Position numbers and translations under genes: made by a program
Notes under the pieces: generated by a model
The model's database searches: none
What the model saw: the letters and a program-made list of their open reading frames with translations, nothing else
Told to the model about the DNA's origin: nothing
Part shown: piece by piece, positions 1-64,000 of the stretch
How positions within the stretch are numbered: the first letter of the stretch is position 1
Layout of the letters: each line of letters begins with the position of its first letter
Source of the DNA: Actinomycetota bacterium
GTDB taxonomy: Bacteria; Actinomycetota; Thermoleophilia; Solirubrobacterales; 70-9
Direction: 5' to 3'
DNA: 64,000 nucleotides
Assembly: GCA_018268415.1 (NCBI GenBank)
Contig: JAFDWO010000008.1
Location: 1-64,000, forward strand

Positions 1-384
1 CGCACGGACCCGTCACGGAGGTCCGACCTTCCCCCGTCCCTGTGTCCCCCCTCATCCCTGTGTCGTCTTTTTCACGACCCCCTCCCATCCCTGTCCCGCC
101 TTTTTCACGACCCCCTACCGTCCCCGTGCCCGCCTTCCCCACGACCCCCTCCCGTCCCGGGCGCCTCATGGCGCTCACAGCCTGCCAGGAGCGCCATGAG
201 GCGCCCGGGACGCAACTCGGACGGGTGTGCGGCCCGGGGTCGCGGCCACGCGCCCCGCGGCGCAGCTCGGACGGGCGCACGGGCCGGGGTCGCGCCGCTT
301 CTCGGACGGGTGCGGGGCCGCAGTTCGCGCCGCAACTCGGACGGCCGCGCGCCCGGCGTCGCGCCCGCCTCGTCCCGTCCCGCC
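1..384 (-). repeat. Dispersed hairpin repeat, copy 1 (R1)
   Basis: This is a non-coding repeat in inverted orientation to the copies at 4555-4812 and 63720-64000. It holds a perfect hairpin with 22-bp arms (155-176 and 189-210) and a 12-nt loop, ACAGCCTGCCAG. On one side (211-384) are degenerate tandem units of roughly 50-60 bp containing CAACTCGGACGGG-type cores. On the other side are runs ending in CCCCCTCCCGTCCC and short CGTCACGG motifs. The low-complexity, strongly biased sequence produces open frames on both strands that I do not believe. The function is unknown. The copy stops exactly where the NUDIX gene ends. Confidence 0.85.
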
Positions 385-879
385 TCAGGCGACCTGGAAG
401 GTCCCGGTCCGGAGGTAGGCGAGCAGTAGCTCGACTGCGCGGGCGGTCGAGTCCTCGAAGGGCTGTGGCAGGTCGGTCGGGTCGGCGAAGCGCAGGTCCG
501 TCGTCTCGATCCCGTCGGGTGTGGGCTCGCCGTCCCACCGGCGCACCAGGAAGCACATCGAGAAGTAGTGGGCGACGTCACCATTGGGGTAGTGGAGGGT
601 GTGCCGGTCGGCTTCCGAGAAGCAGGCAACCGGGATCAGGTCGTCCTCTCGGACGACCAGCCCGGTCTCCTCGCGCAGCTCGGTCGTCGCCGTCCGCGCA
701 AAGCTCCCGCCCACCTCCGCCGCCCCTCCGGGCAGGCACCAGGTCCCGTCGTCCCCGCGCCGGGCGAAGAGGACCTTGCCGTCCTCCCGCTGCGCCGCGA
801 CCGCCGCTCCCGGCGTGAGGACGAGGTCGTGTCCGATCTTCTGTCGGAGTCCCCAGAGGTATGAGCCTTCGAAGGCCAA
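385..879 (-). CDS. NUDIX hydrolase
   Basis: A 164-residue NUDIX-fold hydrolase, expected to cleave a nucleoside-diphosphate-linked substrate in the cytosol; the substrate cannot be told. The Nudix box lies at about residues 51-74 and ends TELREETGL, so the metal-binding EExG core is present. Two consensus positions are changed: the first Glu is Gly (G58) and the Arg of REUxEE is Thr (T66). The frame stays open upstream, but there it reads straight through tRNA-Ala, so the longer version is an artefact. The only start clear of the tRNA is TTG at 879, giving MAFEGSYLWGLRQKIG, which fits the N-terminus I remember for this family. No good ribosome-binding site is visible because the tRNA 3' end is 5 bases upstream. 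The gene ends against repeat R1. Confidence 0.85.
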   Translation of the reverse strand: MAFEGSYLWGLRQKIGHDLVLTPGAAVAAQREDGKVLFARRGDDGTWCLPGGAAEVGGSFARTATTELREETGLVVREDDLIPVACFSEADRHTLHYPNGDVAHYFSMCFLVRRWDGEPTPDGIETTDLRFADPTDLPQPFEDSTARAVELLLAYLRTGTFQVA

Positions 880-884
880 GAGAG

Positions 885-957
885 TGGAGCCAACCGGGAT
901 CGAACCGGTGACCTCCTGCTTGCAAAGCAGGCGCTCTGCCAGCTGAGCTATGGCCCC
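885..957 (-). tRNA. tRNA-Ala (anticodon TGC)
   Basis: The minus strand folds into a complete 73-nt cloverleaf. The acceptor stem GGGGCCA pairs with TGGCTCC (one G-U pair). The D arm is GCTC/GAGC, the anticodon stem CCTGC/GCAGG encloses loop TTTGCAA with anticodon TGC, and the T arm is ACCGG-TTCGATC-CCGGT. The discriminator base is A and CCA is not encoded. It lies immediately upstream of the NUDIX gene on the same strand and may be co-transcribed with it. Confidence 0.97.
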
Positions 958-1040
958 TCCGGCACCAGTGTAAGCAACCGCCCGCCGGCTGTTCTTTTTG
1001 GTACCCACGGCGCCATAAGGAACAGCCGGCCGACGGGGAC

Positions 1041-1808
1041 TCAGCGCACCACGGCGCGTTTGTATTTCGCCACGGCGAGGACGCCGAAGACGGCGGCGAT
1101 GCCGACCGACCAGGCGATGGCGCCCCAGATGGTGTTACCGGCGGGATCGCCGATGAAGAGGGCGCGGATCGCGTTGACGGTGATCGAGAAGGGGTTCCAT
1201 TCGGCGAACCACTGGAGGGCGGCGGGCATCGTTTCCGGCGGGACGAAGGCGGAGGAGACGAAGGTGAGGGGGAAGATGACGATGAAGCCGAGGCTCTGGG
1301 CCGCCTCCGGAGAGGACGAGGTGAGGCCGATGAAGGCGAAGACCCAACTGAAGGCATAACCGAAGAGGAGCAGGAGGAGGATCCCGGCGACGACGTGGAG
1401 GAACGGGCTTTCGAAGCTGAAGCCGATGATCACGCCGACCACCAGCATCACCGTGATCGAGATGCCGTTGGTGACGATGTCGGAGAGCGTGCGCCCGGCG
1501 AGGACGGCGGAGCGCGACATCGGCAGCGACCGGAAGCGGTCCACAAGGCCTTTTCGCAGGTCCTCGGCGATCCCCATCGCGGTGACGAAGCCGCCGAAGG
1601 CCATCGTCTGGACGAGGATCCCGGGGATCAGGAAGTTGATGTAGCTGTGGCCGGGGGTCGGGATCGCGCCGCCGAAGACGTAGGCGAAGAGCAGCACGAA
1701 CATGATCGGCTGCACGGTGAAGGCGAGCAGCAGGTCGGGCGCCCGCGCGATGCGCAGGAAGTTGCGTTTGGCCAGCACGAGCGTGTCGGAGATCGCCGTT
1801 CCCCTCAT
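1041..1808 (-). CDS. ABC-2 type transporter permease (DrrB-like)
   Basis: A 255-residue integral membrane protein with about six hydrophobic segments, of the ABC-2 export permease type. The conserved cytoplasmic region between the second and third segments reads MGIAEDLRKGLVDRFRSLP, typical of the drug/lipid-exporter permeases related to DrrB. It should pair with the ATPase encoded just upstream to form an exporter; the substrate is unknown. Its ATG overlaps the TGA of the ATPase gene (ATGA, 1805-1808), so the two are very likely translationally coupled. The length is normal for the family. Confidence 0.93.
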   Translation of the reverse strand: MRGTAISDTLVLAKRNFLRIARAPDLLLAFTVQPIMFVLLFAYVFGGAIPTPGHSYINFLIPGILVQTMAFGGFVTAMGIAEDLRKGLVDRFRSLPMSRSAVLAGRTLSDIVTNGISITVMLVVGVIIGFSFESPFLHVVAGILLLLLFGYAFSWVFAFIGLTSSSPEAAQSLGFIVIFPLTFVSSAFVPPETMPAALQWFAEWNPFSITVNAIRALFIGDPAGNTIWGAIAWSVGIAAVFGVLAVAKYKRAVVR

Positions 1809-2773
1809 CCGTCCCCCTCTCCCTCCTCGTCCTCTTCCGCCGCGTGGCCGGTCAGCTTGAGGAAGACATCATCGAGGGTCGGTCGGTGCATCGAGATGTC
1901 GTCGATGCCGACGCCGGCGTCGTTCAGCCGCTGGACCGCCGCGGCGATCGTCCCTTTGCGCTCCGCCACGGGCACTCGCAGGACGATCCCGTCGCGCTCC
2001 GGGGGCGCCGAGCAGACCCCGACCAGGGCCGCGATCGCCGCGGCCGCCGCGTCGGCCGACTCCAGCGTCACCTCGAGCGCCTCGCCGCCGACCTGGTCCT
2101 TCAGCTCGTCCGAGGAGCCCTCGGCGATCACCCGGCCATGGTCGATCACCGAGATGCGGTCGGCGAGCCGGTCGGCCTCGTCGAGGTACTGGGTGGTGAG
2201 CAGCACCGTCGTCCCCTCGGCGACCCGGCCTTCGATCGTCTCCCAGAGGCCGATGCGACTGCGCGGGTCGAGCCCCGTCGTCGGCTCGTCGAGGAAGAGG
2301 ACGGGTGGGCGCGCCACCAGCGCCGCGGCGAGGTCGAGGCGCCGCCGCATCCCGCCCGAGTAGGTGCGGACGAGGCGCCCGCCCGCTTCCTCGAGGTCGA
2401 AGCGCTCCAGCAGCTCCGTCGCCCGCTCCTTCGGCTCGCCCTTCGGCAGGTGGTACAGCTGCCCGACCATCTGCAGGTTCTCGAAGCCGGTGAGGTTTTC
2501 GTCGACCGCCGCGTATTGACCGGCGAGGCCGATGCGCCGGCGCAGCTCCTGCGCCTGCGCGGCGACGTCGAGCCCGGCGACGCGAGCATTGCCGCCGTCG
2601 GCCGGGAGCAGCGTCGTGAGGATGCGGACCGCCGTGGTCTTCCCCGCCCCGTTCGGGCCCAGCAGCCCGAGCACGGTACCGGCAGGCGCGCTCAGGTCGA
2701 CGCCGTCGAGCGCCCGTACGTCGCCGTAGGACTTGATCAGGCCCTCGGCCTCGATCGCGGTCTCAGTCGAGAT
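1805..2773 (-). CDS. ABC transporter ATP-binding protein (DrrA-like)
   Basis: A 322-residue ATPase energising the permease at 1041-1808. Visible motifs are Walker A GPNGAGKT (about 39-46), Q-loop Gln (about 87), signature YSGGM (138-142) and Walker B VLFLDEP (158-164). In place of the H-loop His it has TTQYLDEAD, normal for the DrrA subfamily. The open frame runs far upstream, but that part is antisense-like sequence inside the preceding gene. There is no ATG, GTG or TTG near the domain boundary. An ATC at 2773 preceded by AAGGA with 5-nt spacing gives MSTETAIEAEGLIKSYG, which fits the family, so I choose it. It overlaps the end of the acidic-protein gene by 11 bases, so all three genes form one operon. 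Confidence 0.92.
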   Translation of the reverse strand: MSTETAIEAEGLIKSYGDVRALDGVDLSAPAGTVLGLLGPNGAGKTTAVRILTTLLPADGGNARVAGLDVAAQAQELRRRIGLAGQYAAVDENLTGFENLQMVGQLYHLPKGEPKERATELLERFDLEEAGGRLVRTYSGGMRRRLDLAAALVARPPVLFLDEPTTGLDPRSRIGLWETIEGRVAEGTTVLLTTQYLDEADRLADRISVIDHGRVIAEGSSDELKDQVGGEALEVTLESADAAAAAIAALVGVCSAPPERDGIVLRVPVAERKGTIAAAVQRLNDAGVGIDDISMHRPTLDDVFLKLTGHAAEEDEEGEGDG

Positions 2774-4331
2774 CGAAATCCTTCGGTGGCTTCTGCTCGA
2801 ACCAGAGGTCGTCGTCCTCCGGTGCGTCTTCGAGGAAGCGCGGGGTGTCTTCGAGCACGTCCTCATGGCCCGTTTCCGGGTCGTACTCGGTCTCGTCCTC
2901 GTCGTCCTCGACGGGCTCCTCGGCCGCTTCGGCCTCCTCGGCACGGCGCAGCACTTCCTGCGAGGGGTCGTCCTCGTAGGGACGCTCCCGCTGGGACTCG
3001 AAGTCGAAGATGCCGCCGCCCTTCTCGGCGGGCTCGTCCTTGTACTGCGGCATTGCGAGGTGCTCGTCGGTCGGCGGCAGCGGCGCCTCGAGCGCCTGGT
3101 CGAGCTCGTCGGAGAGCCGCTGTTCGTTGAAGAAGTCGAATTCGGCGGAGCCCTCCTCGGGCTCGGCCTCGGCGGGTGGGTGCCCGGCGACCTCCGCGTC
3201 GGGCCCACGGCTTTCGAGCGGCGGCTGCTCGTAGAGCCGGGCTTGCGGATCGACCTCCTCGGGGGCGGGCGGCGCGGCCTGCGGATGCTCCTGGGCGGCG
3301 TCGACCAGCTCCTCGTCGGTCGGGCTCGCCTGCTCACCGGTCGCCGGTGCCGCGGCGGCGGCCTCCGCCTCCACGTGCGCCTGCACGTCGAACATCTGCG
3401 TCGGCTGGTCGGCGATCGCGTGGCGCTCCTCGGTGCTGGGACCGGGGTCGGCGACGATCTTGTGCTCGCCGGCGGGGTGATCCTCCTCGGCCGGCGGCTC
3501 GGGCGCCTCGTCGGTCGGGAGCGCGGCCTCGCGGGCGAGGGCCGCGGCGTCGGTGGTTGACGGGGCGGCATCGTCGGTTGCGAGGGCCGCGGCGTCGTCG
3601 GTGGGGCCCGCGGCCTCGGCGGCCCGCGGCGCGCCGGCGTCGTCGGTGGCGGGCGCGGCGTCGTCGCTCGGCGGCACCGGCCGCTCATCGGTGGTGGGCA
3701 TCGGCTCTTCGCTCGGCAGCGCCAGGGTCTGGTCGAAGAACACCGGACCGCCCTCCGCCGCGGACGGTGGGGGGGCCTCCCCGGACGGCGGTTCCGGGGC
3801 CTGGTCGAAGAAGGTCGGGGCGGTTTCCTCGGTGGGTGCCGCGGGTGCCTCGCCGGTCGGCGGCGCCAGGTCGGCGGCCCGGGCCTCGCCGGGCGGCGGC
3901 GGGAGCGGCACGCCGGCCGCGTCGCTCGGGCTCGGCGGCGGCGCCTGGGGGGCCGGGGACAGCTCGTCCTCGAAGGTCGGCGCGGCCCCCTCGCTCGTCG
4001 GCGCCTCCTCCCTCGGCGGCGCCGGCGCGGCGGCATCGACGGCGGGGCTCGGACCCGGATCCTCCTCGGCGGGCGGCGCCTCCTGCAGGTCGGTGAGGTT
4101 GGGACGGCGGCCGCTTCGCTCGCCTTCGTCGCCGATCTCCGGCACCTCGGCGGCGGCCTCGCCCGGGGACCTCAGGAACTCGGTCGGTGCCTCGGCGAAG
4201 GGGTCGAGGTCGTCCGGACGCTGGGGCGGGCCAAACGCCTCGTCCTCGAGCCGTTTCACCTCCGCATCGTCCGCGCCGTGGGCGCGCTTCAGTTCCAGGT
4301 GCTCGCGTATTGCGTCGTCAAGAATGCTCAT
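2763..4331 (-). CDS. Acidic, Pro/Ala-rich low-complexity protein of unknown function
   Basis: A 522-residue, very acidic and mostly disordered protein. The N-terminus (MSILDDAIREHLELKRAHGA) is predicted helical. The middle is long Ala/Pro/Glu/Asp-rich repeats such as PPSDDAAPATDD. The C-terminus is a short aromatic/acidic block ending WFEQKPPKDFDLD. I recall proteins with the same N- and C-terminal blocks in other Thermoleophilia, but know no function. The start is ATG at 4331 with GGGAG about 8 bases upstream. It leads an apparent operon with the ABC exporter genes. The low complexity generates long false open frames on both strands across 1.8-4.7 kb. Confidence 0.8.
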   Translation of the reverse strand: MSILDDAIREHLELKRAHGADDAEVKRLEDEAFGPPQRPDDLDPFAEAPTEFLRSPGEAAAEVPEIGDEGERSGRRPNLTDLQEAPPAEEDPGPSPAVDAAAPAPPREEAPTSEGAAPTFEDELSPAPQAPPPSPSDAAGVPLPPPPGEARAADLAPPTGEAPAAPTEETAPTFFDQAPEPPSGEAPPPSAAEGGPVFFDQTLALPSEEPMPTTDERPVPPSDDAAPATDDAGAPRAAEAAGPTDDAAALATDDAAPSTTDAAALAREAALPTDEAPEPPAEEDHPAGEHKIVADPGPSTEERHAIADQPTQMFDVQAHVEAEAAAAAPATGEQASPTDEELVDAAQEHPQAAPPAPEEVDPQARLYEQPPLESRGPDAEVAGHPPAEAEPEEGSAEFDFFNEQRLSDELDQALEAPLPPTDEHLAMPQYKDEPAEKGGGIFDFESQRERPYEDDPSQEVLRRAEEAEAAEEPVEDDEDETEYDPETGHEDVLEDTPRFLEDAPEDDDLWFEQKPPKDFDLD

Positions 4332-4554
4332 CTGGACTCCCGTGCTGGGAAGGTTCCAAAGACTAGGCGCTATTCCTTGCCGCTGCGCCCCGCTGGGCGG
4401 GACTTCCCATGCTTTTCACGATTCGACCCCCGAGCCCCCACGGTACCCGACTGTCGCTCCGAGCTCGGCCCGCGCTCACATGGCTGGACGAAAGGCCTGG
4501 GTGCGGCGTTTCGCGGGGGTCGGGGAGCGGCTGCTTGGGGTGGTGGGTTTGAGG
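4332..4554. other. Promoter-proximal intergenic stretch
   Basis: This is the 5' flank of the acidic-protein gene. I see no gene in it. It runs into repeat R2, and the non-coding stretch continues to 5505; the repeats and hairpins found there are listed separately. Confidence 0.6.
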
Positions 4555-4812
4555 TGCCGCGCGGGTTTGGACGGCGGGGCCGTCCGAGTTGCGCCGCGGG
4601 GCGCGTGGCCGCGCGACCCCGGCCACCCCACCCGTCCGAGTTGCGTCCCGGGCGCCTCATGGCGCTCCTGGCAGGCTGTGACCGCCATGAGGCGCCCGGG
4701 ACGGGAGGGGGTCGTGGGGAAGACGACGCAGGGACGGGAGGGGTCGTGAAAAAGGGGGGACAGGGATGAGGGGAGACGCAGGGACGGGGGGAGGTCGGAC
4801 TTCCGTGACGGT
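4555..4812 (+). repeat. Dispersed hairpin repeat, copy 2 (R2)
   Basis: Second copy of the R family, inverted relative to R1. The hairpin arms are 4646-4667 and 4680-4701 (22 bp with one mismatch) around loop CTGGCAGGCTGT, the reverse complement of the R1 loop. Two tandem units with CGTCCGAGTTGCG cores lie to the left. To the right, sequence matching the reverse complement of positions 1-150 continues as far as TTCCGTGACGG. R1 and R2 thus flank the first operon and tRNA-Ala as inverted repeats. Confidence 0.85.
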
Positions 4813-4892
4813 TATGCCCGAGAGCGAGGTCCAGGAGGACCGATCGGTCACAAAGATGCCGGGAACGTCACGCTTTCCTGAACCTTCGGTCC

Positions 4893-4923
4893 GTTCCCGG
4901 GCCTGGAAGGAGGGCCCGGGAAC
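4893..4923. repeat. Hairpin with 11-bp arms
   Basis: GTTCCCGGGCC (4893-4903) is perfectly complementary to GGCCCGGGAAC (4913-4923), with a 9-nt loop. The first of a run of hairpins between R2 and lpdA; no T-run follows, so it does not look like a simple terminator. Confidence 0.8.
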
Positions 4924-4972
4924 GCGCTGCGTGCTTTGACCCCCCTATACGGTGGAAAACCCACGCAGCGCG
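4923..4972. repeat. Inverted repeat with 11-bp arms
   Basis: CGCGCTGCGTG (4923-4933) pairs with CACGCAGCGCG (4962-4972) across 28 bases. It abuts the preceding hairpin, sharing one base. Confidence 0.75.
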
Positions 4973-5019
4973 TCCGTGACGGTTGGACAACACGGGAGGA
5001 GGCGTGGAGTTCCCTGCGT

Positions 5020-5109
5020 CTCCGTGACGAGGTCTCCCTTCGGTGGCGGTCCCGTCACGGAACGGTCGCACCCACCGGCCCCCGGGGCCGGGATCGGGGG
5101 GTCCGTGGG
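5020..5109. repeat. 90-bp direct repeat, copy 1
   Basis: Nearly identical to 5202-5291. It contains TCCGTGACG and CGTCACGGA as inverted arms and a CCCCCGGGGCCGGGATCGGG block. No coding signal is visible. Confidence 0.85.
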
Positions 5110-5119
5110 ACGCGCGTCG

Positions 5120-5146
5120 AGTTTTGGTTGCTGTGCAAGCAAAACT
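5120..5146. repeat. AT-rich hairpin between the direct repeats
   Basis: AGTTTTGGTTGC (5120-5131) and GCAAGCAAAACT (5135-5146) pair in 11 of 12 positions around a TGT loop. It is notably AT-rich for this region and sits between the two 90-bp direct repeats. Confidence 0.75.
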
Positions 5147-5201
5147 AAACACGGAGATCCTTGAGCAATGGCCGGGGCAGGAGGGGTGACGTTCCCGGGA
5201 T

Positions 5202-5291
5202 CTCCGTGACGAGGTCTCCCTTCGGTGACGGTCCCGTCACGGAACGGTCGCACCCTCCGGCCCCCGGGGCCGGGATCGGGAGGGTCTGTGG
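5202..5291. repeat. 90-bp direct repeat, copy 2
   Basis: Second copy of the 5020-5109 repeat with a handful of substitutions. In this copy one segment is the 16-bp palindrome-like GTGACGGTCCCGTCAC. Confidence 0.85.
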
Positions 5292-5389
5292 GGGCGCCGT
5301 GTCCCTCGCGTGAGGGATCCGCCACGCTCGCCCGCGCCCTCCCGCGGGGGCCTTCCGTGCTTCCCCCCGCCCGCTCCCCGCACCCCCGG

Positions 5390-5435
5390 CCGTCTCGGCG
5401 ACGGCCACAGCCTGCCAGGGCCGTGGACGAGACGG
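5390..5435. repeat. Hairpin sharing the R-family loop on a different stem
   Basis: Arms CCGTCTC/GAGACGG and ACGGCC/GGCCGT, separated by a GGCG/GGAC internal loop, enclose loop ACAGCCTGCCAG (5407-5418). That 12-nt loop is identical to the loop of R1 and the complement of those of R2 and R3, but the stem sequence is unrelated. Confidence 0.8.
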
Positions 5436-5505
5436 CCGCATCCCTTGCCGCTGCGGGCGGCAGCTTCCCCAGGGCCGGGGGCCCCTCGGGGAGCGGACTC
5501 AGCCG

Positions 5506-6873
5506 TTAGGCGTGGATGGCCCAGCCGTCGACCGCGCGGGCCGCGTCGAGGACCGCCTCCGACACCGTCGGGTGCGGGTGCACGATCCGGGCCAGCTCCT
5601 GGGCGCCGCCCTCGAGGGCCATCACGGCGACCAGCTCGGCGATCATGTCGCAGGCGCGATTGCCGACCACGTGAGCGCCGAGGATCTCGCCGTACTTGGC
5701 GTCGACCACGAGCTTGACGATTCCGTCTTTGTCGTCGTAGACCGTGCCCGCGCCCTCGCCGGAGATTTTCTGTTTGCCGACCTTCACCTCGTGGCCGGCC
5801 TCCTTGGCGGCCGCCTCGGTGAGGCCGACGCTGGCGACCTGCGGGTGGGTGAAGGTGGCGCCCACCAGGAGCTCCTGGTCGACCGGGTGGGTGTCGACGC
5901 CCGCCGCGCTCTCGACCGCCACCACGCCCTCCTCCTCGGCCTTGTGGGCGAGGGCCTTCTTGTTGACCAGGTCGCCGATCGCGAAGATCTTGGGGTTGGT
6001 GGTGCGCTGGAACTCGTCGACCTTGATTTTGCGGCCGCCCTCCTCCAACTGCACGCCCGCGGCCTCGAGCCCGAGGCCCTCGGTGTCGGGGCCGCGCCCG
6101 CCGGCGACGCAGAGATAGTCGACCTCGGCCGACTTGTCGCCGTAGGTGAACTTGACCGAGCCCTCGCCGACCTCGACGTTCTCCACCGGCGCTCCGGTCG
6201 AGATCTCGATGCCCTGTTTCTTGAAGACCCGTTCGACGATCTTCGCGGTGTCCTTGTCCTCGGCGGGGAGGATCTGGTCGAGCATCTCGATCAGGATCAC
6301 CTCGGTGCCGAGGCGCGCGTAGGCGGAAGCGATCTCCGAGCCCGAGGCGCCGGCGCCGACCACGGCGATCTTGCGCGGCTGCTCGGTCAGCGACCAGGCG
6401 CCCCAGGTGTCGAGGACGCGGCCGCCGAAGGGGACGCCCGGGATCGGCAGGGCGACGGAACCGGTCGCCAGGACCACGGCCTTGGCCTCGTAGGTCTCGC
6501 CGTTCACCGAGACGTTGCCGTCCGCGGTCAGCGAGCCCTCGCCCTCGATCTTCGTGATCTTGCCCTTGTCCCAGAGGAACTCGACGCCTTTGGAGAGCGA
6601 TTCCGACACCTTCGCCCGGCGTGCCTGCAGGGCGGGCCAGTCGACCGACACGTCGCCGGTGATGCCGAGCTCGGCGCCGTTCCTCACCTCGTCGTAGAGC
6701 TCCGCCGAGCGGAGGATCGTCTTCGCCGGGATGCAGGCGTAGTTGAGGCAACGGCCGCCCGGTTTGTCGCGCTCGACGACGGCCGTCTTCTGGCCCAGCT
6801 GGGCGGCTCGGATGGCCGCGACGTAACCGCCCGGGCCACCCCCGATCACGATGACATCGAAGCTCTCTGGCAT
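5506..6873 (-). CDS. lpdA: Dihydrolipoyl dehydrogenase
   Basis: A 455-residue FAD flavoprotein that reoxidises dihydrolipoamide of 2-oxoacid dehydrogenase complexes with NAD+. The N-terminal FAD motif is VIGGGPGG (about 9-16), followed by the redox-active disulfide in GGRCLNYACIPAK (C42 and C47, CX4C). The NAD-binding fold has VVGAGASGSE, and the C-terminal interface carries the catalytic HPHPTVSE. The usual T after GG in the redox motif is R here and the usual V/G pair is Y/A, which is atypical, but both cysteines are kept. I start at ATG 6873; a TTG two codons upstream is also open. No ribosome-binding site is visible, and a TATAGG-like -10 element ends about 11 bases before the ATG, so the mRNA may be almost leaderless. 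Its 3' side faces the hairpin-rich region. Confidence 0.95.
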   Translation of the reverse strand: MPESFDVIVIGGGPGGYVAAIRAAQLGQKTAVVERDKPGGRCLNYACIPAKTILRSAELYDEVRNGAELGITGDVSVDWPALQARRAKVSESLSKGVEFLWDKGKITKIEGEGSLTADGNVSVNGETYEAKAVVLATGSVALPIPGVPFGGRVLDTWGAWSLTEQPRKIAVVGAGASGSEIASAYARLGTEVILIEMLDQILPAEDKDTAKIVERVFKKQGIEISTGAPVENVEVGEGSVKFTYGDKSAEVDYLCVAGGRGPDTEGLGLEAAGVQLEEGGRKIKVDEFQRTTNPKIFAIGDLVNKKALAHKAEEEGVVAVESAAGVDTHPVDQELLVGATFTHPQVASVGLTEAAAKEAGHEVKVGKQKISGEGAGTVYDDKDGIVKLVVDAKYGEILGAHVVGNRACDMIAELVAVMALEGGAQELARIVHPHPTVSEAVLDAARAVDGWAIHA

Positions 6874-6915
6874 GGGCAACGCAGCCTATAGAACGGCATT
6901 GGCCGGGCCGGGCGC

Positions 6916-6941
6916 GGGGTGTGGCCACCCCCCGATCGGGG
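6916..6941. terminator. Overlapping GC hairpins between two minus-strand genes
   Basis: GGGGTG (6916-6921) pairs with CACCCC (6926-6931) and overlaps the perfect 12-bp palindrome CCCCGATCGGGG (6930-6941). It lies downstream of the membrane-protein gene and upstream of lpdA, and could end transcription from thiE. There is no T-run. Confidence 0.4.
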
Positions 6942-6994
6942 AACTCTGCGCGCTCAGGGGGTGATCCCGGTCGCGACCCGGCCGGCGCGCGCGG

Positions 6995-7546
6995 CTAGTG
7001 CGGCGGCATCCGTTCGAGCATCTGGATCCGGGCCATCGCCTTCACCATCAGCCAGAAGAGCGTCCCGGAGACGGCGAGGAGCCCGATCGTGACCGTGAAC
7101 TCGCCGACCGAGGTGGCGATCACGAGCAGCCCGTAGACCGCGGTGAAGATGAGGAACACCAGCACGACCTGGAAGCAGAGGACCGCCCAGTAGCGCGCCC
7201 GCCACATGCCCCAGGCGAGGACCCCCATGATCAAAGCGGGGGCGGCGACGGCGGTCAGCTTCGGGGTCGAGCCGTTCACCTTCACCCCGGCGGCGAAGGC
7301 GACGACGATCGAGATCGCCACCAGGGCGGCGAGGATCGCGGCGACCGTGACCACCGGCGGACGCTCGCCCGCGGCGAGCGGCACGAGCGCCTCGCGCGCC
7401 GCCCGGTTGCGGACCTCGGCCTTGGCGTAGCCCGCCTCCATGCGCTCGCGGGGGGTCTTGCGGGGGCGCGCCGTCGGGCCGCCGCCGCCGGCCGTGCCGC
7501 CCGCCATCCCGGCGCGCGCCTTGCGCTTCCGCGGGGCCTCAGCCAC
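6995..7546 (-). CDS. Small membrane protein of unknown function
   Basis: A 183-residue protein with a basic N-terminal cytoplasmic segment of about 60 residues (KRKARAG, TPRERMEAGYAKAEVR) and four hydrophobic segments at roughly 66-88, 97-113, 119-145 and 150-168. I do not recognise a named family, though similar basic-head/four-helix proteins occur next to thiE in related genomes as I remember them. The frame is open further upstream, but there it runs inside thiE. GTG at 7546 overlaps the thiE stop by 8 bases, indicating translational coupling, so I choose it. An internal ATG gives MAGGTAGGGG as an alternative. Confidence 0.7.
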   Translation of the reverse strand: MAEAPRKRKARAGMAGGTAGGGGPTARPRKTPRERMEAGYAKAEVRNRAAREALVPLAAGERPPVVTVAAILAALVAISIVVAFAAGVKVNGSTPKLTAVAAPALIMGVLAWGMWRARYWAVLCFQVVLVFLIFTAVYGLLVIATSVGEFTVTIGLLAVSGTLFWLMVKAMARIQMLERMPPH

Positions 7547-8258
7547 CCGGCGCCACGCCCCTCCGCGATCCCTCCACCTCGAACGCGCGCCGCAGCGCTT
7601 CGGCGGCAACCCCGGGGTCGGGGGCATCACGGATCGCCCGCACCACGCACATCCGCTGGGCCCCCGCGGCGACGACCTGGCCGGCGTTCAGCGGGCTGAT
7701 CCCGCCGATCGCGAAGAACGGTTTCGTGGCGACCTGCGCGGCATGCGTGACGAGCTCCAACCCGACCGCCGCCCGCCCCGGTTTCGTCGGCGTCTCCCAC
7801 ACCGGGCCGACGGCGAAGTAATCGATGTCGCGCTCCTCGGCGGCGGCGATCTGCTCCTCGGAGTGCGTCGACTGGCCGATGATCGCGTCCGGCCCGAGCA
7901 TCGCCCGCGCCTCCTCGACCGAGGCGTCGTCTTGTCCCACGTGCACCCCGTCGGCGTCGCAGGCGCGCGCCAGGTCGGGATCGTCGTTGACGATGAAGAG
8001 CGCCGAGTAGGTATCGGCGACGCGCCGGAAGGTGTCGGCCGCCCGTTCGATCTCCGCCCGCCCGAGCTTCTTCTCGCGCAGCTGCACGATGTCGACGCCG
8101 CCCCCGAGCGCCACCCGCAGCAGCGTTTCGAGGTCGACCCCGGCGGGCCGCGCATCGCAGACGAAGTAGAGGCGGGCGGTGCGCAGCCGCTCGCGCCGCA
8201 ACGGTCCTTGGGCCTCGGGGGGGGCAAAGCTCACTCCCCGATTATGGCCGGCGTTCAC
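7539..8258 (-). CDS. thiE: Thiamine-phosphate synthase
   Basis: A 239-residue TIM-barrel enzyme joining HMP-pyrophosphate to the thiazole phosphate to make thiamin phosphate. Family motifs are VQLREKKL (about 58-65), FIVNDDPDLA, ADGVHVGQDD, IIGQSTHS, DYFAVGPVWETPTKPG and AIGGISP, covering the pyrophosphate and Mg2+ sites. The start is GTG at 8258; the second in-frame GTG (8234) sits directly on a GGGGA run and is less likely. It is transcribed away from the TPP riboswitch that serves thiO-thiSG, so if it is thiamin-controlled it is not through that element. It overlaps the downstream membrane-protein gene. Confidence 0.96.
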   Translation of the reverse strand: MNAGHNRGVSFAPPEAQGPLRRERLRTARLYFVCDARPAGVDLETLLRVALGGGVDIVQLREKKLGRAEIERAADTFRRVADTYSALFIVNDDPDLARACDADGVHVGQDDASVEEARAMLGPDAIIGQSTHSEEQIAAAEERDIDYFAVGPVWETPTKPGRAAVGLELVTHAAQVATKPFFAIGGISPLNAGQVVAAGAQRMCVVRAIRDAPDPGVAAEALRRAFEVEGSRRGVAPGG

Positions 8259-8264
8259 ATCCAG

Positions 8265-8365
8265 GTAGCATCAGGGGTCCAACGGGAGCCCCACGCAGCC
8301 GGGCTGAGAGGGCGACATCGAGGTCGCCGACCGTCTGACCTGATCCGGGTAATGCCGGCGGAGGC
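8265..8365 (+). promoter_or_regulatory. TPP riboswitch (THI element)
   Basis: The two diagnostic blocks are present: CTGAGA at 8304-8309 and ACCTGATCCGGGTAATGCC at 8338-8356, with the 5' CAGGGGTCC strand at about 8272-8280. The 3' end of the fold contains the GGAGG ribosome-binding site (8360-8364) of thiO, 7 bases before its GTG. Thiamin pyrophosphate binding should therefore hide the site and block translation. A GATTAT at 8240-8245 could be the -10 element but I see no matching -35. Confidence 0.95.
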
Positions 8366-8371
8366 AAAGTC

Positions 8372-10578
<2,207 letters not shown>

Positions 10579-10639
10579 CCCCGGCCCCGCCCCGACCGGC
10601 GCGCCGCGCTCCACCCGTCGCCGGCTACGATGGTCGCTC

Positions 10640-10682
10640 GCCCCTGTAGCTCAGTTGGTTAGAGCGGCGGCCTTTTAAGCCG
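10640..10682 (+). other. attL: 5' half of tRNA-Lys(TTT)
   Basis: These 43 bases are identical to the first 43 of the complete tRNA-Lys at 56351-56424, from the first acceptor base through the anticodon loop into the 3' side of the anticodon stem. After 10682 the similarity stops abruptly and the 3' half of the tRNA is absent. The bases upstream (CTACGATGG) look like the original tRNA promoter. This is the left attachment site of the element ending at 56393. Confidence 0.93.
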
Positions 10683-11182
10683 TCAGCCTATTTTGAGCGC
10701 TCCCCGGCGGCACGCCTTCCATAGAGCCGAATCCCGCATGGGGAGCGGATTTGCGCCGCCTCGGAGCCGAACCGCAAGAAGGTCAGCGCGGGTCAGGAAA
10801 AGTCCCTGAAGGTCCTGATTTTTGACCTTTCATTCCCTAGACATTCCCTAGGACCGGGCCCGCCGGCTCCTCGTCTGGGGCCCGGTCGACGCGGTTCGAC
10901 ACTGGACTCGAGGATCCCGGTACCTCCAGCACCTCGGCCACCGACGGGCAGCCACCGCCCTCGCAGCACGACTCGATCTTCTGGCGGCAGTCCTGACACC
11001 ACCAAGCCGATCGCATCCAGAAGAGCCGATGGGGTTGTCCGGTCATCCCGCAGAGCATCGACCGATCATGGCGGGCGCTGCGGCTGGAGTATTCGCATGG
11101 GCTGGGCCAGTCCTGTGCTCCCCCGAGGACGCACCTGGCCGCCGAGCGGCTGGCGCACGGAGGGCCTGTCAGGATTTGGCTC
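10683..11182. other. Left-end non-coding region of the element
   Basis: Five hundred bases between attL and the first cargo gene. It contains the AGTCCCTGAA/CATTCCCTAG sites at 10801-10851. A minus-strand frame across 10837-11208 encodes a Cys-rich stretch (WWCQDCRQKIESCCEGGG), but it would overlap the integrase sites and the start of the next gene, so I do not call it. Confidence 0.5.
10831..10851 (+). promoter_or_regulatory. Probable integrase arm-type sites, left end
   Basis: Two CATTCCCTAG copies (10831-10840 and 10842-10851) spaced 11 bases start to start, about 150 bases from attL. A related AGTCCCTGAA lies at 10801-10810. The same arrangement is found at the right end, so these are likely the arm sites bound by the element integrase. 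Confidence 0.7.
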
Positions 11183-12085
11183 ATGCGGACGAACAAACGC
11201 GAACGCAACGAGATCCGCTCCTATTTCGAGGCGCAGGACTTTGGCGAGATAACGCATCTCGAGAAGGTGGCGAGCGAGCGGGCTGGCGGCATCAGCCACG
11301 ACATCTGGGACGTGCACTGCACCGACGGACGTTGGTGGGCGGTGACCGAGCCGCTGAACGCCTACTCCCAGGAGGATTTCAAGAGCCGCGACGTCGTCCT
11401 CACCTTCCATGTCGGACTGATGATCAGGATCGCCGAACAGCGCCGTCCGCCCGTGAACGAGGAGGCGGCGGCGCTTCTTCCCGGTGGATGGAGACGTTGG
11501 CAGCAGGCCGTCGACGCCCTTCCGGGCGCCCACGAGGCCGAGGACTTCCAGGCGATCGGCGTGCGTCTGCGCGAGTGCCTCGTCTCCTTCGCGGCGGAAG
11601 TAGCGACCGACGAACTGGTCCCCGACGGCGAAACGCCGCCCAAGGCCGCCGATGTCGTCGGCTGGACGAACTTACTTGTCGACGCTCTCCTGCCGGATCG
11701 CGGCCAGCGGCAATGGCGCTCCTACCTGCGGAAGACGACCCGCGAGACCTGGGACTACGTCAACTGGCTGACCCACGCCAAGAACGCCCGCTTCGAGGAC
11801 GCCGAGTTCGGCATAGCTGCGGTCGAGCACCTTCTCACCTGCGCCACCGCGACCTTCCTCCGAGCGGCAAGGACGAGCCACCGACGTTGCTCGGAGTGCG
11901 GGTCCTACGCCATGGGTGGCGAGCGCTGCCGCGAGTGCGGTTGGACCGATCCCGATTACGAGGAGCCGCCCTTCGTTTCCCTTTCCCAGGAGGAACTCGA
12001 AGAGCGCCTCGCGGAGCCCTGCACCCCCAGTTCGGACATCTCGACCCTGATAACCGTCGACGACGCCGTACGTGGTGCCGAGTGA
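11183..12085 (+). CDS. Unknown protein with C-terminal zinc ribbon
   Basis: A 300-residue soluble protein of a family I recall from actinobacterial accessory regions but whose function I do not know. The N-terminus reads MRTNKRERNEIRSYFEAQDF. A conserved-looking core contains WDVHCTDGRWWAVTEPLNAY and a DVVLTFHVGLM segment. A likely zinc ribbon lies at about 236-252 (CSECG and CRECG), so it may bind nucleic acid. AGGA 8 bases upstream supports the ATG. It is the first of five same-strand genes (11183-16059) with gaps of 30-72 bases that read as one operon with TIR, peptidase-like, RusA-like and HNH-like genes. Confidence 0.75.
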   Translation: MRTNKRERNEIRSYFEAQDFGEITHLEKVASERAGGISHDIWDVHCTDGRWWAVTEPLNAYSQEDFKSRDVVLTFHVGLMIRIAEQRRPPVNEEAAALLPGGWRRWQQAVDALPGAHEAEDFQAIGVRLRECLVSFAAEVATDELVPDGETPPKAADVVGWTNLLVDALLPDRGQRQWRSYLRKTTRETWDYVNWLTHAKNARFEDAEFGIAAVEHLLTCATATFLRAARTSHRRCSECGSYAMGGERCRECGWTDPDYEEPPFVSLSQEELEERLAEPCTPSSDISTLITVDDAVRGAE

Positions 12086-12157
12086 GAATTCCACGCAGCA
12101 CCCTCGCTGGTTGAGGCCACCGGCCATCCTCCGTCGGGCCGGATAGCGTCGGAAACG

Positions 12158-13093
12158 ATGTCGGTATCCATGTACAGCGGACAGGTGGCGAGATCCGAAA
12201 AGGAGATCGCCGACCTACAGAGGAAAGCGGCCGGAGAGCGCGAACGGGCGGCGAAGGAACGCGGCGGCGCCGTGCAGAAGCGTGGGCAGATCACCCGGAA
12301 CACCAGCGACTCTCAGCGCCTAGGCAAGGAGCGAGACGCTGCTCGCGCCGAAGAGAAAGCCGCCAAGCACGAATCGAAAGCCGCCGACTTCGATCGCCAA
12401 GCCTCCCAGAAGGGAGATCAGTTGCAACGAGCCCGCGCCAACCTCGCACGTGCCGAAGCCTCCGATCGCGAAAAGGACGAGCGTAAAAGAAAGCAGGATC
12501 TCGACCGCGAAAAGCGCGATCTCGCCGAGATCGAGCGTCGCCGGCGAAGCCTCCAGTCGGCTCCGGCTTTCGAACCGCACGCGATTCCGTGGCGGGGCGA
12601 GCCGATCGAGCCGTCTGGCCGGCCGCCTGAGTCCTCGACCCTGTCGGACTTCGACGACGGCGACGATGCGGCCCCCGTCTTCGACGTCTGCCTCTCCTTC
12701 GCCGGAGAGCAGCGCTCCTACGTTGAGCTGGTGGCGCGGGGGCTGAAGGACCGGGGATACGCAGTCTTCTACGACGTCGACGAACAGGCGAACCTCTGGG
12801 GGAAAAACCTCACCGAGCACTTCGAATACGTCTATCGCGTCGCTTCGCGCGCCTGCGTCATGTTCATCTCCGCGGAGTACGCCGAGAAACCGTGGACGAA
12901 ACACGAGCGCCGAAGCGCCCTCGCCCGGGCGCTCGAGGAGGACGAGTATGTGCTTCCCGCCCGCTTCGACGACACCGAACTGCCGGGGCTGGCGCCGACG
13001 ATCGGCTACATCGATCTCGCCGAGATCGCCCCCGCCAGCCTCGTCGACCTACTCACCGAAAAGCTGGGTGAGCCGCAAGGAACAGGCGGGTGA
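12158..13093 (+). CDS. TIR-domain protein with N-terminal coiled coil
   Basis: 311 residues. Residues about 10-135 are a highly charged Lys/Arg/Glu/Ala-rich coiled coil, then a short disordered linker. A TIR domain spans about 174-300 (FDVCLSFAGEQRSYVELV, RACVMFISAEYAEKPWTKHE, LPARFDDTELPG). The glutamate in WTKHERRSA (E250) is in the position of the catalytic Glu of NAD+-cleaving TIR enzymes, so NADase activity is plausible. Coiled-coil TIR proteins usually need oligomerisation or a trigger to fire. Neighbours are a zinc-ribbon protein upstream and a HELEH protein 30 bases downstream. A role in phage defence by cell suicide is an inference from domain and context. Confidence 0.88.
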   Translation: MSVSMYSGQVARSEKEIADLQRKAAGERERAAKERGGAVQKRGQITRNTSDSQRLGKERDAARAEEKAAKHESKAADFDRQASQKGDQLQRARANLARAEASDREKDERKRKQDLDREKRDLAEIERRRRSLQSAPAFEPHAIPWRGEPIEPSGRPPESSTLSDFDDGDDAAPVFDVCLSFAGEQRSYVELVARGLKDRGYAVFYDVDEQANLWGKNLTEHFEYVYRVASRACVMFISAEYAEKPWTKHERRSALARALEEDEYVLPARFDDTELPGLAPTIGYIDLAEIAPASLVDLLTEKLGEPQGTGG

Positions 13094-13123
13094 GCACGCC
13101 GGACACCGACTAGGGTCCGATGC

Positions 13124-13897
13124 GTGGATCTTCCCGGATTCGTCTCGGTCGAGTGGCCCCGCGCCGTCGACGCCGCGGGTCTGGACCCGGATGGCGTCGT
13201 CTACTGGATCGCGGACGCGACCCCGCCCCCGATCCGCGACCGAGGCGCTATGTACTTCAGGCCGGGCCGGAATCCGGATCCTCCCCACGCCTTTTCTGCG
13301 GAGCAGTATGCGGAGGCGATTTCGCCTGCCTGCCGAAACCTGCATCGCATCGTTGTCCACGGCGACTACGAGCTGCCGACGGGGCTCAGCCGTCGCGCGA
13401 AGGAGGCCTATTTCGCCGCCGTTCTTCGCCATGAGCTGGAGCACGCTCGCCAGAACGAGTCGCGGGAGGGCCAGGCGGCCCTAGAGGTCGACCAGGGACT
13501 AGTCGACGAGGTCCTCGCCCACAAGGCCGGCGGTATCAGCGGCGGCGCCGCCTTCTACAACTACAAGCCGATGGAGATGGACGCCAATGCGGCCGCCTCC
13601 GTCTATGTGCGACTGCACTTCGCCGACGCGGTCGACGAGCTCCTGTGCTCTCCGATCGCCAACATGGTCCGCTCGAACACCAAACCCGAGCCGCCGAACT
13701 CCCTTCTCGTGCGGACGGTGTGCTTCCTCTTTCAGTTCCGGTCCACCGCCGAGAGCCTCGCCGACCCGCTGCCGTTCTCCTCGCATCTTCGAACGTACGG
13801 CGGAGAGGACGCCGCCCGCATCTGGGAGCAGCTGTCGGAGGCGGCCGGCGAGGAGGTCGGTGCGCCCAATTTGGATCCGAAGTCCTCCGGCTCCTAG
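13124..13897 (+). CDS. Putative zinc metallopeptidase (HELEH)
   Basis: 257 residues. The only recognisable feature is AVLRHELEHARQNES: an HExxH zinc motif at about 103-107 in a helix. About 44 residues later comes KPMEMDANAAASVY, whose E151 or D153 could be the third ligand as in gluzincins. The region around HELEH is typical of soluble zincins, but the rest matches no family I know. The start is GTG at 13124, 30 bases after the TIR gene, with a weak AGGG upstream. It might process or activate the TIR protein, or act as a separate effector; both are guesses. Confidence 0.7.
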   Translation: MDLPGFVSVEWPRAVDAAGLDPDGVVYWIADATPPPIRDRGAMYFRPGRNPDPPHAFSAEQYAEAISPACRNLHRIVVHGDYELPTGLSRRAKEAYFAAVLRHELEHARQNESREGQAALEVDQGLVDEVLAHKAGGISGGAAFYNYKPMEMDANAAASVYVRLHFADAVDELLCSPIANMVRSNTKPEPPNSLLVRTVCFLFQFRSTAESLADPLPFSSHLRTYGGEDAARIWEQLSEAAGEEVGAPNLDPKSSGS

Positions 13898-13959
13898 CGG
13901 CTCTCGCCCCGCCCGATTCCTTGAGGAGCTACGTCCTGGACTCCGTCCATGATGAGCCG

Positions 13960-15198
13960 ATGAGGATGAGTGATGAGACGGAGGCGTTCGATGCCTTGCA
14001 GGCTATGGCGGCCCGCCGGCGCGAGCTGCCGCTGACCTTGATCACCGAGCGGCCTCTGCGTAAGTCGAGGAAGATGTCGAAGCGCCACAAGGAGGAGCTG
14101 CGCGCCGAGGTGGCCGGGCAGATCGATGCGCAACTCCGCCGCAACCGCCGGCGGGCCTTCCGGGGACACGTCGCCGTGGATCTCGAGCTCGGACTTCCGA
14201 GCGGCCGGTTCGAAGCCGAGCTGCGTCAAGTCGTCAAGGAGTACCTCGATCTTCTCGGCGGCTCGGTCTACACCGACGACGCCGTGATCGACCACCTGAC
14301 GGTGTCGTCGACCTACCGCGAGGGCCCGGCGAAGATCACGGTCCGCTGCCATCCGGTCGACCTCTTTGCCTCGGCATTCGAGCGCAGCTTCCGCCTTGGA
14401 CCGGAGCTCGGCCTGCACGATCCCGACGCGCACCCGCGCACCGTGCCGTGGGGGCTGCGTGCCTTCGATCGCCACCACGAGGAGAACCTGCGGTACGAGG
14501 AAGGGCTGCTCGCCGAAATCGATCGACTCGACGGGGAAGAAGAGGCTCTCGACGAGGACGAGGACTTCTATCCGGACGTCTCGGAGGTGAACCGAGAACT
14601 CGCCGATCCCGATCTCCGTAGGCGTGTCGGTGCCGAACTGGAAGACAACATCGGCCTCGCGATCGGGGCGAAACTGACCGACCAAGGCTTTGATTGTCGC
14701 GACCGCCCCGGCCCACCGGCGGCATGGCTTGACGAGGTCGCCGCAGGTGATCTCGCTGACATCGACGGACTGCCGCGTGACCATCCGGGTTGCTTCCTTC
14801 TGCCGATCCCTCCCGAAACCGAGACCGGGACCGGCGAGCTCGGCTGGGACGAGATGCTGCGGAGATCCTTCCGCGCCAAAGCCGGACATCCGTGGCGTTG
14901 GGGCTCGGCGCTCTTCGGCGAACCGCTCGTCCTCGACGTAGCGGTGCGGGGCGGGGCCGCGCCGCGATTCGACCTCGACAACCTCGCTCATCGTGTAAGC
15001 CGAGCGCTCTGCGCCGTCTACCCGGCGGTCGGTCGTATCTCCGGATATCGGGCCTATCGGGTCGAGGCCGCGGAACCCGAGATATGCGTTCGCGTCCTCC
15101 CGGCGGCGCGGCTGGCGTTGTTGCGCCGGGCCTGGGACGAGGCGCAGGAGTTGTTGCTCGCAGAGCGGGCCGGTCGCGGTTCCGGCGTTCTGGTTTGA
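13960..15198 (+). CDS. Protein with two RusA-like halves
   Basis: 412 residues. The first half (about 68-135) ends with VVKEYLDLLGGSVYTDDAVI, resembling the second acidic motif of RusA Holliday-junction resolvases (DALxxxGxxxDDxQV). The second half (about 325-380) contains APRFDLDNLAHRVSRAL, resembling the first RusA motif (DLDNLxKAxxDAL). Each half lacks the motif the other has. The middle (about 170-230) is acidic and Arg-rich. A structure-specific nuclease built as an intramolecular pair is one reading; a degenerate DNA-binding protein is another. The open frame extends upstream inside the peptidase gene; ATG at 13960 is the first start outside it, and ATG 13966 is an alternative. Confidence 0.6.
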   Translation: MRMSDETEAFDALQAMAARRRELPLTLITERPLRKSRKMSKRHKEELRAEVAGQIDAQLRRNRRRAFRGHVAVDLELGLPSGRFEAELRQVVKEYLDLLGGSVYTDDAVIDHLTVSSTYREGPAKITVRCHPVDLFASAFERSFRLGPELGLHDPDAHPRTVPWGLRAFDRHHEENLRYEEGLLAEIDRLDGEEEALDEDEDFYPDVSEVNRELADPDLRRRVGAELEDNIGLAIGAKLTDQGFDCRDRPGPPAAWLDEVAAGDLADIDGLPRDHPGCFLLPIPPETETGTGELGWDEMLRRSFRAKAGHPWRWGSALFGEPLVLDVAVRGGAAPRFDLDNLAHRVSRALCAVYPAVGRISGYRAYRVEAAEPEICVRVLPAARLALLRRAWDEAQELLLAERAGRGSGVLV

Positions 15199-15240
15199 CC
15201 GGCCGCCGTCATCGAAACCCCGCGAGGTTCGAGGTCGGAG

Positions 15241-16059
15241 ATGGGTGATTGCGGAAAGAGGCGATGCATCTTTTGCGGCGACCTCGCCGACGATCGGGAG
15301 CACCTGCTGCCGCAGTGGCTTCAAAAGGTCCTGCCGTCCGATGAGCCCGTCGTCCATTTCAGGGAAGAGGGCACTAACGAGCTGCCCCAATGGGAAAGGA
15401 AGCCGTTCCGAGAGAAGGCCAAGTTCGTGTGCAAGGCGTGCAATCACGGTTGGATGAGCGAGCTCGAGAACGAAGCCAAGCCGATACTCACCCCGGCCAT
15501 CACGAGGGAAGAGCTGCCGTACGAGTTCAGTCTCGTCGCGCAGTGGATCGCGGCGAGATGGGCCGTCAAGACCGTCTACGTCATGCAGGCATCGCTGCCG
15601 CTTGCACCGCCCATACGGCCGACGCTCCTGATGCTCAACTTCAAACCCCCGCCGCAGACGACTGTCTGGATCGGTTCTCACGCGCGGGCGAGGGAGGATC
15701 CGATCAGTTCGTGCTACGTGCAGAAACCGTTGGAATTGAACGCTGGTCGAGGTTCGGCGAGCGAGCCCGTCGACTTCGGCTATCTGAGCTTCCTGGCTGT
15801 CGGCGGTATCTCGTTTCTGGTCGTCGAACATCGATTCGACAGCTATGTGGAATGTGTGCTCGGGCCCGAGAACCCCTTTTCCGACATGTTCATAAAGCTG
15901 TGGCCGCGCAGTCGCAGCATTCTCTCCTGGCCGCCGCACGCAATGGCCGATCGGGCGTACCTGGACATACTCTTCGATCCCGACACCCTTCCGCTGGGTT
16001 TTGATCCGCGCTTCTTCCCCGGGCGACTTCACGAAGAGCCCTACCGCAACGTCTTCTAG
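15241..16059 (+). CDS. HNH-like endonuclease
   Basis: 272 residues. The N-terminal 75 residues form a treble-clef HNH-type motif: CIFCGD (C9, C12), DREHLLPQWL with the catalytic-type His (H21), and FVCKACNHGWMSELE (C64, C67, N68). The remaining 190 residues carry no motif I recognise and may sense or bind a target. Proteins with this EH-PQWL...CNxGWM arrangement are frequent in accessory islands. It is the last gene of the operon starting at 11183 and converges with the gene at 16137, 77 bases away. Confidence 0.78.
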   Translation: MGDCGKRRCIFCGDLADDREHLLPQWLQKVLPSDEPVVHFREEGTNELPQWERKPFREKAKFVCKACNHGWMSELENEAKPILTPAITREELPYEFSLVAQWIAARWAVKTVYVMQASLPLAPPIRPTLLMLNFKPPPQTTVWIGSHARAREDPISSCYVQKPLELNAGRGSASEPVDFGYLSFLAVGGISFLVVEHRFDSYVECVLGPENPFSDMFIKLWPRSRSILSWPPHAMADRAYLDILFDPDTLPLGFDPRFFPGRLHEEPYRNVF

Positions 16060-16136
16060 CGCCGGCAGGTATCCCTGTCTCGGCGGGTAGCTCAGGATGC
16101 GCGCGCGCCTGTCCGGCCCGCGGACGGCCTGCTCGC

Positions 16137-17705
16137 TCAGCCGAGGGGTTCGGCGTCCCTCCACCACTCGCGGAACTTTTCTCGCCATGCGATCCCATCG
16201 CCGTAGGGGAGGTCGATCGCGCAGGTCGCCGGGACCGCACCCTCCTCCAGGAATTTGTTTATCGAGGTGCCCACCAAGACCGCGGTCTCCCCGGTGATCC
16301 AGAGTCGATCGTGGAAGAGCTTCGGCGAGGTCCTCCTCACCTCGAGCCACTCTTTGTCGGCAAGCATCTCCTTCGCCGCCTCGCGACCTCTTGAGACCAG
16401 GGCACGAACCGGTCGGCCGAATTCGGCGAGAAAGGCGAACATCCCTTCCAGTCCCTCGTCGCTCTTTAAATCCAGGAGATAGCGGTCGAGGATCAGGAGC
16501 TCACCCGCCCGGACCGAGAAGCGCCAGTGCAGATATCTCCGCAGGTCACCGGTGGTCGTCAGCCGTCGACCGGCGGCGACCTCGCGCGCCTGCTCCTCTT
16601 CTCTTCTGGCCTCCGCGGCCTGGCGATCGCGCACCGCCTCGGAGGGCGGGTTCTCGGGATCGCCGATCAGGCTCGCGGAGAAGGGGTCCGGTGCGTCCAT
16701 GATGCCGACGCTCAGTTCGATCTGCTCGATCCGTGGTCCCACCGGCCGCTCGTCACGTAGGGCGCCGTCGGGCCCGAAGAGCATCACCCCGAATTCGGTC
16801 CTGCGGGGCCCTCGCGGCAACTTCACCCCGATCGTCCGCTCGTTCCAGGCCAGTTCTCGCGGGTCTCGTCTGGAGGCGCCCTGAGCGATCTCGCCAGGGA
16901 GGTCGGAGACCTTCCACGATCGATGCAGGAGGCTCGCGTCCTCGCGCTCGGATCGCAGGAGGATCGAGCAGCTCAGAGGATCGACCTCCTCCGCCTCCCA
17001 GGCCAGGACGATCTCGATCTGGCCGTTCTCCCAATCGGGGAGCATGTCGGCGATCCAGATTCCACCCTGGGCTTTGCCGATCACGAAGCACGCGGGCGGG
17101 GGGAACTCCGTCGTCCCGAGCCAGCGGATGCCGAGGAGCCGGGAGGGCCAGTTGTGGAAGCTCTCCTTCCCGAGTAGCTCCTCGCGGGTGTGCTGACCCG
17201 ATGGTTTGATCGGTCCGCCCCGCAGCCAGAAGTCCTCGGAGTGCGGCAGTTCCGGCGAGCGGAGTGCCGCCGAGACGCCCCGGATCGGTCGCCGCACTGC
17301 GTCCAGGACCCGGTGGGCATCGCTCTGCCCGTCCTGCGCCAGGAGCTTCGTCGCGCTGAACTCCTCGAAGGAGAAGGCGATCGACCCGTCTGGCGATCCG
17401 AGGCGTCCGCTCTCGATTTCCTCCACCCGCGGCCGCCATTCCTCCCGGAGGATCACCTTCCGGATGATCCGCAGGCCCGCGAACGGCTCCTCGTCGAATT
17501 CAGGGCCGAGGTCATCTCTGATCTCGGCCCGCGGCCGGCCGGTCTGCGGTTGTCTCGACTCCCACTCGAGCCAGCTCATCGCACCGGCTTCGACGGGAAG
17601 GCTCACCAACGACCCCGAGACGGCACACCAGGAATCGCCGTCCCGCACCGCCAGAACCGACAGGACCGAGCATTCATCCCGCTGGGGCGCCAGCTCCTGA
17701 TTCAT
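16137..17705 (-). CDS. Unknown protein with PLD-like C-terminus
   Basis: 522 residues. The N-terminal and middle parts are unfamiliar (WFL-type repeats absent; IGVKLPRGPRRTEFGVML, a charged helix EARREEEQAREVAAG). The C-terminal 120 residues end LFHDRLWITGETAVLVGTS, which resembles the HxK(x)4D...GSxN block of phospholipase-D-like nucleases with HDR in place of HxK. Such variants are common in defence-associated PLD-like proteins as I remember them, but activity is uncertain. The open frame extends upstream into the divergent gene; ATG 17705 is the first start outside it. It converges with the HNH gene and diverges from 17853. Confidence 0.6.
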   Translation of the reverse strand: MNQELAPQRDECSVLSVLAVRDGDSWCAVSGSLVSLPVEAGAMSWLEWESRQPQTGRPRAEIRDDLGPEFDEEPFAGLRIIRKVILREEWRPRVEEIESGRLGSPDGSIAFSFEEFSATKLLAQDGQSDAHRVLDAVRRPIRGVSAALRSPELPHSEDFWLRGGPIKPSGQHTREELLGKESFHNWPSRLLGIRWLGTTEFPPPACFVIGKAQGGIWIADMLPDWENGQIEIVLAWEAEEVDPLSCSILLRSEREDASLLHRSWKVSDLPGEIAQGASRRDPRELAWNERTIGVKLPRGPRRTEFGVMLFGPDGALRDERPVGPRIEQIELSVGIMDAPDPFSASLIGDPENPPSEAVRDRQAAEARREEEQAREVAAGRRLTTTGDLRRYLHWRFSVRAGELLILDRYLLDLKSDEGLEGMFAFLAEFGRPVRALVSRGREAAKEMLADKEWLEVRRTSPKLFHDRLWITGETAVLVGTSINKFLEEGAVPATCAIDLPYGDGIAWREKFREWWRDAEPLG

Positions 17706-17852
17706 CTGGCCCACCCTAGGACGACACGGGGCCGAGTGGGATCGAACACCGGCATCTACCGATTTCACGAGGACCCTAGGTAGACGGGAGACGTCGCCGA
17801 ATCGGTCTGCCACGATCCGCCTGGAGCGACGGCGCGCTGCGAGACTCCCGGC

Positions 17853-19394
17853 GTGTTGCGATTTCGACCCGTGAGCTCTCCTTTTCCGGCCGGTAGACAT
17901 ATATGGCCGGAGTACGAGCCGGGGGAGACCGCGACGGTCTTCTCTCCGCGGCCGCCGCTCCGAAAGCTGATCGTGGTGGTCGACGAAGAGTCGTCGGTCG
18001 CGCAGGCGCCGAGCCGATCGCCGGCACATGAAGTCCTGGCCGGTCTCATCGCCCACCGCTTCGTGGAGGTCTTCCGGATCGCCGACGCCGGCCCGCCGGC
18101 CGAGCTGATCCGGCTCTCTGAGGAGGTCGGGACCGAGTACGTCCCGGGATGGATCCTGTTCGGCAAACGACGCGAGAAGACGGACGGGCTCCCCCTGGTC
18201 CAGGCCACCGAGGACGGCAAGAGGATCATCCGCGGCTCACTGATCGGGAACGCATATGAGCTCGCCCGGGACGATGTCGGCTCAGAGGCGTATCCCGGGC
18301 TCGCGCCCGACGCGGCGGCGGCGCGGCGGGTCGCCGACGTCAGGGTCCTCGAAGCCGCGATCGAGATCGACGCCGACCTTCTGATCACCGAGCGTCCCTA
18401 CCTTCTGGACCTGAGCCGGGATTTCGCCCGCAGGGTCGTCTGGGCGCCCCCCGAGTCGGCGCTGCCGCTTGTCGGCCTATACCTCCGGCGACAGGGTGTG
18501 TTCGATACCTACAGGTCGATCGACGGCAACGCCGCGATGACTCTCAACCGCGGTCTCTACTACTGGGTCGCGACCCGTGATCTGCTTCCGGCGGCTTGGC
18601 GCTGGGCCAGCGCCTGCGTGGGGGCCGACGATTCGGACGGTCGGCTCGGGCATCTCGCGCAGTCGGCCTTGAGGCGGGTCGACCGGGCGCTGCAGGAACG
18701 CGACGAGGTTCTCTGGGCCCTGAACCAGCCGCAGGACAACGACATCGCGGGGGACGCACTCGATGCTCTCGACGGTGTGATCCTGGGCCTGATGGGGGCA
18801 CTCGACGTGACCGCCCGTGTCGCCCATCGCGTCCTCGGCCTCGGCGACCGCGAGTTCCAGGCGGGGTGGCAGAAACGAGACTGGCTGAAGAAGGTCAGGG
18901 CTACCGCCCCGGGTCTCGCGGCGCTCGTCGCTCCCGACTCGCCGGGAGCGGACACGGTCGACATCGTCCGTCTTCTGCGCAACTCGATCCACGGCGAGGC
19001 GCTCCTGCCGCTCGGAGTCGGTACTGGATCAGGGCAGCGGGATGTGACCCTGGTCGGCCTGCCGCCCGACGATGCGACCCGGCTCCTGGCGGCGATGGAC
19101 GCCCTCGGCGGTCGCGGTCTCTTCGGCGTCCGCGAGCTTCTCCCGGGGCGCGTACATGCCGACCCCGGTGATCTGGTCGACGAGGTCTTCCGCAGGACCG
19201 TGGACCTCCTCGATCGGCTGATGGCCGAGACGCCGGTGGAGACGGTCGCGACGGGGCCGCTCCCCGGGAGCGCCGACGGGCCTCCCGAGGATCACATCTT
19301 CGGTACCCGCAGCAGGGAGAGCATCCGGCTGCAGATCGGACTCCGTGCCGCTCTGCCGTCAGACTTGCGGCCATGCCGGACCGAGACGAGGTGA
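17853..19394 (+). CDS. Unknown protein
   Basis: 513 residues, soluble, no signal peptide or membrane segment. A segment around 165-200 (EAAIEIDADLLITERPYLLDL) has the alternating hydrophobic/acidic look of a PIN- or Rossmann-like core, but I cannot assign it. Later parts are helical (LDALDGVILGLMGALDVTAR). The start is GTG 17853, with GTG 17871 as an alternative. The stop lies 22 bases inside the next gene, so the two are coupled. The 147 bases upstream, shared with the divergent PLD-like gene, should hold both promoters. Confidence 0.65.
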   Translation: MLRFRPVSSPFPAGRHIWPEYEPGETATVFSPRPPLRKLIVVVDEESSVAQAPSRSPAHEVLAGLIAHRFVEVFRIADAGPPAELIRLSEEVGTEYVPGWILFGKRREKTDGLPLVQATEDGKRIIRGSLIGNAYELARDDVGSEAYPGLAPDAAAARRVADVRVLEAAIEIDADLLITERPYLLDLSRDFARRVVWAPPESALPLVGLYLRRQGVFDTYRSIDGNAAMTLNRGLYYWVATRDLLPAAWRWASACVGADDSDGRLGHLAQSALRRVDRALQERDEVLWALNQPQDNDIAGDALDALDGVILGLMGALDVTARVAHRVLGLGDREFQAGWQKRDWLKKVRATAPGLAALVAPDSPGADTVDIVRLLRNSIHGEALLPLGVGTGSGQRDVTLVGLPPDDATRLLAAMDALGGRGLFGVRELLPGRVHADPGDLVDEVFRRTVDLLDRLMAETPVETVATGPLPGSADGPPEDHIFGTRSRESIRLQIGLRAALPSDLRPCRTETR

Positions 19395-20119
19395 TCCAGG
19401 CGCGCGGCCGCGAGCTGCTCGCGCTCGCCGCGGCGGAGTTCCCCAAGGACTTCGACCTGGCGGCCGGCGAGGAGTGGCCGATGATCGCCGCGGCGCTGAT
19501 CAGTCGCATGGTCGGCACCCTGGAATCGATCCTCGACCAGCAATCCGCGGGCCGCGAAGCAGACCCAGGCTCCGACGTGCGGCGCCTCCTCGAGCACGCG
19601 ATCTTCCTCGCCTGGTTGGCAGCCGACCCGGGCACCGTGCGGATCGATGCATGGAAGAAGGCCGACCTTCGAGCCCGCCTTGCCGCTGACGCCGACGTCC
19701 GGGCTCACGGCGAGCCGATCTTCACAGAGGCGGAACGGATCTCGATGGAGGCTCAGGCGGCGCGCCTCGTCGGTGAGCGGATCACCATCGAGAACGTGGC
19801 CCGCGAGGCCGACGAACACTGGGCCGGCCGGTTGCCGGGGATGGGTGGCGGCGGCGAGGTCAAGTCCTGGCGCGGCTTCTACGCGGTCGTCTACCGCAAC
19901 TACAGCGCCTACACCCATCCGACCGTGCGTGGTCTGAACCCTGTGGTCGTCGACCTCTCACCCACGCGGCGCCGGGTGCAACTCGAGGGCCGCCACGTCG
20001 GTCAGGGTCCCTACGGGATGGCGACGGTGATCTTCGGCCTCGCCCTGTTCGTGGTCGCCGAGGCCCTCGGGTGGCCGGACGCCGCCCAGGTGACGGCGAT
20101 CTTCGAGCGCCATCCCTGA
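19373..20119 (+). CDS. Unknown helical protein coupled to the preceding gene
   Basis: 248 residues, almost entirely helical by composition. It has HAIFLAWLAADPGTVRIDAW in the middle and NYSAYTHPTVRGLNP near the C-terminus, followed by a hydrophobic FGLALFVVAEALG segment. The pattern recalls all-helical DUF5677/HEPN-like proteins of accessory regions, but I am not sure. It overlaps the gene at 17853-19394 by 22 bases and is probably its partner. A strong long-range hairpin follows its stop codon. Confidence 0.6.
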   Translation: MPDRDEVIQARGRELLALAAAEFPKDFDLAAGEEWPMIAAALISRMVGTLESILDQQSAGREADPGSDVRRLLEHAIFLAWLAADPGTVRIDAWKKADLRARLAADADVRAHGEPIFTEAERISMEAQAARLVGERITIENVAREADEHWAGRLPGMGGGGEVKSWRGFYAVVYRNYSAYTHPTVRGLNPVVVDLSPTRRRVQLEGRHVGQGPYGMATVIFGLALFVVAEALGWPDAAQVTAIFERHP

Positions 20120-20521
20120 GCGCAACGATCTGACATTCGCCGCGTAGAAAAACCGTAGAACGCCGTTCTACCCCCGCACCCCATGCCCAGGCGGTATGGA
20201 CCGGCCCTGCGCCGCCGACCCCGACCGCCCCTGATTCAAGAAATCAAGATCGATCGGGGTCGGCGGCTGGTGCCGGTGGATGCATGGGCATGGGGTGCGG
20301 GGGAGGGGCGGTAGGTGAGGTGACAGGTTGGATCTGGAGATGGAGAAGACAAAAGAGAAGAAAAGAAGAAGAAAGGGTGGAGCGACGACGGCCGACAAGC
20401 GCAGAAGGAGTGGGAAGGAGGTCGGCCGTGTGGTGTCGAGGCGAGGCCGAAGAAGGCGGTTAGGCCGAACGCACTGGAACCAGGGGCGTACGCAGCGAGC
20501 GTGTTGCGCCTGGCATGGTCG
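20120..20521. other. Intergenic region between convergent genes
   Basis: About 400 bases without a credible gene. It contains the long hairpin (20171-20303) and a strand-asymmetric purine tract (about 20337-20382, runs of GAAGAAAAGAAG). The region up to the CHAT stop codon shows no further structure that I recognise. Confidence 0.6.
20171..20303. ncRNA. Long near-continuous hairpin between convergent genes
   Basis: Three nested stems pair in register. CCCCCGCACCCCATGCCCA (20171-20189) pairs with 20285-20303 (19 of 19). ACCGGC (20200-20205) pairs with GCCGGT (20272-20277). GCCGCCGACCCCGA (20211-20224) pairs with 20254-20267 (14 of 14). The apex contains GATTCAAGAAATC. This is far longer than an ordinary terminator and has no T-run. 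It may be a structured RNA, a bidirectional terminator or the fold of a small mobile element. A 45-base purine-rich tract (about 20337-20382) follows. Confidence 0.7.
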
Positions 20522-23491
20522 TCAGATACCGATCGCGATGAACGGCGCCCAATAGCGGGGGTGTGCGAAGGGTCGGCCCGATTGGAGCCACGTATCTGCC
20601 GCGGACGGGGGAGCGCCGATGCGCTCACCCCTTTCACTCCGTCGAAGCGCTTCGGCGGCGAGCTGAGGATGCGCTGCGAGAAACGCCGCTTCCTCCTTGT
20701 AGGTCAATTCGCGGAGCCAGGCTTGCGCCCGACGCAGCGCCTCGGGCGGTCGGTGCTCATTCTCGAACATCTCCTCGTAGAGGCGCGTCATGAGGATCGC
20801 CGTGGCGAGATCGTCGACGGGCCAGAGGCTCGCCACGACGCACGCCGAGCCGGCTGCCAGGAACGCGGTACTGGTTGCGAAAGCCTCGCCCGAGGGTCCG
20901 GCAATATAGGGCAGGGCCGACTGACACGCCGAGACCACAACGAGCCGACTCTCGAGCGTCCCGCCGAGCTCCATCGCGGCCAGGTCGCCGTCGGCGAGGC
21001 AGACGACCATCGCCTCGAGATCGTAGAGGCCTCCGCCGGCGTGGCAGGCGAGATGAAGGTGCGACGCATCGGCGGCGTGGGTGCGTAGAAACTCCGACGT
21101 CGCGGCGGGTCCGAAGGCCAGGTCCGCCTCCCCGCCGACGAGTGCCGCGATTTCCTCGAGCTCCGGTCGCGCGCCCGGCAGATTCTCCTGTGGATCGGCG
21201 AGCCCGACGAGGCGCTGCGCCTTCGAGCTCTGCGCCGTGGCCCGTGCCAAGCTCGTCCTCACGAGCGCCCCGGAAGGTGCGTAGCGCACCTCGAACTCGT
21301 CGAGCAGGCAACGGCTGCCGCCCTCGGTGGACCAGGGAGCGGCCGCCAACGGCACGGTCGAGAGCGGGCCGCAGGGGACGAGCGTGACGCCGCGCGCACC
21401 GACTTCGCGGAGAAGCTCTGCGATCGGCTGCGCCAGCGCGGAGCCGAGCCAGCCGAGAGCGTCGACGATCGCCTCTTCGAGCGCGCCGTCTCGCTCGGCG
21501 GGGCTCGGCTGGCTGGGGTCTTCGCGGGCGATGCCGCCGATCGCCATGAGATAGCTCGGTCCCGCCTCCTCGACATCGAAGTCCGAGTCCTCCTCGTAGC
21601 CGCTGTCGGCCAGGAGACGCATGAAGACGAGGGTCGAAGAAGGCTCGGCGAGGTGGCGCGTGACGACCTTCTCGGATCCCGAATCGTCGACGAGGACGAG
21701 CACCGCTCCTGCTGGCGTCGGATTCACGTAGAGGAGCGGCCAGCCAGGCTCGGTCGCCGCAAGCAGGTCCTCGAGCCGATCGCCGGTGGCGAATTTCTCG
21801 AAGCCGGGCAATTTTCGGATCTCCACGAGGGCGTCCCGAAGCTCACGGCCTGGCGCATCGCCCCTGCCGAGAGGCGAGGAGGCCAGCTCGCCGAGCGCCG
21901 ATTCGTAGGCCCGACGCAATTCTCCGGGCAGTTCCCACAGACGCCCGCTGTCGCCACCGCCGAGACCGAGGCGACGGCGTAGCTCGCGGGTCCGCGCGTT
22001 CTCCAACGCCGTCGCCGCCTCGGCGGGTTGACCGTCCAACGAGAAGGCGAACGCGGCCCAGCGGCCGAGCTCGCCTACTTCCTGCGTCTCGTCGCGGCGG
22101 CGGGCGTCGTCACGGAGGCCCCGGAAGATCAGATCCGACGCGGCGAAGACCGAGCGATAGGCCTGTGCCGCCTCGTGCCATTCGCCGCGTCTGGCGAAAG
22201 AGGCTGCCAGGGCGGCGGCAACCTCGAAACAGAGCCGCGTCATTCGCGTGGGCGAAAGCGTTTCCAGCGCCCTCCTGCCGGCCTCGATCGCCGCCTCGTC
22301 CTCCTCGAGTCGACTCAACAGAAGACAGAGCTCGCCCCTGACCTGGGCGATCTCGACCCCGTCGGGGGCCTCGCCCAGCAGCTCTTCGGCGGCGCGTAGG
22401 TGCTCTGCGGCCTCGAGTCGCAGATTTTCATCGCGCTCCTCCTGCTCGTCTGCGGTACCGGACTCGATTGCTTCGGCGACTTCCATCGACGAATGATTCG
22501 TGGCGGTGCGTTTGGTCCGGGCGAGTTCGTGATGGGCGGCAGCGGCCATCTCGGGAGCTTCGTTGGTCATCGACCAGGCGATCACATCCTCGAAGACCGC
22601 CTCGCCCGCCGCGGTCGAGGATCTCTCTGCGCGGGCGTGGTTGACGAGCAGCCCTCCGAGGGTCAGCTTCGCGCGGATCCAGAGGCCCGGTGATCCTGCA
22701 GCTTCAAGGTCGTCCGCAGCTTCTTCTGCCACGGCGATCCCTCTCTCCAGGTTCAGCTTTCGATCGCCGTCTTCGCGACGCATCAGCGACTTGCCGAATT
22801 CGTACTCGAGCTGCCCGCGCAGCTCGAGCGGATCCTCGTCGGTGGCGAGCCCGATTGCCTCCTCGAGCATGTTGGAGGCGATCGCCAGGTTGTCGACCCG
22901 GTCACCGACCTCCCGCTCGGTGTAGAGGCGGGCAAGTTCGAGCATCGTTTCGAGCGAGGGCGCCCCGGCGCGGGCATAGGAGAGCGCCTCGTTCAGCGCC
23001 TCGATCGCCTCCTCCAGATTCTCCGCCCGGGATCCTTCCGGACGAATCTGCAGTAGTCCGGCCCTTAGTTTCTGTAGGAAGCCGACCTGGCCGCCGGCCC
23101 GGAGGCTTCGGCCCCGGGCGATCATCCGATCGTAGATTGCGATGGCCTCCTCCACATTGCCGCCGGCCAGCAGGTCGACCACAGGATCGAGCTCCTCGTC
23201 GAAGCTTTCGGTGAAGGTCTCGACCGCTTTGGCCTCGGCTTCCCGCCTCTCCCAGGCGCCCCGTGGGTCCGCCGGTGCCGCCGTGAGAAGGTCGAGCCAG
23301 GCGGCGTAGCTGAGGCCGCCGTGGCGCTGGGATCGTTTGCGAAGCAGGGTGCGGAGGACTGCTGACCGTACCTTTGGGTCGTTCGACGCGATCCAATTCT
23401 CGAATGCCTCGTAGCTCCGCAGACGTAGAAGGCTTTGGAGAACTTCGTCGATCGCCTCGTCGCTGCGTCCTGTTGCTTGTGTGTGCTTCAT
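20522..23491 (-). CDS. TPR-CHAT caspase-like protease
   Basis: 989 residues. The N-terminal 600 residues are helical repeats of TPR type (LAGGNVEEAIAIYDRMI, LEEAIEALNEALSYARAG and others). The C-terminal CHAT domain (about 640-989) has the catalytic pair in HLHLACHAGG (about H817) and VVVSACQSA (about C856), plus GEAFATSTAFLAAGSACVVA and a HPRYWAPFIAIG end. CHAT proteases are caspase-like; in several known defence systems they are activated by a partner and cleave host proteins. Here no obvious partner (for example a Cas7-11-like protein or a CHAT substrate gene) is adjacent. The start is ATG 23491; the gene is divergent from the sigma-factor leader. Confidence 0.9.
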   Translation of the reverse strand: MKHTQATGRSDEAIDEVLQSLLRLRSYEAFENWIASNDPKVRSAVLRTLLRKRSQRHGGLSYAAWLDLLTAAPADPRGAWERREAEAKAVETFTESFDEELDPVVDLLAGGNVEEAIAIYDRMIARGRSLRAGGQVGFLQKLRAGLLQIRPEGSRAENLEEAIEALNEALSYARAGAPSLETMLELARLYTEREVGDRVDNLAIASNMLEEAIGLATDEDPLELRGQLEYEFGKSLMRREDGDRKLNLERGIAVAEEAADDLEAAGSPGLWIRAKLTLGGLLVNHARAERSSTAAGEAVFEDVIAWSMTNEAPEMAAAAHHELARTKRTATNHSSMEVAEAIESGTADEQEERDENLRLEAAEHLRAAEELLGEAPDGVEIAQVRGELCLLLSRLEEDEAAIEAGRRALETLSPTRMTRLCFEVAAALAASFARRGEWHEAAQAYRSVFAASDLIFRGLRDDARRRDETQEVGELGRWAAFAFSLDGQPAEAATALENARTRELRRRLGLGGGDSGRLWELPGELRRAYESALGELASSPLGRGDAPGRELRDALVEIRKLPGFEKFATGDRLEDLLAATEPGWPLLYVNPTPAGAVLVLVDDSGSEKVVTRHLAEPSSTLVFMRLLADSGYEEDSDFDVEEAGPSYLMAIGGIAREDPSQPSPAERDGALEEAIVDALGWLGSALAQPIAELLREVGARGVTLVPCGPLSTVPLAAAPWSTEGGSRCLLDEFEVRYAPSGALVRTSLARATAQSSKAQRLVGLADPQENLPGARPELEEIAALVGGEADLAFGPAATSEFLRTHAADASHLHLACHAGGGLYDLEAMVVCLADGDLAAMELGGTLESRLVVVSACQSALPYIAGPSGEAFATSTAFLAAGSACVVASLWPVDDLATAILMTRLYEEMFENEHRPPEALRRAQAWLRELTYKEEAAFLAAHPQLAAEALRRSERGERIGAPPSAADTWLQSGRPFAHPRYWAPFIAIGI

Positions 23492-23787
23492 CGTCGGGAA
23501 TTGGACTCAAGGTTCGACAGCGACTTCGACCGTAGCGGCAACGCGATCGGCCTGGCCGTGCGTACCGCTCCGTGGGTGTCGCCGAGGTCTGACTGAGGAC
23601 TCGACTTCGAACCTCCTACGATCGTCGCCGGCCCTCGTTCGCCAATGAATTGAAAAGGGGCGACCGGGTGTCACTTTCGAGCGTGCTCAGGTGTAGGCCC
23701 CCATGCCGTTCGATCGTGATCGCGGGACGGCTCCCTTCTCCTGACTCTCCCGGCAGGCGGCGCACCTCGGAGGTGGCTCTTGCCTTT
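23492..23787. other. Intergenic region upstream of CHAT and sigma-factor genes
   Basis: It must contain the CHAT promoter (minus strand) and the promoter of the structured leader (plus strand). I see a small CACCT-CGG-AGGTG hairpin at about 23764-23776 but no convincing -35/-10 pair. Confidence 0.5.
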
Positions 23788-23970
23788 GGACCTCCGTCCG
23801 TCGCGGTCTGACTCGGCCACGTTTGGCACACGCGGGCGTCCCTGCAAGTCCCCTGCGGGGACTCCTCCGGCCCGAGCCCTGAGACGGGAACAGCATCCGG
23901 GGCTCGGGTTCCGGGCCCGCCCTTGCGTGTGCGTCTTCGGCCTCCGTCAACCCACGACGGACGGAGGTCC
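23788..23970 (+). promoter_or_regulatory. Structured leader RNA sequestering the ribosome-binding site
   Basis: A 183-nt leader ends 3 bases before the sigma-factor ATG. The outer stem is GGACCTCCGTCCGTCG (23788-23803), perfectly complementary to 23955-23970, which contains the GGAGG ribosome-binding site (23963-23967). Inside is a three-way junction: P1 GCACACGC/GCGTGTGC plus GGGCG/CGCCC (23826-23838 with 23918-23932, TT bulge); P2 AGTCCCC-TGC-GGGGACT (23847-23863); and P3 CCCGAGCCC/GGGCTCGGG (23871-23879 with 23900-23908), extended by CCGG/CCGG. This is the layout of a translational riboswitch or protein-binding leader. I do not recognise the class. Confidence 0.75.
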
Positions 23971-23973
23971 ACG

Positions 23974-24507
23974 ATGCAGGAGAAGAAGAAGACCGACGAG
24001 GTGCGCCGCCTGGCCGCCGAGATCTACGAGGAGCGCCACGACTATCTGCTGCGGATCGCGAGACGCAACGCGGCGAGCGGAAGTGATGCCGAGGAAGCGC
24101 TGCAGGAGGCCTTCGCCTACTTCATCGCAGGCTATGACCCGGACTCGGGCGCGCCGCCGCTGGCCTGGATCACGACGACGATGAAGCGCCGCTGCTGGCG
24201 CCTCCGCGACGGCGCCCACCTCGAGCGGCGGGCGGTGTCCGGCGCCGGTGCGCCGCACCAGGAGCCGACCGAGACGATCGACGGTGTCTCCTGCGGGGCC
24301 ACGCCGCTCGCGGACCGGGTCGCCGAGTGCGACGAGGCGCGCCGGAACCTTCGCCGCCTGAAGCCCGACCAGCGCACCGCGCTCGGCATGGTCGCGGCCG
24401 GCTGCTCCTACGAAGAGGTCGGCCGGCTCCGAGGCTGGAGCCCGACCAAGGTCAACCGCTGCCTGTACGAGGGACGTCGAGTACTCGACAGAGGCGCCAC
24501 CCACTGA
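23974..24507 (+). CDS. Sigma-70 family RNA polymerase sigma factor
   Basis: 177 residues with the two-domain ECF layout. Region 2 is at about 15-75 (HDYLLRIARRNAASGSDAEEALQEAFAYFI). A linker follows, and region 4 ends the protein (LKPDQRTALGMVAAGCSYEEVGRLRGWSPTKVNRCLYEGRRVL), a helix-turn-helix. It may act as a regulator of the element's own genes; small sigma-like proteins are common on actinobacterial elements. ATG 23974 follows GGAGG at 6-nt spacing; longer upstream frames run through the structured leader and are not credible. It lies back to back with the second TIR operon, whose 3' end is 46 bases downstream. Confidence 0.85.
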   Translation: MQEKKKTDEVRRLAAEIYEERHDYLLRIARRNAASGSDAEEALQEAFAYFIAGYDPDSGAPPLAWITTTMKRRCWRLRDGAHLERRAVSGAGAPHQEPTETIDGVSCGATPLADRVAECDEARRNLRRLKPDQRTALGMVAAGCSYEEVGRLRGWSPTKVNRCLYEGRRVLDRGATH

Positions 24508-24553
24508 GGATCCGATCTCTCCTCACTTCCACTCCCACCCCCAGATCCGCCGC

Positions 24554-26083
24554 CTACCGACCCTGGGTGCGTCGCTTGCCGATCAGATCCGCGGCGATCT
24601 GGGGCAGTGGGATCTCTCCGATCGCCGCACCGGCGAGCGCGGGATTGTCCGCGACGGCCGTTCCGACCCGGCCGAGCAGCGCCTCGCTCCAACCGACCCT
24701 GCCGACTCGCTCGAGCAGCTCCATGCGCGCCTGTCCTTCCGCGGCGGACCCCGCCCGCTCTAGCAGCGCGACCTGGACCTCGGCCATCCTCCGGGCGCTG
24801 CCCTCATGGCCGGCCAGGACGCCGACCAGCGCATCGACCAGGTCTGGCCGGGACGACTTCACCGACTGCCACTTGGCGATGAAGCCATAGGGCGTAGAGC
24901 CGTGATCGATCGCCACCACCGGACGCCGTCGCCCGGCGACCCAGCCGACCTCCTGGTCGGTCCAACGACTTGCCGGGAAGTCCTCGCTGAGGAAGGCGAC
25001 AAGCGCGTCGCAGCTGCGGAGCGCCGATTCGATCACCTCCTCCCAGGCCTCGCTCGGGGCGATGTCGGCGTGGGCGACGAACGCTGAGATCCCGAGTCCG
25101 GCGAGTTCGGCCTTGAGCTCGCTCATACGCCCGGCGAAGGGGTGCGTGTGGGAGAGGAAGAGGCGGAAGGAGTCCGGTTCCCATGGGCCCGAAGCCTCCG
25201 GCTCCGGCTCGGTCGGCGCCTCCGCCTCGGAGTCAGACTCTTCCAGGTACGCGGCCAGCTCGAGGAGGTTCTGCTCCTCGGCCCCTGACAGGGCCCGCAC
25301 CGCAAAGCCATAGATCGTCTCGTCTCCCTCGTAGACGGCCGTGACGTCGAACGCACCAAGGGTCAGTTCGCGGTCGGTGTCGATCATCCGGCTGAGTCTC
25401 TGGGCTGCCGCTTTCACGATCGTTACCCGTTCGCCGCGTCCGAGTCGCGGAGTCGGTGCCGCAACGGAAGCCGGCTCGGCTGCAGCGGACGCCGCCGAGA
25501 CGGAACGTGGTCGCCATTCGGCCTTGGCCGCCAAGTAGTCGGCGATCGTCTCGATCCCGCGATAGCGACGAAGACGAGGATCGAGCGTCGCCGTCCACAC
25601 CAGGGGCCCTGGTTGTGGACCACCCGAGCTTGAGGCGAAGTCCTCGGTCCGGATGAAGGAGAGCGCCTTTCGTTGGTCGACTTCGTCCAGCGGCGGCCCG
25701 GACGTCTCCTCGGCGAACTCGGCCGCGTCGACCTCGATCGGCTCTGCCGGTCCCGTGGCGGAGGCGGGGGAGAACTCGCGCTCGCGCCTCACGCACCACT
25801 CGAGGAGCCGCATGAAGAGCGCCTGCTCGGACTCCGAGCCGTCCACGGCACAGATTCCGGTCACCGTCAGGGTGATCGCCGACAGCCTCGGGGTGACACG
25901 GTCGAAATGCGCCAGGGAGACAGGAATCCCCGCCAAAGCGGCGACGGCGTCCTCGCCGGCGCGATCCAACTCGTGGTCGAGATACTGGTAGGACGGCCAC
26001 TCGCCCTGCTCATGGAACACAGCGAAGGCGACCTGTAGCGCGGAGCGCGCAGACGGGCTCAGGGATTGCTCTTGGGAGGTCAT
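24554..26083 (-). CDS. TIR-domain protein with winged-helix-like N-terminus
   Basis: 509 residues. The N-terminal 100 residues (FAVFHEQGEWPSYQYLDHEL, PRLSAITLTVTGI) look like a small winged-helix or sensor domain. A middle region of about 150 residues and an acidic linker (about 280-302) follow. The TIR domain is at about 306-410 (FRLFLSHTHPFAGRMSELKA, DALVAFLSEDFPASRWTDQE) with the candidate catalytic glutamate E378 in WTDQEVGW. The last 100 residues are helical. This is the mobile-element TIR type that probably cleaves NAD+. ATG 26083 is chosen because the upstream extension overlaps the next gene. It follows the 133-residue gene by 28 bases in one operon. Confidence 0.87.
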   Translation of the reverse strand: MTSQEQSLSPSARSALQVAFAVFHEQGEWPSYQYLDHELDRAGEDAVAALAGIPVSLAHFDRVTPRLSAITLTVTGICAVDGSESEQALFMRLLEWCVRREREFSPASATGPAEPIEVDAAEFAEETSGPPLDEVDQRKALSFIRTEDFASSSGGPQPGPLVWTATLDPRLRRYRGIETIADYLAAKAEWRPRSVSAASAAAEPASVAAPTPRLGRGERVTIVKAAAQRLSRMIDTDRELTLGAFDVTAVYEGDETIYGFAVRALSGAEEQNLLELAAYLEESDSEAEAPTEPEPEASGPWEPDSFRLFLSHTHPFAGRMSELKAELAGLGISAFVAHADIAPSEAWEEVIESALRSCDALVAFLSEDFPASRWTDQEVGWVAGRRRPVVAIDHGSTPYGFIAKWQSVKSSRPDLVDALVGVLAGHEGSARRMAEVQVALLERAGSAAEGQARMELLERVGRVGWSEALLGRVGTAVADNPALAGAAIGEIPLPQIAADLIGKRRTQGR

Positions 26084-26111
26084 CTGCAGATCGGCGAAGG
26101 CCGGGTCAGCG

Positions 26112-26513
26112 CTAGCGGACCGCCTCGGCCGCGCCCAATTCCTCGCCGAGTCGGGCGATGACCCGGCCGGCCGCCGCGATCTGCTCGCTTGGCAGCTTCG
26201 GGTCGAGACCACGGCTTCGCGCCTCCTCGTGCCCTGGCCCGATCGGGTCCACCCAGGCTCCCTCGGCGAGTTGACCGCCTATCACGGCGAGGAATTGACG
26301 AGTGGCCCTGAAGACTCCCGCCCGCCTGCGGGAGATCTCGATCGCCTCTGCTACCGACACCCTCCGCCCCGGTGCGCCGCCCTCGGCCAGATACCAGCCG
26401 TCGTCGTCGATCCAGAGCCTCCAGTCCTCGCCGTCGATCCTGGAGCCGGGCACGATATCCGAGGCGGAATCGGCGTCGCCGTCGGGGATCCGGACAAGCT
26501 CGTCGTCGTTCAT
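26112..26513 (-). CDS. Small unknown protein upstream of TIR gene
   Basis: 133 residues, acidic N-terminus (MNDDELVRIPDGDADSASD). A central block reads WRLWIDDDGWYLAEGGAPG, and a helical second half includes SVAEAIEISRRRAGVFRATR. No known family. It leads the two-gene operon with the TIR protein (28-base gap) and could be its regulator or partner. Longer upstream frames cross the divergent promoter region and are discounted. It lies about 146 bases from the LexA box. Confidence 0.65.
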   Translation of the reverse strand: MNDDELVRIPDGDADSASDIVPGSRIDGEDWRLWIDDDGWYLAEGGAPGRRVSVAEAIEISRRRAGVFRATRQFLAVIGGQLAEGAWVDPIGPGHEEARSRGLDPKLPSEQIAAAGRVIARLGEELGAAEAVR

Positions 26514-26646
26514 GTCCGAATTGTGCCATCCGATGGTGCAACGATCCCGGCCCTCGGACGCGAACCGCATCAGCGGCGTCTTCGACCCGACGGTAGGCGA
26601 CCCGGGATCGCACGCTTCCGGCCCGCCGCTCGCCCTTGCGATCCCC

Positions 26647-26675
26647 TTGACCCGGATGCGAACATATGTTCGTAT
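26647..26675 (+). promoter_or_regulatory. SOS promoter with LexA box
   Basis: CGAACATATGTTCG (26659-26672) is a perfect palindrome matching the CGAAC-N4-GTTCG LexA operator of Gram-positive bacteria. It sits between a TTGACC -35 (26647-26652) and a TCGTAT -10 (26670-26675) spaced 17 bases, the classical layout for LexA repression. Transcription would start about 20 bases before the ATG at 26701. It could also influence the divergent gene at 26513. Confidence 0.75.
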
Positions 26676-26700
26676 CAGGCACCTGGTCGAAATCTGGGAG

Positions 26701-26895
26701 ATGACGGGACCGCGTGGGACGCTCCACACGCCGACCTGCCTCATCTGCGGCTGGCACGGCGAGGGTCGGGTGTGGCGGCCGAAGGCGGTGGCCGACGGCG
26801 AGAGTCACGAACGGCAGGAAGGTCATCTGCGGCACCAGGACCCGTCGGCACCGACCGGGTCGCGGAGGCCGGCCGGCCGACCCTCTCACCGATGA
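26701..26895 (+). CDS. Small zinc-finger-like protein
   Basis: 64 residues. CLICGW followed 20-25 residues later by HERQEGH gives a C2H2-like pattern, so a small zinc-binding protein is likely. It starts 28 bases after the LexA box. Its TGA overlaps the ATG of the next gene (ATGA, 26892-26895), which supports both genes being real. The ribosome-binding GGGAG lies directly against the ATG, which is unusual. A longer start at 26656 would overlap the LexA box and is unlikely. It would be SOS-induced; its function is unknown. Confidence 0.6.
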   Translation: MTGPRGTLHTPTCLICGWHGEGRVWRPKAVADGESHERQEGHLRHQDPSAPTGSRRPAGRPSHR

Positions 26896-27236
26896 CGGCG
26901 CCGATGGGAAGCGGACCCGACAGGATCTGGAAGGACTACAACCGGGCGATGGAGCGCGGCGACTTCCGCGCCGCGATGAGCATGGCGAGATCCTTCGGGC
27001 TGCCGCTGGACCTCCGGGACATCTTGAGTCTGACGATCGCCGCCGGGAAGGCCGGCGACCACATCTTCGACCCGATGGCGGTCCGCTGGATCGTCAGGGC
27101 GCACGAGAAGGGCAAGACCGGCCTCCGGTTGCACGAGGTCGAATTTCTCGCCACGACCTTCCGTCGCCTCTGGGGCGGCGATCAGGCCTCGGCCGAGGAA
27201 CTCTGGCGTTTCCTCGCCACCGGGAAACGGCTCTGA
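26892..27236 (+). CDS. Unknown protein coupled to the zinc-finger protein
   Basis: 114 residues, basic and helical (DRIWKDYNRAMERGDFRAAM, RWIVRAHEKGKTGLRLHEVE), no signal or membrane segment. Translation is coupled to the preceding small gene by an ATGA overlap, so both should be under the LexA-box promoter. ATG 26904 is an alternative start. No family recognised. A structured repeat element begins 75 bases after its stop. Confidence 0.65.
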   Translation: MTAPMGSGPDRIWKDYNRAMERGDFRAAMSMARSFGLPLDLRDILSLTIAAGKAGDHIFDPMAVRWIVRAHEKGKTGLRLHEVEFLATTFRRLWGGDQASAEELWRFLATGKRL

Positions 27237-27311
27237 GGTCTCGACACACGTCGGCGTGGGAGGGCCGCATCGACCGGTTCGACGCATGCGGTCCTGACCC
27301 GGCACGCACCT

Positions 27312-27437
27312 CTCCCACCCCGACATAGGAGCGCTTCCCGCGTCGGCCCGGCACGCGTCAAGGGGCGGAGCCCCGACCCCGGAGTGGGTTGACCCGTGCC
27401 GGCCGGCGCCACCCTGAGTCGGGTCGGGCTGGGGAGG
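27312..27437. repeat. Structured element S, copy 1
   Basis: A 126-bp element also present at 33054-33182. Outer arms CTCCCACCCCGAC and GTCGGGCTGGGGAG pair. An inner stem CCGGCACGCGTCAA/TTGACCCGTGCCGG encloses a GGGGC-GGA-GCCCC hairpin. Differences from copy 2 fall mostly as paired changes (A-T to C-G, A-T to G-C) that keep the stems. It lies between the convergent genes ending at 27236 and 27442, so it may terminate both. Confidence 0.75.
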
Positions 27438-27441
27438 GAGG

Positions 27442-27891
27442 CTAGAAGCCCAGCAGCGCCCTGATCGCGGCGACGGTCAGTCCACCGGTCGCGCTGACGG
27501 CGACGTCGCCGGCGCGGATCCTCTCGGTCCAGTCGCGCAACCTCGAGCGCTCCGCCTCGTCCTCGGTCTGTTCGGCCCGTTCGCTGAGCAGCGCAGCGGG
27601 GTTCCTCACTGCTTTCCGTCCCGCAGGCGTCGGATAGAACTCGGTCTTGCTCTCCCAGCCGACCAGCCCGAGTTCCTGGAGTTGACTGAGGTCGTGATGG
27701 CGGACGACATCGTGGGGGATGCCCCAGCTGGGATGACGGACGATGTCGACCGAGGCGGTGCGAAAGAGGAGTAGTGGCTCGGAGGGGTCCGAGTCGAAGG
27801 CGCCGACGACCGCCTCGAGGATCACCGCGAGTCGCTGGTCGGGGTCGGAGAGCGCCTCCGCCAGCGCCTTCTCGCCCGTCGGAACGCTCAT
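27442..27891 (-). CDS. Winged-helix-like protein
   Basis: 149 residues. The middle part (RHHDLSQLQELGLVGWESKT followed by EFYPTPAGRKAV) has the helix-turn-helix-wing pattern of a small winged-helix protein. An acidic helix and a C-terminal hydrophobic stretch (TGGLTVAAIRALLGF) follow. Probable DNA-binding or protein-interaction module of unknown role. ATG 27891 is preceded by AAGG at about 8 bases. Confidence 0.6.
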   Translation of the reverse strand: MSVPTGEKALAEALSDPDQRLAVILEAVVGAFDSDPSEPLLLFRTASVDIVRHPSWGIPHDVVRHHDLSQLQELGLVGWESKTEFYPTPAGRKAVRNPAALLSERAEQTEDEAERSRLRDWTERIRAGDVAVSATGGLTVAAIRALLGF

Positions 27892-27958
27892 ACGGGGACC
27901 TTTCTCATCGTGGCGAGCGTACCGGCCAGGAGGTGGCCGGCGGCCGTCGTTCCCGGGT

Positions 27959-28375
27959 TCAGGGCCCGGGCAGCTCCGAGGGCGGAAACTCGAAGCGCCC
28001 GCAGCCGCCGTCCTCCTCGACCTCCAGCACGCTGTTGATCATCAGGCCCTCGGGATCGGTGCCGTCCTCACCGGCGAGGCGCTCGATCTCGGCGATCGCG
28101 GTCGCCATCGATGCGCGCATCTCCTCGCCGGAGCCGAGGGGCAGGAAGACGAGGCCCGGGTGCAGGCCGCTCTCCCTCGCCAACCCGAGGAAGTCGACCG
28201 CGTTGTTGGTGACGAGGACCCGGTCCTCCTCGAGGCAGAGCCGCGAGACCTCGCGGTCGGTGGCGTTCAACATGCCGCGGTCGCGGACCGAGGTCGCCTC
28301 ATGGCCCGCCTCCTGGCAGACCTTCGTCAGCGAGGGCGAGAGGTTCTCGTCGACGAAGAAGCGCATACGGGTCAC
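27959..28375 (-). CDS. DUF5615 PIN-like toxin
   Basis: 138 residues. The N-terminal core MRFFVDENLSPSLTKVCQEA, with DREV and VLVTNNAVDFL, is the DUF5615 PIN-like nuclease fold: D9 and the downstream TNNAVDF aspartate are in the expected acidic positions. These proteins act as RNase-type toxins paired with DUF433 antitoxins. The C-terminal 60 residues are extra. GTG 28375 is used; ATG 28366 is an alternative that fits the family start better. The antitoxin-like gene lies 226 bases upstream on the same strand. Confidence 0.82.
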   Translation of the reverse strand: MTRMRFFVDENLSPSLTKVCQEAGHEATSVRDRGMLNATDREVSRLCLEEDRVLVTNNAVDFLGLARESGLHPGLVFLPLGSGEEMRASMATAIAEIERLAGEDGTDPEGLMINSVLEVEEDGGCGRFEFPPSELPGP

Positions 28376-28601
28376 CGACCTGACCGGTCGACCGGCGGCC
28401 CCGGGGCGGGAGAAGCGGTGCTGTCGTCTCGTCGGCTCATCTCTTCGAACCTAGGGCAGATCTCGCCGGCGACCGGAGTTCTCGGCGAGCCGACCCTGAT
28501 CCCGGATCTAACCGATATCGGGGCTTGACCCCGCGAGGGTCTGGAGGCCCCGACCCCGATCCGGGGCGCCCCGGAAGGGGGCAGGCCCCGCGGTAGACCT
28601 C

Positions 28602-29228
28602 TCAGTCGCCGCGCCAGGGGCGGACGGGTCGACCGCGGCGGGGATGGGCGTCCGCGTAGATCCGCGCCGCCTGGAAGGCGCTCTTCGGGACCTTCGGGTA
28701 GTCCTCGGCCAGTTCCTCGAGGGTGTCGCCGGCACGCAGGCGGGCGGCGACGGAGGCGACCGGCAGGCGGGTTCCGGTGATGACCGGCTCTCCGCCCTGG
28801 ATCTTCGGATCGGTGGTGATGTAGCGCTCGCGACGATCGCGATAGCGACCCAGCTCCTTGGCCATCGAGACGAGCGGACCATCGAGACGGATCACCAGGA
28901 CGTCGCTCAACGCCAACTCGCCGGGCTTCGGGTCCTCGGCGTCCACGCTGGTCCACACCCACTCATAGATCCGCCTCTTGGTCTGGCGGGGCAACTGCAG
29001 GCGGGCCCTGTCGATCAGGGCGAGGGTCAGCGCGTCCTCCCATCCGAGGAAGACGCTCCTGGCATCCGGACGCCAGGGCTTCACGACCTTTTCCTCTATC
29101 GCCTTGTTGACCTGCCCGACCGAGATGTCGGCGAAGTAGGCGACCTCGCGGCGGTTGAAGGAGCATCGCTCACGCTCTCCACCCCTCGCCCCTCGGGTCC
29201 TTCGTGGTGATCTCGTCCTTGTCGTCAT
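28602..29228 (-). CDS. DUF433 antitoxin with N-terminal DNA-binding domain
   Basis: 208 residues. The C-terminus (about 135-200) is DUF433: YITTDPKIQGGEPVITGTRL and VASVAARLRAGDTLEELAED. The N-terminus (FNRREVAYFADISVGQVNKA, then ALTLALIDRARLQLP) looks like a MerR/winged-helix DNA-binding region. It should neutralise the DUF5615 toxin and repress the pair. The start ATG 29228 has AGAGGG 8 bases upstream. The 226-base gap to the toxin is larger than usual for such pairs and contains GC-rich hairpins. Confidence 0.82.
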   Translation of the reverse strand: MTTRTRSPRRTRGARGGERERCSFNRREVAYFADISVGQVNKAIEEKVVKPWRPDARSVFLGWEDALTLALIDRARLQLPRQTKRRIYEWVWTSVDAEDPKPGELALSDVLVIRLDGPLVSMAKELGRYRDRRERYITTDPKIQGGEPVITGTRLPVASVAARLRAGDTLEELAEDYPKVPKSAFQAARIYADAHPRRGRPVRPWRGD

Positions 29229-29558
29229 AATCAGTCCCTCTCACGGGACACTTTAATCCATTCCTCCTGTCCCTCTTCTCCTCTGGTCCTTCTCTTCCCT
29301 CGCGCCGCTTGCCTGTCGTCCTCCTGATCTCAAGCCGCTGCTCGAAAGACCCCGGAGGCCGGCACCTGCCCGGACAACAGCAAGAGCCCGGAACCGCAAC
29401 AACCACCCGCCCTGCTTCGCTTCATTCTCTCGCCGGCTCCTCCTTGCGCAAGGGCTGCGCCCTTCCCCTCGCTGTCGCTCGGTGCGCCGTCGTCGTCCGG
29501 CGACCGATTGCGCCTAACAGGGCAGGGTGGAACTGCCCGACGGACGAAGGAGTTAGCG
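29229..29558. other. Intergenic region with pyrimidine tract
   Basis: 330 bases between divergent genes. It contains a 45-base pyrimidine-rich tract (about 29258-29303) and, just before the next gene, a GGGCAG/CTGCCC hairpin (about 29522-29540). No gene is credible here. Confidence 0.5.
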
Positions 29559-30032
29559 ATGGGCGCGAGAGTGGATGAGACCGACGCACGGGCCTACGTG
29601 GCGACGAGCGCACGGGATTGCGTCGCCGACCTGGGCGACCTGAACGAGCTGGCGAACTACGGGATGATCGAAGGCGGCGCCACACTCGACCCCGGGCGGT
29701 TGTCGGCGCTGGGGATAGACCCGGAGGGGGCACCGGAAGATCAGGCCGAGGAACGGCTACACGAGCTGTCGCTCGGCGTCGACGTGACGACGACCTTCGA
29801 GGTCGTGCTCGGCGCCGGCGGCCCCGATCGGCGCCTCTGCTTCGAGTGCGACAGGGATCTGGACCGCTCGGGCCTCGACCTCACGCCCGCATATCCCCGC
29901 TATGTGTACGAGATCCGTCGCGTCCACTTCCGCTACTCGTGGTCCGGCTCGGCCGAGGTGGAACTGACCGGCTCCGATCGCGAGGTCGCCGAAGCCTTCG
30001 GCCGGCGCGTGGTCCCGGAGTTGGCGGACTGA
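29559..30032 (+). CDS. Unknown small protein
   Basis: 157 residues. Helical N-terminus (DARAYVATSARDCVADLGDL), then a beta-rich second half (TTFEVVLGAGGPDRRLCFEC, YEIRRVHFRYSWSGSAEVEL). No family recognised; cytosolic. ATG 29559 follows AGGAG at 7-nt spacing, a strong start; the longer upstream frame is not needed. A strong hairpin terminator follows the stop. Confidence 0.7.
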   Translation: MGARVDETDARAYVATSARDCVADLGDLNELANYGMIEGGATLDPGRLSALGIDPEGAPEDQAEERLHELSLGVDVTTTFEVVLGAGGPDRRLCFECDRDLDRSGLDLTPAYPRYVYEIRRVHFRYSWSGSAEVELTGSDREVAEAFGRRVVPELAD

Positions 30033-30040
30033 GGCTCGCC

Positions 30041-30077
30041 GCGGTAAGGACGGGCCGCGCGGCGGCCCGTCCACCGC
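30041..30077. terminator. Bidirectional hairpin terminator
   Basis: GGACGGGCCGC (30048-30058) pairs perfectly with GCGGCCCGTCC (30062-30072), extended by GCGGT/ACCGC across an AA bulge. It sits between the convergent genes ending at 30032 and 30106. No long T-run, as is common in GC-rich actinobacteria. Confidence 0.7.
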
Positions 30078-30105
30078 CGGTCTCCCCGGCCCCGCCGCCC
30101 GACCC

Positions 30106-31779
30106 TCACCGCACCCGGAAGCTCGCCAGGTCCTGGCCGTAGACCGGGCTCACCACCAGCCTCCCCAGGTCGATCCGCGACGCGACGAAGGTGGTCGTCG
30201 GCAGTGAGCCGAAGGGCGCCCAGGGCGCCTCGCGCATCACCGCCCGGTCGAGTCGCGCGTAGCCGGCTTCCTGGCGTGGCCCGAGCGGTTCGGTGTCGAG
30301 TCTCGCGATCCGGCGATCGATCACCGGGTCCTCGAGGCGCGAGTAGTTGGAGTCCGCGGTCGGGGTGATGCTCGCGCCCGAGAGCTGCGGCTGAAAGAAG
30401 TCGTTGGGGTGCGGGTAGTCGATGTACCAGTCCGCCCAGCCCGTGTCGAGGTCCGGGGTCTCCCCGTTGCCGATCACGGTCAGGTAGTTCGCCGCCGGGA
30501 CCACCTTCAGCGTCGGGTGGAATCCGAGTTCGCGCAGCACCCCTTCGTAGTATTCGCCCGCCTGTCGGTTGGGGTCGAAGCCGTCGGTGAAGACGGTGAC
30601 GTCACGCCGTCGGGGGTCGGCCGCGGCGATCAGCCGGCGCGCCTTCCTCATGTCGTGCGGGTAGGGATCGTAGGTGACGTGGCCGGGCATCGCCGCGGGC
30701 AGCACCTGCCGGGTCGGCGTCATCTGGCCTCCGTAGATCCGCCGGAGCGCCGCCGGGTCGATCGCGTAGTCGACCGCGCGCCGCACCCGCACGTCGTCGA
30801 AGGGTGCCCTGGTGACGTTCATCCAGAAGTAGTAGAGGTCGATCTGGGGCGTCACCAGGAGTTGCGCCCCCTGGTAACGCCCGACCAGTTCGGCCCGGCG
30901 GTCGGCCGGCGGCGGCTCCTGCATCCAGTCGAGCCGGCCGGCCTCGACTTCGTTCACCGCCGTCTCGGGGTTGGCGATCACCTTCATCTGGATCGCGTCG
31001 AAGTGTCCGGAGGGGATCTGCGGCAGCCGCGGCCCGTCGGTGCCCGCCCATTCGGGGTTGCGACGGTATTCCCAGGAGCGGCCCGGCCTCGAGGCGACGA
31101 TCTCATACGGACCGGTGGCGGGCGGCGGGTCGGCCGAGAGGTCTTCGCGCCTCGTCCCCGCCGGGAGCGGCGCGGCGAAGAGCATCGCCAGCTCGTTCGC
31201 GAAGGTGCTGCGCGCTCTCACCAGGTGGATGACGATCCGCCCGCTCCCGTCGTCTGTCTCGATCCCGGCGATGCCGCCCTTCTTGGTCTTCTCGAACCGC
31301 CGGGCGCCGACGATGTCGGTGTAGAAGGCGCTCCCCGGTGAGTTCATCGCCAGCGCCCGTTCGATCGTCGCGCGGAAGTCCGACGCGCGCACCGGCTCGC
31401 CGTCGGAGTACCGCAGGCCCTTGCGCAGATGGAGGGTGTAGGTGCGCCCGCCGTCGGAGATCCTCGGCAGCGCCCGGGCCAGGCCCGGGATCAGCCTCGT
31501 CCCGGCGGCCCCGTCGGCATGCGCGTAGGTGAGGAGCGGCACGTAGGTCTCCCACATCGCCGTCCAGCCTTCGAGCGAATAGGAGAGCGCCGGATCGAGG
31601 TAGTCGGGGAAGGAGGCGCTGGTGCCGCGCAGGACCGTGGCTTCCCCGTCTGACCTGGTGCCGCCGCAGCCCGCCACGGCCAGGGCCACGACCGCGGCGA
31701 GCGTCGCCGCTCCGACCGCGACCCTCGCGACCGAAGGCCTCTTTCTCTCCTCGTCCCGCGTCGGCCTCTCCCATCTCAC
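30106..31779 (-). CDS. ABC transporter substrate-binding lipoprotein (SBP_bac_5)
   Basis: 557 residues. A lipoprotein signal (VGAATLAAVVALAVAGCGG, lipobox cysteine) leads a family-5 peptide/oligopeptide-binding protein: SLEGWTAMWETYVPLLTYAH, YTLHLRKGLRYSDGEPVRASDF, ATGPYEI, PFDDVRVRRAVDYAID. It should sit on the outer membrane leaflet and deliver a peptide-like ligand to an ABC importer. No permease or ATPase genes are adjacent, so it is an orphan. The start is GTG 31779 without a good ribosome-binding site; upstream frame extension has no other candidate near the signal peptide. Within the element this looks like chromosomal-type cargo. Confidence 0.88.
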   Translation of the reverse strand: MRWERPTRDEERKRPSVARVAVGAATLAAVVALAVAGCGGTRSDGEATVLRGTSASFPDYLDPALSYSLEGWTAMWETYVPLLTYAHADGAAGTRLIPGLARALPRISDGGRTYTLHLRKGLRYSDGEPVRASDFRATIERALAMNSPGSAFYTDIVGARRFEKTKKGGIAGIETDDGSGRIVIHLVRARSTFANELAMLFAAPLPAGTRREDLSADPPPATGPYEIVASRPGRSWEYRRNPEWAGTDGPRLPQIPSGHFDAIQMKVIANPETAVNEVEAGRLDWMQEPPPADRRAELVGRYQGAQLLVTPQIDLYYFWMNVTRAPFDDVRVRRAVDYAIDPAALRRIYGGQMTPTRQVLPAAMPGHVTYDPYPHDMRKARRLIAAADPRRRDVTVFTDGFDPNRQAGEYYEGVLRELGFHPTLKVVPAANYLTVIGNGETPDLDTGWADWYIDYPHPNDFFQPQLSGASITPTADSNYSRLEDPVIDRRIARLDTEPLGPRQEAGYARLDRAVMREAPWAPFGSLPTTTFVASRIDLGRLVVSPVYGQDLASFRVR

Positions 31780-32079
31780 TCGACGGCTCGTGGGTGAAGC
31801 CCCGTCCGCCGCCTCCACCCGGCCGGGACCTTCCCAGCCTATCCGCCACGGGCCTGGGGAAAGCCGGTTTAACCTCGACGTTCCGGACACGCCTCGGACC
31901 CGAGGTGACTCGGCGGCCCTCGGAGGGGTCGATCGCTGCGCGCCGGTCGTGGAGGTCAGGAACACAGAGCCGCCGAACCGGGGGATCGCATCTACCGACG
32001 GCGAAGCGAATATTCTGTCCTCGACACGGTTCGATGTCCCGGTCGCCTCTCACCCTTTGACATCCCTGGCTCACGTTCG
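31780..32079. other. Divergent intergenic region
   Basis: 300 bases between divergent genes. It should hold two promoters; I see no clear consensus pair and no repeat. Confidence 0.4.
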
Positions 32080-32904
32080 ATGGCGACCTCAGAGAAAGTC
32101 AGGCGCGCTGCGCAGGACGAGCGCGACCGGCTGAAGCTGGTGAAGGCCGGCGCCGACCTCTCGGCAGTCGGTGTCGGTGTCATCTCGGCGCTGATCGCGC
32201 CGCCGATCGCCCTGGTCGCGCTCGTTCCCGGGGTGATCCGATACCGGGCGGCCAAGGAGCTGATCGTCCAGGAGCGCCTGATCGAGGACCCCCCGCGCGG
32301 GGACTTCGCCCTCCGCCCTTTTCCGTCTTTCCAGGCCAGTCTCCCTCCGCCGGGAGCCGCCGTGGATCCGGATCTCGCCCTCGCGTATCGCTATGTCCGC
32401 GACTCGATCATGCTTTGCGGCGTCGAGGACGCGATGATCACCGCGATCGAGAGGGCCCAGGGTGCGGAGCTCGCAGGCGCGGGCGAGTTCGTCGACCTGA
32501 GGCTGGGAAACGCGCGCGAACTTGCGCTCGGCACCGCGAACATGCTGAGACGGCTTGTGCAGACCCAGGAGGAGTTGGCCCGGATGATCAGACGCCTCCC
32601 GCACTTCGCGCTCGCCGACAGGCAGACCTACACCGCCTTCGCGGAGCAGCCGCCCCGCTCATCGAGATTCGACGCGAGCGTCTACCTGCAGTCGATCTCC
32701 GACGGCGCCCTGGCCTCGCTGTTTCGCATGGGCGCCTCCATCGAGGACCTCGAGGGCGAGCTCGAGGCGGACTGGCCCGTCGACGGGATCGAGGGGCCGT
32801 TTCTCGGCCTGGCCGCCGCGCTCGCCCGCGACTCCGAGGCCAAGCTTCGTCTCGCGGACGCCCTCGACGGAGATGCCCCGACTCGGATCAGGGCATTCGC
32901 GTAG
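32080..32904 (+). CDS. Unknown protein with hydrophobic hairpin
   Basis: 274 residues. A charged N-terminal helix (EKVRRAAQDERDRLKLVKAG) precedes a glycine-rich hydrophobic segment (GVGVISALIAPPIALVALVP, about 31-52) that could be one or two membrane helices. The rest is soluble and helical, including NMLRRLVQTQEELARMIRRL. No family recognised. ATG 32080 has no visible ribosome-binding site. Structured element S copy 2 lies 150 bases downstream. Confidence 0.6.
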   Translation: MATSEKVRRAAQDERDRLKLVKAGADLSAVGVGVISALIAPPIALVALVPGVIRYRAAKELIVQERLIEDPPRGDFALRPFPSFQASLPPPGAAVDPDLALAYRYVRDSIMLCGVEDAMITAIERAQGAELAGAGEFVDLRLGNARELALGTANMLRRLVQTQEELARMIRRLPHFALADRQTYTAFAEQPPRSSRFDASVYLQSISDGALASLFRMGASIEDLEGELEADWPVDGIEGPFLGLAAALARDSEAKLRLADALDGDAPTRIRAFA

Positions 32905-33053
32905 AGGGCGACCGCGCCCAGGCCCTTCGCCCCGTGGAGCGTCAGGCGGCAGGCGGCCCATCGTTCGAGGGACCACGAACGTTCGCCGAGCCTCGGCGCT
33001 CGCATCTCGACCCTGGGTGTGACTCGCGTTTCTCCATCCCCGCCCACGCCTTC

Positions 33054-33182
33054 CTCCCGCCCCGACGTAGAAGCGCTGCCCGCGCCGGCCCGGCCCGGGT
33101 CAAGGGGCGCGGCCCCGACCCCGGAGCGGGTTGACCCGGGCCGGACCGGCGCCACCCTGATCTCCGGTCGGGGCGGGGGAGG
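33054..33182. repeat. Structured element S, copy 2
   Basis: 129-bp relative of 27312-27437. Outer arms CTCCCGCCCCGAC and GTCGGGGCGGGGGAG pair. The inner stem CCGGCCCGGGTCAA/TTGACCCGGGCCGG is perfect here, where copy 1 has one mismatch. The apical hairpin is GGGGC-GCG-GCCCC. Compensatory substitutions relative to copy 1 support an RNA (or cruciform) structure. Confidence 0.75.
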
Positions 33183-33753
33183 GGGCATTTCCGAGGCCTG
33201 ATCGCCGTACCCGGAATTGCGCAACCGCCCGGCGCTTTTCGAACCTTCTTCGAACGCGCCGCACCAACCTTCGAAGGATCTGCGTGGCGCCGGGTGCCTC
33301 CGAAGGCGGATTCTGGGATCGCTCACCAGGGAGGTGAGTGCGGCCACCGCCGCACACCGAGTCTTCGGGCAGGGGATGCCTGGACTCCGGACCCAGGAGG
33401 TCTGCGTTGCGCCTGCCTGCCGTATCCACGCCCCGCCCCACGGCGACCGCGCCCGCCTCCTCCGACCGCCCCCATCGGCACCGCCGTGCCCTCCGTGGCC
33501 GGCCGTGCGCCACGAGCCCTCTCCCTGTCGGGCTCATGGCGTCGGGCGCGGGCGATCCCTCTCACCACGCCGAGGTGCCCGGCCTCGGCGATGGGGTCGC
33601 CCGCGCCCGCTCCGAGACCCCGATCTTCTGGCCGCTGCGCCCGCCCGCGCCGGCCCGGGGCGGGTTCGGCCGTCCGGGCGCACGCGACTTCGACCACCAC
33701 ACCACCACCGACAGTGAGGAGCACAGGTGAGCCCCACCGAGCGAGGCGCCGAG
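33183..33753. other. Intergenic region without a credible gene
   Basis: About 570 bases between structured element S and hairpin repeat A. Open frames exist on both strands but have low-complexity composition and no start or ribosome-binding site. It presumably holds the promoter for the secreted-protein genes at 33826-42002. Confidence 0.5.
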
Positions 33754-33828
33754 CATCCCCGGACGCGGGAGCAGGGGCGCGAGATTTCCGGTCGCGAGGA
33801 CTGCGCTCCTGCGGGAGCAGAGGAGATG
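33754..33828 (+). repeat. Hairpin repeat H, copy A
   Basis: 75-bp repeat bounded by GCGGGAGCAG direct repeats, with a central stem GCAGGGGCGC/GCGCTCCTGC (one G-U) and a loop containing AGATTTCCGG. It ends in GCAGAGGAGATG, and that ATG (33826) is the start I assign to the secreted protein. Other copies are at 44841, 47389 and 49393, all in the same orientation. Confidence 0.75.
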
Positions 33829-36711
33829 CGCCCAGCCGGCTCGTCGACCCGGGTCGGTCGCTTCGCCCTTCTCGCCCACCTGCGCGGCGTCGGTGGGAGT
33901 GGTGCGGGGGCGCGGCGCCTTTTGCTCCCCGGTCTCCTGATGCTCGCGTTCCTCCTCGTCCCGGCGACCCAGGCCTTCGCAGTAACTCTCACCGTCAACC
34001 TTTCCGGGTCCGGCAAGGGCAGGGTTACCACTGCTGATGGGTCGATCAACTGCAGCAACATTCCCGGCCAGGAAGCCAACAGATGCAGTTATGAATACGG
34101 CTTCGCCACGGCCAAGCTCGAAGCGACCCCGGCGCCTGAAGATGCTTTCCTTGAATGGGGACCGGGCGTAGGGCAATTCGGTTCGTGCACCGCCTTTACG
34201 AACCCTTGCGAAACGAGCTTCATCCTGAGCGCGACGGAAGTTACGGCAGATTTCAAGCCACAGCCTGACCTCCCAAGCGACACGGAAATCACCGGCGTCA
34301 GTGCGGTGACCGACGGGAGCGTCGAGCTCGAAGGTCGAACCAACCCGAATTCCACCTCCTTTCCGCTCGCCGAATGCCAGTTCGAATTCGGCGAAACTTC
34401 CTCCTACGGCAGGAGCTCGATCTGCGAACAGACGGTCGGCCCTGGAACGGCCGCCGTTCCGGTCAGCGCCATGGTCGCCCGCCTCAAGCCGGCGACCACC
34501 TACCACTTCCGCCTGACTGCCCGCAACGCCGGGGGTATCAGACACAGCGCCGACGCGACCTTCACCACGTCGCCGCCCGCCAACGGCGAAACCTGCCCGA
34601 ATGCGGCGGTGCGCCTGGAACAGGCATCGGTCTTCCTGCCCGAATGCCGTGCCTACGAGAAGGTGACGCCCGACTATAAGCAGTCGTCGAATCCGCTCAG
34701 CGCCGCGTTCCCTATGGCCGCGGATGGAGATGGCATCAGCTGGAAACAGAGCGGCAACTACGACGGTGAAGGATCGAGCCTGGGCCAGGGTACCTATATC
34801 GCCCGTCGAACCCCCGATGGCTGGCAGACGGTGAACGTCTCGGCCCCGTTCAGGCTCGTTCAGCAGGCGGGCCTTTTGTCCGTTGCTCCGCGCTTTTCCG
34901 CTGATCTCTCGACCGTGACCTGGTGTCTCGGACAGAACGAATCCGCTGGTATGGCCCAAGAACAGGAAGGGCCGTTCGCATGCGCCGTTCGTGACCCTGG
35001 CGGTCAATGGTTGAAATCACCATCCCTGGAAGACGTGAGGGGAGCATCAATCGGCGGGGCATACCTGGCGGGGGCTTCTGCCGATCTCTCACATCTGGTG
35101 ATTTCGTCCAATGCTCATTTCCTCTCCTCTGCCGGCGCTGCGACCCGCAATAGCCTTTATGAGTTCGTCGATCCGGAGCTCGCCGACCCGTCCCTTCGCC
35201 TGATCAACGTCGACAACAACGGGGCTCTGATCGGTCCCGGGGCATCTGCCGTCCTTGGCGGCGAAACCAGCACCTACCAGGCGGTCTCGGCAGACGGGTC
35301 GACGATCTTCTTCACGACCACGCCGACCGGCGGCGTCGCCACGATCTACGCGAGGGTCGATGGGACCACCACGACGGCGGTCTCGAATCCCTCACCACCG
35401 GAATGCACCAGCTGTAACCCCACCGCGAAAGCGGCGACCTACATCGGCGCCTCGAGCGATGGGAGGCGGGTCTTCTTCGTCACCGCGCAGCAACTCGTCA
35501 ACCAGGACACCGATACCGGGACCAACTGCAGCGCCTCGGTCACGGCAGGCTGTGATCTCTATGAGTACGACTTCGAAGAACCGTCGGGCAGTCGCATCGT
35601 CCAGGTTTCCGGCGGTGGTTCCGGCGACCTGACACCGGGTGTTGGTGCCGAAGTCCAGGGGGTGACCCAGGTCTCCCAGGATGGCAGCCATGTCTACTTC
35701 CTCGCAAAAGGGGTCCTGACTACGGTCCCCAACGCAGCCGGACAGGTCCCTTCGACCGGGGCATCGAACCTTTATGTCTACGAGCGCGACGCGGCCTTCC
35801 CGCTGGGTCGTACGCGCTTCATCGCCACTGTCCCCACCGCCGAGGCGAGCACGCTGGTCGGGGGGAACAGTCCCGCGCAGGTCACGCCCGATGGCCGCTA
35901 CCTCGTCTTTGCCACCGCCGCGCAGTTGATCACCTCGGGGCCGGAAGCCGACACCGACAGCGCCATAGACGTCTACCGCTATGACTCGGCGACCGGACGG
36001 CTGAGCCGGGTATCGATCGGTGAGCCAGGCTATCCGGCCTCCGACAACGGCAATACCCCCGGTATGAACGCGGTGCTCCCGCATGCGGGCGGAATCGGCG
36101 CTCTAAGCGAGCCGGGCTTTGGCCAGTCCGAAACCCGGTCGCGATTGGCGGCGATCAGCGATGACGGTTCCTACGTTGTCTTCGAGACTGCTGAGAAGCT
36201 GCAGGCCGACGACGTCAACGGCGGCAGCAGCGCCTCGAACTGCACGATCTCCGGCGTGGGCTGTGACGTCTACCTGTGGCACGACGGGACGGTGCGCATG
36301 CTCTCCGATTCGCCGCTCCCGGATCCGGGCGGTGCGAACCCGGTGCTTGCCCCCGGGATCTCGGCCTCTGGTCGCGACGTCTTCTTCAGCACGTCCGGCC
36401 GGCTCACTCCCACCGACCTCGACAACATCGAAGACACCTATGACGCCCGTATCGACGGCGGCTTCTCCGCCACGCCGATGGCGCAGTCCTGTACAAGCGG
36501 CGACTCCTGCCAGGGACCACCCACGGCCCTTCCTGCAGCACCCGTCACCGGCACGCCCGGCTTCCTCGGCCCCGGTAACCCATCGCCCGCATCCCCGGGA
36601 CATCACAAGAAGAAGCACCACAAGAAGAAGCACCACAAGAACAGCTCCAAGCACAAGGCCAAGGGCAAGCAGAAGAAGCGAGCCCACCGCAACCGGGGAG
36701 GCGCGCGGTGA
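33826..36711 (+). CDS. Secreted beta-propeller protein with Fn3-like domain and Lys/His tail
   Basis: 961 residues. A signal peptide (RRLLLPGLLMLAFLLVPATQ, cleavage near AFA) is followed by a beta-rich domain and a fibronectin-type-III-like domain with SSYGRSSICEQTVGPG and ATTYHFRLTARNAGG. Next comes a long series of propeller-type repeats of the form VSADGSTIFFTTTP, GASSDGRRVFFVTA and VSQDGSHVYFLAKG. The tail is extremely basic (HHKKKHHKKKHHKNSSKHKA), which may hold the protein to the acidic cell wall. The role is unknown, presumably extracellular. ATG 33826 lies at the end of repeat H copy A; a GTG 33 codons upstream is open but encodes the repeat. Glutamate is mostly GAA, unlike cytosolic neighbours. 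Confidence 0.8.
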   Translation: MRPAGSSTRVGRFALLAHLRGVGGSGAGARRLLLPGLLMLAFLLVPATQAFAVTLTVNLSGSGKGRVTTADGSINCSNIPGQEANRCSYEYGFATAKLEATPAPEDAFLEWGPGVGQFGSCTAFTNPCETSFILSATEVTADFKPQPDLPSDTEITGVSAVTDGSVELEGRTNPNSTSFPLAECQFEFGETSSYGRSSICEQTVGPGTAAVPVSAMVARLKPATTYHFRLTARNAGGIRHSADATFTTSPPANGETCPNAAVRLEQASVFLPECRAYEKVTPDYKQSSNPLSAAFPMAADGDGISWKQSGNYDGEGSSLGQGTYIARRTPDGWQTVNVSAPFRLVQQAGLLSVAPRFSADLSTVTWCLGQNESAGMAQEQEGPFACAVRDPGGQWLKSPSLEDVRGASIGGAYLAGASADLSHLVISSNAHFLSSAGAATRNSLYEFVDPELADPSLRLINVDNNGALIGPGASAVLGGETSTYQAVSADGSTIFFTTTPTGGVATIYARVDGTTTTAVSNPSPPECTSCNPTAKAATYIGASSDGRRVFFVTAQQLVNQDTDTGTNCSASVTAGCDLYEYDFEEPSGSRIVQVSGGGSGDLTPGVGAEVQGVTQVSQDGSHVYFLAKGVLTTVPNAAGQVPSTGASNLYVYERDAAFPLGRTRFIATVPTAEASTLVGGNSPAQVTPDGRYLVFATAAQLITSGPEADTDSAIDVYRYDSATGRLSRVSIGEPGYPASDNGNTPGMNAVLPHAGGIGALSEPGFGQSETRSRLAAISDDGSYVVFETAEKLQADDVNGGSSASNCTISGVGCDVYLWHDGTVRMLSDSPLPDPGGANPVLAPGISASGRDVFFSTSGRLTPTDLDNIEDTYDARIDGGFSATPMAQSCTSGDSCQGPPTALPAAPVTGTPGFLGPGNPSPASPGHHKKKHHKKKHHKNSSKHKAKGKQKKRAHRNRGGAR

Positions 36712-36761
36712 ACGATTCCCTACACAACCGCGACGACCATTTCCGCCAGGAGAGCCCACGC

Positions 36762-39700
36762 ATGAGAATCGCCCGTCTCCTACCCCTTTCGCTCCTCGCC
36801 GCCCTCACGCTCGTCGCACTCTCTGCCGCGCCGGCCCCTGCCGCCCCGAGCTGGGGGGTCGGCATCGTTCACAAGAACCTCTACGGTGTCGGTGGCCTCG
36901 TCAGTCCCTATAGCGGCTCCGGGACCTCGTTTCCTCGCAACAGCGGCGGCAACGGCTACTCGATCCAGGTCACCAACACCTCGCTTGCCGCCGGCACTAC
37001 GCTCACCTGCGAAGCCGGCAGCTGGACTGGGGCCAACTCCTTCGAATACCAGTGGCTGCGCAACGGCGCCCCGATCTCCGGCGCGACCGGCAACACCTAT
37101 GCGACGACCGTCGCCGACGAAGGGACGGCGGTGCAGTGCAAGGTCACCGGCCGACCCGCCTCCGGCCCCGGCGCGTTCGTCCGTTACACCACTCCACGTC
37201 AGGTCGGTGCGATAGCCGGAGGGGCCGGTCTGCCGCGGGTCGAATACGAAGGATTCAAAATCGTGGCGAGCAACGGCGGTAACCCCGGCAGTCAGCTCAC
37301 CTGCATCCCCGCATTCGGCTGGCGCTGGCCGGACATGTCCTTCGTCTGGCTGGCCAACGGCGCTCCGATCCCTGGCGCCACGGGCTCGACCTACACGATC
37401 GCTCCCGGTGAGACCGAAGAGGCGATCCAGTGCCAGGTGACCGCGACCAACGCCTCGGGGACCGTGGTCGCCGCGACGCGGGCGCAGTTCACCGCCGTGC
37501 CCCCGACCCCGGCCGCGCCCTCCTCGATCCCGGCAACCGGCCCGACGATCGTCGGCGGCGCGGTTACTCTCGGCGGTTCCGAAGTAGGACAGAAGCTCAG
37601 CTGCACCGGGGGCCCAGCCACCGCGACCCTTGCCTACAAATGGCTGCGCAACGGCGTCGCCATCTCCGGCGCCAGCGCGTCCACCTACACGGTCGTCGGC
37701 CTCGACGAAGGCAAGGTCCTGCAGTGCCAGGTGACCGCGACCGGCCCTCTCGGCTCCGCCGAAGGGGCCAGCGCCAAAGTCAGCGCGACGAGATTGATCG
37801 CACCGCAGCCGGCGACCGCCCCGCCCGGCCCCGGGACGCCGACCGTGACCGGCACCGCGAACGTCGGCCAGGAACTGACCTGCGCGACGGGGACCTGGAC
37901 CGGGAGCCCGTCTTTCGCCCGCCAGTGGCTCCGCAACGGCGGACCGATTTCCGGCGCGACCAATGAAAAGTACCCTCTGACCGCTGCCGACCTGGGCGCC
38001 GATATCCAGTGCCAGGTCACGGGTAGCAACGCCGGCGGCAGCGCGGCTGCCGTCTCGGCTGTGAAACTGGCCGCCGCCCTGCCGCCGACCGCCAGTGTCA
38101 ATCCGGGCGTCAGCGGCACGCCGGCGGTCGGCGAAACGCTGACCTGCAACAACGGCACTTGGGCAAACTCGCCCAGCTTCGGTTACGAATGGCTGCGCAA
38201 CGGCACTCCGATCTCCGGAGCCACCTTCCAGAGCTACGAACTGGTCGCCGCCGATGAAGGCAAGGCCTTGCAGTGTCGGGTCATCGCCACCAACTCCGAA
38301 TCGACGGCGACGGCGGTGAGTGCCAACGCGGTGGTGTCGCCAGCGCCCGGCACCACGCCACCATCGCTGACCACCGTCGGCACCGTGACCGGCACCGCGA
38401 ACGTCGGCAACGAACTCACCTGCAACGCCGGCACCTGGGCCAATGCGCCCACCGGTTTCAGCTACCAGTGGCTGCGCAACGGCATCCCGATCCCCGGCGC
38501 CACCTTGACCACGCCGACGGAAACCAGCTTCAAGTACACGCTGGTGGCGGCCGACCGTTTCCAGTCGATCCAGTGCCAGGTGACCGCGACCAACGGTGGC
38601 GGCGCCTCGATCGCGATCAACGCGGGTGCCACGAATGGGTCGCGCTACGTGACCACCAACCCGCCGACCGCGACGGCGACCCTTGCTGGTGGCACGGTCA
38701 GCGTCAGTGTCGCCCTTCCTCCTGGGATGGCACTCGTTCGACAGGAAGAAGGGCCTTTCTTCCAGAACCTTTCTACCGATGACTTGGGATTTGTTCCGTT
38801 AACCGGATTCCCGGAAGAATCGACGCGGGCGAGGGCCATGATCATCGCCTCGGGTTGGAGCTGTGACACCACCACCGTCACCTGCACCCGGAGTTCGCAA
38901 CTCGAAGCTGGCGAATCCTTTCCGCCGATCGTCCTCCATGTGCGTCCCGGCCTCGAAACCGCTGACCGCGTGACCCCGGTCGTGACCGTTTCCGGTGGCG
39001 GTGCCCCTGCCGCCTCGACAGACGATCCGACGGTGATCGAGGCGCCGGTGCCGTTCGGTGTCACCTCGTTCCTCGTCAATGATGAAAACGAAGCTGGCAC
39101 TGCCTACTCACAGGCGGGTGGCCATCCCTTCCGCGCCTCGACCGATATCGAGGGCAATCTGACCAGCATCCCCAACGGCGGGCTTGTGCTTGCGGGTGGG
39201 GACTTCAAGTCGATCCAGGCGGATCTGCCGCCAGGATTCAGTGCAAACCTGCAGAACACTGCCACCTGTCGGGCGGTCATTGCGTCGGCCGTCGGTCAAC
39301 CCGACTGCCCTCTCGGCACGGCCATCGGCTACATCGATGTCGCGATCGGCGGCCAGGCCGCGCCCAACCCCGTCTTCAAGACGGCCGAACCGTACGCTTA
39401 TCGCGGCGGCCCATATGCCAGCCCGCTCTTCAATACGGAACCCGAAATGGGGTCCCCGGCGGCGCTCTCCTTCGAAGTCGAAAGCGTTCCCTACATCCTC
39501 GAAGCCAAGCTGCGCAGCAATGGCGACTATGGCATCACGCTGGGGAGTAAACAGGTTGCCGGTGCACCGGCGGTGAAGGCGGTTCGCGCCGTGGTTTGCG
39601 CGAACGGGGTCGAACTCACCCCTGGACCAGACTTCGGAAAGGCATGGAAGTGCGCCCCGTCCATTCCCGGTGCCCGTCCGGTCCTCAACAACCCTTCCTG

Positions 39701-42002
39701 GTGCGCCGGCGGGGCCCCGCTGACGACCCTGCGCGCGACCAGCTACGAGCATCCCGAACAGGTAGTCGAAAACGATGCCTACGCCGGGGCCCCGGCCGGG
39801 CCGTTCAGCTACTTCGGCCGGCGCAGCGGCGCCAGCCCGGTTCCGGGTTCCTTCCTCACCGGCTGTCAGGCCCTGACCGAATCCTGGGTGGGCAACGGCC
39901 CCGAGCCCCGCAGCCCTGCGCTCGCTTTTCAGCCCGAAAGCGAAGCGGGCGACAGCCCGACCGGGGCCAAGGTTGACCTCTCGATCCCGCAGTCGAACGA
40001 ACAGGCATCCCTGATGACGCCGCCCCTGAAGAAGACGGTCGTCACCTTGCCCGAAGGGCTGACCTTGAACGCATCTGCTGCAAGCGGTCTGCAGGCCTGC
40101 ACAGAGGAACAGATCGGCCTGATCGGTACCGGCTTCCCGGCCCCCAACCCGATCCACTTCGACACCTCCGAACCCGAATGCCCGGACGGCTCGAAGATCG
40201 GCACCGTGGAAGCCGAATCGCCGCTCCTCGTCGAACGCGACATTGCGGGCGACGCGATCGAAGAAGGTGGCAAACCTGTCGACAAGAAGCTGAAGGGCAG
40301 CCTCTACCTCGCCGCCCAGAAGGCGAATCCGTTCGGGACCAACTTCGCCCTCTACCTGACGATCGAAGAAGGCAAGAGCCTCGGCATCACCGTCAAGCTG
40401 CCGGGCAAGGTCGAGGCCGACCCGTCGACCGGGCGGCTGACCGCGACCTTCGATAACAACCCGCAGCTGCCGGTCGAACACATCCGCCTGCACTTCTTCG
40501 GCGGGCCGCAGGCCTCGCTGGCGACCCCGGCCACCTGTGGCCCGAAGACGATCACCAGCGCGTTGACGCCGTGGTCGGCGGCGGACCCCGACAACCCGGT
40601 GGCGGACGAGATCGCGACCTCGGAGAGCTCCTTCGAAGTCAAGACGGGCTGCGCCGCCGGAGCCGCCCAGGAGCCCTTCGCCCTCGGCTTGAATGCCGGC
40701 TCCCAGAGCACCCAGGCCGGCGCCGCGACGCCGTTCAGCTTCCAGGTCACGCGCCCCGACGGCGCCCAGGAACTGGACGCCCTCTCGCTCTCGCTGCCGA
40801 AGGGGCTCACCGCCTACCTGAGCGGGGTGCCTTACTGCAGCGATTCCGAGATCGCCGCGGCCGGCGGCAGGAGCGGCAAGGCCGAGCAGGCGGATCCGAG
40901 CTGTCCGGCGGCCTCCCAGATCGGCACGACCCAGGTCGGAGCGGGTGCCGGGCCGAATCCCTACTACGTGCCCGGCAAGGTCTACCTCGCCGGTCCCTAC
41001 AAGGGTGCGCCGCTCTCCGCGGTGGCGATCACCCCGGCGGTGGCAGGGCCGTTCGACCTCGGAACGGTGGTCGTCCGCTCGGCGATCTTCGTCGATCCGG
41101 AAACCGCGCAGATCACCGCCAAGACCGATCCGCTGCCCCACATCCTCGAAGGCGTGCCGCTGCGCATCCGCGACATCCGGATAAACCTCGACCGCTCGCG
41201 CTTCACGCTCAACCCGACCTCCTGCGAACCGATGTCGGTGAACGTGCTCGCGACCTCGACCCAGGGGGCGACGGACGGCCTCTCCAACCGCTTCCAGGTC
41301 GGCGGTTGCGCCGATCTGCCGTTCAGGCCGAACCTGAAGATCTCGCTGAAGGGGGCGACGAAGCGGATCGGGCACCCGGCCCTGACCGCGGTCCTGACGG
41401 CCAGGCCCGGCGAAGCCGGCATCGCCCGCGCCCAGGTCAACCTGCCCCACGGCGAGTTCCTCGACCAGGGCAACTTGAACAAGACCTGCACCAAGCCGGT
41501 CCTCCTCGCCGGCAACTGTCCGGCGAGCTCGGTCTACGGCAAGGCCAGGGCCTGGACCCCGCTGCTCGAAGCGCCGCTCGAAGGGCCGGTCTACCTGGTC
41601 GGTGGCTACGGCTACAAGCTGCCCGCCCTGGTCGCCGAACTGAACGGCCAGATCCGGGTGACGCTGGTCGGCAAAGTCGACAGTGGCCCGAACAAGGGGA
41701 TCCGCAACACGTTCGAACTCGTCCCGGATGCGCCGGTCGAAAAATTCGAACTCCGGATGAAAGGCGGCAAGAAGTACGGGCTGCTCGAAAACTCCGAAGA
41801 CCTGTGCAAGGCGAAGAAGGCCAAGCGCCGGGCGATCGTCCGCTTCACCGGCCAGAACGGCAAGGTCGACGCCTACAAGCCGGTGGTGCAGAACCAGTGC
41901 GGGAAGGCCAAGAAGGCGAAGAAGAAGAAGAAGCAGGCCGGGCACTCGCGCGCGAATCCGCGCCTGGCCGCACTGGTCCGGCGGGTGGGCTCGGGCTGGT
42001 AG
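36762..42002 (+). CDS. Giant secreted protein with six Ig-like repeats
   Basis: 1746 residues. Signal peptide MRIARLLPLSLLAALTLVAL ending APAPAA. Six Ig-like repeats of about 90 residues follow, each with the motif WLRNGxPISGATxxxY and a closing QCxVTxxN; the cysteines (LTC and QC) should form the intradomain disulfide. The remaining 1100 residues are beta-rich with recurring PDCPLGTAIGY, PADGSKIGT-like and CPASSVYGKA segments, and the tail is Lys-rich (KKAKKAKKKKKQAG). Probably a cell-surface adhesin or matrix protein. ATG 36762 has GGAGA 9 bases upstream; a GTG overlapping the previous stop is an alternative. GAA strongly dominates over GAG for glutamate in the Ig region. Confidence 0.85.
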   Translation: MRIARLLPLSLLAALTLVALSAAPAPAAPSWGVGIVHKNLYGVGGLVSPYSGSGTSFPRNSGGNGYSIQVTNTSLAAGTTLTCEAGSWTGANSFEYQWLRNGAPISGATGNTYATTVADEGTAVQCKVTGRPASGPGAFVRYTTPRQVGAIAGGAGLPRVEYEGFKIVASNGGNPGSQLTCIPAFGWRWPDMSFVWLANGAPIPGATGSTYTIAPGETEEAIQCQVTATNASGTVVAATRAQFTAVPPTPAAPSSIPATGPTIVGGAVTLGGSEVGQKLSCTGGPATATLAYKWLRNGVAISGASASTYTVVGLDEGKVLQCQVTATGPLGSAEGASAKVSATRLIAPQPATAPPGPGTPTVTGTANVGQELTCATGTWTGSPSFARQWLRNGGPISGATNEKYPLTAADLGADIQCQVTGSNAGGSAAAVSAVKLAAALPPTASVNPGVSGTPAVGETLTCNNGTWANSPSFGYEWLRNGTPISGATFQSYELVAADEGKALQCRVIATNSESTATAVSANAVVSPAPGTTPPSLTTVGTVTGTANVGNELTCNAGTWANAPTGFSYQWLRNGIPIPGATLTTPTETSFKYTLVAADRFQSIQCQVTATNGGGASIAINAGATNGSRYVTTNPPTATATLAGGTVSVSVALPPGMALVRQEEGPFFQNLSTDDLGFVPLTGFPEESTRARAMIIASGWSCDTTTVTCTRSSQLEAGESFPPIVLHVRPGLETADRVTPVVTVSGGGAPAASTDDPTVIEAPVPFGVTSFLVNDENEAGTAYSQAGGHPFRASTDIEGNLTSIPNGGLVLAGGDFKSIQADLPPGFSANLQNTATCRAVIASAVGQPDCPLGTAIGYIDVAIGGQAAPNPVFKTAEPYAYRGGPYASPLFNTEPEMGSPAALSFEVESVPYILEAKLRSNGDYGITLGSKQVAGAPAVKAVRAVVCANGVELTPGPDFGKAWKCAPSIPGARPVLNNPSWCAGGAPLTTLRATSYEHPEQVVENDAYAGAPAGPFSYFGRRSGASPVPGSFLTGCQALTESWVGNGPEPRSPALAFQPESEAGDSPTGAKVDLSIPQSNEQASLMTPPLKKTVVTLPEGLTLNASAASGLQACTEEQIGLIGTGFPAPNPIHFDTSEPECPDGSKIGTVEAESPLLVERDIAGDAIEEGGKPVDKKLKGSLYLAAQKANPFGTNFALYLTIEEGKSLGITVKLPGKVEADPSTGRLTATFDNNPQLPVEHIRLHFFGGPQASLATPATCGPKTITSALTPWSAADPDNPVADEIATSESSFEVKTGCAAGAAQEPFALGLNAGSQSTQAGAATPFSFQVTRPDGAQELDALSLSLPKGLTAYLSGVPYCSDSEIAAAGGRSGKAEQADPSCPAASQIGTTQVGAGAGPNPYYVPGKVYLAGPYKGAPLSAVAITPAVAGPFDLGTVVVRSAIFVDPETAQITAKTDPLPHILEGVPLRIRDIRINLDRSRFTLNPTSCEPMSVNVLATSTQGATDGLSNRFQVGGCADLPFRPNLKISLKGATKRIGHPALTAVLTARPGEAGIARAQVNLPHGEFLDQGNLNKTCTKPVLLAGNCPASSVYGKARAWTPLLEAPLEGPVYLVGGYGYKLPALVAELNGQIRVTLVGKVDSGPNKGIRNTFELVPDAPVEKFELRMKGGKKYGLLENSEDLCKAKKAKRRAIVRFTGQNGKVDAYKPVVQNQCGKAKKAKKKKKQAGHSRANPRLAALVRRVGSGW

Positions 42003-42015
42003 GCGGCCCCGTCCG

Positions 42016-42429
42016 ATGGTGATCGCCGATCGCCTCGGCGCGGACCCCGATCTCGGGTCCGCGCCGCGCGTGTGGCCGGGTGCCCTCGCCACCGCGCTCG
42101 CCTTCGGCGACGCGCTCCGGCGCCACGACGCCGCCGCGGCCCATGCGCAGCTCGAGCCCGGTGCCCGCCTGCTGACCGCGGACGGGACCGAGGTCTCCGA
42201 CCCGGAGTCGATCGGCTTCGTGCTCGCCCAGCTCACCGCCCCGGGCTCCCGGCTCGACATCGCGCCGAGGCGGACGATCGTCAACGGCGACGTCGCCCTC
42301 TGCACCCAGGGCTGGCGACTGCGGGCCGCCTCCGACCGACCCTGCTTCGAGCGGGCGAGCTCCGCCTTCTTCCTCCTGCGCCGCTCCGGCCTCAGATGGC
42401 GGATCGCCATCGCCGCGCCCTGGGGCTGA
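42016..42429 (+). CDS. SnoaL/NTF2-like protein
   Basis: 137 residues with the alpha-plus-beta cone layout of NTF2-like proteins: FGDALRRHDAAAAHAQLEPG, TADGTEVSDPESIGFVLAQL, VNGDVALCTQGWRLRA and FFLLRRSGLRWRIAIAAPWG. Such proteins bind small hydrophobic ligands or act as dimerisation modules; function here is unknown. It starts 13 bases after the giant secreted protein and may be co-transcribed. Confidence 0.75.
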   Translation: MVIADRLGADPDLGSAPRVWPGALATALAFGDALRRHDAAAAHAQLEPGARLLTADGTEVSDPESIGFVLAQLTAPGSRLDIAPRRTIVNGDVALCTQGWRLRAASDRPCFERASSAFFLLRRSGLRWRIAIAAPWG

Positions 42430-42583
42430 TGGGCGCCCTCGTGTCGCTGCTGGCGGCGCGGCGGACACCCTCGCCGGGCCCGCCCCGCTCGCCTCGGCGG
42501 CCGGAGCGGCGTTTCTTGATCGGGCGCCGGCAGGGACGAGGACGCGCCGCCCCGGTGGTGCTGCACCTTTCATCCACGACACG

Positions 42584-43180
42584 CTAGGAGGGCGATCCAT
42601 CCTCCCGCGGCGCCTCGAAGGCGAGCAGGCCGACCTCGGCGTCGATGCCATCCTCGCCGTTCCCCAGCAGCCGCTGCCGTGCCTCCCGCTTCACCGCGAC
42701 GATCTGCTCGAGCGCCGAGCTGCAGATCTCGATCAGCTCGCCCCAGCCCCGCTCGTCGAGCGCGAGCGAGACGCGCGCGGTGAGGGGGAAGTGGCGATCG
42801 TAGGTGGTCCCCGAACCGACGAAGCGGTTGACGCCGCGCGAGATCACCCGCAGGTAGTGGTTGGTGAGGAGCCGCCGCTCGGCCGGCGTCAGGGTCGCGT
42901 AGAGCTCGTCGTCGACGTAACCGAAGGCGGTCCCGGCGAAGCTGTACTCGTGCACGTTTCGCCGCGCCTCGGCCCGGCGCACCGAGACGAATCCCCGCTC
43001 CCGCAGGAAGCGCAGGTGATAGCGCACGGTCCTCGTCGGCTCGCCGAGCTCGGCGGCGATCGCGGCGGCGCTCGCCCATTCGTGCTCGAGGATCACGATC
43101 ACCCGCGAGCGGATCGGGTGCCTGACGGCCTCCAGGAAGCCGCGGCCCGAGGTCTCGTGTCGGTCGGGATCCTCACTCAT
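42584..43180 (-). CDS. ArsR-type winged-helix regulator
   Basis: 198 residues. The N-terminal winged helix reads AVRHPIRSRVIVILEHEWAS, AAAIAAELGEPTRTVRYHLR and FLRERGFVSVRRAE, the usual helix-turn-helix plus wing of ArsR-family repressors. The C-terminal half is helical and lacks cysteine pairs for metal sensing. It is divergent from the PucR-like gene at 43349, so it may control it. The start is ATG 43180. Confidence 0.85.
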   Translation of the reverse strand: MSEDPDRHETSGRGFLEAVRHPIRSRVIVILEHEWASAAAIAAELGEPTRTVRYHLRFLRERGFVSVRRAEARRNVHEYSFAGTAFGYVDDELYATLTPAERRLLTNHYLRVISRGVNRFVGSGTTYDRHFPLTARVSLALDERGWGELIEICSSALEQIVAVKREARQRLLGNGEDGIDAEVGLLAFEAPREDGSPS

Positions 43181-43348
43181 GTCGCCCGGTCCCTCTCGTC
43201 TTCTTTCGCGATCGCTCCGTCCTCGGAGGATATGACCCGCCCGGAGGCCGTTTGGTCAGGTGAATTCCAGTGGGGCAACCCATTGACCGTCCGACACCCG
43301 CCGGATTGACTGCCGATGTCGGTTCAGGGAATGACGTAAGGGGGAAGC

Positions 43349-44623
43349 ATGGGATCGAGGGTCGCAGGCGTGGTCGGGTCGCCTCCGCGCGCCCGCGGGC
43401 CGCTCGCCCTCCTCGCCGATCCCTCGCAGGAGCGCTTCGGTGTCCTCGCCCGCCGCCTGCGCCTGCGCGCCGACCTCATCCACGCCGCGGCGGTCGGCTC
43501 GCTCCGGGGGAGGGCCGCGGGTCTCGCGACCCCCTCCGATGGCGCCGTCGGGCGCGTCGAGGAGCTGATCCGCGACCTGCTCGCCGCCCAGCTCGACCTC
43601 TTCGCCTCCGCCGCCCCGCCCCGCCGCCTCCCCGCCGAGCGGCTGATCGCGGGACCGCTGCTCGCCGAGGACGGCGAATTCGAGCTCCTCCTCTTCGCCT
43701 TCCGCGCCCTCCACCTCTCGCTCTGGGACGCCTGGTTCGCGCTGGTCGAGGGGGCACCGGACCTGGACGCGCACGAACGGCGCGCCCTCCTCGCCCGCGG
43801 TTCGGGTCTCTTCTTCTCCTACGCGGGCCTCCTGAGCGCCCGCGCGGTCGAGGTCTTCCGTCGCGAGAGCGAGGCCCGACGCCTCGCCCCCGACCACCAC
43901 GAGGTGCGCGCCGTCCGCGCCCTCCTCGCCGGCGACGCGCTCGCCGCCGCCTCGCTGCGCTTCGACTTCGCCCGCCATCACCTCGGGCTGATCGCCTGGG
44001 AGGCCGAGGATCCACTCGCCCCCCTCGCAGACCTGGCCCGAGCCCTCGCCCGCCCGCTCTTCACCATCCGGCCTCCTGAGTGCCCCGGCGAGTGCTGGGC
44101 CTGGCTCTCCGGGACCCGACCGCTCTCGGCCCGCGAGGAGGAGTTGCTCGCCGGCTGGCGACCGCCCGCGGGCCGGGTCGCGATCGGCCTCGAGGGCTTC
44201 GGCGAGGCGGGCTTCCGCGCCGGCCACCGCCAGGCCGCCCGGGCTCGCCGGCTCGCCGCGCCCGGCTCGCCGTTGGTCCGCTACGCCGACGTCGCGGTCG
44301 AGGCCCTCGCCACCGAGAACGAGGCCGACGCCCGCGCCTTCCTCGCCCACGAGCTGGGCGGGATCGACGACGACTCGCCGACCTCGCTGCGCCTGCGCGA
44401 GACGCTCCTCGCCTGGTTTGCCTGCGAACAGAACGCTGCCTCGGCCGCCGCCCGCCTCGGTGTCCACCAGCAGACCGTTGCCAACCGTCTGCGCACCGCC
44501 GAGGAGATCCTCGGACACGTCTCGATTGGCTCCCGCCGGCTCGAGCTCGAGCTCGCCTTGCGCCTCCACGCCCGCCTGCCGGGTTCCGCGACCGACCCCT
44601 CGTCCGCGCCCGTCGTCCTCTAA
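43349..44623 (+). CDS. PucR-like transcriptional regulator, paralogue 1
   Basis: 424 residues. An all-helical N-terminal sensor (about 30-200) is followed by a degenerate GGDEF-like middle domain (RHHLGLIAWEAEDPL to VAIGLEGFGEAGFRAGHRQA). The C-terminal PucR helix-turn-helix reads LRETLLAWFACEQNAASAAA then RLGVHQQTVANRLRTAEEIL. The ligand is unknown. It is closely related to the gene at 45062. ATG 43349 follows GGGGGA. It diverges from an ArsR-type gene. Confidence 0.88.
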   Translation: MGSRVAGVVGSPPRARGPLALLADPSQERFGVLARRLRLRADLIHAAAVGSLRGRAAGLATPSDGAVGRVEELIRDLLAAQLDLFASAAPPRRLPAERLIAGPLLAEDGEFELLLFAFRALHLSLWDAWFALVEGAPDLDAHERRALLARGSGLFFSYAGLLSARAVEVFRRESEARRLAPDHHEVRAVRALLAGDALAAASLRFDFARHHLGLIAWEAEDPLAPLADLARALARPLFTIRPPECPGECWAWLSGTRPLSAREEELLAGWRPPAGRVAIGLEGFGEAGFRAGHRQAARARRLAAPGSPLVRYADVAVEALATENEADARAFLAHELGGIDDDSPTSLRLRETLLAWFACEQNAASAAARLGVHQQTVANRLRTAEEILGHVSIGSRRLELELALRLHARLPGSATDPSSAPVVL

Positions 44624-45061
44624 AGCCGCGCACCCGGTGTCGGGAGCCGAGCAGGCCCGCCTGACCGTGTACCCCGGCGCCTCACGCGAACTCGGGACCT
44701 GTCTCGAGACCGGCGTGTGCGAGTGGCGAGCGCCGGACCGAGCGGGGGTAGGTCGCAAGGCGGCCGAACGGCATCGGCCATCTCCGGAGGACGAAAGGTC
44801 GCGCGGAGCGCTCTCGGTGTGTCCATCGCCCCTCCGAGGCCTCCCGGACGCGGGAGCAGCCCCGCGAGATCACCGGTGATGACGGGCGCGGGGCTGCGGA
44901 AGCGGAGGAAGGCCGATTGATGCCGGGCGCGTCGGGAACCGGGTCGTACCGATTGCGATTCGAGCAACCTACGAGTACGCCGACGTCGTTTTCGGCGATC
45001 TTGCGTAGCCGTCGCCCGCCTCCTGCCCGAGACTCCCTCATTCCTGAAAACTGGCGCCGGC
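44624..45061. other. Intergenic region between PucR paralogues
   Basis: About 440 bases containing hairpin repeat H copy B (44841-44911). No further gene is credible. A CCTACGAGT near 44969-44977 resembles the core of the palindromic motif at 46271 and 47691. Confidence 0.5.
44841..44911 (+). repeat. Hairpin repeat H, copy B
   Basis: The central stem GCAGCCCCGCG/CGCGGGGCTGC is perfect over 11 bp, with different bases from copy A but the same pairing. The loop is AGATCACCGG-type. Flanks GCGGGAGCAG and GCGGAAGCGG. Confidence 0.75.
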
Positions 45062-46279
45062 ATGGCAGCACAGCGTGCGGCACCGGTGCATGGCCGGTGG
45101 GAGTGGCAGCGACCGATGAGCGAATTCGAGCGCCTCCTCGGCGCGATGCGCGAGCGCGTCGACGCCCTCGTCGATGCCACCCTCGAACGGATCGCGAAAC
45201 GCTTCCCCGACTGGGCCGCCGAGAGCGTCTTCGGCCTCCACCAGGTGCGCGCCTACGCCCGCGCGGCGATCCTCACCGAGCTGCGCGACTTCGGCCGCGA
45301 CGCGCTCCCGCTCGCCTGCCCCGAACCCGCCGCGATCGCCGCCCGTGCGGTCGCCCGCACCGGCGAGCTCGAGGTCTTCGCCAACGCCTACCGCTCACTG
45401 CAGGCCACCCTCTGGGAGGCCTGGTTCGAGCTGGTCGAGGACGCCTCCCTGGAGCCCGCCGAGCGCCGCGAGCTGCTCCGCCACGGCTCCGACTTCTTCT
45501 TCCGCTACGCCGACCTGCTCGGCGACTTCGTCACCAAGGTCTATCGCGAGGAACTGGCCCGCCTGCACGCCGACGCCGCCCATCGCCGCTTCAATGCGGT
45601 GAAGGCACTGCTCGAGGGCGATCCGATCTCCCTCACCGGCCTCGACTTCGATCTCGGGCGCCATCACCTCGGCCTGATCGCCTGGGGGCCCGAGGGCGAG
45701 CGGGCCGCCCGCGAGCTCGCCTCCGCCCTCGCCCGCCCGATCCTGGTCGTCACGCCGATCCCGACCACGCACTGGGCCTGGATCTCAGGCACCCGGCGGC
45801 TCGAGGCCGCCGAGCGCCGCCTCCTCGCCTCCTTCGGGCCGCCGGCCGGCGCCGGGCTCGCCGTCGGCCTCGACGAATTCGGCGAGCAGGGCTTTCGCGC
45901 CACCCACCGCCAGGCGCAGCGCGTCCGTCTGCTGGCGCCGCCGACCGAGCCCTCCCTGACCCTCTACTCCGACGTCGCGGTCGAGGCGCTCGCCACCGAG
46001 AACGCCGTCGAAGCGCGAAACTTCGTCGCCCGCGAGCTCGGCGAGATCGACGAGGAAACCAACACCGCGCGGCGGATTCGCGAGACACTGACCGCCTACT
46101 TCGCCGCCGAACACAACGCCGCCTCCGCCGCGGCCGGGCTCGGGATCCACCAGCAGACCGTCGCCAACCGCCTGCGCGCCGCCGAGGAGATGCTCGGGCA
46201 TTCGATCGGCTCGCGCCGGGTCGAGCTGGAGCTGGCGCTGCGCCTGCGCGCCGCGCTCACCCGACCCGCCGACTCGTAG
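45062..46279 (+). CDS. PucR-like transcriptional regulator, paralogue 2
   Basis: 405 residues, same architecture as the protein at 43349: helical sensor, degenerate GGDEF-like domain (GRHHLGLIAWGPEGERAARE, AGLAVGLDEFGEQGFRATHR), and C-terminal helix-turn-helix (IRETLTAYFAAEHNAASAAA, GLGIHQQTVANRLRAAEEML). Glycines and HTH residues are conserved between the two, so this is a local duplication or paralogue pair. ATG 45062 is taken; ATG 45116 (MSEFERLLGAM) is a good alternative. Its stop codon lies inside a palindromic motif (46271-46327) that is repeated at 47691. Confidence 0.87.
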   Translation: MAAQRAAPVHGRWEWQRPMSEFERLLGAMRERVDALVDATLERIAKRFPDWAAESVFGLHQVRAYARAAILTELRDFGRDALPLACPEPAAIAARAVARTGELEVFANAYRSLQATLWEAWFELVEDASLEPAERRELLRHGSDFFFRYADLLGDFVTKVYREELARLHADAAHRRFNAVKALLEGDPISLTGLDFDLGRHHLGLIAWGPEGERAARELASALARPILVVTPIPTTHWAWISGTRRLEAAERRLLASFGPPAGAGLAVGLDEFGEQGFRATHRQAQRVRLLAPPTEPSLTLYSDVAVEALATENAVEARNFVARELGEIDEETNTARRIRETLTAYFAAEHNAASAAAGLGIHQQTVANRLRAAEEMLGHSIGSRRVELELALRLRAALTRPADS

Positions 46280-46327
46280 CACCTACGAGTCCTCCCCCGC
46301 CGAACTCACATGTTCGGTGTGGCGCGG
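46271..46327 (+). promoter_or_regulatory. Palindromic motif P, copy 1
   Basis: GACTCGTAG-CAC-CTACGAGTC (46271-46291) followed by CCGAAC-TCACAT-GTTCGG (46300-46317) and GGTGTGGCG. The same order of blocks recurs at 47691. It overlaps the PucR stop codon and lies about 170-225 bases before the secreted-protein start at 46497, so an operator or terminator role is possible. Confidence 0.65.
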
Positions 46328-46496
46328 CTCCCGCCGCGCGCGAGATCCTCGCCTCCTGCACGTCCGCGGGAGGGCGCCCGTCCTCGGGCGCGTCGGGCGC
46401 CGTGCGGAGCCGAACTCCGACGATCGTGGGGGCCGGGTCGTCGATCCGCTCGACCCGTCCCTCGGGCTCGTCGCCCACCAGGAGGAGAGACATCCG

Positions 46497-47297
46497 ATGA
46501 AGAGACCCCATGCCGGCCGCAACCCCCGTCTACTGCTCGGGGCGGCCCTCGTCATCGCGGCGCTGATCGCCGTCTCGGTGGTCGGGATCGCGACCGCGGC
46601 GGGAGGAGAAACGCCGGTGACGGTCAAGGTCGGCAACCTCGAACTGACGGCGAACGGCGGCTTTGCCCCGAAGGCGCTGCCGAAGAAGAAGCAGACGCCG
46701 ATCGAACTGAACGTCGCGGGCGAAGTCGCGGAGGCCGACGGCTCCCACCCGCCCGCGGCCCGGGAAATCATCATCGAAGGCGACAAGAACGCCGAAGTCC
46801 ACGTCGAGGGCATCCCGACCTGCAGTTCGGGTCAGCTACAGGCCACCGACACCTCGGCGGCGCTGGCCGCGTGTAGGTCCGCGCTGATCGGCGAAGGGCA
46901 GACCACCGCCCAGGTCGCCTTCGCCGAACAGAAGCCGATCGACGTCCCCTCGAAGCTCTTGCTGTTCAACGGCGGCGAAAAGGGCGGCAGGATCACCTGG
47001 TACGTCCACGCCTACTTCTCGAACCCGATCTCGGGCGCGATCGTCACCACGGTGACCATCACCAAGCACCCGCACGGCCGCTTCGGCACCCTCGCCGTCG
47101 CCAAGATCCCGCAGATCACCGGCGGCTCGGGCTCGATCATCTCGTTCAACCTGAACATCAAGAAGGACGTCAAGGGCATCAACCCGATCAGTGCCAGGTG
47201 CACCGACGGCAAACTCAAGGTCCACGTTCAGTCGAAATTCGAAGATGGGACCAAGGCCGAAACCGAAGTCATCCGCGCCTGCACCCCGAAGGGCTGA
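46497..47297 (+). CDS. Secreted protein of unknown function
   Basis: 266 residues. Signal peptide (NPRLLLGAALVIAALIAVSV, then GIATAAGG), then a beta-rich mature domain (VTVKVGNLELTANGGFAPKA, NVAGEVAEADGSHPPAAREI, ITWYVHAYFSNPISGAIVTT) with two cysteines (CSSG and ACRSAL) and a third near the C-terminus. It resembles segments of the giant secreted proteins nearby. ATG 46497 follows AGGAGGAGA. GAA is favoured for glutamate, as in the other exported proteins here. Confidence 0.75.
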   Translation: MKRPHAGRNPRLLLGAALVIAALIAVSVVGIATAAGGETPVTVKVGNLELTANGGFAPKALPKKKQTPIELNVAGEVAEADGSHPPAAREIIIEGDKNAEVHVEGIPTCSSGQLQATDTSAALAACRSALIGEGQTTAQVAFAEQKPIDVPSKLLLFNGGEKGGRITWYVHAYFSNPISGAIVTTVTITKHPHGRFGTLAVAKIPQITGGSGSIISFNLNIKKDVKGINPISARCTDGKLKVHVQSKFEDGTKAETEVIRACTPKG

Positions 47298-47388
47298 CGG
47301 CGGTTGATTTCTTCGGCGGCGTGTGATCGGGGACGTGCCCGGCCAAGCGGATCAAGGACGCAGGGCGCCGCCTTTGCTGGTGGCCAGG

Positions 47389-47461
47389 CATCCCCGGACG
47401 CGGAGGGCGGGCGCGAGATCTCCGGCTGCGATGGGCGCGCCCGTCCGGAGCCGAGGAGATG
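47389..47461 (+). repeat. Hairpin repeat H, copy C
   Basis: Starts CATCCCCGGACGCGG and ends GCCGAGGAGATG. Stem CGGGCGCG/CGCGCCCG with loop AGATCTCCGG-type. Same orientation as the other copies. Confidence 0.72.
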
Positions 47462-47690
47462 CACCACATGTCAGTCCGAGGACGCCGAGCCGCGCAGTGC
47501 GCCGGACGCGTCATCCGGGCGTGCGCTGTCGAGGGAGTCAAGCGCCTGAACCGCCCCCCAAGGCGCGTCCCACGATCGCCGCCGCCGCGCCGCCCACCGG
47601 GGCGCGGCGGCGGGGGACGCCCCCGTGGGTACGCGTGGGGTCGGGTCCTTGCGGGCGTGGCGCGCAGGCTCCCGCGCTCGCGCGACCGGG

Positions 47691-47751
47691 GACTCGTATC
47701 ACCTACGAGTCCGGCCCCTTCGCACTCACACCATAGGTGTGGCGGCGCCAC
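47691..47751 (+). promoter_or_regulatory. Palindromic motif P, copy 2
   Basis: GACTCGTA-TCACC-TACGAGTC (47691-47711) followed by CGCACTCACACC-ATA-GGTGTGGCG. It matches copy 1 block for block. The second palindrome is CACACC/GGTGTG here and CCGAAC/GTTCGG in copy 1. Confidence 0.65.
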
Positions 47752-48084
47752 CCGCCAGACCTCATCCTCTGACTGCGTGTCCGTCGCCCGCCCGGCGACG
47801 GACGGCAGCGTCCAGGGAGCAAGGATCGACAGGGGAAGGTATGCAGCGAACTTGGAAGAGAGCTTCTCCCGGTGCCGAGGCCGGCCCGGGCGGGTTGTCG
47901 CCCCTTCTTCCCTGGGGGGACGGCAAAGGAGGCGCCACGACGAGCAGGACTCGCCGGCGCCGCGGTGACCGAGGCGATGCCTGGCTGCGGGGGAGCACCC
48001 TGCTCCTCCGGGTCGATCGCCGACGTGCAGTACCCGGGCGTCCGGCCTTCCCTGGGCCGGCGCCCGGGCTCCCTGCATACCGCC

Positions 48085-48573
48085 ATGAGTGACCCCGACC
48101 GCCCGGCCTCCTGGGTGGGCGACGCCGGTGCCCGGCGCCTCTTCACGCACGTCCGCTCCGCCTGCGCCGAGCACGACCGGCTGCCGGCCCGCCTCGAGGC
48201 CGGCCTGCGTGCGGCCCTCGATCTGCTCGCCGAGGAGCCGGACCTCGCCCGCCTGCTCACGGTCGACCCCTATCTCGGTGACGATCAGGTCGCGCTCGCC
48301 GCCCAGCGTGAGTGGATCGGGCGCTTCGCGCGCCTCCTGCGCGAGGCGGTCGCCGACGATCCGCGGACCACTCCCTCCGACCTCCGTTTTCTTGGCGAAT
48401 TCCTGATCGGCGGCGTCCGCTTTCAGATCGCCCGTCGCGTCCTGAAGGGCGAGAGCGCCGAGCTGCCCCGGCTGCTGCCGGGCCTCCTCGAAGGCCTCCT
48501 CGCCTACTACTTCGACCCCGGCGAGCCTCCGCGGCTCGCCCGAGCCGCCCTGGACGGCCATTGCGCCGCCTGA
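48085..48573 (+). CDS. TetR-type C-terminal domain without DNA-binding domain
   Basis: 162 helical residues. LPARLEAGLRAALDLLAEEP, DLARLLTVDPYLGDDQVALA and LRFLGEFLIGGVRFQIARRV match the helical ligand/dimerisation half of TetR regulators as I know them. No helix-turn-helix precedes it: upstream of ATG 48085 the frame is arginine/proline-rich and not HTH-like. It could be a truncated regulator (pseudogene-like) or a stand-alone partner. A strong 13-bp hairpin follows. Confidence 0.6.
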   Translation: MSDPDRPASWVGDAGARRLFTHVRSACAEHDRLPARLEAGLRAALDLLAEEPDLARLLTVDPYLGDDQVALAAQREWIGRFARLLREAVADDPRTTPSDLRFLGEFLIGGVRFQIARRVLKGESAELPRLLPGLLEGLLAYYFDPGEPPRLARAALDGHCAA

Positions 48574-48586
48574 CGCGACCTGCAGG

Positions 48587-48617
48587 GTGTCTTCTCGAAT
48601 GCTCTTCGAGAAGACAC
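48587..48617 (+). terminator. Hairpin terminator candidate
   Basis: GTGTCTTCTCGAA (48587-48599) pairs perfectly with TTCGAGAAGACAC (48605-48617), loop TGCTC, 13 bases after the stop codon at 48573, followed by CCCCGTTTTCG. It also lies just upstream of the mobility module. Confidence 0.65.
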
Positions 48618-48693
48618 ACCCCGTTTTCGTAGGTGCTTCGAAGTGTGAAAAACGCGGGGGCGGAACGCGTGCGTCTTCCGTCCCAGGGTGTGT

Positions 48694-49695
48694 ATGAGCA
48701 ATTCACACACACTCACTCCTTCGTCTTCCTTTTCACCGTCAGGTCCGAGTCCTGACCGCGCGGCCGTCTCCTACGTCGGCCGTCACGGCGCGGTCTCGAT
48801 CACGCACCTGATGCCCGCGCTCGGCCTCGGGCAGGCCGCGGCCTACCGGCGCGTCGCCGCGCTGATCGACGCCGGTCTGCTCGAGCGCCTCGACCTCCTG
48901 CGCGGCGAGCCTGCCCTGATCCGCGCCACCCGTGCCGGCCTCCGCTACGCCGGTCTTGGCATGGCACCCGCGATCGTCTCGCCCGGCTCGGTCGACCACT
49001 GGCTCCGTTGCGCCTCGGTCGCCCTCGACCTCGAAGCCCGGCACGGCGCCGGCCACGTGCTCACCGAGCGCGAGCTCCTCGTGGCCGAGCGCCATGAGGA
49101 ACGCCCGATCGCCTCGGCCAGGATCGGCGAGCTGCCGAACGGCGGACCGAGGCTTCATCGACCCGACCTCGTCGTCCTCCCCACGGACCACCCCCTCGTT
49201 CGTCTTCATCCAGAGGGCCTGGCCTTGAACACCCATCCGTCCGCCGGGAACCGGACGGGTGGGCCCGGGGAGGACGACGGGGTCTTCTCCGTGCGGGGAC
49301 GGTCCGAAGCCCGCGCCGGCCGAGCCGTCGCCGCGCATCCCCGGACGCGGGACCACCGCGCCGATGAGCGGATCGGCCCGGGCCTCGCCGCCCATGCCCG
49401 GACGCGGGAGCAGGCGCGCGAGATTCCCGGTGACGATGAGCGCGCGCGTGCGGGAGCAGAGGACATGGGCGTTGTGGCTATCGAGGTGGAGCTGACGCCC
49501 AAGAGCCCCAAACGCCTGCGCGAGATCATCCGTGGCTGGCGCAGCGCCTCCTGGGTCGCGGAGGTCCACTACCTCTGCGAGCCGGGCCAGACCCGCCGCG
49601 CCGTCGAGCGCGCGGTCGAGAAGCTCCACGCCTCCGACCGCATCCGTGTCGCGGATGTGCCACGCCGCGCCGACCGCCAGGAGGTGTCCCGATGA
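48694..49695 (+). CDS. Replication-relaxation family protein with in-frame repeat insertion
   Basis: 333 residues. The N-terminal winged helix (VSYVGRHGAVSITHLMPALG, AAYRRVAALIDAGLLERLDL) and the later split core (LHRPDLVVLPTDHP ... VVAIEVELTPKSPKRLREII) are typical of the replication-relaxation proteins found beside coupling ATPases on actinobacterial elements. Between the two core parts are about 95 extra residues (roughly 49180-49465), low in complexity, that include hairpin repeat H copy D and a partial copy. ATG 48694 is preceded by AGGG; GTG 48688 is also open. Its stop overlaps the ATPase start (ATGA). Confidence 0.8.
   Translation: MSNSHTLTPSSSFSPSGPSPDRAAVSYVGRHGAVSITHLMPALGLGQAAAYRRVAALIDAGLLERLDLLRGEPALIRATRAGLRYAGLGMAPAIVSPGSVDHWLRCASVALDLEARHGAGHVLTERELLVAERHEERPIASARIGELPNGGPRLHRPDLVVLPTDHPLVRLHPEGLALNTHPSAGNRTGGPGEDDGVFSVRGRSEARAGRAVAAHPRTRDHRADERIGPGLAAHARTREQAREIPGDDERARAGAEDMGVVAIEVELTPKSPKRLREIIRGWRSASWVAEVHYLCEPGQTRRAVERAVEKLHASDRIRVADVPRRADRQEVSR
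49393..49467 (+). repeat. Hairpin repeat H, copy D (inside a gene)
   Basis: CATGCCCGGACGCGGGAGCAG start, stem GCGCGCG/CGCGCGC, loop AGATTCCCGG-type, GCGGGAGCAGAGGACATG end. A half copy (CATCCCCGGACGCGGGA) lies at 49336-49352. Both are in the reading frame of the replication-relaxation gene. Confidence 0.78.
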
Positions 49696-51311
49696 ACGCC
49701 TCCCAGAGACACGTCACCGGCGACATCACCGCGTTCCTATGGGGCCTCGTCTGGCCGCTCCTCCTCGGCGCCGTGCTCGGCTGCGTCCTCGTCGTCCTCC
49801 TGCGGCGCCGCGGTCTGCGCTGGACCTGGAGCCTCCTCGGCCTGCCGCTCACCTACTGCGCCTGGTTCGGTCCCGACCGCCGCGCCGCCGTCGTCCTCGG
49901 CGCCGCCACGGTCTCGGCGATCTGGGTCGGTCAGCGCGTGCACGCCGAAGGGGTCGCGCTCGGAGGCGAGGAGGCCTCACACCAGCGCGACGCGATCGGG
50001 CCGTTCGGCTTCCTGCGCACCCGGCTCGCGAATCTCTCCGACCGCCGCCGCCGCCCGCGCGCCGACACCATGCTGATCGGTCGCGGCCGCCACGGCCGGC
50101 CCCGTCGCGTGCCGGTCGGCGGGCCCGGCCACGGCGTCCACGTGTTGGTGCCCGGCGCCACCGGGTCGGGCAAGACCGTCAGCCAGGCGAGGATCCTCGT
50201 TGCCCACGTCGCCCGGGGGCAGGGCGGGGTCGTGATCGACCCCAAAGACGATCCCGGGCTCTACGAGGAGACCGCCCGGGCCGCGGCCGCCGCGGGCGCA
50301 CGCCTCTGGACCTGGCGCCCCGACGGCGACTGCGTCTACAACCCGCTCGGGCGCGGCGGGGTCGACGAGATCGCCGACAAGGCGCTCGCCGCCCACGAGT
50401 GGTCGGAGCCCCACTATGAGATGGCGACCCGTCGCCTGCTCGGCCTGGTGCTGGCGACGATGCGCGACACCGGTCTCTGGCCGCCGACGCTCTCGGGTCT
50501 GGTCGAGAACATGCACCCCGACCGTCTCGACGCGCTCGCCGACCGGGCCGGGGACGAGGAGCTCGGCCGGGCGGTGCGCGCCTACGTCGACGGGCTCGAC
50601 AAAGGCGCCCGCTCGGACCTGCGAGGCGGTCGCGACCGCCTCGCCGTCCTCGCCGAGTCGGGGTTCGGCCGTCGTCTCGACCCTGCCTGCGGCGAGGGGG
50701 AGGAGATCGACCTCGCCGCCGCCTTCGAGCGGGGCGACGTCGTCTACTTCGGCGTCGCCGCCGACCGCTACCCGATCGCCGCGCGCCTCCTCACCTCGGC
50801 GCTGCTGGTCGACCTGATCGGCATCTCCGCCGCCCGCCAGCGCGCGCCACGGGGAGGGGTGGTCCTGATCGACGAGTTCGGCGCGGTCGCCGCCGATCTG
50901 GTCAGCCGCCTCTTCGCCCGCTCGCGCGGCGCCGGGATCAGCATGATCCTCGGCACCCAGTCGCTCGCCGATCTGAGGGCCGTCGGGGACGGCGCCGACG
51001 TCCTCACCGAGCAGGTGATCTCGAACGTCACCTACACGCTCGCCCACCGGATCCCCGACCCCGACTCGGCCGAACGGCTGGCCCGCATGGCGGGCACCGA
51101 GCCCGCCTGGGCGGTGACCCAGCAGGTCGAGGGCCACTCCTTGCTGCCGAGCGGCCAGGGGACGCGGACCAGGCAGCGCGACTTCCGCGTGTCGCCCGAC
51201 CGCTTCAAGTCGTTGCGCCCCGGCGAGGCCGTCCTCATCCACCCGACCGCGCCGCGGCCGGCCGAGGTGATCCGGGTGGCGCTCCCCCGCAGCGAGGAGG
51301 GGTCGCGATGA
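49692..51311 (+). CDS. TraG/FtsK-like coupling ATPase
   Basis: 539 residues. Two or three N-terminal membrane helices (FLWGLVWPLLLGAVLGCVLV, WTWSLLGLPLTYCAWFG) precede a cytosolic ATPase with Walker A GATGSGKT (155-162), PKDDPGLYEE, and Walker B GGVVLIDEFGAV. SMILGTQSLADLR is the post-Walker B sensor, as in VirD4/TraG coupling proteins. It would pump or recruit DNA at the membrane during transfer of the element. Coupled to the upstream gene by ATGA. No relaxase is visible. Confidence 0.88.
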   Translation: MNASQRHVTGDITAFLWGLVWPLLLGAVLGCVLVVLLRRRGLRWTWSLLGLPLTYCAWFGPDRRAAVVLGAATVSAIWVGQRVHAEGVALGGEEASHQRDAIGPFGFLRTRLANLSDRRRRPRADTMLIGRGRHGRPRRVPVGGPGHGVHVLVPGATGSGKTVSQARILVAHVARGQGGVVIDPKDDPGLYEETARAAAAAGARLWTWRPDGDCVYNPLGRGGVDEIADKALAAHEWSEPHYEMATRRLLGLVLATMRDTGLWPPTLSGLVENMHPDRLDALADRAGDEELGRAVRAYVDGLDKGARSDLRGGRDRLAVLAESGFGRRLDPACGEGEEIDLAAAFERGDVVYFGVAADRYPIAARLLTSALLVDLIGISAARQRAPRGGVVLIDEFGAVAADLVSRLFARSRGAGISMILGTQSLADLRAVGDGADVLTEQVISNVTYTLAHRIPDPDSAERLARMAGTEPAWAVTQQVEGHSLLPSGQGTRTRQRDFRVSPDRFKSLRPGEAVLIHPTAPRPAEVIRVALPRSEEGSR

Positions 51312-51495
51312 GAAAAAGCAAAAGCGCACCGCAACTGCCCGGGCCGGCTTCTCCGCCTCCGATTGTCGCGCCGTCGTCGCTCGCTCAAAGCCCCTCCTGC
51401 GTCGGGGCTCGGGCCGAGGCCCGCCCTGACGGGTTCCGCTCCCGCCGTCCGGCGCATTTCGGCGGCTATCGAAGCCGGTCGGAAAGGAGCAACGG

Positions 51496-51750
51496 ATGGG
51501 AATCGGAGGATCATGCGGAAGAGGGTGGCGGACGTTGAGCAGGACGCTCGTGAGAACGGCGGAGCTGCCGCGCTTCCTCTACACCCGTGAGGAGGCCGCG
51601 CGGGTTCTGGGGATGAGCCTGTCGCACTTCCAGCGCCACGTGCAGCCCTACCTGCGCTGCGTCTACTCGGGGTCGCTGCGGCTCTATCCGCCGCGCGAGT
51701 TGAAGCGCTGGATCGACCGTCAGGTCGACGGCACCGGCGTCCGGGGGTGA
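51496..51750 (+). CDS. Excisionase-like HTH protein
   Basis: 84 residues. The C-terminal 50 residues (FLYTREEAARVLGMSLSHFQ, LRLYPPRELKRWIDRQV) are the MerR-type winged helix of Xis/helix_turn_helix_17 proteins. It should direct the integrase to excision and may regulate it. ATG 51496 has AGGAG at 6-nt spacing; TTG 51535 is a shorter alternative. Its TGA is overlapped by GTG 51747, so it is coupled to the integrase gene. Confidence 0.85.
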   Translation: MGIGGSCGRGWRTLSRTLVRTAELPRFLYTREEAARVLGMSLSHFQRHVQPYLRCVYSGSLRLYPPRELKRWIDRQVDGTGVRG

Positions 51751-51755
51751 GTGCG

Positions 51756-53039
51756 ATGACAGTCGAGCTTGCCGTCCGCAGGCCGGTCGACACCACGACG
51801 CGCTACGAAGGCGTCTTCGCCCGCCATCAGCTCTGCTGCGCCAAGGCACTCGACAGGGAGAGGCGCTGTACCTGCACCCCGAGCTACTACGGCAAGGTCT
51901 GGGACCCGGCGCTCGGCCGCTATCGGGTGACCGAACGCCGGCCCGGGGTCCTCGAAGCCAAGGCGATGAGGGACGACCTCCTGCGCCAGGTCCGTGACGG
52001 CACCGTTTCCGAGCCCGAGCGGAAGGCGGAGAAGGAGGAGGAGCCCGAGAGCCCCACCTTCGCGGCGGGGCACACCGAATTCATCGCCCAGTGCAAGGCG
52101 GGCGTGGCGCGGACCAAGAAGGGGAAGCGCTATACGCCGAAGTCGATCAAGAGCCTCGACTCGGGACTGAAACGGGTCCCCTCGGAGATCAGGGAGCGCC
52201 TGATGTCGGCGGTCACCAGGGGCGAGCTGCAGAAGATGGTCGACGGCTTCATCCGCGAGGGACTCTCGAGCGAACGGATCGCGACGATCGTGAACGCGGT
52301 TCGCTCGCTCTATCGCTGGGCGATCAAGCGGGACCTGGTGAACGAGAATCCCGCCGCCCCGGTCGACATCCCCGTCGACGAGGTCGAAGGGGCGCATCGG
52401 ATCGCCACGCCCGGCGAATTCGCCGATCTCCTCGATGCCATCCCGGCCGAGGACGCACTCGCCTGGGCGATCGCCGGCTACGCGACGGCACGCCATCAGG
52501 AGATCGAGGCCCTCGACTGGGAAGAGGTCGACTTCGAGGAGGACGCCCTCCTGCTCGCCGGTGACGACGGCGCCCGCAAGTCCGAAGCCGCCCGCCGGGT
52601 CGTCCCGATGGTCAGGCAGCTGCGGGTGAGGATGCACGCCGAGTGGGAACGGCAGGGACGGCCGAGGTCCGGTCCGATCTTCAAACCGAAGCGCGCCGAC
52701 AACAAATCCGGTACCGCCGACCTGAACGCGGTCCTGCGCCGCATCACCAAGAAGTGGGAGGACCTGGGCATGGTGCCGATCAACTTTCAGGACTCACGGC
52801 ACACGGCGGCGACCTGGCTTGATCATGCCGGTGTCTCGCCGAAAGTCTCCTCGGTCATCATGGGCCACAAGGCGCCGAAGCTGAAGCAGCATCCAGAGGC
52901 GGCGCCGATCACCCTGAAGCGCTACACCCATGTCCTCGAGGGCGAGATCGAGCGTGCTGGCCGCCAGCTCGAGGCCTTCCTGACCGAGCGCGAAGCCGAG
53001 GAACGCGAGGCGCCCGTAGAGCAGGCCGTGGCCGCCTGA
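51756..53039 (+). CDS. int: Tyrosine recombinase (integrase)
   Basis: 427 residues. A SAM-like N-terminal binding domain (about 95-195) precedes the catalytic domain: first Arg in YATARHQEIEAL, box II INFQDSRHTAATWLDHAGVS with RH, IMGHKAPKL, and the nucleophile in LKRYTHVLEGE. The residue usually His in HxxRH is Gln here. The N-terminus (RHQLCCAKALDRERRCTC) is Cys-rich and may bind the arm sites. This is the enzyme expected to recombine the 43-bp tRNA-Lys sites. ATG 51756 has GGGG 8 bases upstream; GTG 51747 is an alternative. Confidence 0.93.
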   Translation: MTVELAVRRPVDTTTRYEGVFARHQLCCAKALDRERRCTCTPSYYGKVWDPALGRYRVTERRPGVLEAKAMRDDLLRQVRDGTVSEPERKAEKEEEPESPTFAAGHTEFIAQCKAGVARTKKGKRYTPKSIKSLDSGLKRVPSEIRERLMSAVTRGELQKMVDGFIREGLSSERIATIVNAVRSLYRWAIKRDLVNENPAAPVDIPVDEVEGAHRIATPGEFADLLDAIPAEDALAWAIAGYATARHQEIEALDWEEVDFEEDALLLAGDDGARKSEAARRVVPMVRQLRVRMHAEWERQGRPRSGPIFKPKRADNKSGTADLNAVLRRITKKWEDLGMVPINFQDSRHTAATWLDHAGVSPKVSSVIMGHKAPKLKQHPEAAPITLKRYTHVLEGEIERAGRQLEAFLTEREAEEREAPVEQAVAA

Positions 53040-53098
53040 GTGAGCGGTCCGCCCGGGACGTCGGGGCATGGGCCCATCCGGTCGGTGAGGCCGACCTC

Positions 53099-53116
53099 TT
53101 TATCGAAATGGATAAA
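53099..53116 (+). promoter_or_regulatory. Palindromic operator candidate
   Basis: TTTATC-GAAATG-GATAAA, a perfect 6-bp inverted repeat overlapping the ATG of the following XRE regulator. GATAAACT could serve as a -10, which would make GTG 53126 a leaderless start. Likely autoregulatory site. Confidence 0.55.
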
Positions 53117-53518
53117 CTGCGTCGCGTGACCACCAAGACCGACAAGCGCCCCGATGCAATGGGCAGGCCTGCTGCCGAGGCGGCGCGCGACCGTGCCCGC
53201 CGCAGCGAGGGGTATCGCGAGGCCCGCGGCGAGTACGCCGCGATCCGCGAGCTGCGCGAGAAGAACTGGATCGCCGCCCACATCCGCGAACGGCGCTTCG
53301 AGCTTGACCTCACGCAGAAGGAGCTCGCCGATCAGGCCGAGACCTCGCACTCCTACATCTCCAAACTCGAGCGCGGCGACCACATGCCGACGATCCCGGT
53401 CCTCAAACGCATCCTCGCCGTCCTCGAGGAGGAATTGCTGATCGGGATCGAGCGTCGCGAGTCCGGTGAGGAGCCCGAGCGCGAGGTGGCGCCGGTCCCC
53501 GAGGCGGCGCTCGCCTGA
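53108..53518 (+). CDS. XRE-family regulator
   Basis: 136 residues. A basic N-terminal arm leads to the helix-turn-helix RRFELDLTQKELADQAETSH, SYISKLERGDHMPTIPVLKR (about 70-115), a classical XRE/Cro-type domain. Such genes beside an integrase often repress element excision, or act as HigA-like antitoxins; no toxin-like gene is upstream. ATG 53108 lies inside the palindromic operator, so GTG 53126 may be the true start. Confidence 0.83.
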   Translation: MDKLRRVTTKTDKRPDAMGRPAAEAARDRARRSEGYREARGEYAAIRELREKNWIAAHIRERRFELDLTQKELADQAETSHSYISKLERGDHMPTIPVLKRILAVLEEELLIGIERRESGEEPEREVAPVPEAALA

Positions 53519-53531
53519 TCTCGGTCCGGTA

Positions 53532-54368
53532 GTGAGCAGCTTCGCGAATTCCGTGGACCCGGGCGCGACGGCCCATCCATTGAGGGAGGCCGCCGAAAAG
53601 GTCAAGCGGGCGGCGGCTCACCTGGAGGCGCTACACGCCGCGATCCGGCAGTTCAACGATTCCGAACCGAAGCCATATCGGCTCGTCCCCGAGGTCGACC
53701 AGGCGTCCTCGCGGTATCTCCTTCGGATCAGGATCGAGCGGGATCCGCCGCCGCAATGGAGCCTGATCGCGGGCGATTTCATCCAGAACCTACGAGCCTC
53801 GCTCGACTATCTGGTCTGGCAGTTGGTCTTGGACAACGACCATCGGCCCGGCCGCGGGAACGCCTTTCCGATCTTCGACGAGGAGCCGCCCCGGAATCCG
53901 AACAACCGACACAGGCAGAGATGGGAGGCGAGTCTCCGGGGTGTGGGCCCGGAGGCGGTCGAGTTCATCGAGGCCCTCCAGCCGTTCAACGCGCCCCACG
54001 GACCCGACCGGCATCTGCTCACCGCCCTTCGCGAGCTCTCGAACCAGGACAAACACCGCAGCCTGATGCCCGCCTTCTCCGCGATCCAGCGAGAGCCCGG
54101 CCTGGCCGACGTGACCGTGGTGGGAGTCCACGACGTGCGGGCGCCGATCGAGGGCGGCAAGCTCCTCGCCGGCCGTGCACTGGGTGACGGCGACCTCGTC
54201 CTCGAGGCGCCGATCGAGATCCTCGGGCCTGATCCCAGGGTGGAGATCGAAGGCCGGCTTCCCCTGGATGTCGCCTTCGGCGGGAGCCTCGTGCCGCTGG
54301 AAGGGCTGCGGCAGATGTGCGATGCCGTCGCCGAGACTCTCGCCACGGCTCGACATCTCTTCGGGTGA
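53532..54368 (+). CDS. Unknown protein between XRE regulator and AbiE
   Basis: 278 residues. The core contains QWSLIAGDFIQNLRASLDYL followed by VWQLV, and later LRELSNQDKHRSLMPAFSAI. I recall this combination in a widespread family without assigned function, perhaps HEPN-like, in accessory regions. No signal peptide. GTG 53532 starts 13 bases after the XRE gene; a longer upstream frame overlaps that gene and is discounted. Confidence 0.65.
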   Translation: MSSFANSVDPGATAHPLREAAEKVKRAAAHLEALHAAIRQFNDSEPKPYRLVPEVDQASSRYLLRIRIERDPPPQWSLIAGDFIQNLRASLDYLVWQLVLDNDHRPGRGNAFPIFDEEPPRNPNNRHRQRWEASLRGVGPEAVEFIEALQPFNAPHGPDRHLLTALRELSNQDKHRSLMPAFSAIQREPGLADVTVVGVHDVRAPIEGGKLLAGRALGDGDLVLEAPIEILGPDPRVEIEGRLPLDVAFGGSLVPLEGLRQMCDAVAETLATARHLFG

Positions 54369-54401
54369 GAGGTTCGGAGCCGCGGCAGGCTCGACCTATC
54401 T

Positions 54402-54455
54402 TGTTAAGTTTTATGGCAAAAAAACTTGACACGACTGTCGGTCGTTCCCTATCCT
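54402..54455 (+). promoter_or_regulatory. Promoter and operator of the abiE pair
   Basis: TTGACA (54426-54431) with CTATCC or TATCCT 17-18 bases downstream (54449-54455) is a good promoter. The start would fall at about 54461, next to GTG 54462, so the mRNA is probably leaderless. TGTTAAGTTTT (54402-54412) and AAAACTTGACA (54421-54431) are inverted repeats (10 of 11) that overlap the -35. AbiEi antitoxins bind inverted repeats to autoregulate. Confidence 0.75.
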
Positions 54456-54461
54456 CCAACG

Positions 54462-55199
54462 GTGGCACAGGACCCCAAAGACCCCGGCGCCAAGCCACCG
54501 AAGCCGAGCACCGCCGCGACCGTGCGCGATCGGGTCGCCCGCGGTGAGGCCGACTACTGGCGACACTCCGACTTCGCGGACCTTCCCGCCTCGGCCGTCG
54601 CGATGACGCTCTCGCGCCTGGCCGGGGAGGGCGTGCTGCGCCGCGTCGGCAAGGGCGTCTACTACCGCCCGCATCAGACCTCGCTCGGTCCGAGCGGCCC
54701 GGCGGGGACCGCGGTCGCCGCCCAGACCCTGCGGGCGCCGGTCCATCCCGCCGGCCTGAGCGCAGCCAACGTCCTCGGTCTCAGCACCCAGAATCCCCGC
54801 CGGGCCGAGTACGCGACCCCCGCCGCGGGGCCACCGACGGGCCTGCGGGGCGCCGTCGTCCACACCGGCCGCCCGGCCGGCCGCGCCGGTCTGTCGGCCG
54901 AGGACGGCGCGATCCTCGAGACGCTCCGCGAGCGCGCCCGCCACAGCGACCTGTCGTCGCGGCGGACGATCGAGCGCCTGCTTCGACTGCTCTCCGAGGA
55001 GGATCGCTTCGGCAGGCTCGCCGCCGCCGCGCTCGAGGAGCCACCGCGGGTGCGGGCGATCCTGGGCGCCCTCGGCGAGGAGCTGGGGATGCCCGAGAGC
55101 AGGCTCGCGCCGCTGCGCCGGAGCCTGAATCCGCTCAGCCGCTTCGACTTCGGGGCGCTCGGCTCGCTGCGCTTCGCCGACCGCTGGCAGGCGAGGTGA
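54462..55199 (+). CDS. abiEi: AbiEi-type antitoxin
   Basis: 245 residues. The N-terminal winged helix of AbiEi/DUF6088 reads RDRVARGEADYWRHSDFADL, AMTLSRLAGEGVLRRVGKGV and YYRPHQT. The C-terminal antitoxin region is helical. It should neutralise AbiEii and repress the operon through the inverted repeat upstream. GTG 54462 is directly at the predicted transcript start (leaderless). Its stop overlaps the AbiEii start (GTGA). The pair sits between the integrase module and attR. Confidence 0.87.
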   Translation: MAQDPKDPGAKPPKPSTAATVRDRVARGEADYWRHSDFADLPASAVAMTLSRLAGEGVLRRVGKGVYYRPHQTSLGPSGPAGTAVAAQTLRAPVHPAGLSAANVLGLSTQNPRRAEYATPAAGPPTGLRGAVVHTGRPAGRAGLSAEDGAILETLRERARHSDLSSRRTIERLLRLLSEEDRFGRLAAAALEEPPRVRAILGALGEELGMPESRLAPLRRSLNPLSRFDFGALGSLRFADRWQAR

Positions 55200-56158
55200 G
55201 GCTCTTCGAACACCCCGACTTCGAGCAGGCGATGCTGCGCGCCGCCGAGCATCACGGTCTCAGCGAACAGTTCATCGAGAAGGACTACTACATCACCGAG
55301 ATCCTGCGGATCTGTGTCGGCGAGCTCGGCGAGAAGGTCGTCTTCAAGGGGGGCACCAGTCTCTCCAAGGGTTGGGGGCTGATCACGCGCTTCTCCGAGG
55401 ACGTCGACCTATTCGTCAATCCCGCCCTCTTCGATCCACCGCCGGGGAAGAACAAGCTCGACAGGATCCTCAAGGGCCTGACCGAAACGGTCGCCGGGTA
55501 CCCGCCGCTGGACTGGAGGCGGGAGGAGGGTGAAACCATCAAGGGCCTGGGTCGGAACGACGTCCTCGCCTACGAGAGCCGTTTCGCCGACCTGCCCGGA
55601 CTGCGCGCCGCGATCCGCCTCGAGCCGGGCATCCAGAGCGGCAGCTTCCCGACCAGTGAGGAGCCGATCACCTCGCTCCTGGCCCGGTACCTCCAGGAAG
55701 AGTCCGTCGAGGGCTTCCTGGAGCTCGACGACATCCAGGGCTTCGACATGCATCTGCTCCACTTCCGCCGCACCTTCGTCGAGAAGATGTTCGCGCTGCA
55801 CGGCAAGGTCGAGCGCCTCGTGGCCGAAGGCCATCCGTTGGGGCGCGACGCCCGCCACTACTCCGACCTGCACGTGCTCGCCGAGCAGCATGAGGTGCGA
55901 TCGATGCTCGCATCGCCGGAGTTCGAGGAGATAAAGCTCGACTACGACGAGCGCAGCCGACAGTTCTTCCCCAGGGCCTATCGACCGCCGTCCGAACTCT
56001 CCTTCAAGGACAGCCCGGCGCTGTTCCCGGACGGCGGGCTGCGAGCACGCCTCGAACCCGAATACGAAGAGGAGTGCGCCCTGCTCTTCTCCGATCAGAG
56101 CTTCGCGAGCTTCGAGCAGGTGCTCGCCGGATTCGCGGAGATCCGTGCACTTCTCTGA
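55196..56158 (+). CDS. abiEii: AbiEii-type nucleotidyltransferase toxin
   Basis: 320 residues. The nucleotidyltransferase motif is VFKGGTSLSKGWGL (52-58 core) with RFSEDVDLFV (SEDVDL 67-72), supplying the catalytic aspartates of AbiEii/MenT-type toxins, which modify tRNA ends. IEKDYYITEIL upstream is also typical. With AbiEi it forms a type IV toxin-antitoxin and phage-abortive pair. GTG 55196 overlaps the AbiEi stop. Confidence 0.93.
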   Translation: MRLFEHPDFEQAMLRAAEHHGLSEQFIEKDYYITEILRICVGELGEKVVFKGGTSLSKGWGLITRFSEDVDLFVNPALFDPPPGKNKLDRILKGLTETVAGYPPLDWRREEGETIKGLGRNDVLAYESRFADLPGLRAAIRLEPGIQSGSFPTSEEPITSLLARYLQEESVEGFLELDDIQGFDMHLLHFRRTFVEKMFALHGKVERLVAEGHPLGRDARHYSDLHVLAEQHEVRSMLASPEFEEIKLDYDERSRQFFPRAYRPPSELSFKDSPALFPDGGLRARLEPEYEEECALLFSDQSFASFEQVLAGFAEIRALL

Positions 56159-56243
56159 GGCGCCGGCCCGCCCTGTCCGACCTCGCGCGGCTCCTCGTGA
56201 GGGTCCCGATGGCGCCCTGTCTCCTTGCATCCCGATCGGATTT

Positions 56244-56299
56244 CATTCCCTAGGACATTCCCTAGAGCCCGATCTGCCTCTTTTCAGGCGAGTCCCTAG
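56244..56299 (+). promoter_or_regulatory. Probable integrase arm-type sites, right end
   Basis: CATTCCCTAG at 56244-56253 and 56256-56265 (12 bases apart), plus GTCCCTAG at 56292-56299, ending about 50 bases from the tRNA. They mirror the left-end sites at 10801-10851 in the same orientation. Confidence 0.7.
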
Positions 56300-56350
56300 A
56301 ATCGTCGCAGGCCGTGATTTGCGCTTGAGAATGCGCGATCCGGTCTTTCT

Positions 56351-56424
56351 GCCCCTGTAGCTCAGTTGGTTAGAGCGGCGGCCTTTTAAGCCGCGCGGCG
56401 CGGGTTCGAGTCCCGCCGGGGGCA
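56351..56424 (+). tRNA. tRNA-Lys (anticodon TTT), attR
   Basis: A 74-nt cloverleaf: acceptor GCCCCTG/CGGGGGC (one G-U), D arm GCTC/GAGC, anticodon stem GCGGC/GCCGC with loop CTTTTAA (TTT), T arm GCGGG-TTCGAGT-CCCGC, discriminator A, no CCA. Its first 43 bases are the att core shared with 10640-10682. Its 5' half and promoter come from the element, its 3' half from the chromosome. Confidence 0.96.
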
Positions 56425-56462
56425 CTCTCGTCGGGTGGTGACGCGGGGCGCGGCGCTTTGGC

Positions 56463-56756
56463 CTATTTCTGGGCTTTCACGCTGAACTGGACCTGGTCGC
56501 CGCGCACCTCGGCATCGAGGACCTTGTCGTCCAGCAGCTCCGCCGCGTCGGACTCGACGAACACCGGTCCTTCCTCGAGCACCTGGTCGCCGGCGGCCGG
56601 GGCCGGGGCGATCTCGAGCCGGAGCGCCGTTTGTTGCGTGGCGCCGTCCGCCTCGACCGGGTCGGTGCTGACGCGCAGGCCGGCCTCGTCGGGCAGGTCG
56701 CGGGCAGCGAGGATGCTGCCGATCGCGGATACCGCTTCTTCGCTGACAGCCAACAT
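56463..56756 (-). CDS. HesB/IscA-like protein lacking cysteines
   Basis: 97 residues with the HesB/IscA fold pattern (MLAVSEEAVSAIGSILAARD, LRLEIAPAPAAGDQVLEEGP, VFVESDAAELLDDKVLDAEV). A-type Fe-S carriers have three conserved cysteines; none is present here, so Fe-S transfer of the usual kind is unlikely. I remember similar short proteins in actinobacteria. ATG 56756 follows AGGGG. It lies on the chromosomal side of attR. Confidence 0.75.
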   Translation of the reverse strand: MLAVSEEAVSAIGSILAARDLPDEAGLRVSTDPVEADGATQQTALRLEIAPAPAAGDQVLEEGPVFVESDAAELLDDKVLDAEVRGDQVQFSVKAQK

Positions 56757-56987
56757 TTCTGAATCCCCTTCCTGAGCGGGTTCTCTTCTCTCCTTCGGGT
56801 TGCCCGTCGAGCGCGACGGCAAACATCCGGCCCGCTGTGACGCCGGCGATCGAGGTCGGCCACCCGTCCTCCGGGCTCAAGTTCAGGAGGCTCGCCGCCG
56901 AAGACCTTGCTGAGTGGAGCCGGCCCACGGAAGTGGGGCGGCGGAATCCGCGTCCGAGTCGTCCATCCTGATCTGGGGGAGCCCTTT

Positions 56988-57899
56988 ATGAGGAAGCTGT
57001 CCGCTGCTTCGGCCCTCGCCTGCTTCGGCCTGTCGCTCTTCGTCGTCGGCGCGTTCGCGAAGCCGGCGCCGAGCCCGACGAAGCTGACGATCAACGCGTA
57101 CGCGGAAGGCGTCTACGGCTACGTCACCGGGGCCAAGCAGAGCTGCCTGGCGAACCGCAAGATCGTCGTCTACCGGCAGCTCGGCGCGCGGCGCGACCCG
57201 GCCACCGACCGCAAGGTCGCCGTCGACAAGGCGAGCCTGGTCGACGGCGATTATCGCTACGCGGTCGCCACCGACACCAGCGATCGCTTCTACGCGGTAG
57301 CCGCCGCCACCAAGGGCTGCGCCGCGGCCCAGAGCGGCAGCGTCCTGGGGATCAGCGTGGCGGCTCCGGGCGGGCCGAGCGGCACCCCGGTCTGCTCGCC
57401 CTACACCGCCGAAGGCCCAAGTCAGGTCTGCTCCCTGCAGCGCCCCGGCGTCGAGTGGGGGATCAGCTACGACTTCCCCTCGAAGGGGACGCGCGCCTGC
57501 GACATCTCGAAGTCCGATTACTCGTGTGACGGCAACGCGGGCGGCCCGTTTCCCTTCGGCGACGCGTCGATCGGGGGCAGGAACGCGGTCACGATGAGCT
57601 GGCGCCCCGGCACCAACGGCTTCAAGGAGGTGACCGTGGTCACCGGCGGCGGCAGCGGCTACGGATCGTCGCGGATGGAAGCTCGCCTGCCCGGTCCCGG
57701 CAGCGCCGACCTCTACGTCGACAAGTGGGCGGTCACCACCGACAGCGGCGCGACCGCCGAATTCTTCACCCCGAACCTCCCCGGCCAGCGGGCCGGCGAA
57801 CCGGGCGGCCCGCTCTACCTCAACTTCGAGGGCGGCAAGGGCGCCTTCGGGCTCGGTGCCGAAGTGCACATCAAAGGCTTCCTCTACGTGAAGCGCTAG
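56988..57899 (+). CDS. Secreted protein of unknown function
   Basis: 303 residues. Signal peptide LSAASALACFGLSLFVVGAF, then a beta-rich mature protein with several cysteines (KQSCLANRKIVVYRQL, CSPYTAEGPSQVCSL, ACDISKSDYSCDG). The N-terminal mature part resembles a carbohydrate- or cell-surface-type beta-sandwich. The stop is 12 bases before the next secreted protein. ATG 56988 follows GGGGGAG. Confidence 0.78.
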   Translation: MRKLSAASALACFGLSLFVVGAFAKPAPSPTKLTINAYAEGVYGYVTGAKQSCLANRKIVVYRQLGARRDPATDRKVAVDKASLVDGDYRYAVATDTSDRFYAVAAATKGCAAAQSGSVLGISVAAPGGPSGTPVCSPYTAEGPSQVCSLQRPGVEWGISYDFPSKGTRACDISKSDYSCDGNAGGPFPFGDASIGGRNAVTMSWRPGTNGFKEVTVVTGGGSGYGSSRMEARLPGPGSADLYVDKWAVTTDSGATAEFFTPNLPGQRAGEPGGPLYLNFEGGKGAFGLGAEVHIKGFLYVKR

Positions 57900-57911
57900 G
57901 AACGGAAGAAC

Positions 57912-60851
57912 ATGAACTCACGCAAGCTCGTACTCCCGCTCCTGGTCGCCGTTGCCTGTGTGGCGCTGGCCTCGATCCCCGCCTGGGGATCGGCCGCGCC
58001 GAAGCACAAGGCCTCCGGCAAGGCCGCCACGAAGCCGCTGCGGATCGCCTCGGTCGCGGTCGGCACCAAGGCCGGCCCGCTCACCCTGAAGGTCCGCGCC
58101 AACGTCCACGCCCAGGTCGAGCTGAAGGTTAACGGGCAAAAGGTCCGCCACCCGTTCCAGTCGACGAGTGAGGCGCTGCAGCAGATCGAATTGCGCACCA
58201 CCGACGGCCTGCGCGCGGGGCCGAACAGGCTGCGCCTGCGCGCGGTCCGCGCGGGCGTCGTCAGCACCGCCGTGCGCACCGTCACCGTTCCCCGCTGGGC
58301 GCTCCGCGCCGACGCCGGCGAAGACAGCTCGACCTACGTCGACACCCATACCCGCCTCGGCACCCGGCCCCCGCTCGGCGCCGCCCGCGCCCAGGTCAAG
58401 TACACCTGGAAGGTGATCCGCGGACCGCGCGGCGCGCAGGCGAAGCTGGTCGGTCACGGCAAGGCGCAACCGCTGCTGCGGGCGAGTGAGGCGGGTACCT
58501 ACGTGCTGCAGGAGGAAGTGGATCCGGCCACGCCGGGCGAACCCACTTCCTATGACCAGGTCTCGGTGCCGGTCGCCGCCGACGTGCCGCCGATCGGGCT
58601 GAAGTTCGACGCCGACCGGAACGGTCAGATCGGGATCGGCGACAAAGGGTTCGGGTCGCTCGGGACCAGCGGCCTCGGCTACGCGATCGTCGAACGCACC
58701 ACCGGCGTGGTGGTCGGCTCGGGACACGCCGACGACTCCGGTGGCGGCATGGGCACGCTGAACTCACTCGCCGACAAGTACGGCAACAGCGCCAACTTCA
58801 TGCGTTATCTGATGATCCTCAGCGGCAGCCACGGCATCTCGAAGGACCAGCTCGGTGCCTTCGCGGGAGTGCTGAAGAAGATCGGCGTGGCGCTGCCGAC
58901 GGAAGGGAACTTCCTGGCGCTCGAAGCCGGCCTCCCGTTCTCGGTCGTCGGCGTCCCCGGCGCCCCGGCGGGCGCCGCCACCACCCGGATCCCGGGCGGC
59001 GGCTACACCCCGCCGATCTCCGGCGCGATGACCGGGTACCTGCAGAAGAACCAGGCGGTCAACACCGACGGGGCGCCGATCTACGAATACGTCGCCGGTG
59101 AAAACGTCGAATACGACACCCGCGCCACCGGCAGCACCTCGACCAAGAACGTGATGACCGTCAACGGTCAGAAATACGAAGTCTCGCTGCCCACCGGGGC
59201 GACCGCGGGGTTCCAGCTGGTGGTGCTCGAGAGCCTCACCCTGCGGCAGATCACCAACGCGGTGCTGGTCACCAACGCGGCGGGCGGGTCCGACCGCACC
59301 CGCCAGGAAGAAGTGGCGAAAACGCTGCGCACCGAAACCGGCAAACCGGGGGGCCCGGTGGTCCTCCTGCAGACGATCGGCAAGCCGAAGGCGGCGGGTC
59401 CGGAGTGGGCCGGGATCGTCAGTCAGATGACCAACTACGGTGCCAACCCGCAGCTCATCAACGCGCTCAACGGCACCACCGAATACGCCTTCGTCGGTCG
59501 CTATGGCGCGGAAGCGCCGCCCGCCGAATCGAGTACCGCCCAGGACAACAACACCTACATGGGGCAGGCGCCACCGCCCGCCCACCTGATCGGCGTGCTC
59601 GCCCGGAGCCGCACCTCCAACTTCGTTCCCAACGTATCCAGCACGCCGCCGACCAACCGGCCCGGTGGCCTGGTCAACATCGCGCTGATGAAGGCCGCCT
59701 ACCAGGCACCGCAGGCGTGGCCCGAACTGGCACCGGGCGTGAACCGTGTCGAAGCCTCGAGCGCGGCGTATTACCTTTGCCGAGGCCTGAACTTCTGTCA
59801 GTGGACCGACAGCTGTGACTCGATCCGCGAATGCTTCTGGAAGAAGTACAACTCCGACTGGTCGGCGAAGGCGAGCAAACTGGCCGACATCAAATTCGCC
59901 CCCGGCAACGGCTTCACCGAGGCGACCTTCAACACGGTAAGCACCCAGCTCAAGCTCGAGACCGAGAAGGTCGCCGAGGTTCACACCTGGTTGACCAAAC
60001 TGATGGCGCCGGTGGAACAGACGTCGGGATCCTCCTACGTCGACCTCCAGACGATCGGCAAAAAAGTGTGGGAATCGGTCCAACGGCCGGCCGCCGACAA
60101 CACCACCTCATGGGTGCTCGGCCTGCTCGGCAAAGCCGCCGCGCTCGGCGGGTTCGCACCGCCGCCGGCGAGCTCGGCCGCGGCCGGGGTCTCGGCCGCC
60201 TTCGGCCTCGCCTCCTACCTCTCGAACAAGAGCGGCCAGCCGATCCTCGGCACGGCGATCAAGGTCCGCAGCGACCAACTGGCCGACGAAATCTACAAAC
60301 GGGTCCAGCTGGCGCGGGAAGAGACCACCGCGCTCGGGATGCTGATCGTCAGCGACTACGGGAAGCTGACCGCCACCTACCCGCACATCGACTCCGATTG
60401 GTCGGCGCCCGACGCCGCGCGGGCCGACGAAGCGCTCACCACCGCGGCGAAGCAGTGGTTCTACGAAGCGCTGATCCCGACCGCCTACCCCTACCTGCTC
60501 CGCGCGACCGGGGTGTCCAACGCCCGCAGCCTCGAATGCCGCCTGCCGAGCGATCGGCGTGCCTGGCCGAACCAGCCCGACCAGGACCAGGTGAACGCGA
60601 TCACCGGCTATGACACCAGCGGCAACCCGATCACCTCGGTCTTCTACTTCACCCAGGGGATCGGCGGCGGCTCCTCGCCGACGGCCTCGCTCGGCGACGA
60701 CATGTTCCGCCAGCCCAACGACAAAGACCATCCAGGGCTCGGGATGGAGAAGCTGAACTTCTTCACCGCCCGGGTCTTCAACGGGGAAATCGCCCACGCG
60801 ATCAACAACTCAAGCGTGTGCTCGGTCGGCTGGCTGCCGGGCAAGTACTGA
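57912..60851 (+). CDS. Large secreted protein of unknown function
   Basis: 979 residues. Signal peptide MNSRKLVLPLLVAVACVALA ending near GSAAP, an N-terminal pair of Ig/PKD-like domains (about 45-230; VRANVHAQVELKVNGQKV, YTWKVIRGPRGAQAKLVGHG), and a long mixed region. A region with YYLCRGLNFCQWTDSCDSIR is Cys-rich, and the C-terminal third is helical. I cannot assign a function. It starts 12 bases after the previous secreted gene. Mostly GAA for Glu. Confidence 0.78.
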   Translation: MNSRKLVLPLLVAVACVALASIPAWGSAAPKHKASGKAATKPLRIASVAVGTKAGPLTLKVRANVHAQVELKVNGQKVRHPFQSTSEALQQIELRTTDGLRAGPNRLRLRAVRAGVVSTAVRTVTVPRWALRADAGEDSSTYVDTHTRLGTRPPLGAARAQVKYTWKVIRGPRGAQAKLVGHGKAQPLLRASEAGTYVLQEEVDPATPGEPTSYDQVSVPVAADVPPIGLKFDADRNGQIGIGDKGFGSLGTSGLGYAIVERTTGVVVGSGHADDSGGGMGTLNSLADKYGNSANFMRYLMILSGSHGISKDQLGAFAGVLKKIGVALPTEGNFLALEAGLPFSVVGVPGAPAGAATTRIPGGGYTPPISGAMTGYLQKNQAVNTDGAPIYEYVAGENVEYDTRATGSTSTKNVMTVNGQKYEVSLPTGATAGFQLVVLESLTLRQITNAVLVTNAAGGSDRTRQEEVAKTLRTETGKPGGPVVLLQTIGKPKAAGPEWAGIVSQMTNYGANPQLINALNGTTEYAFVGRYGAEAPPAESSTAQDNNTYMGQAPPPAHLIGVLARSRTSNFVPNVSSTPPTNRPGGLVNIALMKAAYQAPQAWPELAPGVNRVEASSAAYYLCRGLNFCQWTDSCDSIRECFWKKYNSDWSAKASKLADIKFAPGNGFTEATFNTVSTQLKLETEKVAEVHTWLTKLMAPVEQTSGSSYVDLQTIGKKVWESVQRPAADNTTSWVLGLLGKAAALGGFAPPPASSAAAGVSAAFGLASYLSNKSGQPILGTAIKVRSDQLADEIYKRVQLAREETTALGMLIVSDYGKLTATYPHIDSDWSAPDAARADEALTTAAKQWFYEALIPTAYPYLLRATGVSNARSLECRLPSDRRAWPNQPDQDQVNAITGYDTSGNPITSVFYFTQGIGGGSSPTASLGDDMFRQPNDKDHPGLGMEKLNFFTARVFNGEIAHAINNSSVCSVGWLPGKY

Positions 60852-60890
60852 GCAGACGGTGGGGTGCGGTCGCGGGTGGGCGCCCTGGCT

Positions 60891-61736
60891 ATGATGCCGC
60901 CCGTGGGGAGCGGAACGCCCAAGTCCAAGCTCGGCCGACAGGCGCGACTGCGGGTTGCCGCGCTTCTCACGCTGGTGTCGGCGCTGGTGATCCCGGTATC
61001 CGCGGGGGCGGAAATCTACAACCCGACCACCGCCGAATACATCCCGACGAGCTACTACTACCCGCCGCCGGCGCCCTCTTACGAACCGCCACCGATGTAC
61101 TTTCCGCCGCTGCCGCTGAGCGTCGCGGAAACCGGTGGGGGAGGCTCGAAGGGCGACAGCGGCTCCTCGGGCGACGCACGGTCGGCCCGCGAGGAAAAGA
61201 TCCTCGGCTACCACCGCTCGGCGAAGGTGAGCCGACAGGCGGTGCGGGAGATGGCCGCCCTGTTCGCCAAGCGCCTCGGCAAGGGGAACTTCGACCGCGC
61301 CCGCTTCATCAAGGAGGCGGACAAGGGCACGTTTCGCACCGCGTTCCACAAGCTGATCGCGCCGCTCGGCTGGTCGGACACCAACCTCGCCGACGCCCTC
61401 GCGGCGTTCACCGTCTCCTCCTACATGGTCGCCAACGGCACCGTCGAACTCACCGCCACCGAACAGGCTGGGGCCGGGGCGGTCGACCGCAAGATCCGTG
61501 AGCACCTCCTCGCCGATCCCCGAATGCGCAAGATCTCCGCCCGCGCCAAGCAGATGGCGACCGAACGGCTGAGCACGATCACGGTGGTGCAGCTGGTGCA
61601 GTTCGCCGCCGGTGATCCGACCGCGCGCGCCGCGCAGGTCGAAGCGACCCGGCGGGCCGGCCTGAAGACGTTCAAGGGCGACCTGGCAAGCGTTCAGCTC
61701 GGCGCCGACGGCTTCGAATCCCGCGTCGCCGAATAG
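60891..61736 (+). CDS. Secreted Tyr/Pro-rich protein, DUF6683-like
   Basis: 281 residues. Signal peptide (VAALLTLVSALVIPVSAGAE), then a Tyr/Pro-rich spacer (YYYPPPAPSYEPPPMYFPPL). The helical domain from about 120 reads AALFAKRLGKGNFDRARFIK, FTVSSYMVANGTVELTATEQ and TERLSTITVVQLVQF. The domain resembles DUF6683 as I remember it. ATG 60891 (or 60894) is chosen; no clear ribosome-binding site. Third gene of the secreted-protein run 56988-61736. Confidence 0.68.
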   Translation: MMPPVGSGTPKSKLGRQARLRVAALLTLVSALVIPVSAGAEIYNPTTAEYIPTSYYYPPPAPSYEPPPMYFPPLPLSVAETGGGGSKGDSGSSGDARSAREEKILGYHRSAKVSRQAVREMAALFAKRLGKGNFDRARFIKEADKGTFRTAFHKLIAPLGWSDTNLADALAAFTVSSYMVANGTVELTATEQAGAGAVDRKIREHLLADPRMRKISARAKQMATERLSTITVVQLVQFAAGDPTARAAQVEATRRAGLKTFKGDLASVQLGADGFESRVAE

Positions 61737-61793
61737 AACCTTCGACGGTCGAGGCGGCGGGACCTCTGGGGGGCTCGCGCACGTAACACGTAT

Positions 61794-62438
61794 GTGGCGG
61801 TTGACTTCGCAGCCGGCGGCTCCCAGGCTGGGACGGTGCTCTGGAGTGGTGGAGAGGATGGGGGCGTCGGCGCGGCGCTTCGTCTCGGCGTCGAGGACGG
61901 TGCGGCCGGGACGGCGTCGCGCGGCGACGCGACGCTGGTGCGGGCGGCGCAGCGTGGCTCCGAGGAGGCGGTCGAGGCGCTCTTTCGCCGGCACTGGCGC
62001 CGCGCCCATCGGGCCGCCTACCTGATCGTCCGCGACGCCGACGCCGCCGAGGACATCGCGCAGGAGGGATTCCTGGCGGCGCTGCGGGCGCTCGACCGCT
62101 TCGACCGGCGGCGGCCGTTCCGGCCGTGGCTGCACCGGATCGTCGTCAACCGGGCGATCGACCACGCCCGCGCCCGGGCGCTGCGACGCGAGGTGGGGGA
62201 GGAGGCCGCGGGCGAGATCACGGCCGCCGACGGGGAAGTCGGCCTCGATCCGGACCTCTACGCGGCGCTGGCCCAGCTCGATGCCGAGCAGCGGGCCGCG
62301 ATCGTCCTCCGTCACCTTCTCGGATACACGCCGGGGGAGATCGCGCGGATGCTCGATCTCCCGCGCGGCACCGTGAACTCGCGCCTGCGCCGCGGCCTCG
62401 ACCGGCTCGCCGCGAGCCTGGACGGGGTGCTCGGATGA
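61794..62438 (+). CDS. ECF RNA polymerase sigma factor
   Basis: 214 residues. Region 2 at about 50-115 (LVRAAQRGSEEAVEALFRRH, DADAAEDIAQEGFLAALRAL) and region 4 at about 150-205 (LDAEQRAAIVLRHLLGYTPG, EIARMLDLPRGTVNSRLRRG). It directs transcription of a stress or envelope regulon. The N-terminal 40 residues are low in complexity, so the start (GTG 61794) is uncertain. Its TGA overlaps the ATG of the next gene (ATGA), as with cognate anti-sigma factors. Confidence 0.88.
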   Translation: MAVDFAAGGSQAGTVLWSGGEDGGVGAALRLGVEDGAAGTASRGDATLVRAAQRGSEEAVEALFRRHWRRAHRAAYLIVRDADAAEDIAQEGFLAALRALDRFDRRRPFRPWLHRIVVNRAIDHARARALRREVGEEAAGEITAADGEVGLDPDLYAALAQLDAEQRAAIVLRHLLGYTPGEIARMLDLPRGTVNSRLRRGLDRLAASLDGVLG

Positions 62439-63628
62439 CCGACCGCGACCGTCGCCTCCGCGATGCTCTCCAGGGCGTCCGCGTGCCCGACGAGACCGCC
62501 GCCGAAGACCGCGCCTGGCGGGTGGTCGCCGCCGCACCGGTGACCGGACCCCGCGTCGCGGCCGGTCGGCGACATCGCCGGCGCGCCCTCCAGGCCGCGC
62601 TCGCGCTGGCGCTGATCGCCCTGGTCGTCAGTCCCGCGGGCGCCTCGGTCCGCCACTGGGTCGCTGCCCGGATCGAACCGGGGGCGCCTCGCGCCAAGCC
62701 GGTCCTCTCGAGCCTGCCTGGTGTGGGTTCGCTGTTGGTCGACTCCGCCCAGGGTCCATGGGTCGTCCACCCTGACGGCTCCAAGCGCCTGCTGGGCAGG
62801 TGGAGAGAAGCGAGCTGGTCCCCGCACGGCCGCTTCGCCGTGGTCACCGGGGGGCACGAACTGGCGGCGATCGAACCCGACGGGACCGCGCGCTGGACGC
62901 TGACCCGGCCGGGCAGGGTGGGGGAGGCGCGCTGGAACGGGCCGGACGGCTACCGGATCGCCTACCTCGAAGGGAGCGCGCTGCGGGTGGTCGCCGGCGA
63001 CGGGACCGGCGATCGCGGCCTCGCCCGCAACGTGGCGCGCGTTGCTCCGGCCTGGCGGCCCGGCCCGGCCCACGTGCTCGCCTATGTCACCGACCGGGGA
63101 GCCGTGGTGGCCGTGCGCGCCGACTCCCGCCGCGGCGTCTTCGCGACCGGGCCGGGCGATGCTGTCGCCTCCCTGCAATGGGTCGGTGACCGTCTCCTCG
63201 TCACCCGCGCGAACCGCCTCCAGTTGCTCGGCCCCTCAGGGAAGCTGCTCTGGACCTGGGCGCCGCCGCCGGGCGCGCGCCTGAGGTCGGCGACCGCGGC
63301 TCCTGCCGGAGGCACCGCGGCTCCCGACGGAGGTCGCGTCGCCGCAGTCGTGCGCCAAGGTTCGACCAGCCGGGTCCTCCTGGTCTCGAAGGGCCACGCC
63401 GCTCGGGTCCTCTTCGCCGGGCCCGGGGCCTTTGCCCCGCCGCGCTGGTCCCCCGACGGCGCCTGGCTCCTGCTCCCCTGGCGGAGCGCCGACCAGTGGC
63501 TCTTCCTTCACCCCGCCGGCGGGCCACCGAAGCCCCACGCCGTCGCCAACGTCGCCGCCCAGTTCTCCCCGGGCGACCCGACCGGCGCAAGGTTCCCGAC
63601 GGTGGCCGGCTGGTCACGGTCGCGCTAG
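62435..63628 (+). CDS. Membrane-anchored beta-propeller protein, putative anti-sigma factor
   Basis: 397 residues. A charged cytoplasmic N-terminus (MTDRDRRLRDALQGVRVPDE), one membrane helix (LQAALALALIALVVSPAGAS, about 51-70), then an extracytoplasmic six- or seven-bladed propeller (ASWSPHGRFAVVTGGHELAA, PRWSPDGAWLLLPWRSADQW). The layout and ATGA coupling to the sigma factor suggest a membrane anti-sigma factor with a propeller sensor. The N-terminus has no classical zinc HxxxCxxC motif. Confidence 0.82.
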   Translation: MTDRDRRLRDALQGVRVPDETAAEDRAWRVVAAAPVTGPRVAAGRRHRRRALQAALALALIALVVSPAGASVRHWVAARIEPGAPRAKPVLSSLPGVGSLLVDSAQGPWVVHPDGSKRLLGRWREASWSPHGRFAVVTGGHELAAIEPDGTARWTLTRPGRVGEARWNGPDGYRIAYLEGSALRVVAGDGTGDRGLARNVARVAPAWRPGPAHVLAYVTDRGAVVAVRADSRRGVFATGPGDAVASLQWVGDRLLVTRANRLQLLGPSGKLLWTWAPPPGARLRSATAAPAGGTAAPDGGRVAAVVRQGSTSRVLLVSKGHAARVLFAGPGAFAPPRWSPDGAWLLLPWRSADQWLFLHPAGGPPKPHAVANVAAQFSPGDPTGARFPTVAGWSRSR

Positions 63629-63719
63629 CGGCGAGCCCGGAGACGGCACGAGCCCACCCGGCTCGGTGCCGACGGGCGGAAAGCCAGACGTAAGGCGGGG
63701 TTTCGGGCCGTGAACATGG

Positions 63720-64000
63720 GGTGATGACGGGGACGGGTGCGACCCCGGCCGTCCCACCCGTCCGAGATGCGTCCCGGGGTGCGTGGCGGCGCGACCCCGG
63801 CCCCCGCACCCGTCCGAGGTGCCGCGCGGGGCGCGTGGCGCCGCGACCCCGACCCCCGCACCCGTCCGTGTCGCGCCGCGGGGTGCGTGGCCCCCCGACC
63901 CCGACCTCCCGCACCCGTCCGAGATGGTCCCGGGCGCCTCATGGCGCTCCTGGCAGGCTGTGAGCGCCATGAGGCGCCCGGGACGGGAGGGTCGTGGGGA
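63720..64000 (+). repeat. Dispersed hairpin repeat, copy 3 (R3)
   Basis: Third R copy, same orientation as R2, running off the window. About four tandem units of 55-60 bp (63737-63925) with CGTCCGAG cores precede a perfect hairpin with 22-bp arms (63928-63949 and 63962-63983) and loop CTGGCAGGCTGT. Confidence 0.88.

What the first reader, a model, noticed from the sequence alone, without database searches (positions are those of the whole stretch)
23788..23970. Riboswitch-like leader hiding the ribosome-binding site of a sigma-factor gene
A perfect 16-bp stem (23788-23803 with 23955-23970) covers the GGAGG of the sigma factor. Enclosed is a three-way junction of P1 (two segments, TT bulge), a 7-bp P2 hairpin and a 9-bp P3 hairpin. 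The anti-SD stem plus multi-helix junction is the layout of a translational riboswitch or protein-bound leader. I know no class with these motifs. Release would switch on a sigma factor beside CHAT and TIR genes.
Basis: partly seen in the sequence, partly recalled or inferred. Interest (0 to 1): 0.88.

Follow-up and report, generated by a model that had tools for sequence, protein, structure and literature searches.

The report
New RBS-masking RNA of mobile elements
A folded RNA at the start of a sigma-factor message hides the place where the ribosome lands, and the same RNA, absent from the RNA-family database, turns up in front of some twenty genes of related bacterial mobile elements (excision, DNA-binding, regulatory), so it may be a shared control switch of those elements.

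Summary
A 17-bp helix (23787-23803/23955-23971) masks the GGAGG of an ECF-like sigma gene and encloses a three-way junction (fold z = -7.2). It is a real RNA family, not a one-off. The sigma homologue at 49% protein identity keeps the leader core at 81% DNA identity (CDS 61%, upstream 46%), with the masking helix rewritten by compensatory changes. Covariance models found 20 members in 12 Solirubrobacterales genomes: 4 sigma, 5 excisionase/integrase, 3 ssb, 3 winged-helix regulator, 4 small-protein and 1 NADAR gene. In 19 of 25 modelled pairs both sides change with pairing kept (covariation 0.438 against 0.090 or less when slid); junction UUCC is invariant. In 16 of 20 the core ends 20-28 nt before the start codon; SD pairing with the own 5' flank beats swapped flanks (5 of 20,000 permutations). 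No Rfam match; none found in a sample of other Actinomycetota, phages, plasmids or viral contigs. In this window, tRNA-Lys att repeats (10640/56351) bound a 45.7-kb integrated element holding two copies, before sigma and before xis-int. Most likely a translational-control leader class shared by genes of integrative elements and set by an unknown ligand or protein; switching is inferred, not shown.

The parts
23787..23803 (+). P0 5' arm (distal anti-SD arm)
   Evidence: pairs perfectly with 23955-23971, duplex -36.0 kcal/mol
23955..23971 (+). P0 3' arm, contains SD GGAGG 23963-23967
   Evidence: SD paired with the 5' flank with probability 1.00
23823..23950 (+). conserved core (P1, P2, P3, junction, tail to GTCAA), span of the covariance-model match
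   Evidence: R3 77.9 bits, E 2.2e-17 in the window with filters off; 81% identical to the G003 leader against 61% for the CDS
23826..23833 (+). P1 outer segment, pairs with 23925-23932
   Evidence: covariation
23834..23842 (+). P1 inner segment GGGCG-T-CCC, pairs with 23913-23922
   Evidence: alignment; in the homologue L079 the whole segment is GGAGATCCC/GGGATCTCC
23843..23846 (+). J12 UGCA (UnCA in nearly all members)
23847..23863 (+). P2 hairpin AGUCCCC-UGC-GGGGACU
   Evidence: pair 3 is CG:9 GC:8 UA:2 AU:1 over 20 members
23871..23908 (+). P3 hairpin (9 bp; loop enlarged in this member and in G003)
23909..23912 (+). J31 UUCC, invariant in 20 of 20 members
23941..23948 (+). second, proximal anti-SD (CCTCCGTC), pairs with 23960-23967; alternative to P0
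   Evidence: local hairpin -18.0 kcal/mol
23974..24507 (+). ECF-like sigma factor, 177 aa (the controlled gene)
   Evidence: Sigma70_r2 2.3e-9, Sigma70_r4_2 1.1e-4; TIGR02937 3.9e-8, below its cut-off
51365..51472 (+). second leader of the same class in the window, upstream of xis-int
   Evidence: R3 57.4 bits, E 3.3e-12
51496..51750 (+). excisionase-like HTH_17 gene behind the second leader
   Evidence: HTH_17 8.5e-5, slightly below its cut-off
51747..53039 (+). tyrosine integrase
   Evidence: Phage_integrase 5.3e-11
10640..10682 (+). att repeat: 43-bp copy of the 5' part of tRNA-Lys
   Evidence: exact 43-bp repeat
56351..56425 (+). intact tRNA-Lys; other att end of the 45.7-kb element

Best explanation
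The leader belongs to an undescribed class of cis-acting mRNA leaders used by integrative conjugative-type elements of Solirubrobacterales. SHOWN by comparison: the RNA folds as an outer helix P0 around a three-way junction (P1, P2, P3) with near-invariant junction letters (UnCAA, UUCC). It sits in the sense strand, mostly 20-28 nt before the start codon, of several unrelated genes of such elements. In most non-integrase members, including all four sigma leaders, P0 includes the Shine-Dalgarno sequence. INFERRED: P0 is the off state that blocks translation. A factor common to the element's genes (a metabolite or, at least as likely, an RNA-binding protein) recognises the junction and locks or loosens P0 as the RNA is made, so that sigma, regulator, ssb and xis/int translation is set together.
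For: Homologous leader before sigma genes in G003, G001 and G026, with the core more conserved than the CDS. Six members fold to the same architecture without constraint. Covariation: 19 of 25 pairs and 90 cells changed on both sides, score 0.438 against 0.090 or less when slid and 0.142 when shuffled. 20 members, 12 genomes, 5 genera. Core-to-start distance 20-28 nt in 16 of 20. SD pairing with the own 5' flank 0.51 against 0.25 with swapped flanks, 5 of 20,000 permutations. Targets SSB, Trans_reg_C, HTH_17 and integrase; neighbours ParB, ArdC, TrwC, TraD-like. Two copies inside one element bounded by tRNA-Lys att repeats.
Against: No transcript, probing or reporter data. No ligand or binding protein identified. 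P0 of the window member (-36 kcal/mol) looks too stable for a simple equilibrium switch. In the xis/int members P0 mostly lies upstream of the SD. For G003 ssb, G031 ssb2 and G044 the computed ensemble does not favour the masking pairing. G-U against A-C counts (13 against 15) do not by themselves show which strand folds. The alignments used for counting were fitted to the model structure. Members come largely from metagenome assemblies.
Confidence: 0.68

Rival explanations
1. Insulation, not sensing: P0 keeps the gene silent in read-through transcripts that enter from outside (as RBS-masking stems do for some transposase genes), and real expression comes from a promoter inside the leader whose RNA lacks the 5' arm.
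For: The class sits on integrated elements, and P0 with its -36 kcal/mol is as strong as an insulator should be. mRNA structure and sRNAs control an IS transposase in Pseudomonas putida (PMC8450116).
Against: A plain stem would suffice: it does not explain the conserved three-way junction with invariant UUCC and UnCAA. The ECF-like GGAAC box in the P3 loop of the window member is not seen in the G003 leader (my reading of the sequences).
Confidence: 0.13
2. The leader acts at another step: transcription attenuation or antitermination, or RNase processing, or it is the anchor for an sRNA or antitermination complex of the element.
For: In three of the five xis/int members the core ends 46-85 nt before the start and P0 does not clearly cover the SD. 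Very stable long RNAs are processing targets (general knowledge).
Against: The 20-28 nt spacing to the start codon in 16 of 20 members and the non-random SD pairing point to translation.
Confidence: 0.12
3. It is a DNA element: a recombinase, excisionase or replication site, or a mobile repeat that can extrude as a cruciform.
For: Several copies per genome, three of them next to integrase genes; wobble counts do not pick a strand.
Against: All members have a gene downstream in the same orientation, mostly at fixed spacing. P0 has unrelated sequence in each member but still pairs, which is not how an inserted repeat or protein site behaves. On the G003 contig the sigma, small-protein and ssb copies have no integrase among the neighbouring genes seen.
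Confidence: 0.05
4. Chance palindromes in a high-GC intergenic region.
For: Other long inverted repeats exist in the window.
Against: Homologues, covariation and model hits.
Confidence: 0.01

Closest known systems
Three-stem-junction riboswitch candidates with the RBS in the closing stem, e.g. icd-II (PMC8632094) and dauA (PMC11109978)
   Same: Three-way junction, closing helix overlapping the SD, narrow taxonomic range, proposed translational control
   Different: Different targets, and as far as could be judged different conserved letters (no Rfam match; their alignments were not compared directly). Here there is an extra outer helix P0 around P1, and one class precedes six kinds of gene on mobile elements rather than one metabolic or transport gene.
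Mobile/repeat sequence candidates (MRSC) of PMC11109978
   Same: Several copies per genome, near integrase genes
   Different: Orientation relative to genes and spacing to the start codon are nearly constant, and P0 pairs without sequence conservation, so it behaves as a leader and not as a mobile repeat.
int-alpA RNA motif (recalled from memory)
   Same: By recollection, also near integrase and excisionase-type genes
   Different: No Rfam family, which should include int-alpA if curated there, matched any of five members scanned.
RBS-masking structure of IS transposase mRNAs, e.g. ISPpu9 (PMC8450116)
   Same: Mobile-element gene restrained by 5'-UTR structure
   Different: ISPpu9 uses antisense and sense sRNAs; here a conserved junction is shared by several genes.

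Membership tests
Any Rfam 15 family | score at or above the gathering threshold | tested here: not met
   No match in the window other than tRNA; best sub-threshold hits are chance-level; no match at E up to 1 in loci of four further members
Translational riboswitch or leader (functional kind) | SD sequestered by a helix of the leader | tested here: met
   all four sigma leaders 0.75-1.0; 16 members mean 0.51 against 0.25 swapped
Translational riboswitch or leader (functional kind) | conserved, covarying structure in the 5' UTR at fixed spacing to the start | tested here: met
Translational riboswitch (strict) | binds a small molecule that changes expression | not testable with these tools
   needs in-line probing or reporter assays
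Translational riboswitch (strict) | two competing structures, one with free SD | tested here: inconclusive
   an alternative proximal hairpin exists (23941-23948/23960-23967, -18.0 kcal/mol) but it masks the SD too
Mobile repeat (MITE/REP-like) | sequence-conserved ends, random orientation and spacing | tested here: not met
   P0 arms not conserved in sequence; constant orientation and mostly constant spacing
Integrated element carrying the leader | att direct repeats at a tRNA plus integrase | tested here: met
   43-bp tRNA-Lys repeat 10640/56351, integrase 51747-53039

The most novel reading that the evidence does not exclude
A new ligand-sensing RNA class: integrative elements of Solirubrobacterales carry the same sensor before their sigma factor, regulator, ssb and excision genes, so that one cellular signal releases translation of the whole mobilisation programme after transcription.
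Probability: 0.3. Interest if true: 0.92.

Novelty: new variant of a known kind. Interest (0 to 1): 0.78.

Why it matters
Control of integrative elements is known mostly through repressors and transcription (general knowledge). A shared structured leader before sigma, regulator, ssb and excision genes would be a post-transcriptional regulon of a mobile element. It is testable now, since the SD-masking helix and the invariant junction letters give exact mutants to make. The element carries CHAT, TIR and AbiE genes, so its activation signal may also bear on defence cargo.

Tried and rejected
Rfam scans: nothing. Nucleotide searches of phages and plasmids with two members: nothing but one 30-bp match. 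Five pattern scans of viral contigs: two gave nothing, and the four hits of the other three are chance (L081 lies antisense in a terminase-like gene; L120-L122 rejected by the model). Actinomycetota outside the order (396-genome sample): only two genomes of this family hit; G575 pattern hit taken as chance. L115 rejected as lacking UUCC. Sigma homologues under 40% identity gave no leader match. Leader as uORF/peptide: indels between members are not multiples of three (inspection of alignments). Internal ECF-type promoter in P3 considered and dropped: not seen in the G003 leader. Wobble strand test uninformative. A third weak match in the window (38032-38101, 19.3 bits) lies inside a CDS and is left out.

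Full report
OBSERVATION. P0 is 23787-23803 with 23955-23971, 17 bp, -36 kcal/mol, holding GGAGG (23963-23967), six bases before ATG 23974. Inside are P1 in two segments with a TT bulge, P2 of 7 bp and P3 of 9 bp. The fold is far better than shuffles (z = -7.2). It lies in the intergenic gap between a divergent CHAT gene (20522-23491, minus; CHAT 9.9e-46) and the sigma gene (Sigma70_r2 2.3e-9), with a TIR gene beyond.

IS IT AN RNA? The closest sigma homologue (G003, 49% protein identity) has the same leader. Its core is 81% identical over 125 positions, against 61% for the CDS, 46% for the DNA further upstream and 42% for the P0 5' arm region. Its masking helix reads CCTCCGTCCTCGCTGG/CCAGCGAGGACGGAGG instead of GGACCTCCGTCCGTCG/CGACGGACGGAGGTCC, so pairing is kept through changes on both sides. 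A third sigma leader (G001) and a fourth (G026) follow. A first covariance model from three leaders found two further copies in the window's own genome, before an integrase and before an excisionase-like gene, and one in G007 between an excisionase C-terminus and an integrase. All six used at that stage fold alike without constraint.

THE FAMILY. Rebuilt models (R2, R3) give 20 members at E below 0.002 in 12 genomes of five genera and three families of one order. The organism names shown for related contigs are mostly Solirubrobacterales/Solirubrobacteraceae MAGs. A search of 396 genomes drawn across the phylum found members only in this family. Stricter filters were used there, so weak members may be missed. 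On the 20-row alignment 88.8% of cells pair, 19 of 25 pairs have double changes (90 cells), and the covariation score is 0.438 against 0.142 in shuffles and 0.090 or less when partners are slid. This alignment was fitted to the model. The slid control and the unconstrained folds guard against that in part. Junction letters are near-invariant: UUCC 20/20, and UnCA before P2.

WHAT IT PRECEDES. ECF-like sigma x4; excisionase/integrase x5; single-strand-binding protein x3; Trans_reg_C winged-helix regulator x3; a small protein family (GRYD...RxLxGxRIDG) x4 without Pfam or NCBIfam match for the members scanned; NADAR x1. The NADAR case is the least certain, as its start codon falls inside the model's tail. 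Neighbouring genes include ParB, an ArdC-type antirestriction protein, a TrwC relaxase and, in this window, a TraD-like coupling ATPase. In the window an exact 43-bp copy of the 5' part of tRNA-Lys at 10640 matches the intact tRNA-Lys at 56351. The 45.7 kb between them are therefore read as an integrated element; it contains TraD, xis, int, an AbiE pair, CHAT, TIR and the sigma gene. Both leaders of the window (23823-23950 and 51365-51472) lie in it.

MECHANISM. In 16 of 20 members the core ends 20-28 nt before the start codon. The SD pairs with the sequence 5' of the core with mean probability 0.51, against 0.25 when 5' flanks are swapped between members; 5 of 20,000 permutations reach it. 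All four sigma leaders are at 0.75-1.0. P0 duplex energy of the true flank is among the best four of 20 in 14 of 20 members. This supports an RBS-masking leader. The integrase/excisionase members differ: P0 forms but lies mostly upstream of the SD, so there the RNA must act otherwise or through P0 stability. What sets the switch is not known. I favour a shared trans factor read by the junction because a plain insulating stem would not need an invariant three-way junction. Protein and metabolite are about equally open. A second, proximal anti-SD (23941-23948, -18 kcal/mol) means that opening P0 alone may not free the SD. In the window member a further helix (23754-23769 with 23997-24012) pairs the 5' region with codons of the sigma gene, and G003 shows a shorter version.

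KNOWN OR NEW. No Rfam family matches. Papers on structured-RNA discovery report other three-stem junctions with the RBS in the closing stem, such as icd-II and dauA (PMC8632094, PMC11109978), which are the closest in layout but differ in targets; their alignments were not compared directly. Term searches of the open literature found no description of this leader; this is not proof of absence. I file it as a new class within the known kind of RBS-masking structured leaders. Whether it is a riboswitch in the strict sense is untested.

Noticed in passing
window 10640-56425: 45.7-kb integrated element bounded by a 43-bp tRNA-Lys 5' repeat, with TraD-like ATPase (49692-51311), xis, int, AbiEi/AbiEii-like pair (54426-56158), two TIR genes, CHAT and a DUF433/DUF5615 toxin-antitoxin-like pair. 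The att duplicate is the 5' part of the tRNA, unlike the usual 3' end.
   Followed up: partly
window 23754-23769 with 23997-24012: A second perfect 16-bp inverted repeat outside P0 pairs the upstream region with codons about 9-13 of the sigma gene, enclosing the start codon; the G003 leader has CGGCGCAC/GTGCGCCG at the same place.
   Followed up: partly
L057 6587-6943 (-), L111, L113, L114: Small protein family (GRYD..RxLxGxRIDG..V..D.P..GR.Y.VE.G) repeatedly placed behind this leader; the two members scanned against NCBIfam and the one scanned against Pfam gave no match.
   Followed up: partly
L057 6901-7757 and 3762-3858 (-): One G003 contig carries three leaders within 4 kb (sigma, small protein, ssb) around a ParB gene.
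   Followed up: partly
L105, L110: Winged-helix regulator with the leader is followed by a ParB gene in two genomes, suggesting a conserved regulatory module.
   Followed up: no
L114: The start used for the small-protein gene is out of frame with the conserved family frame; possible indel or other start.
   Followed up: no
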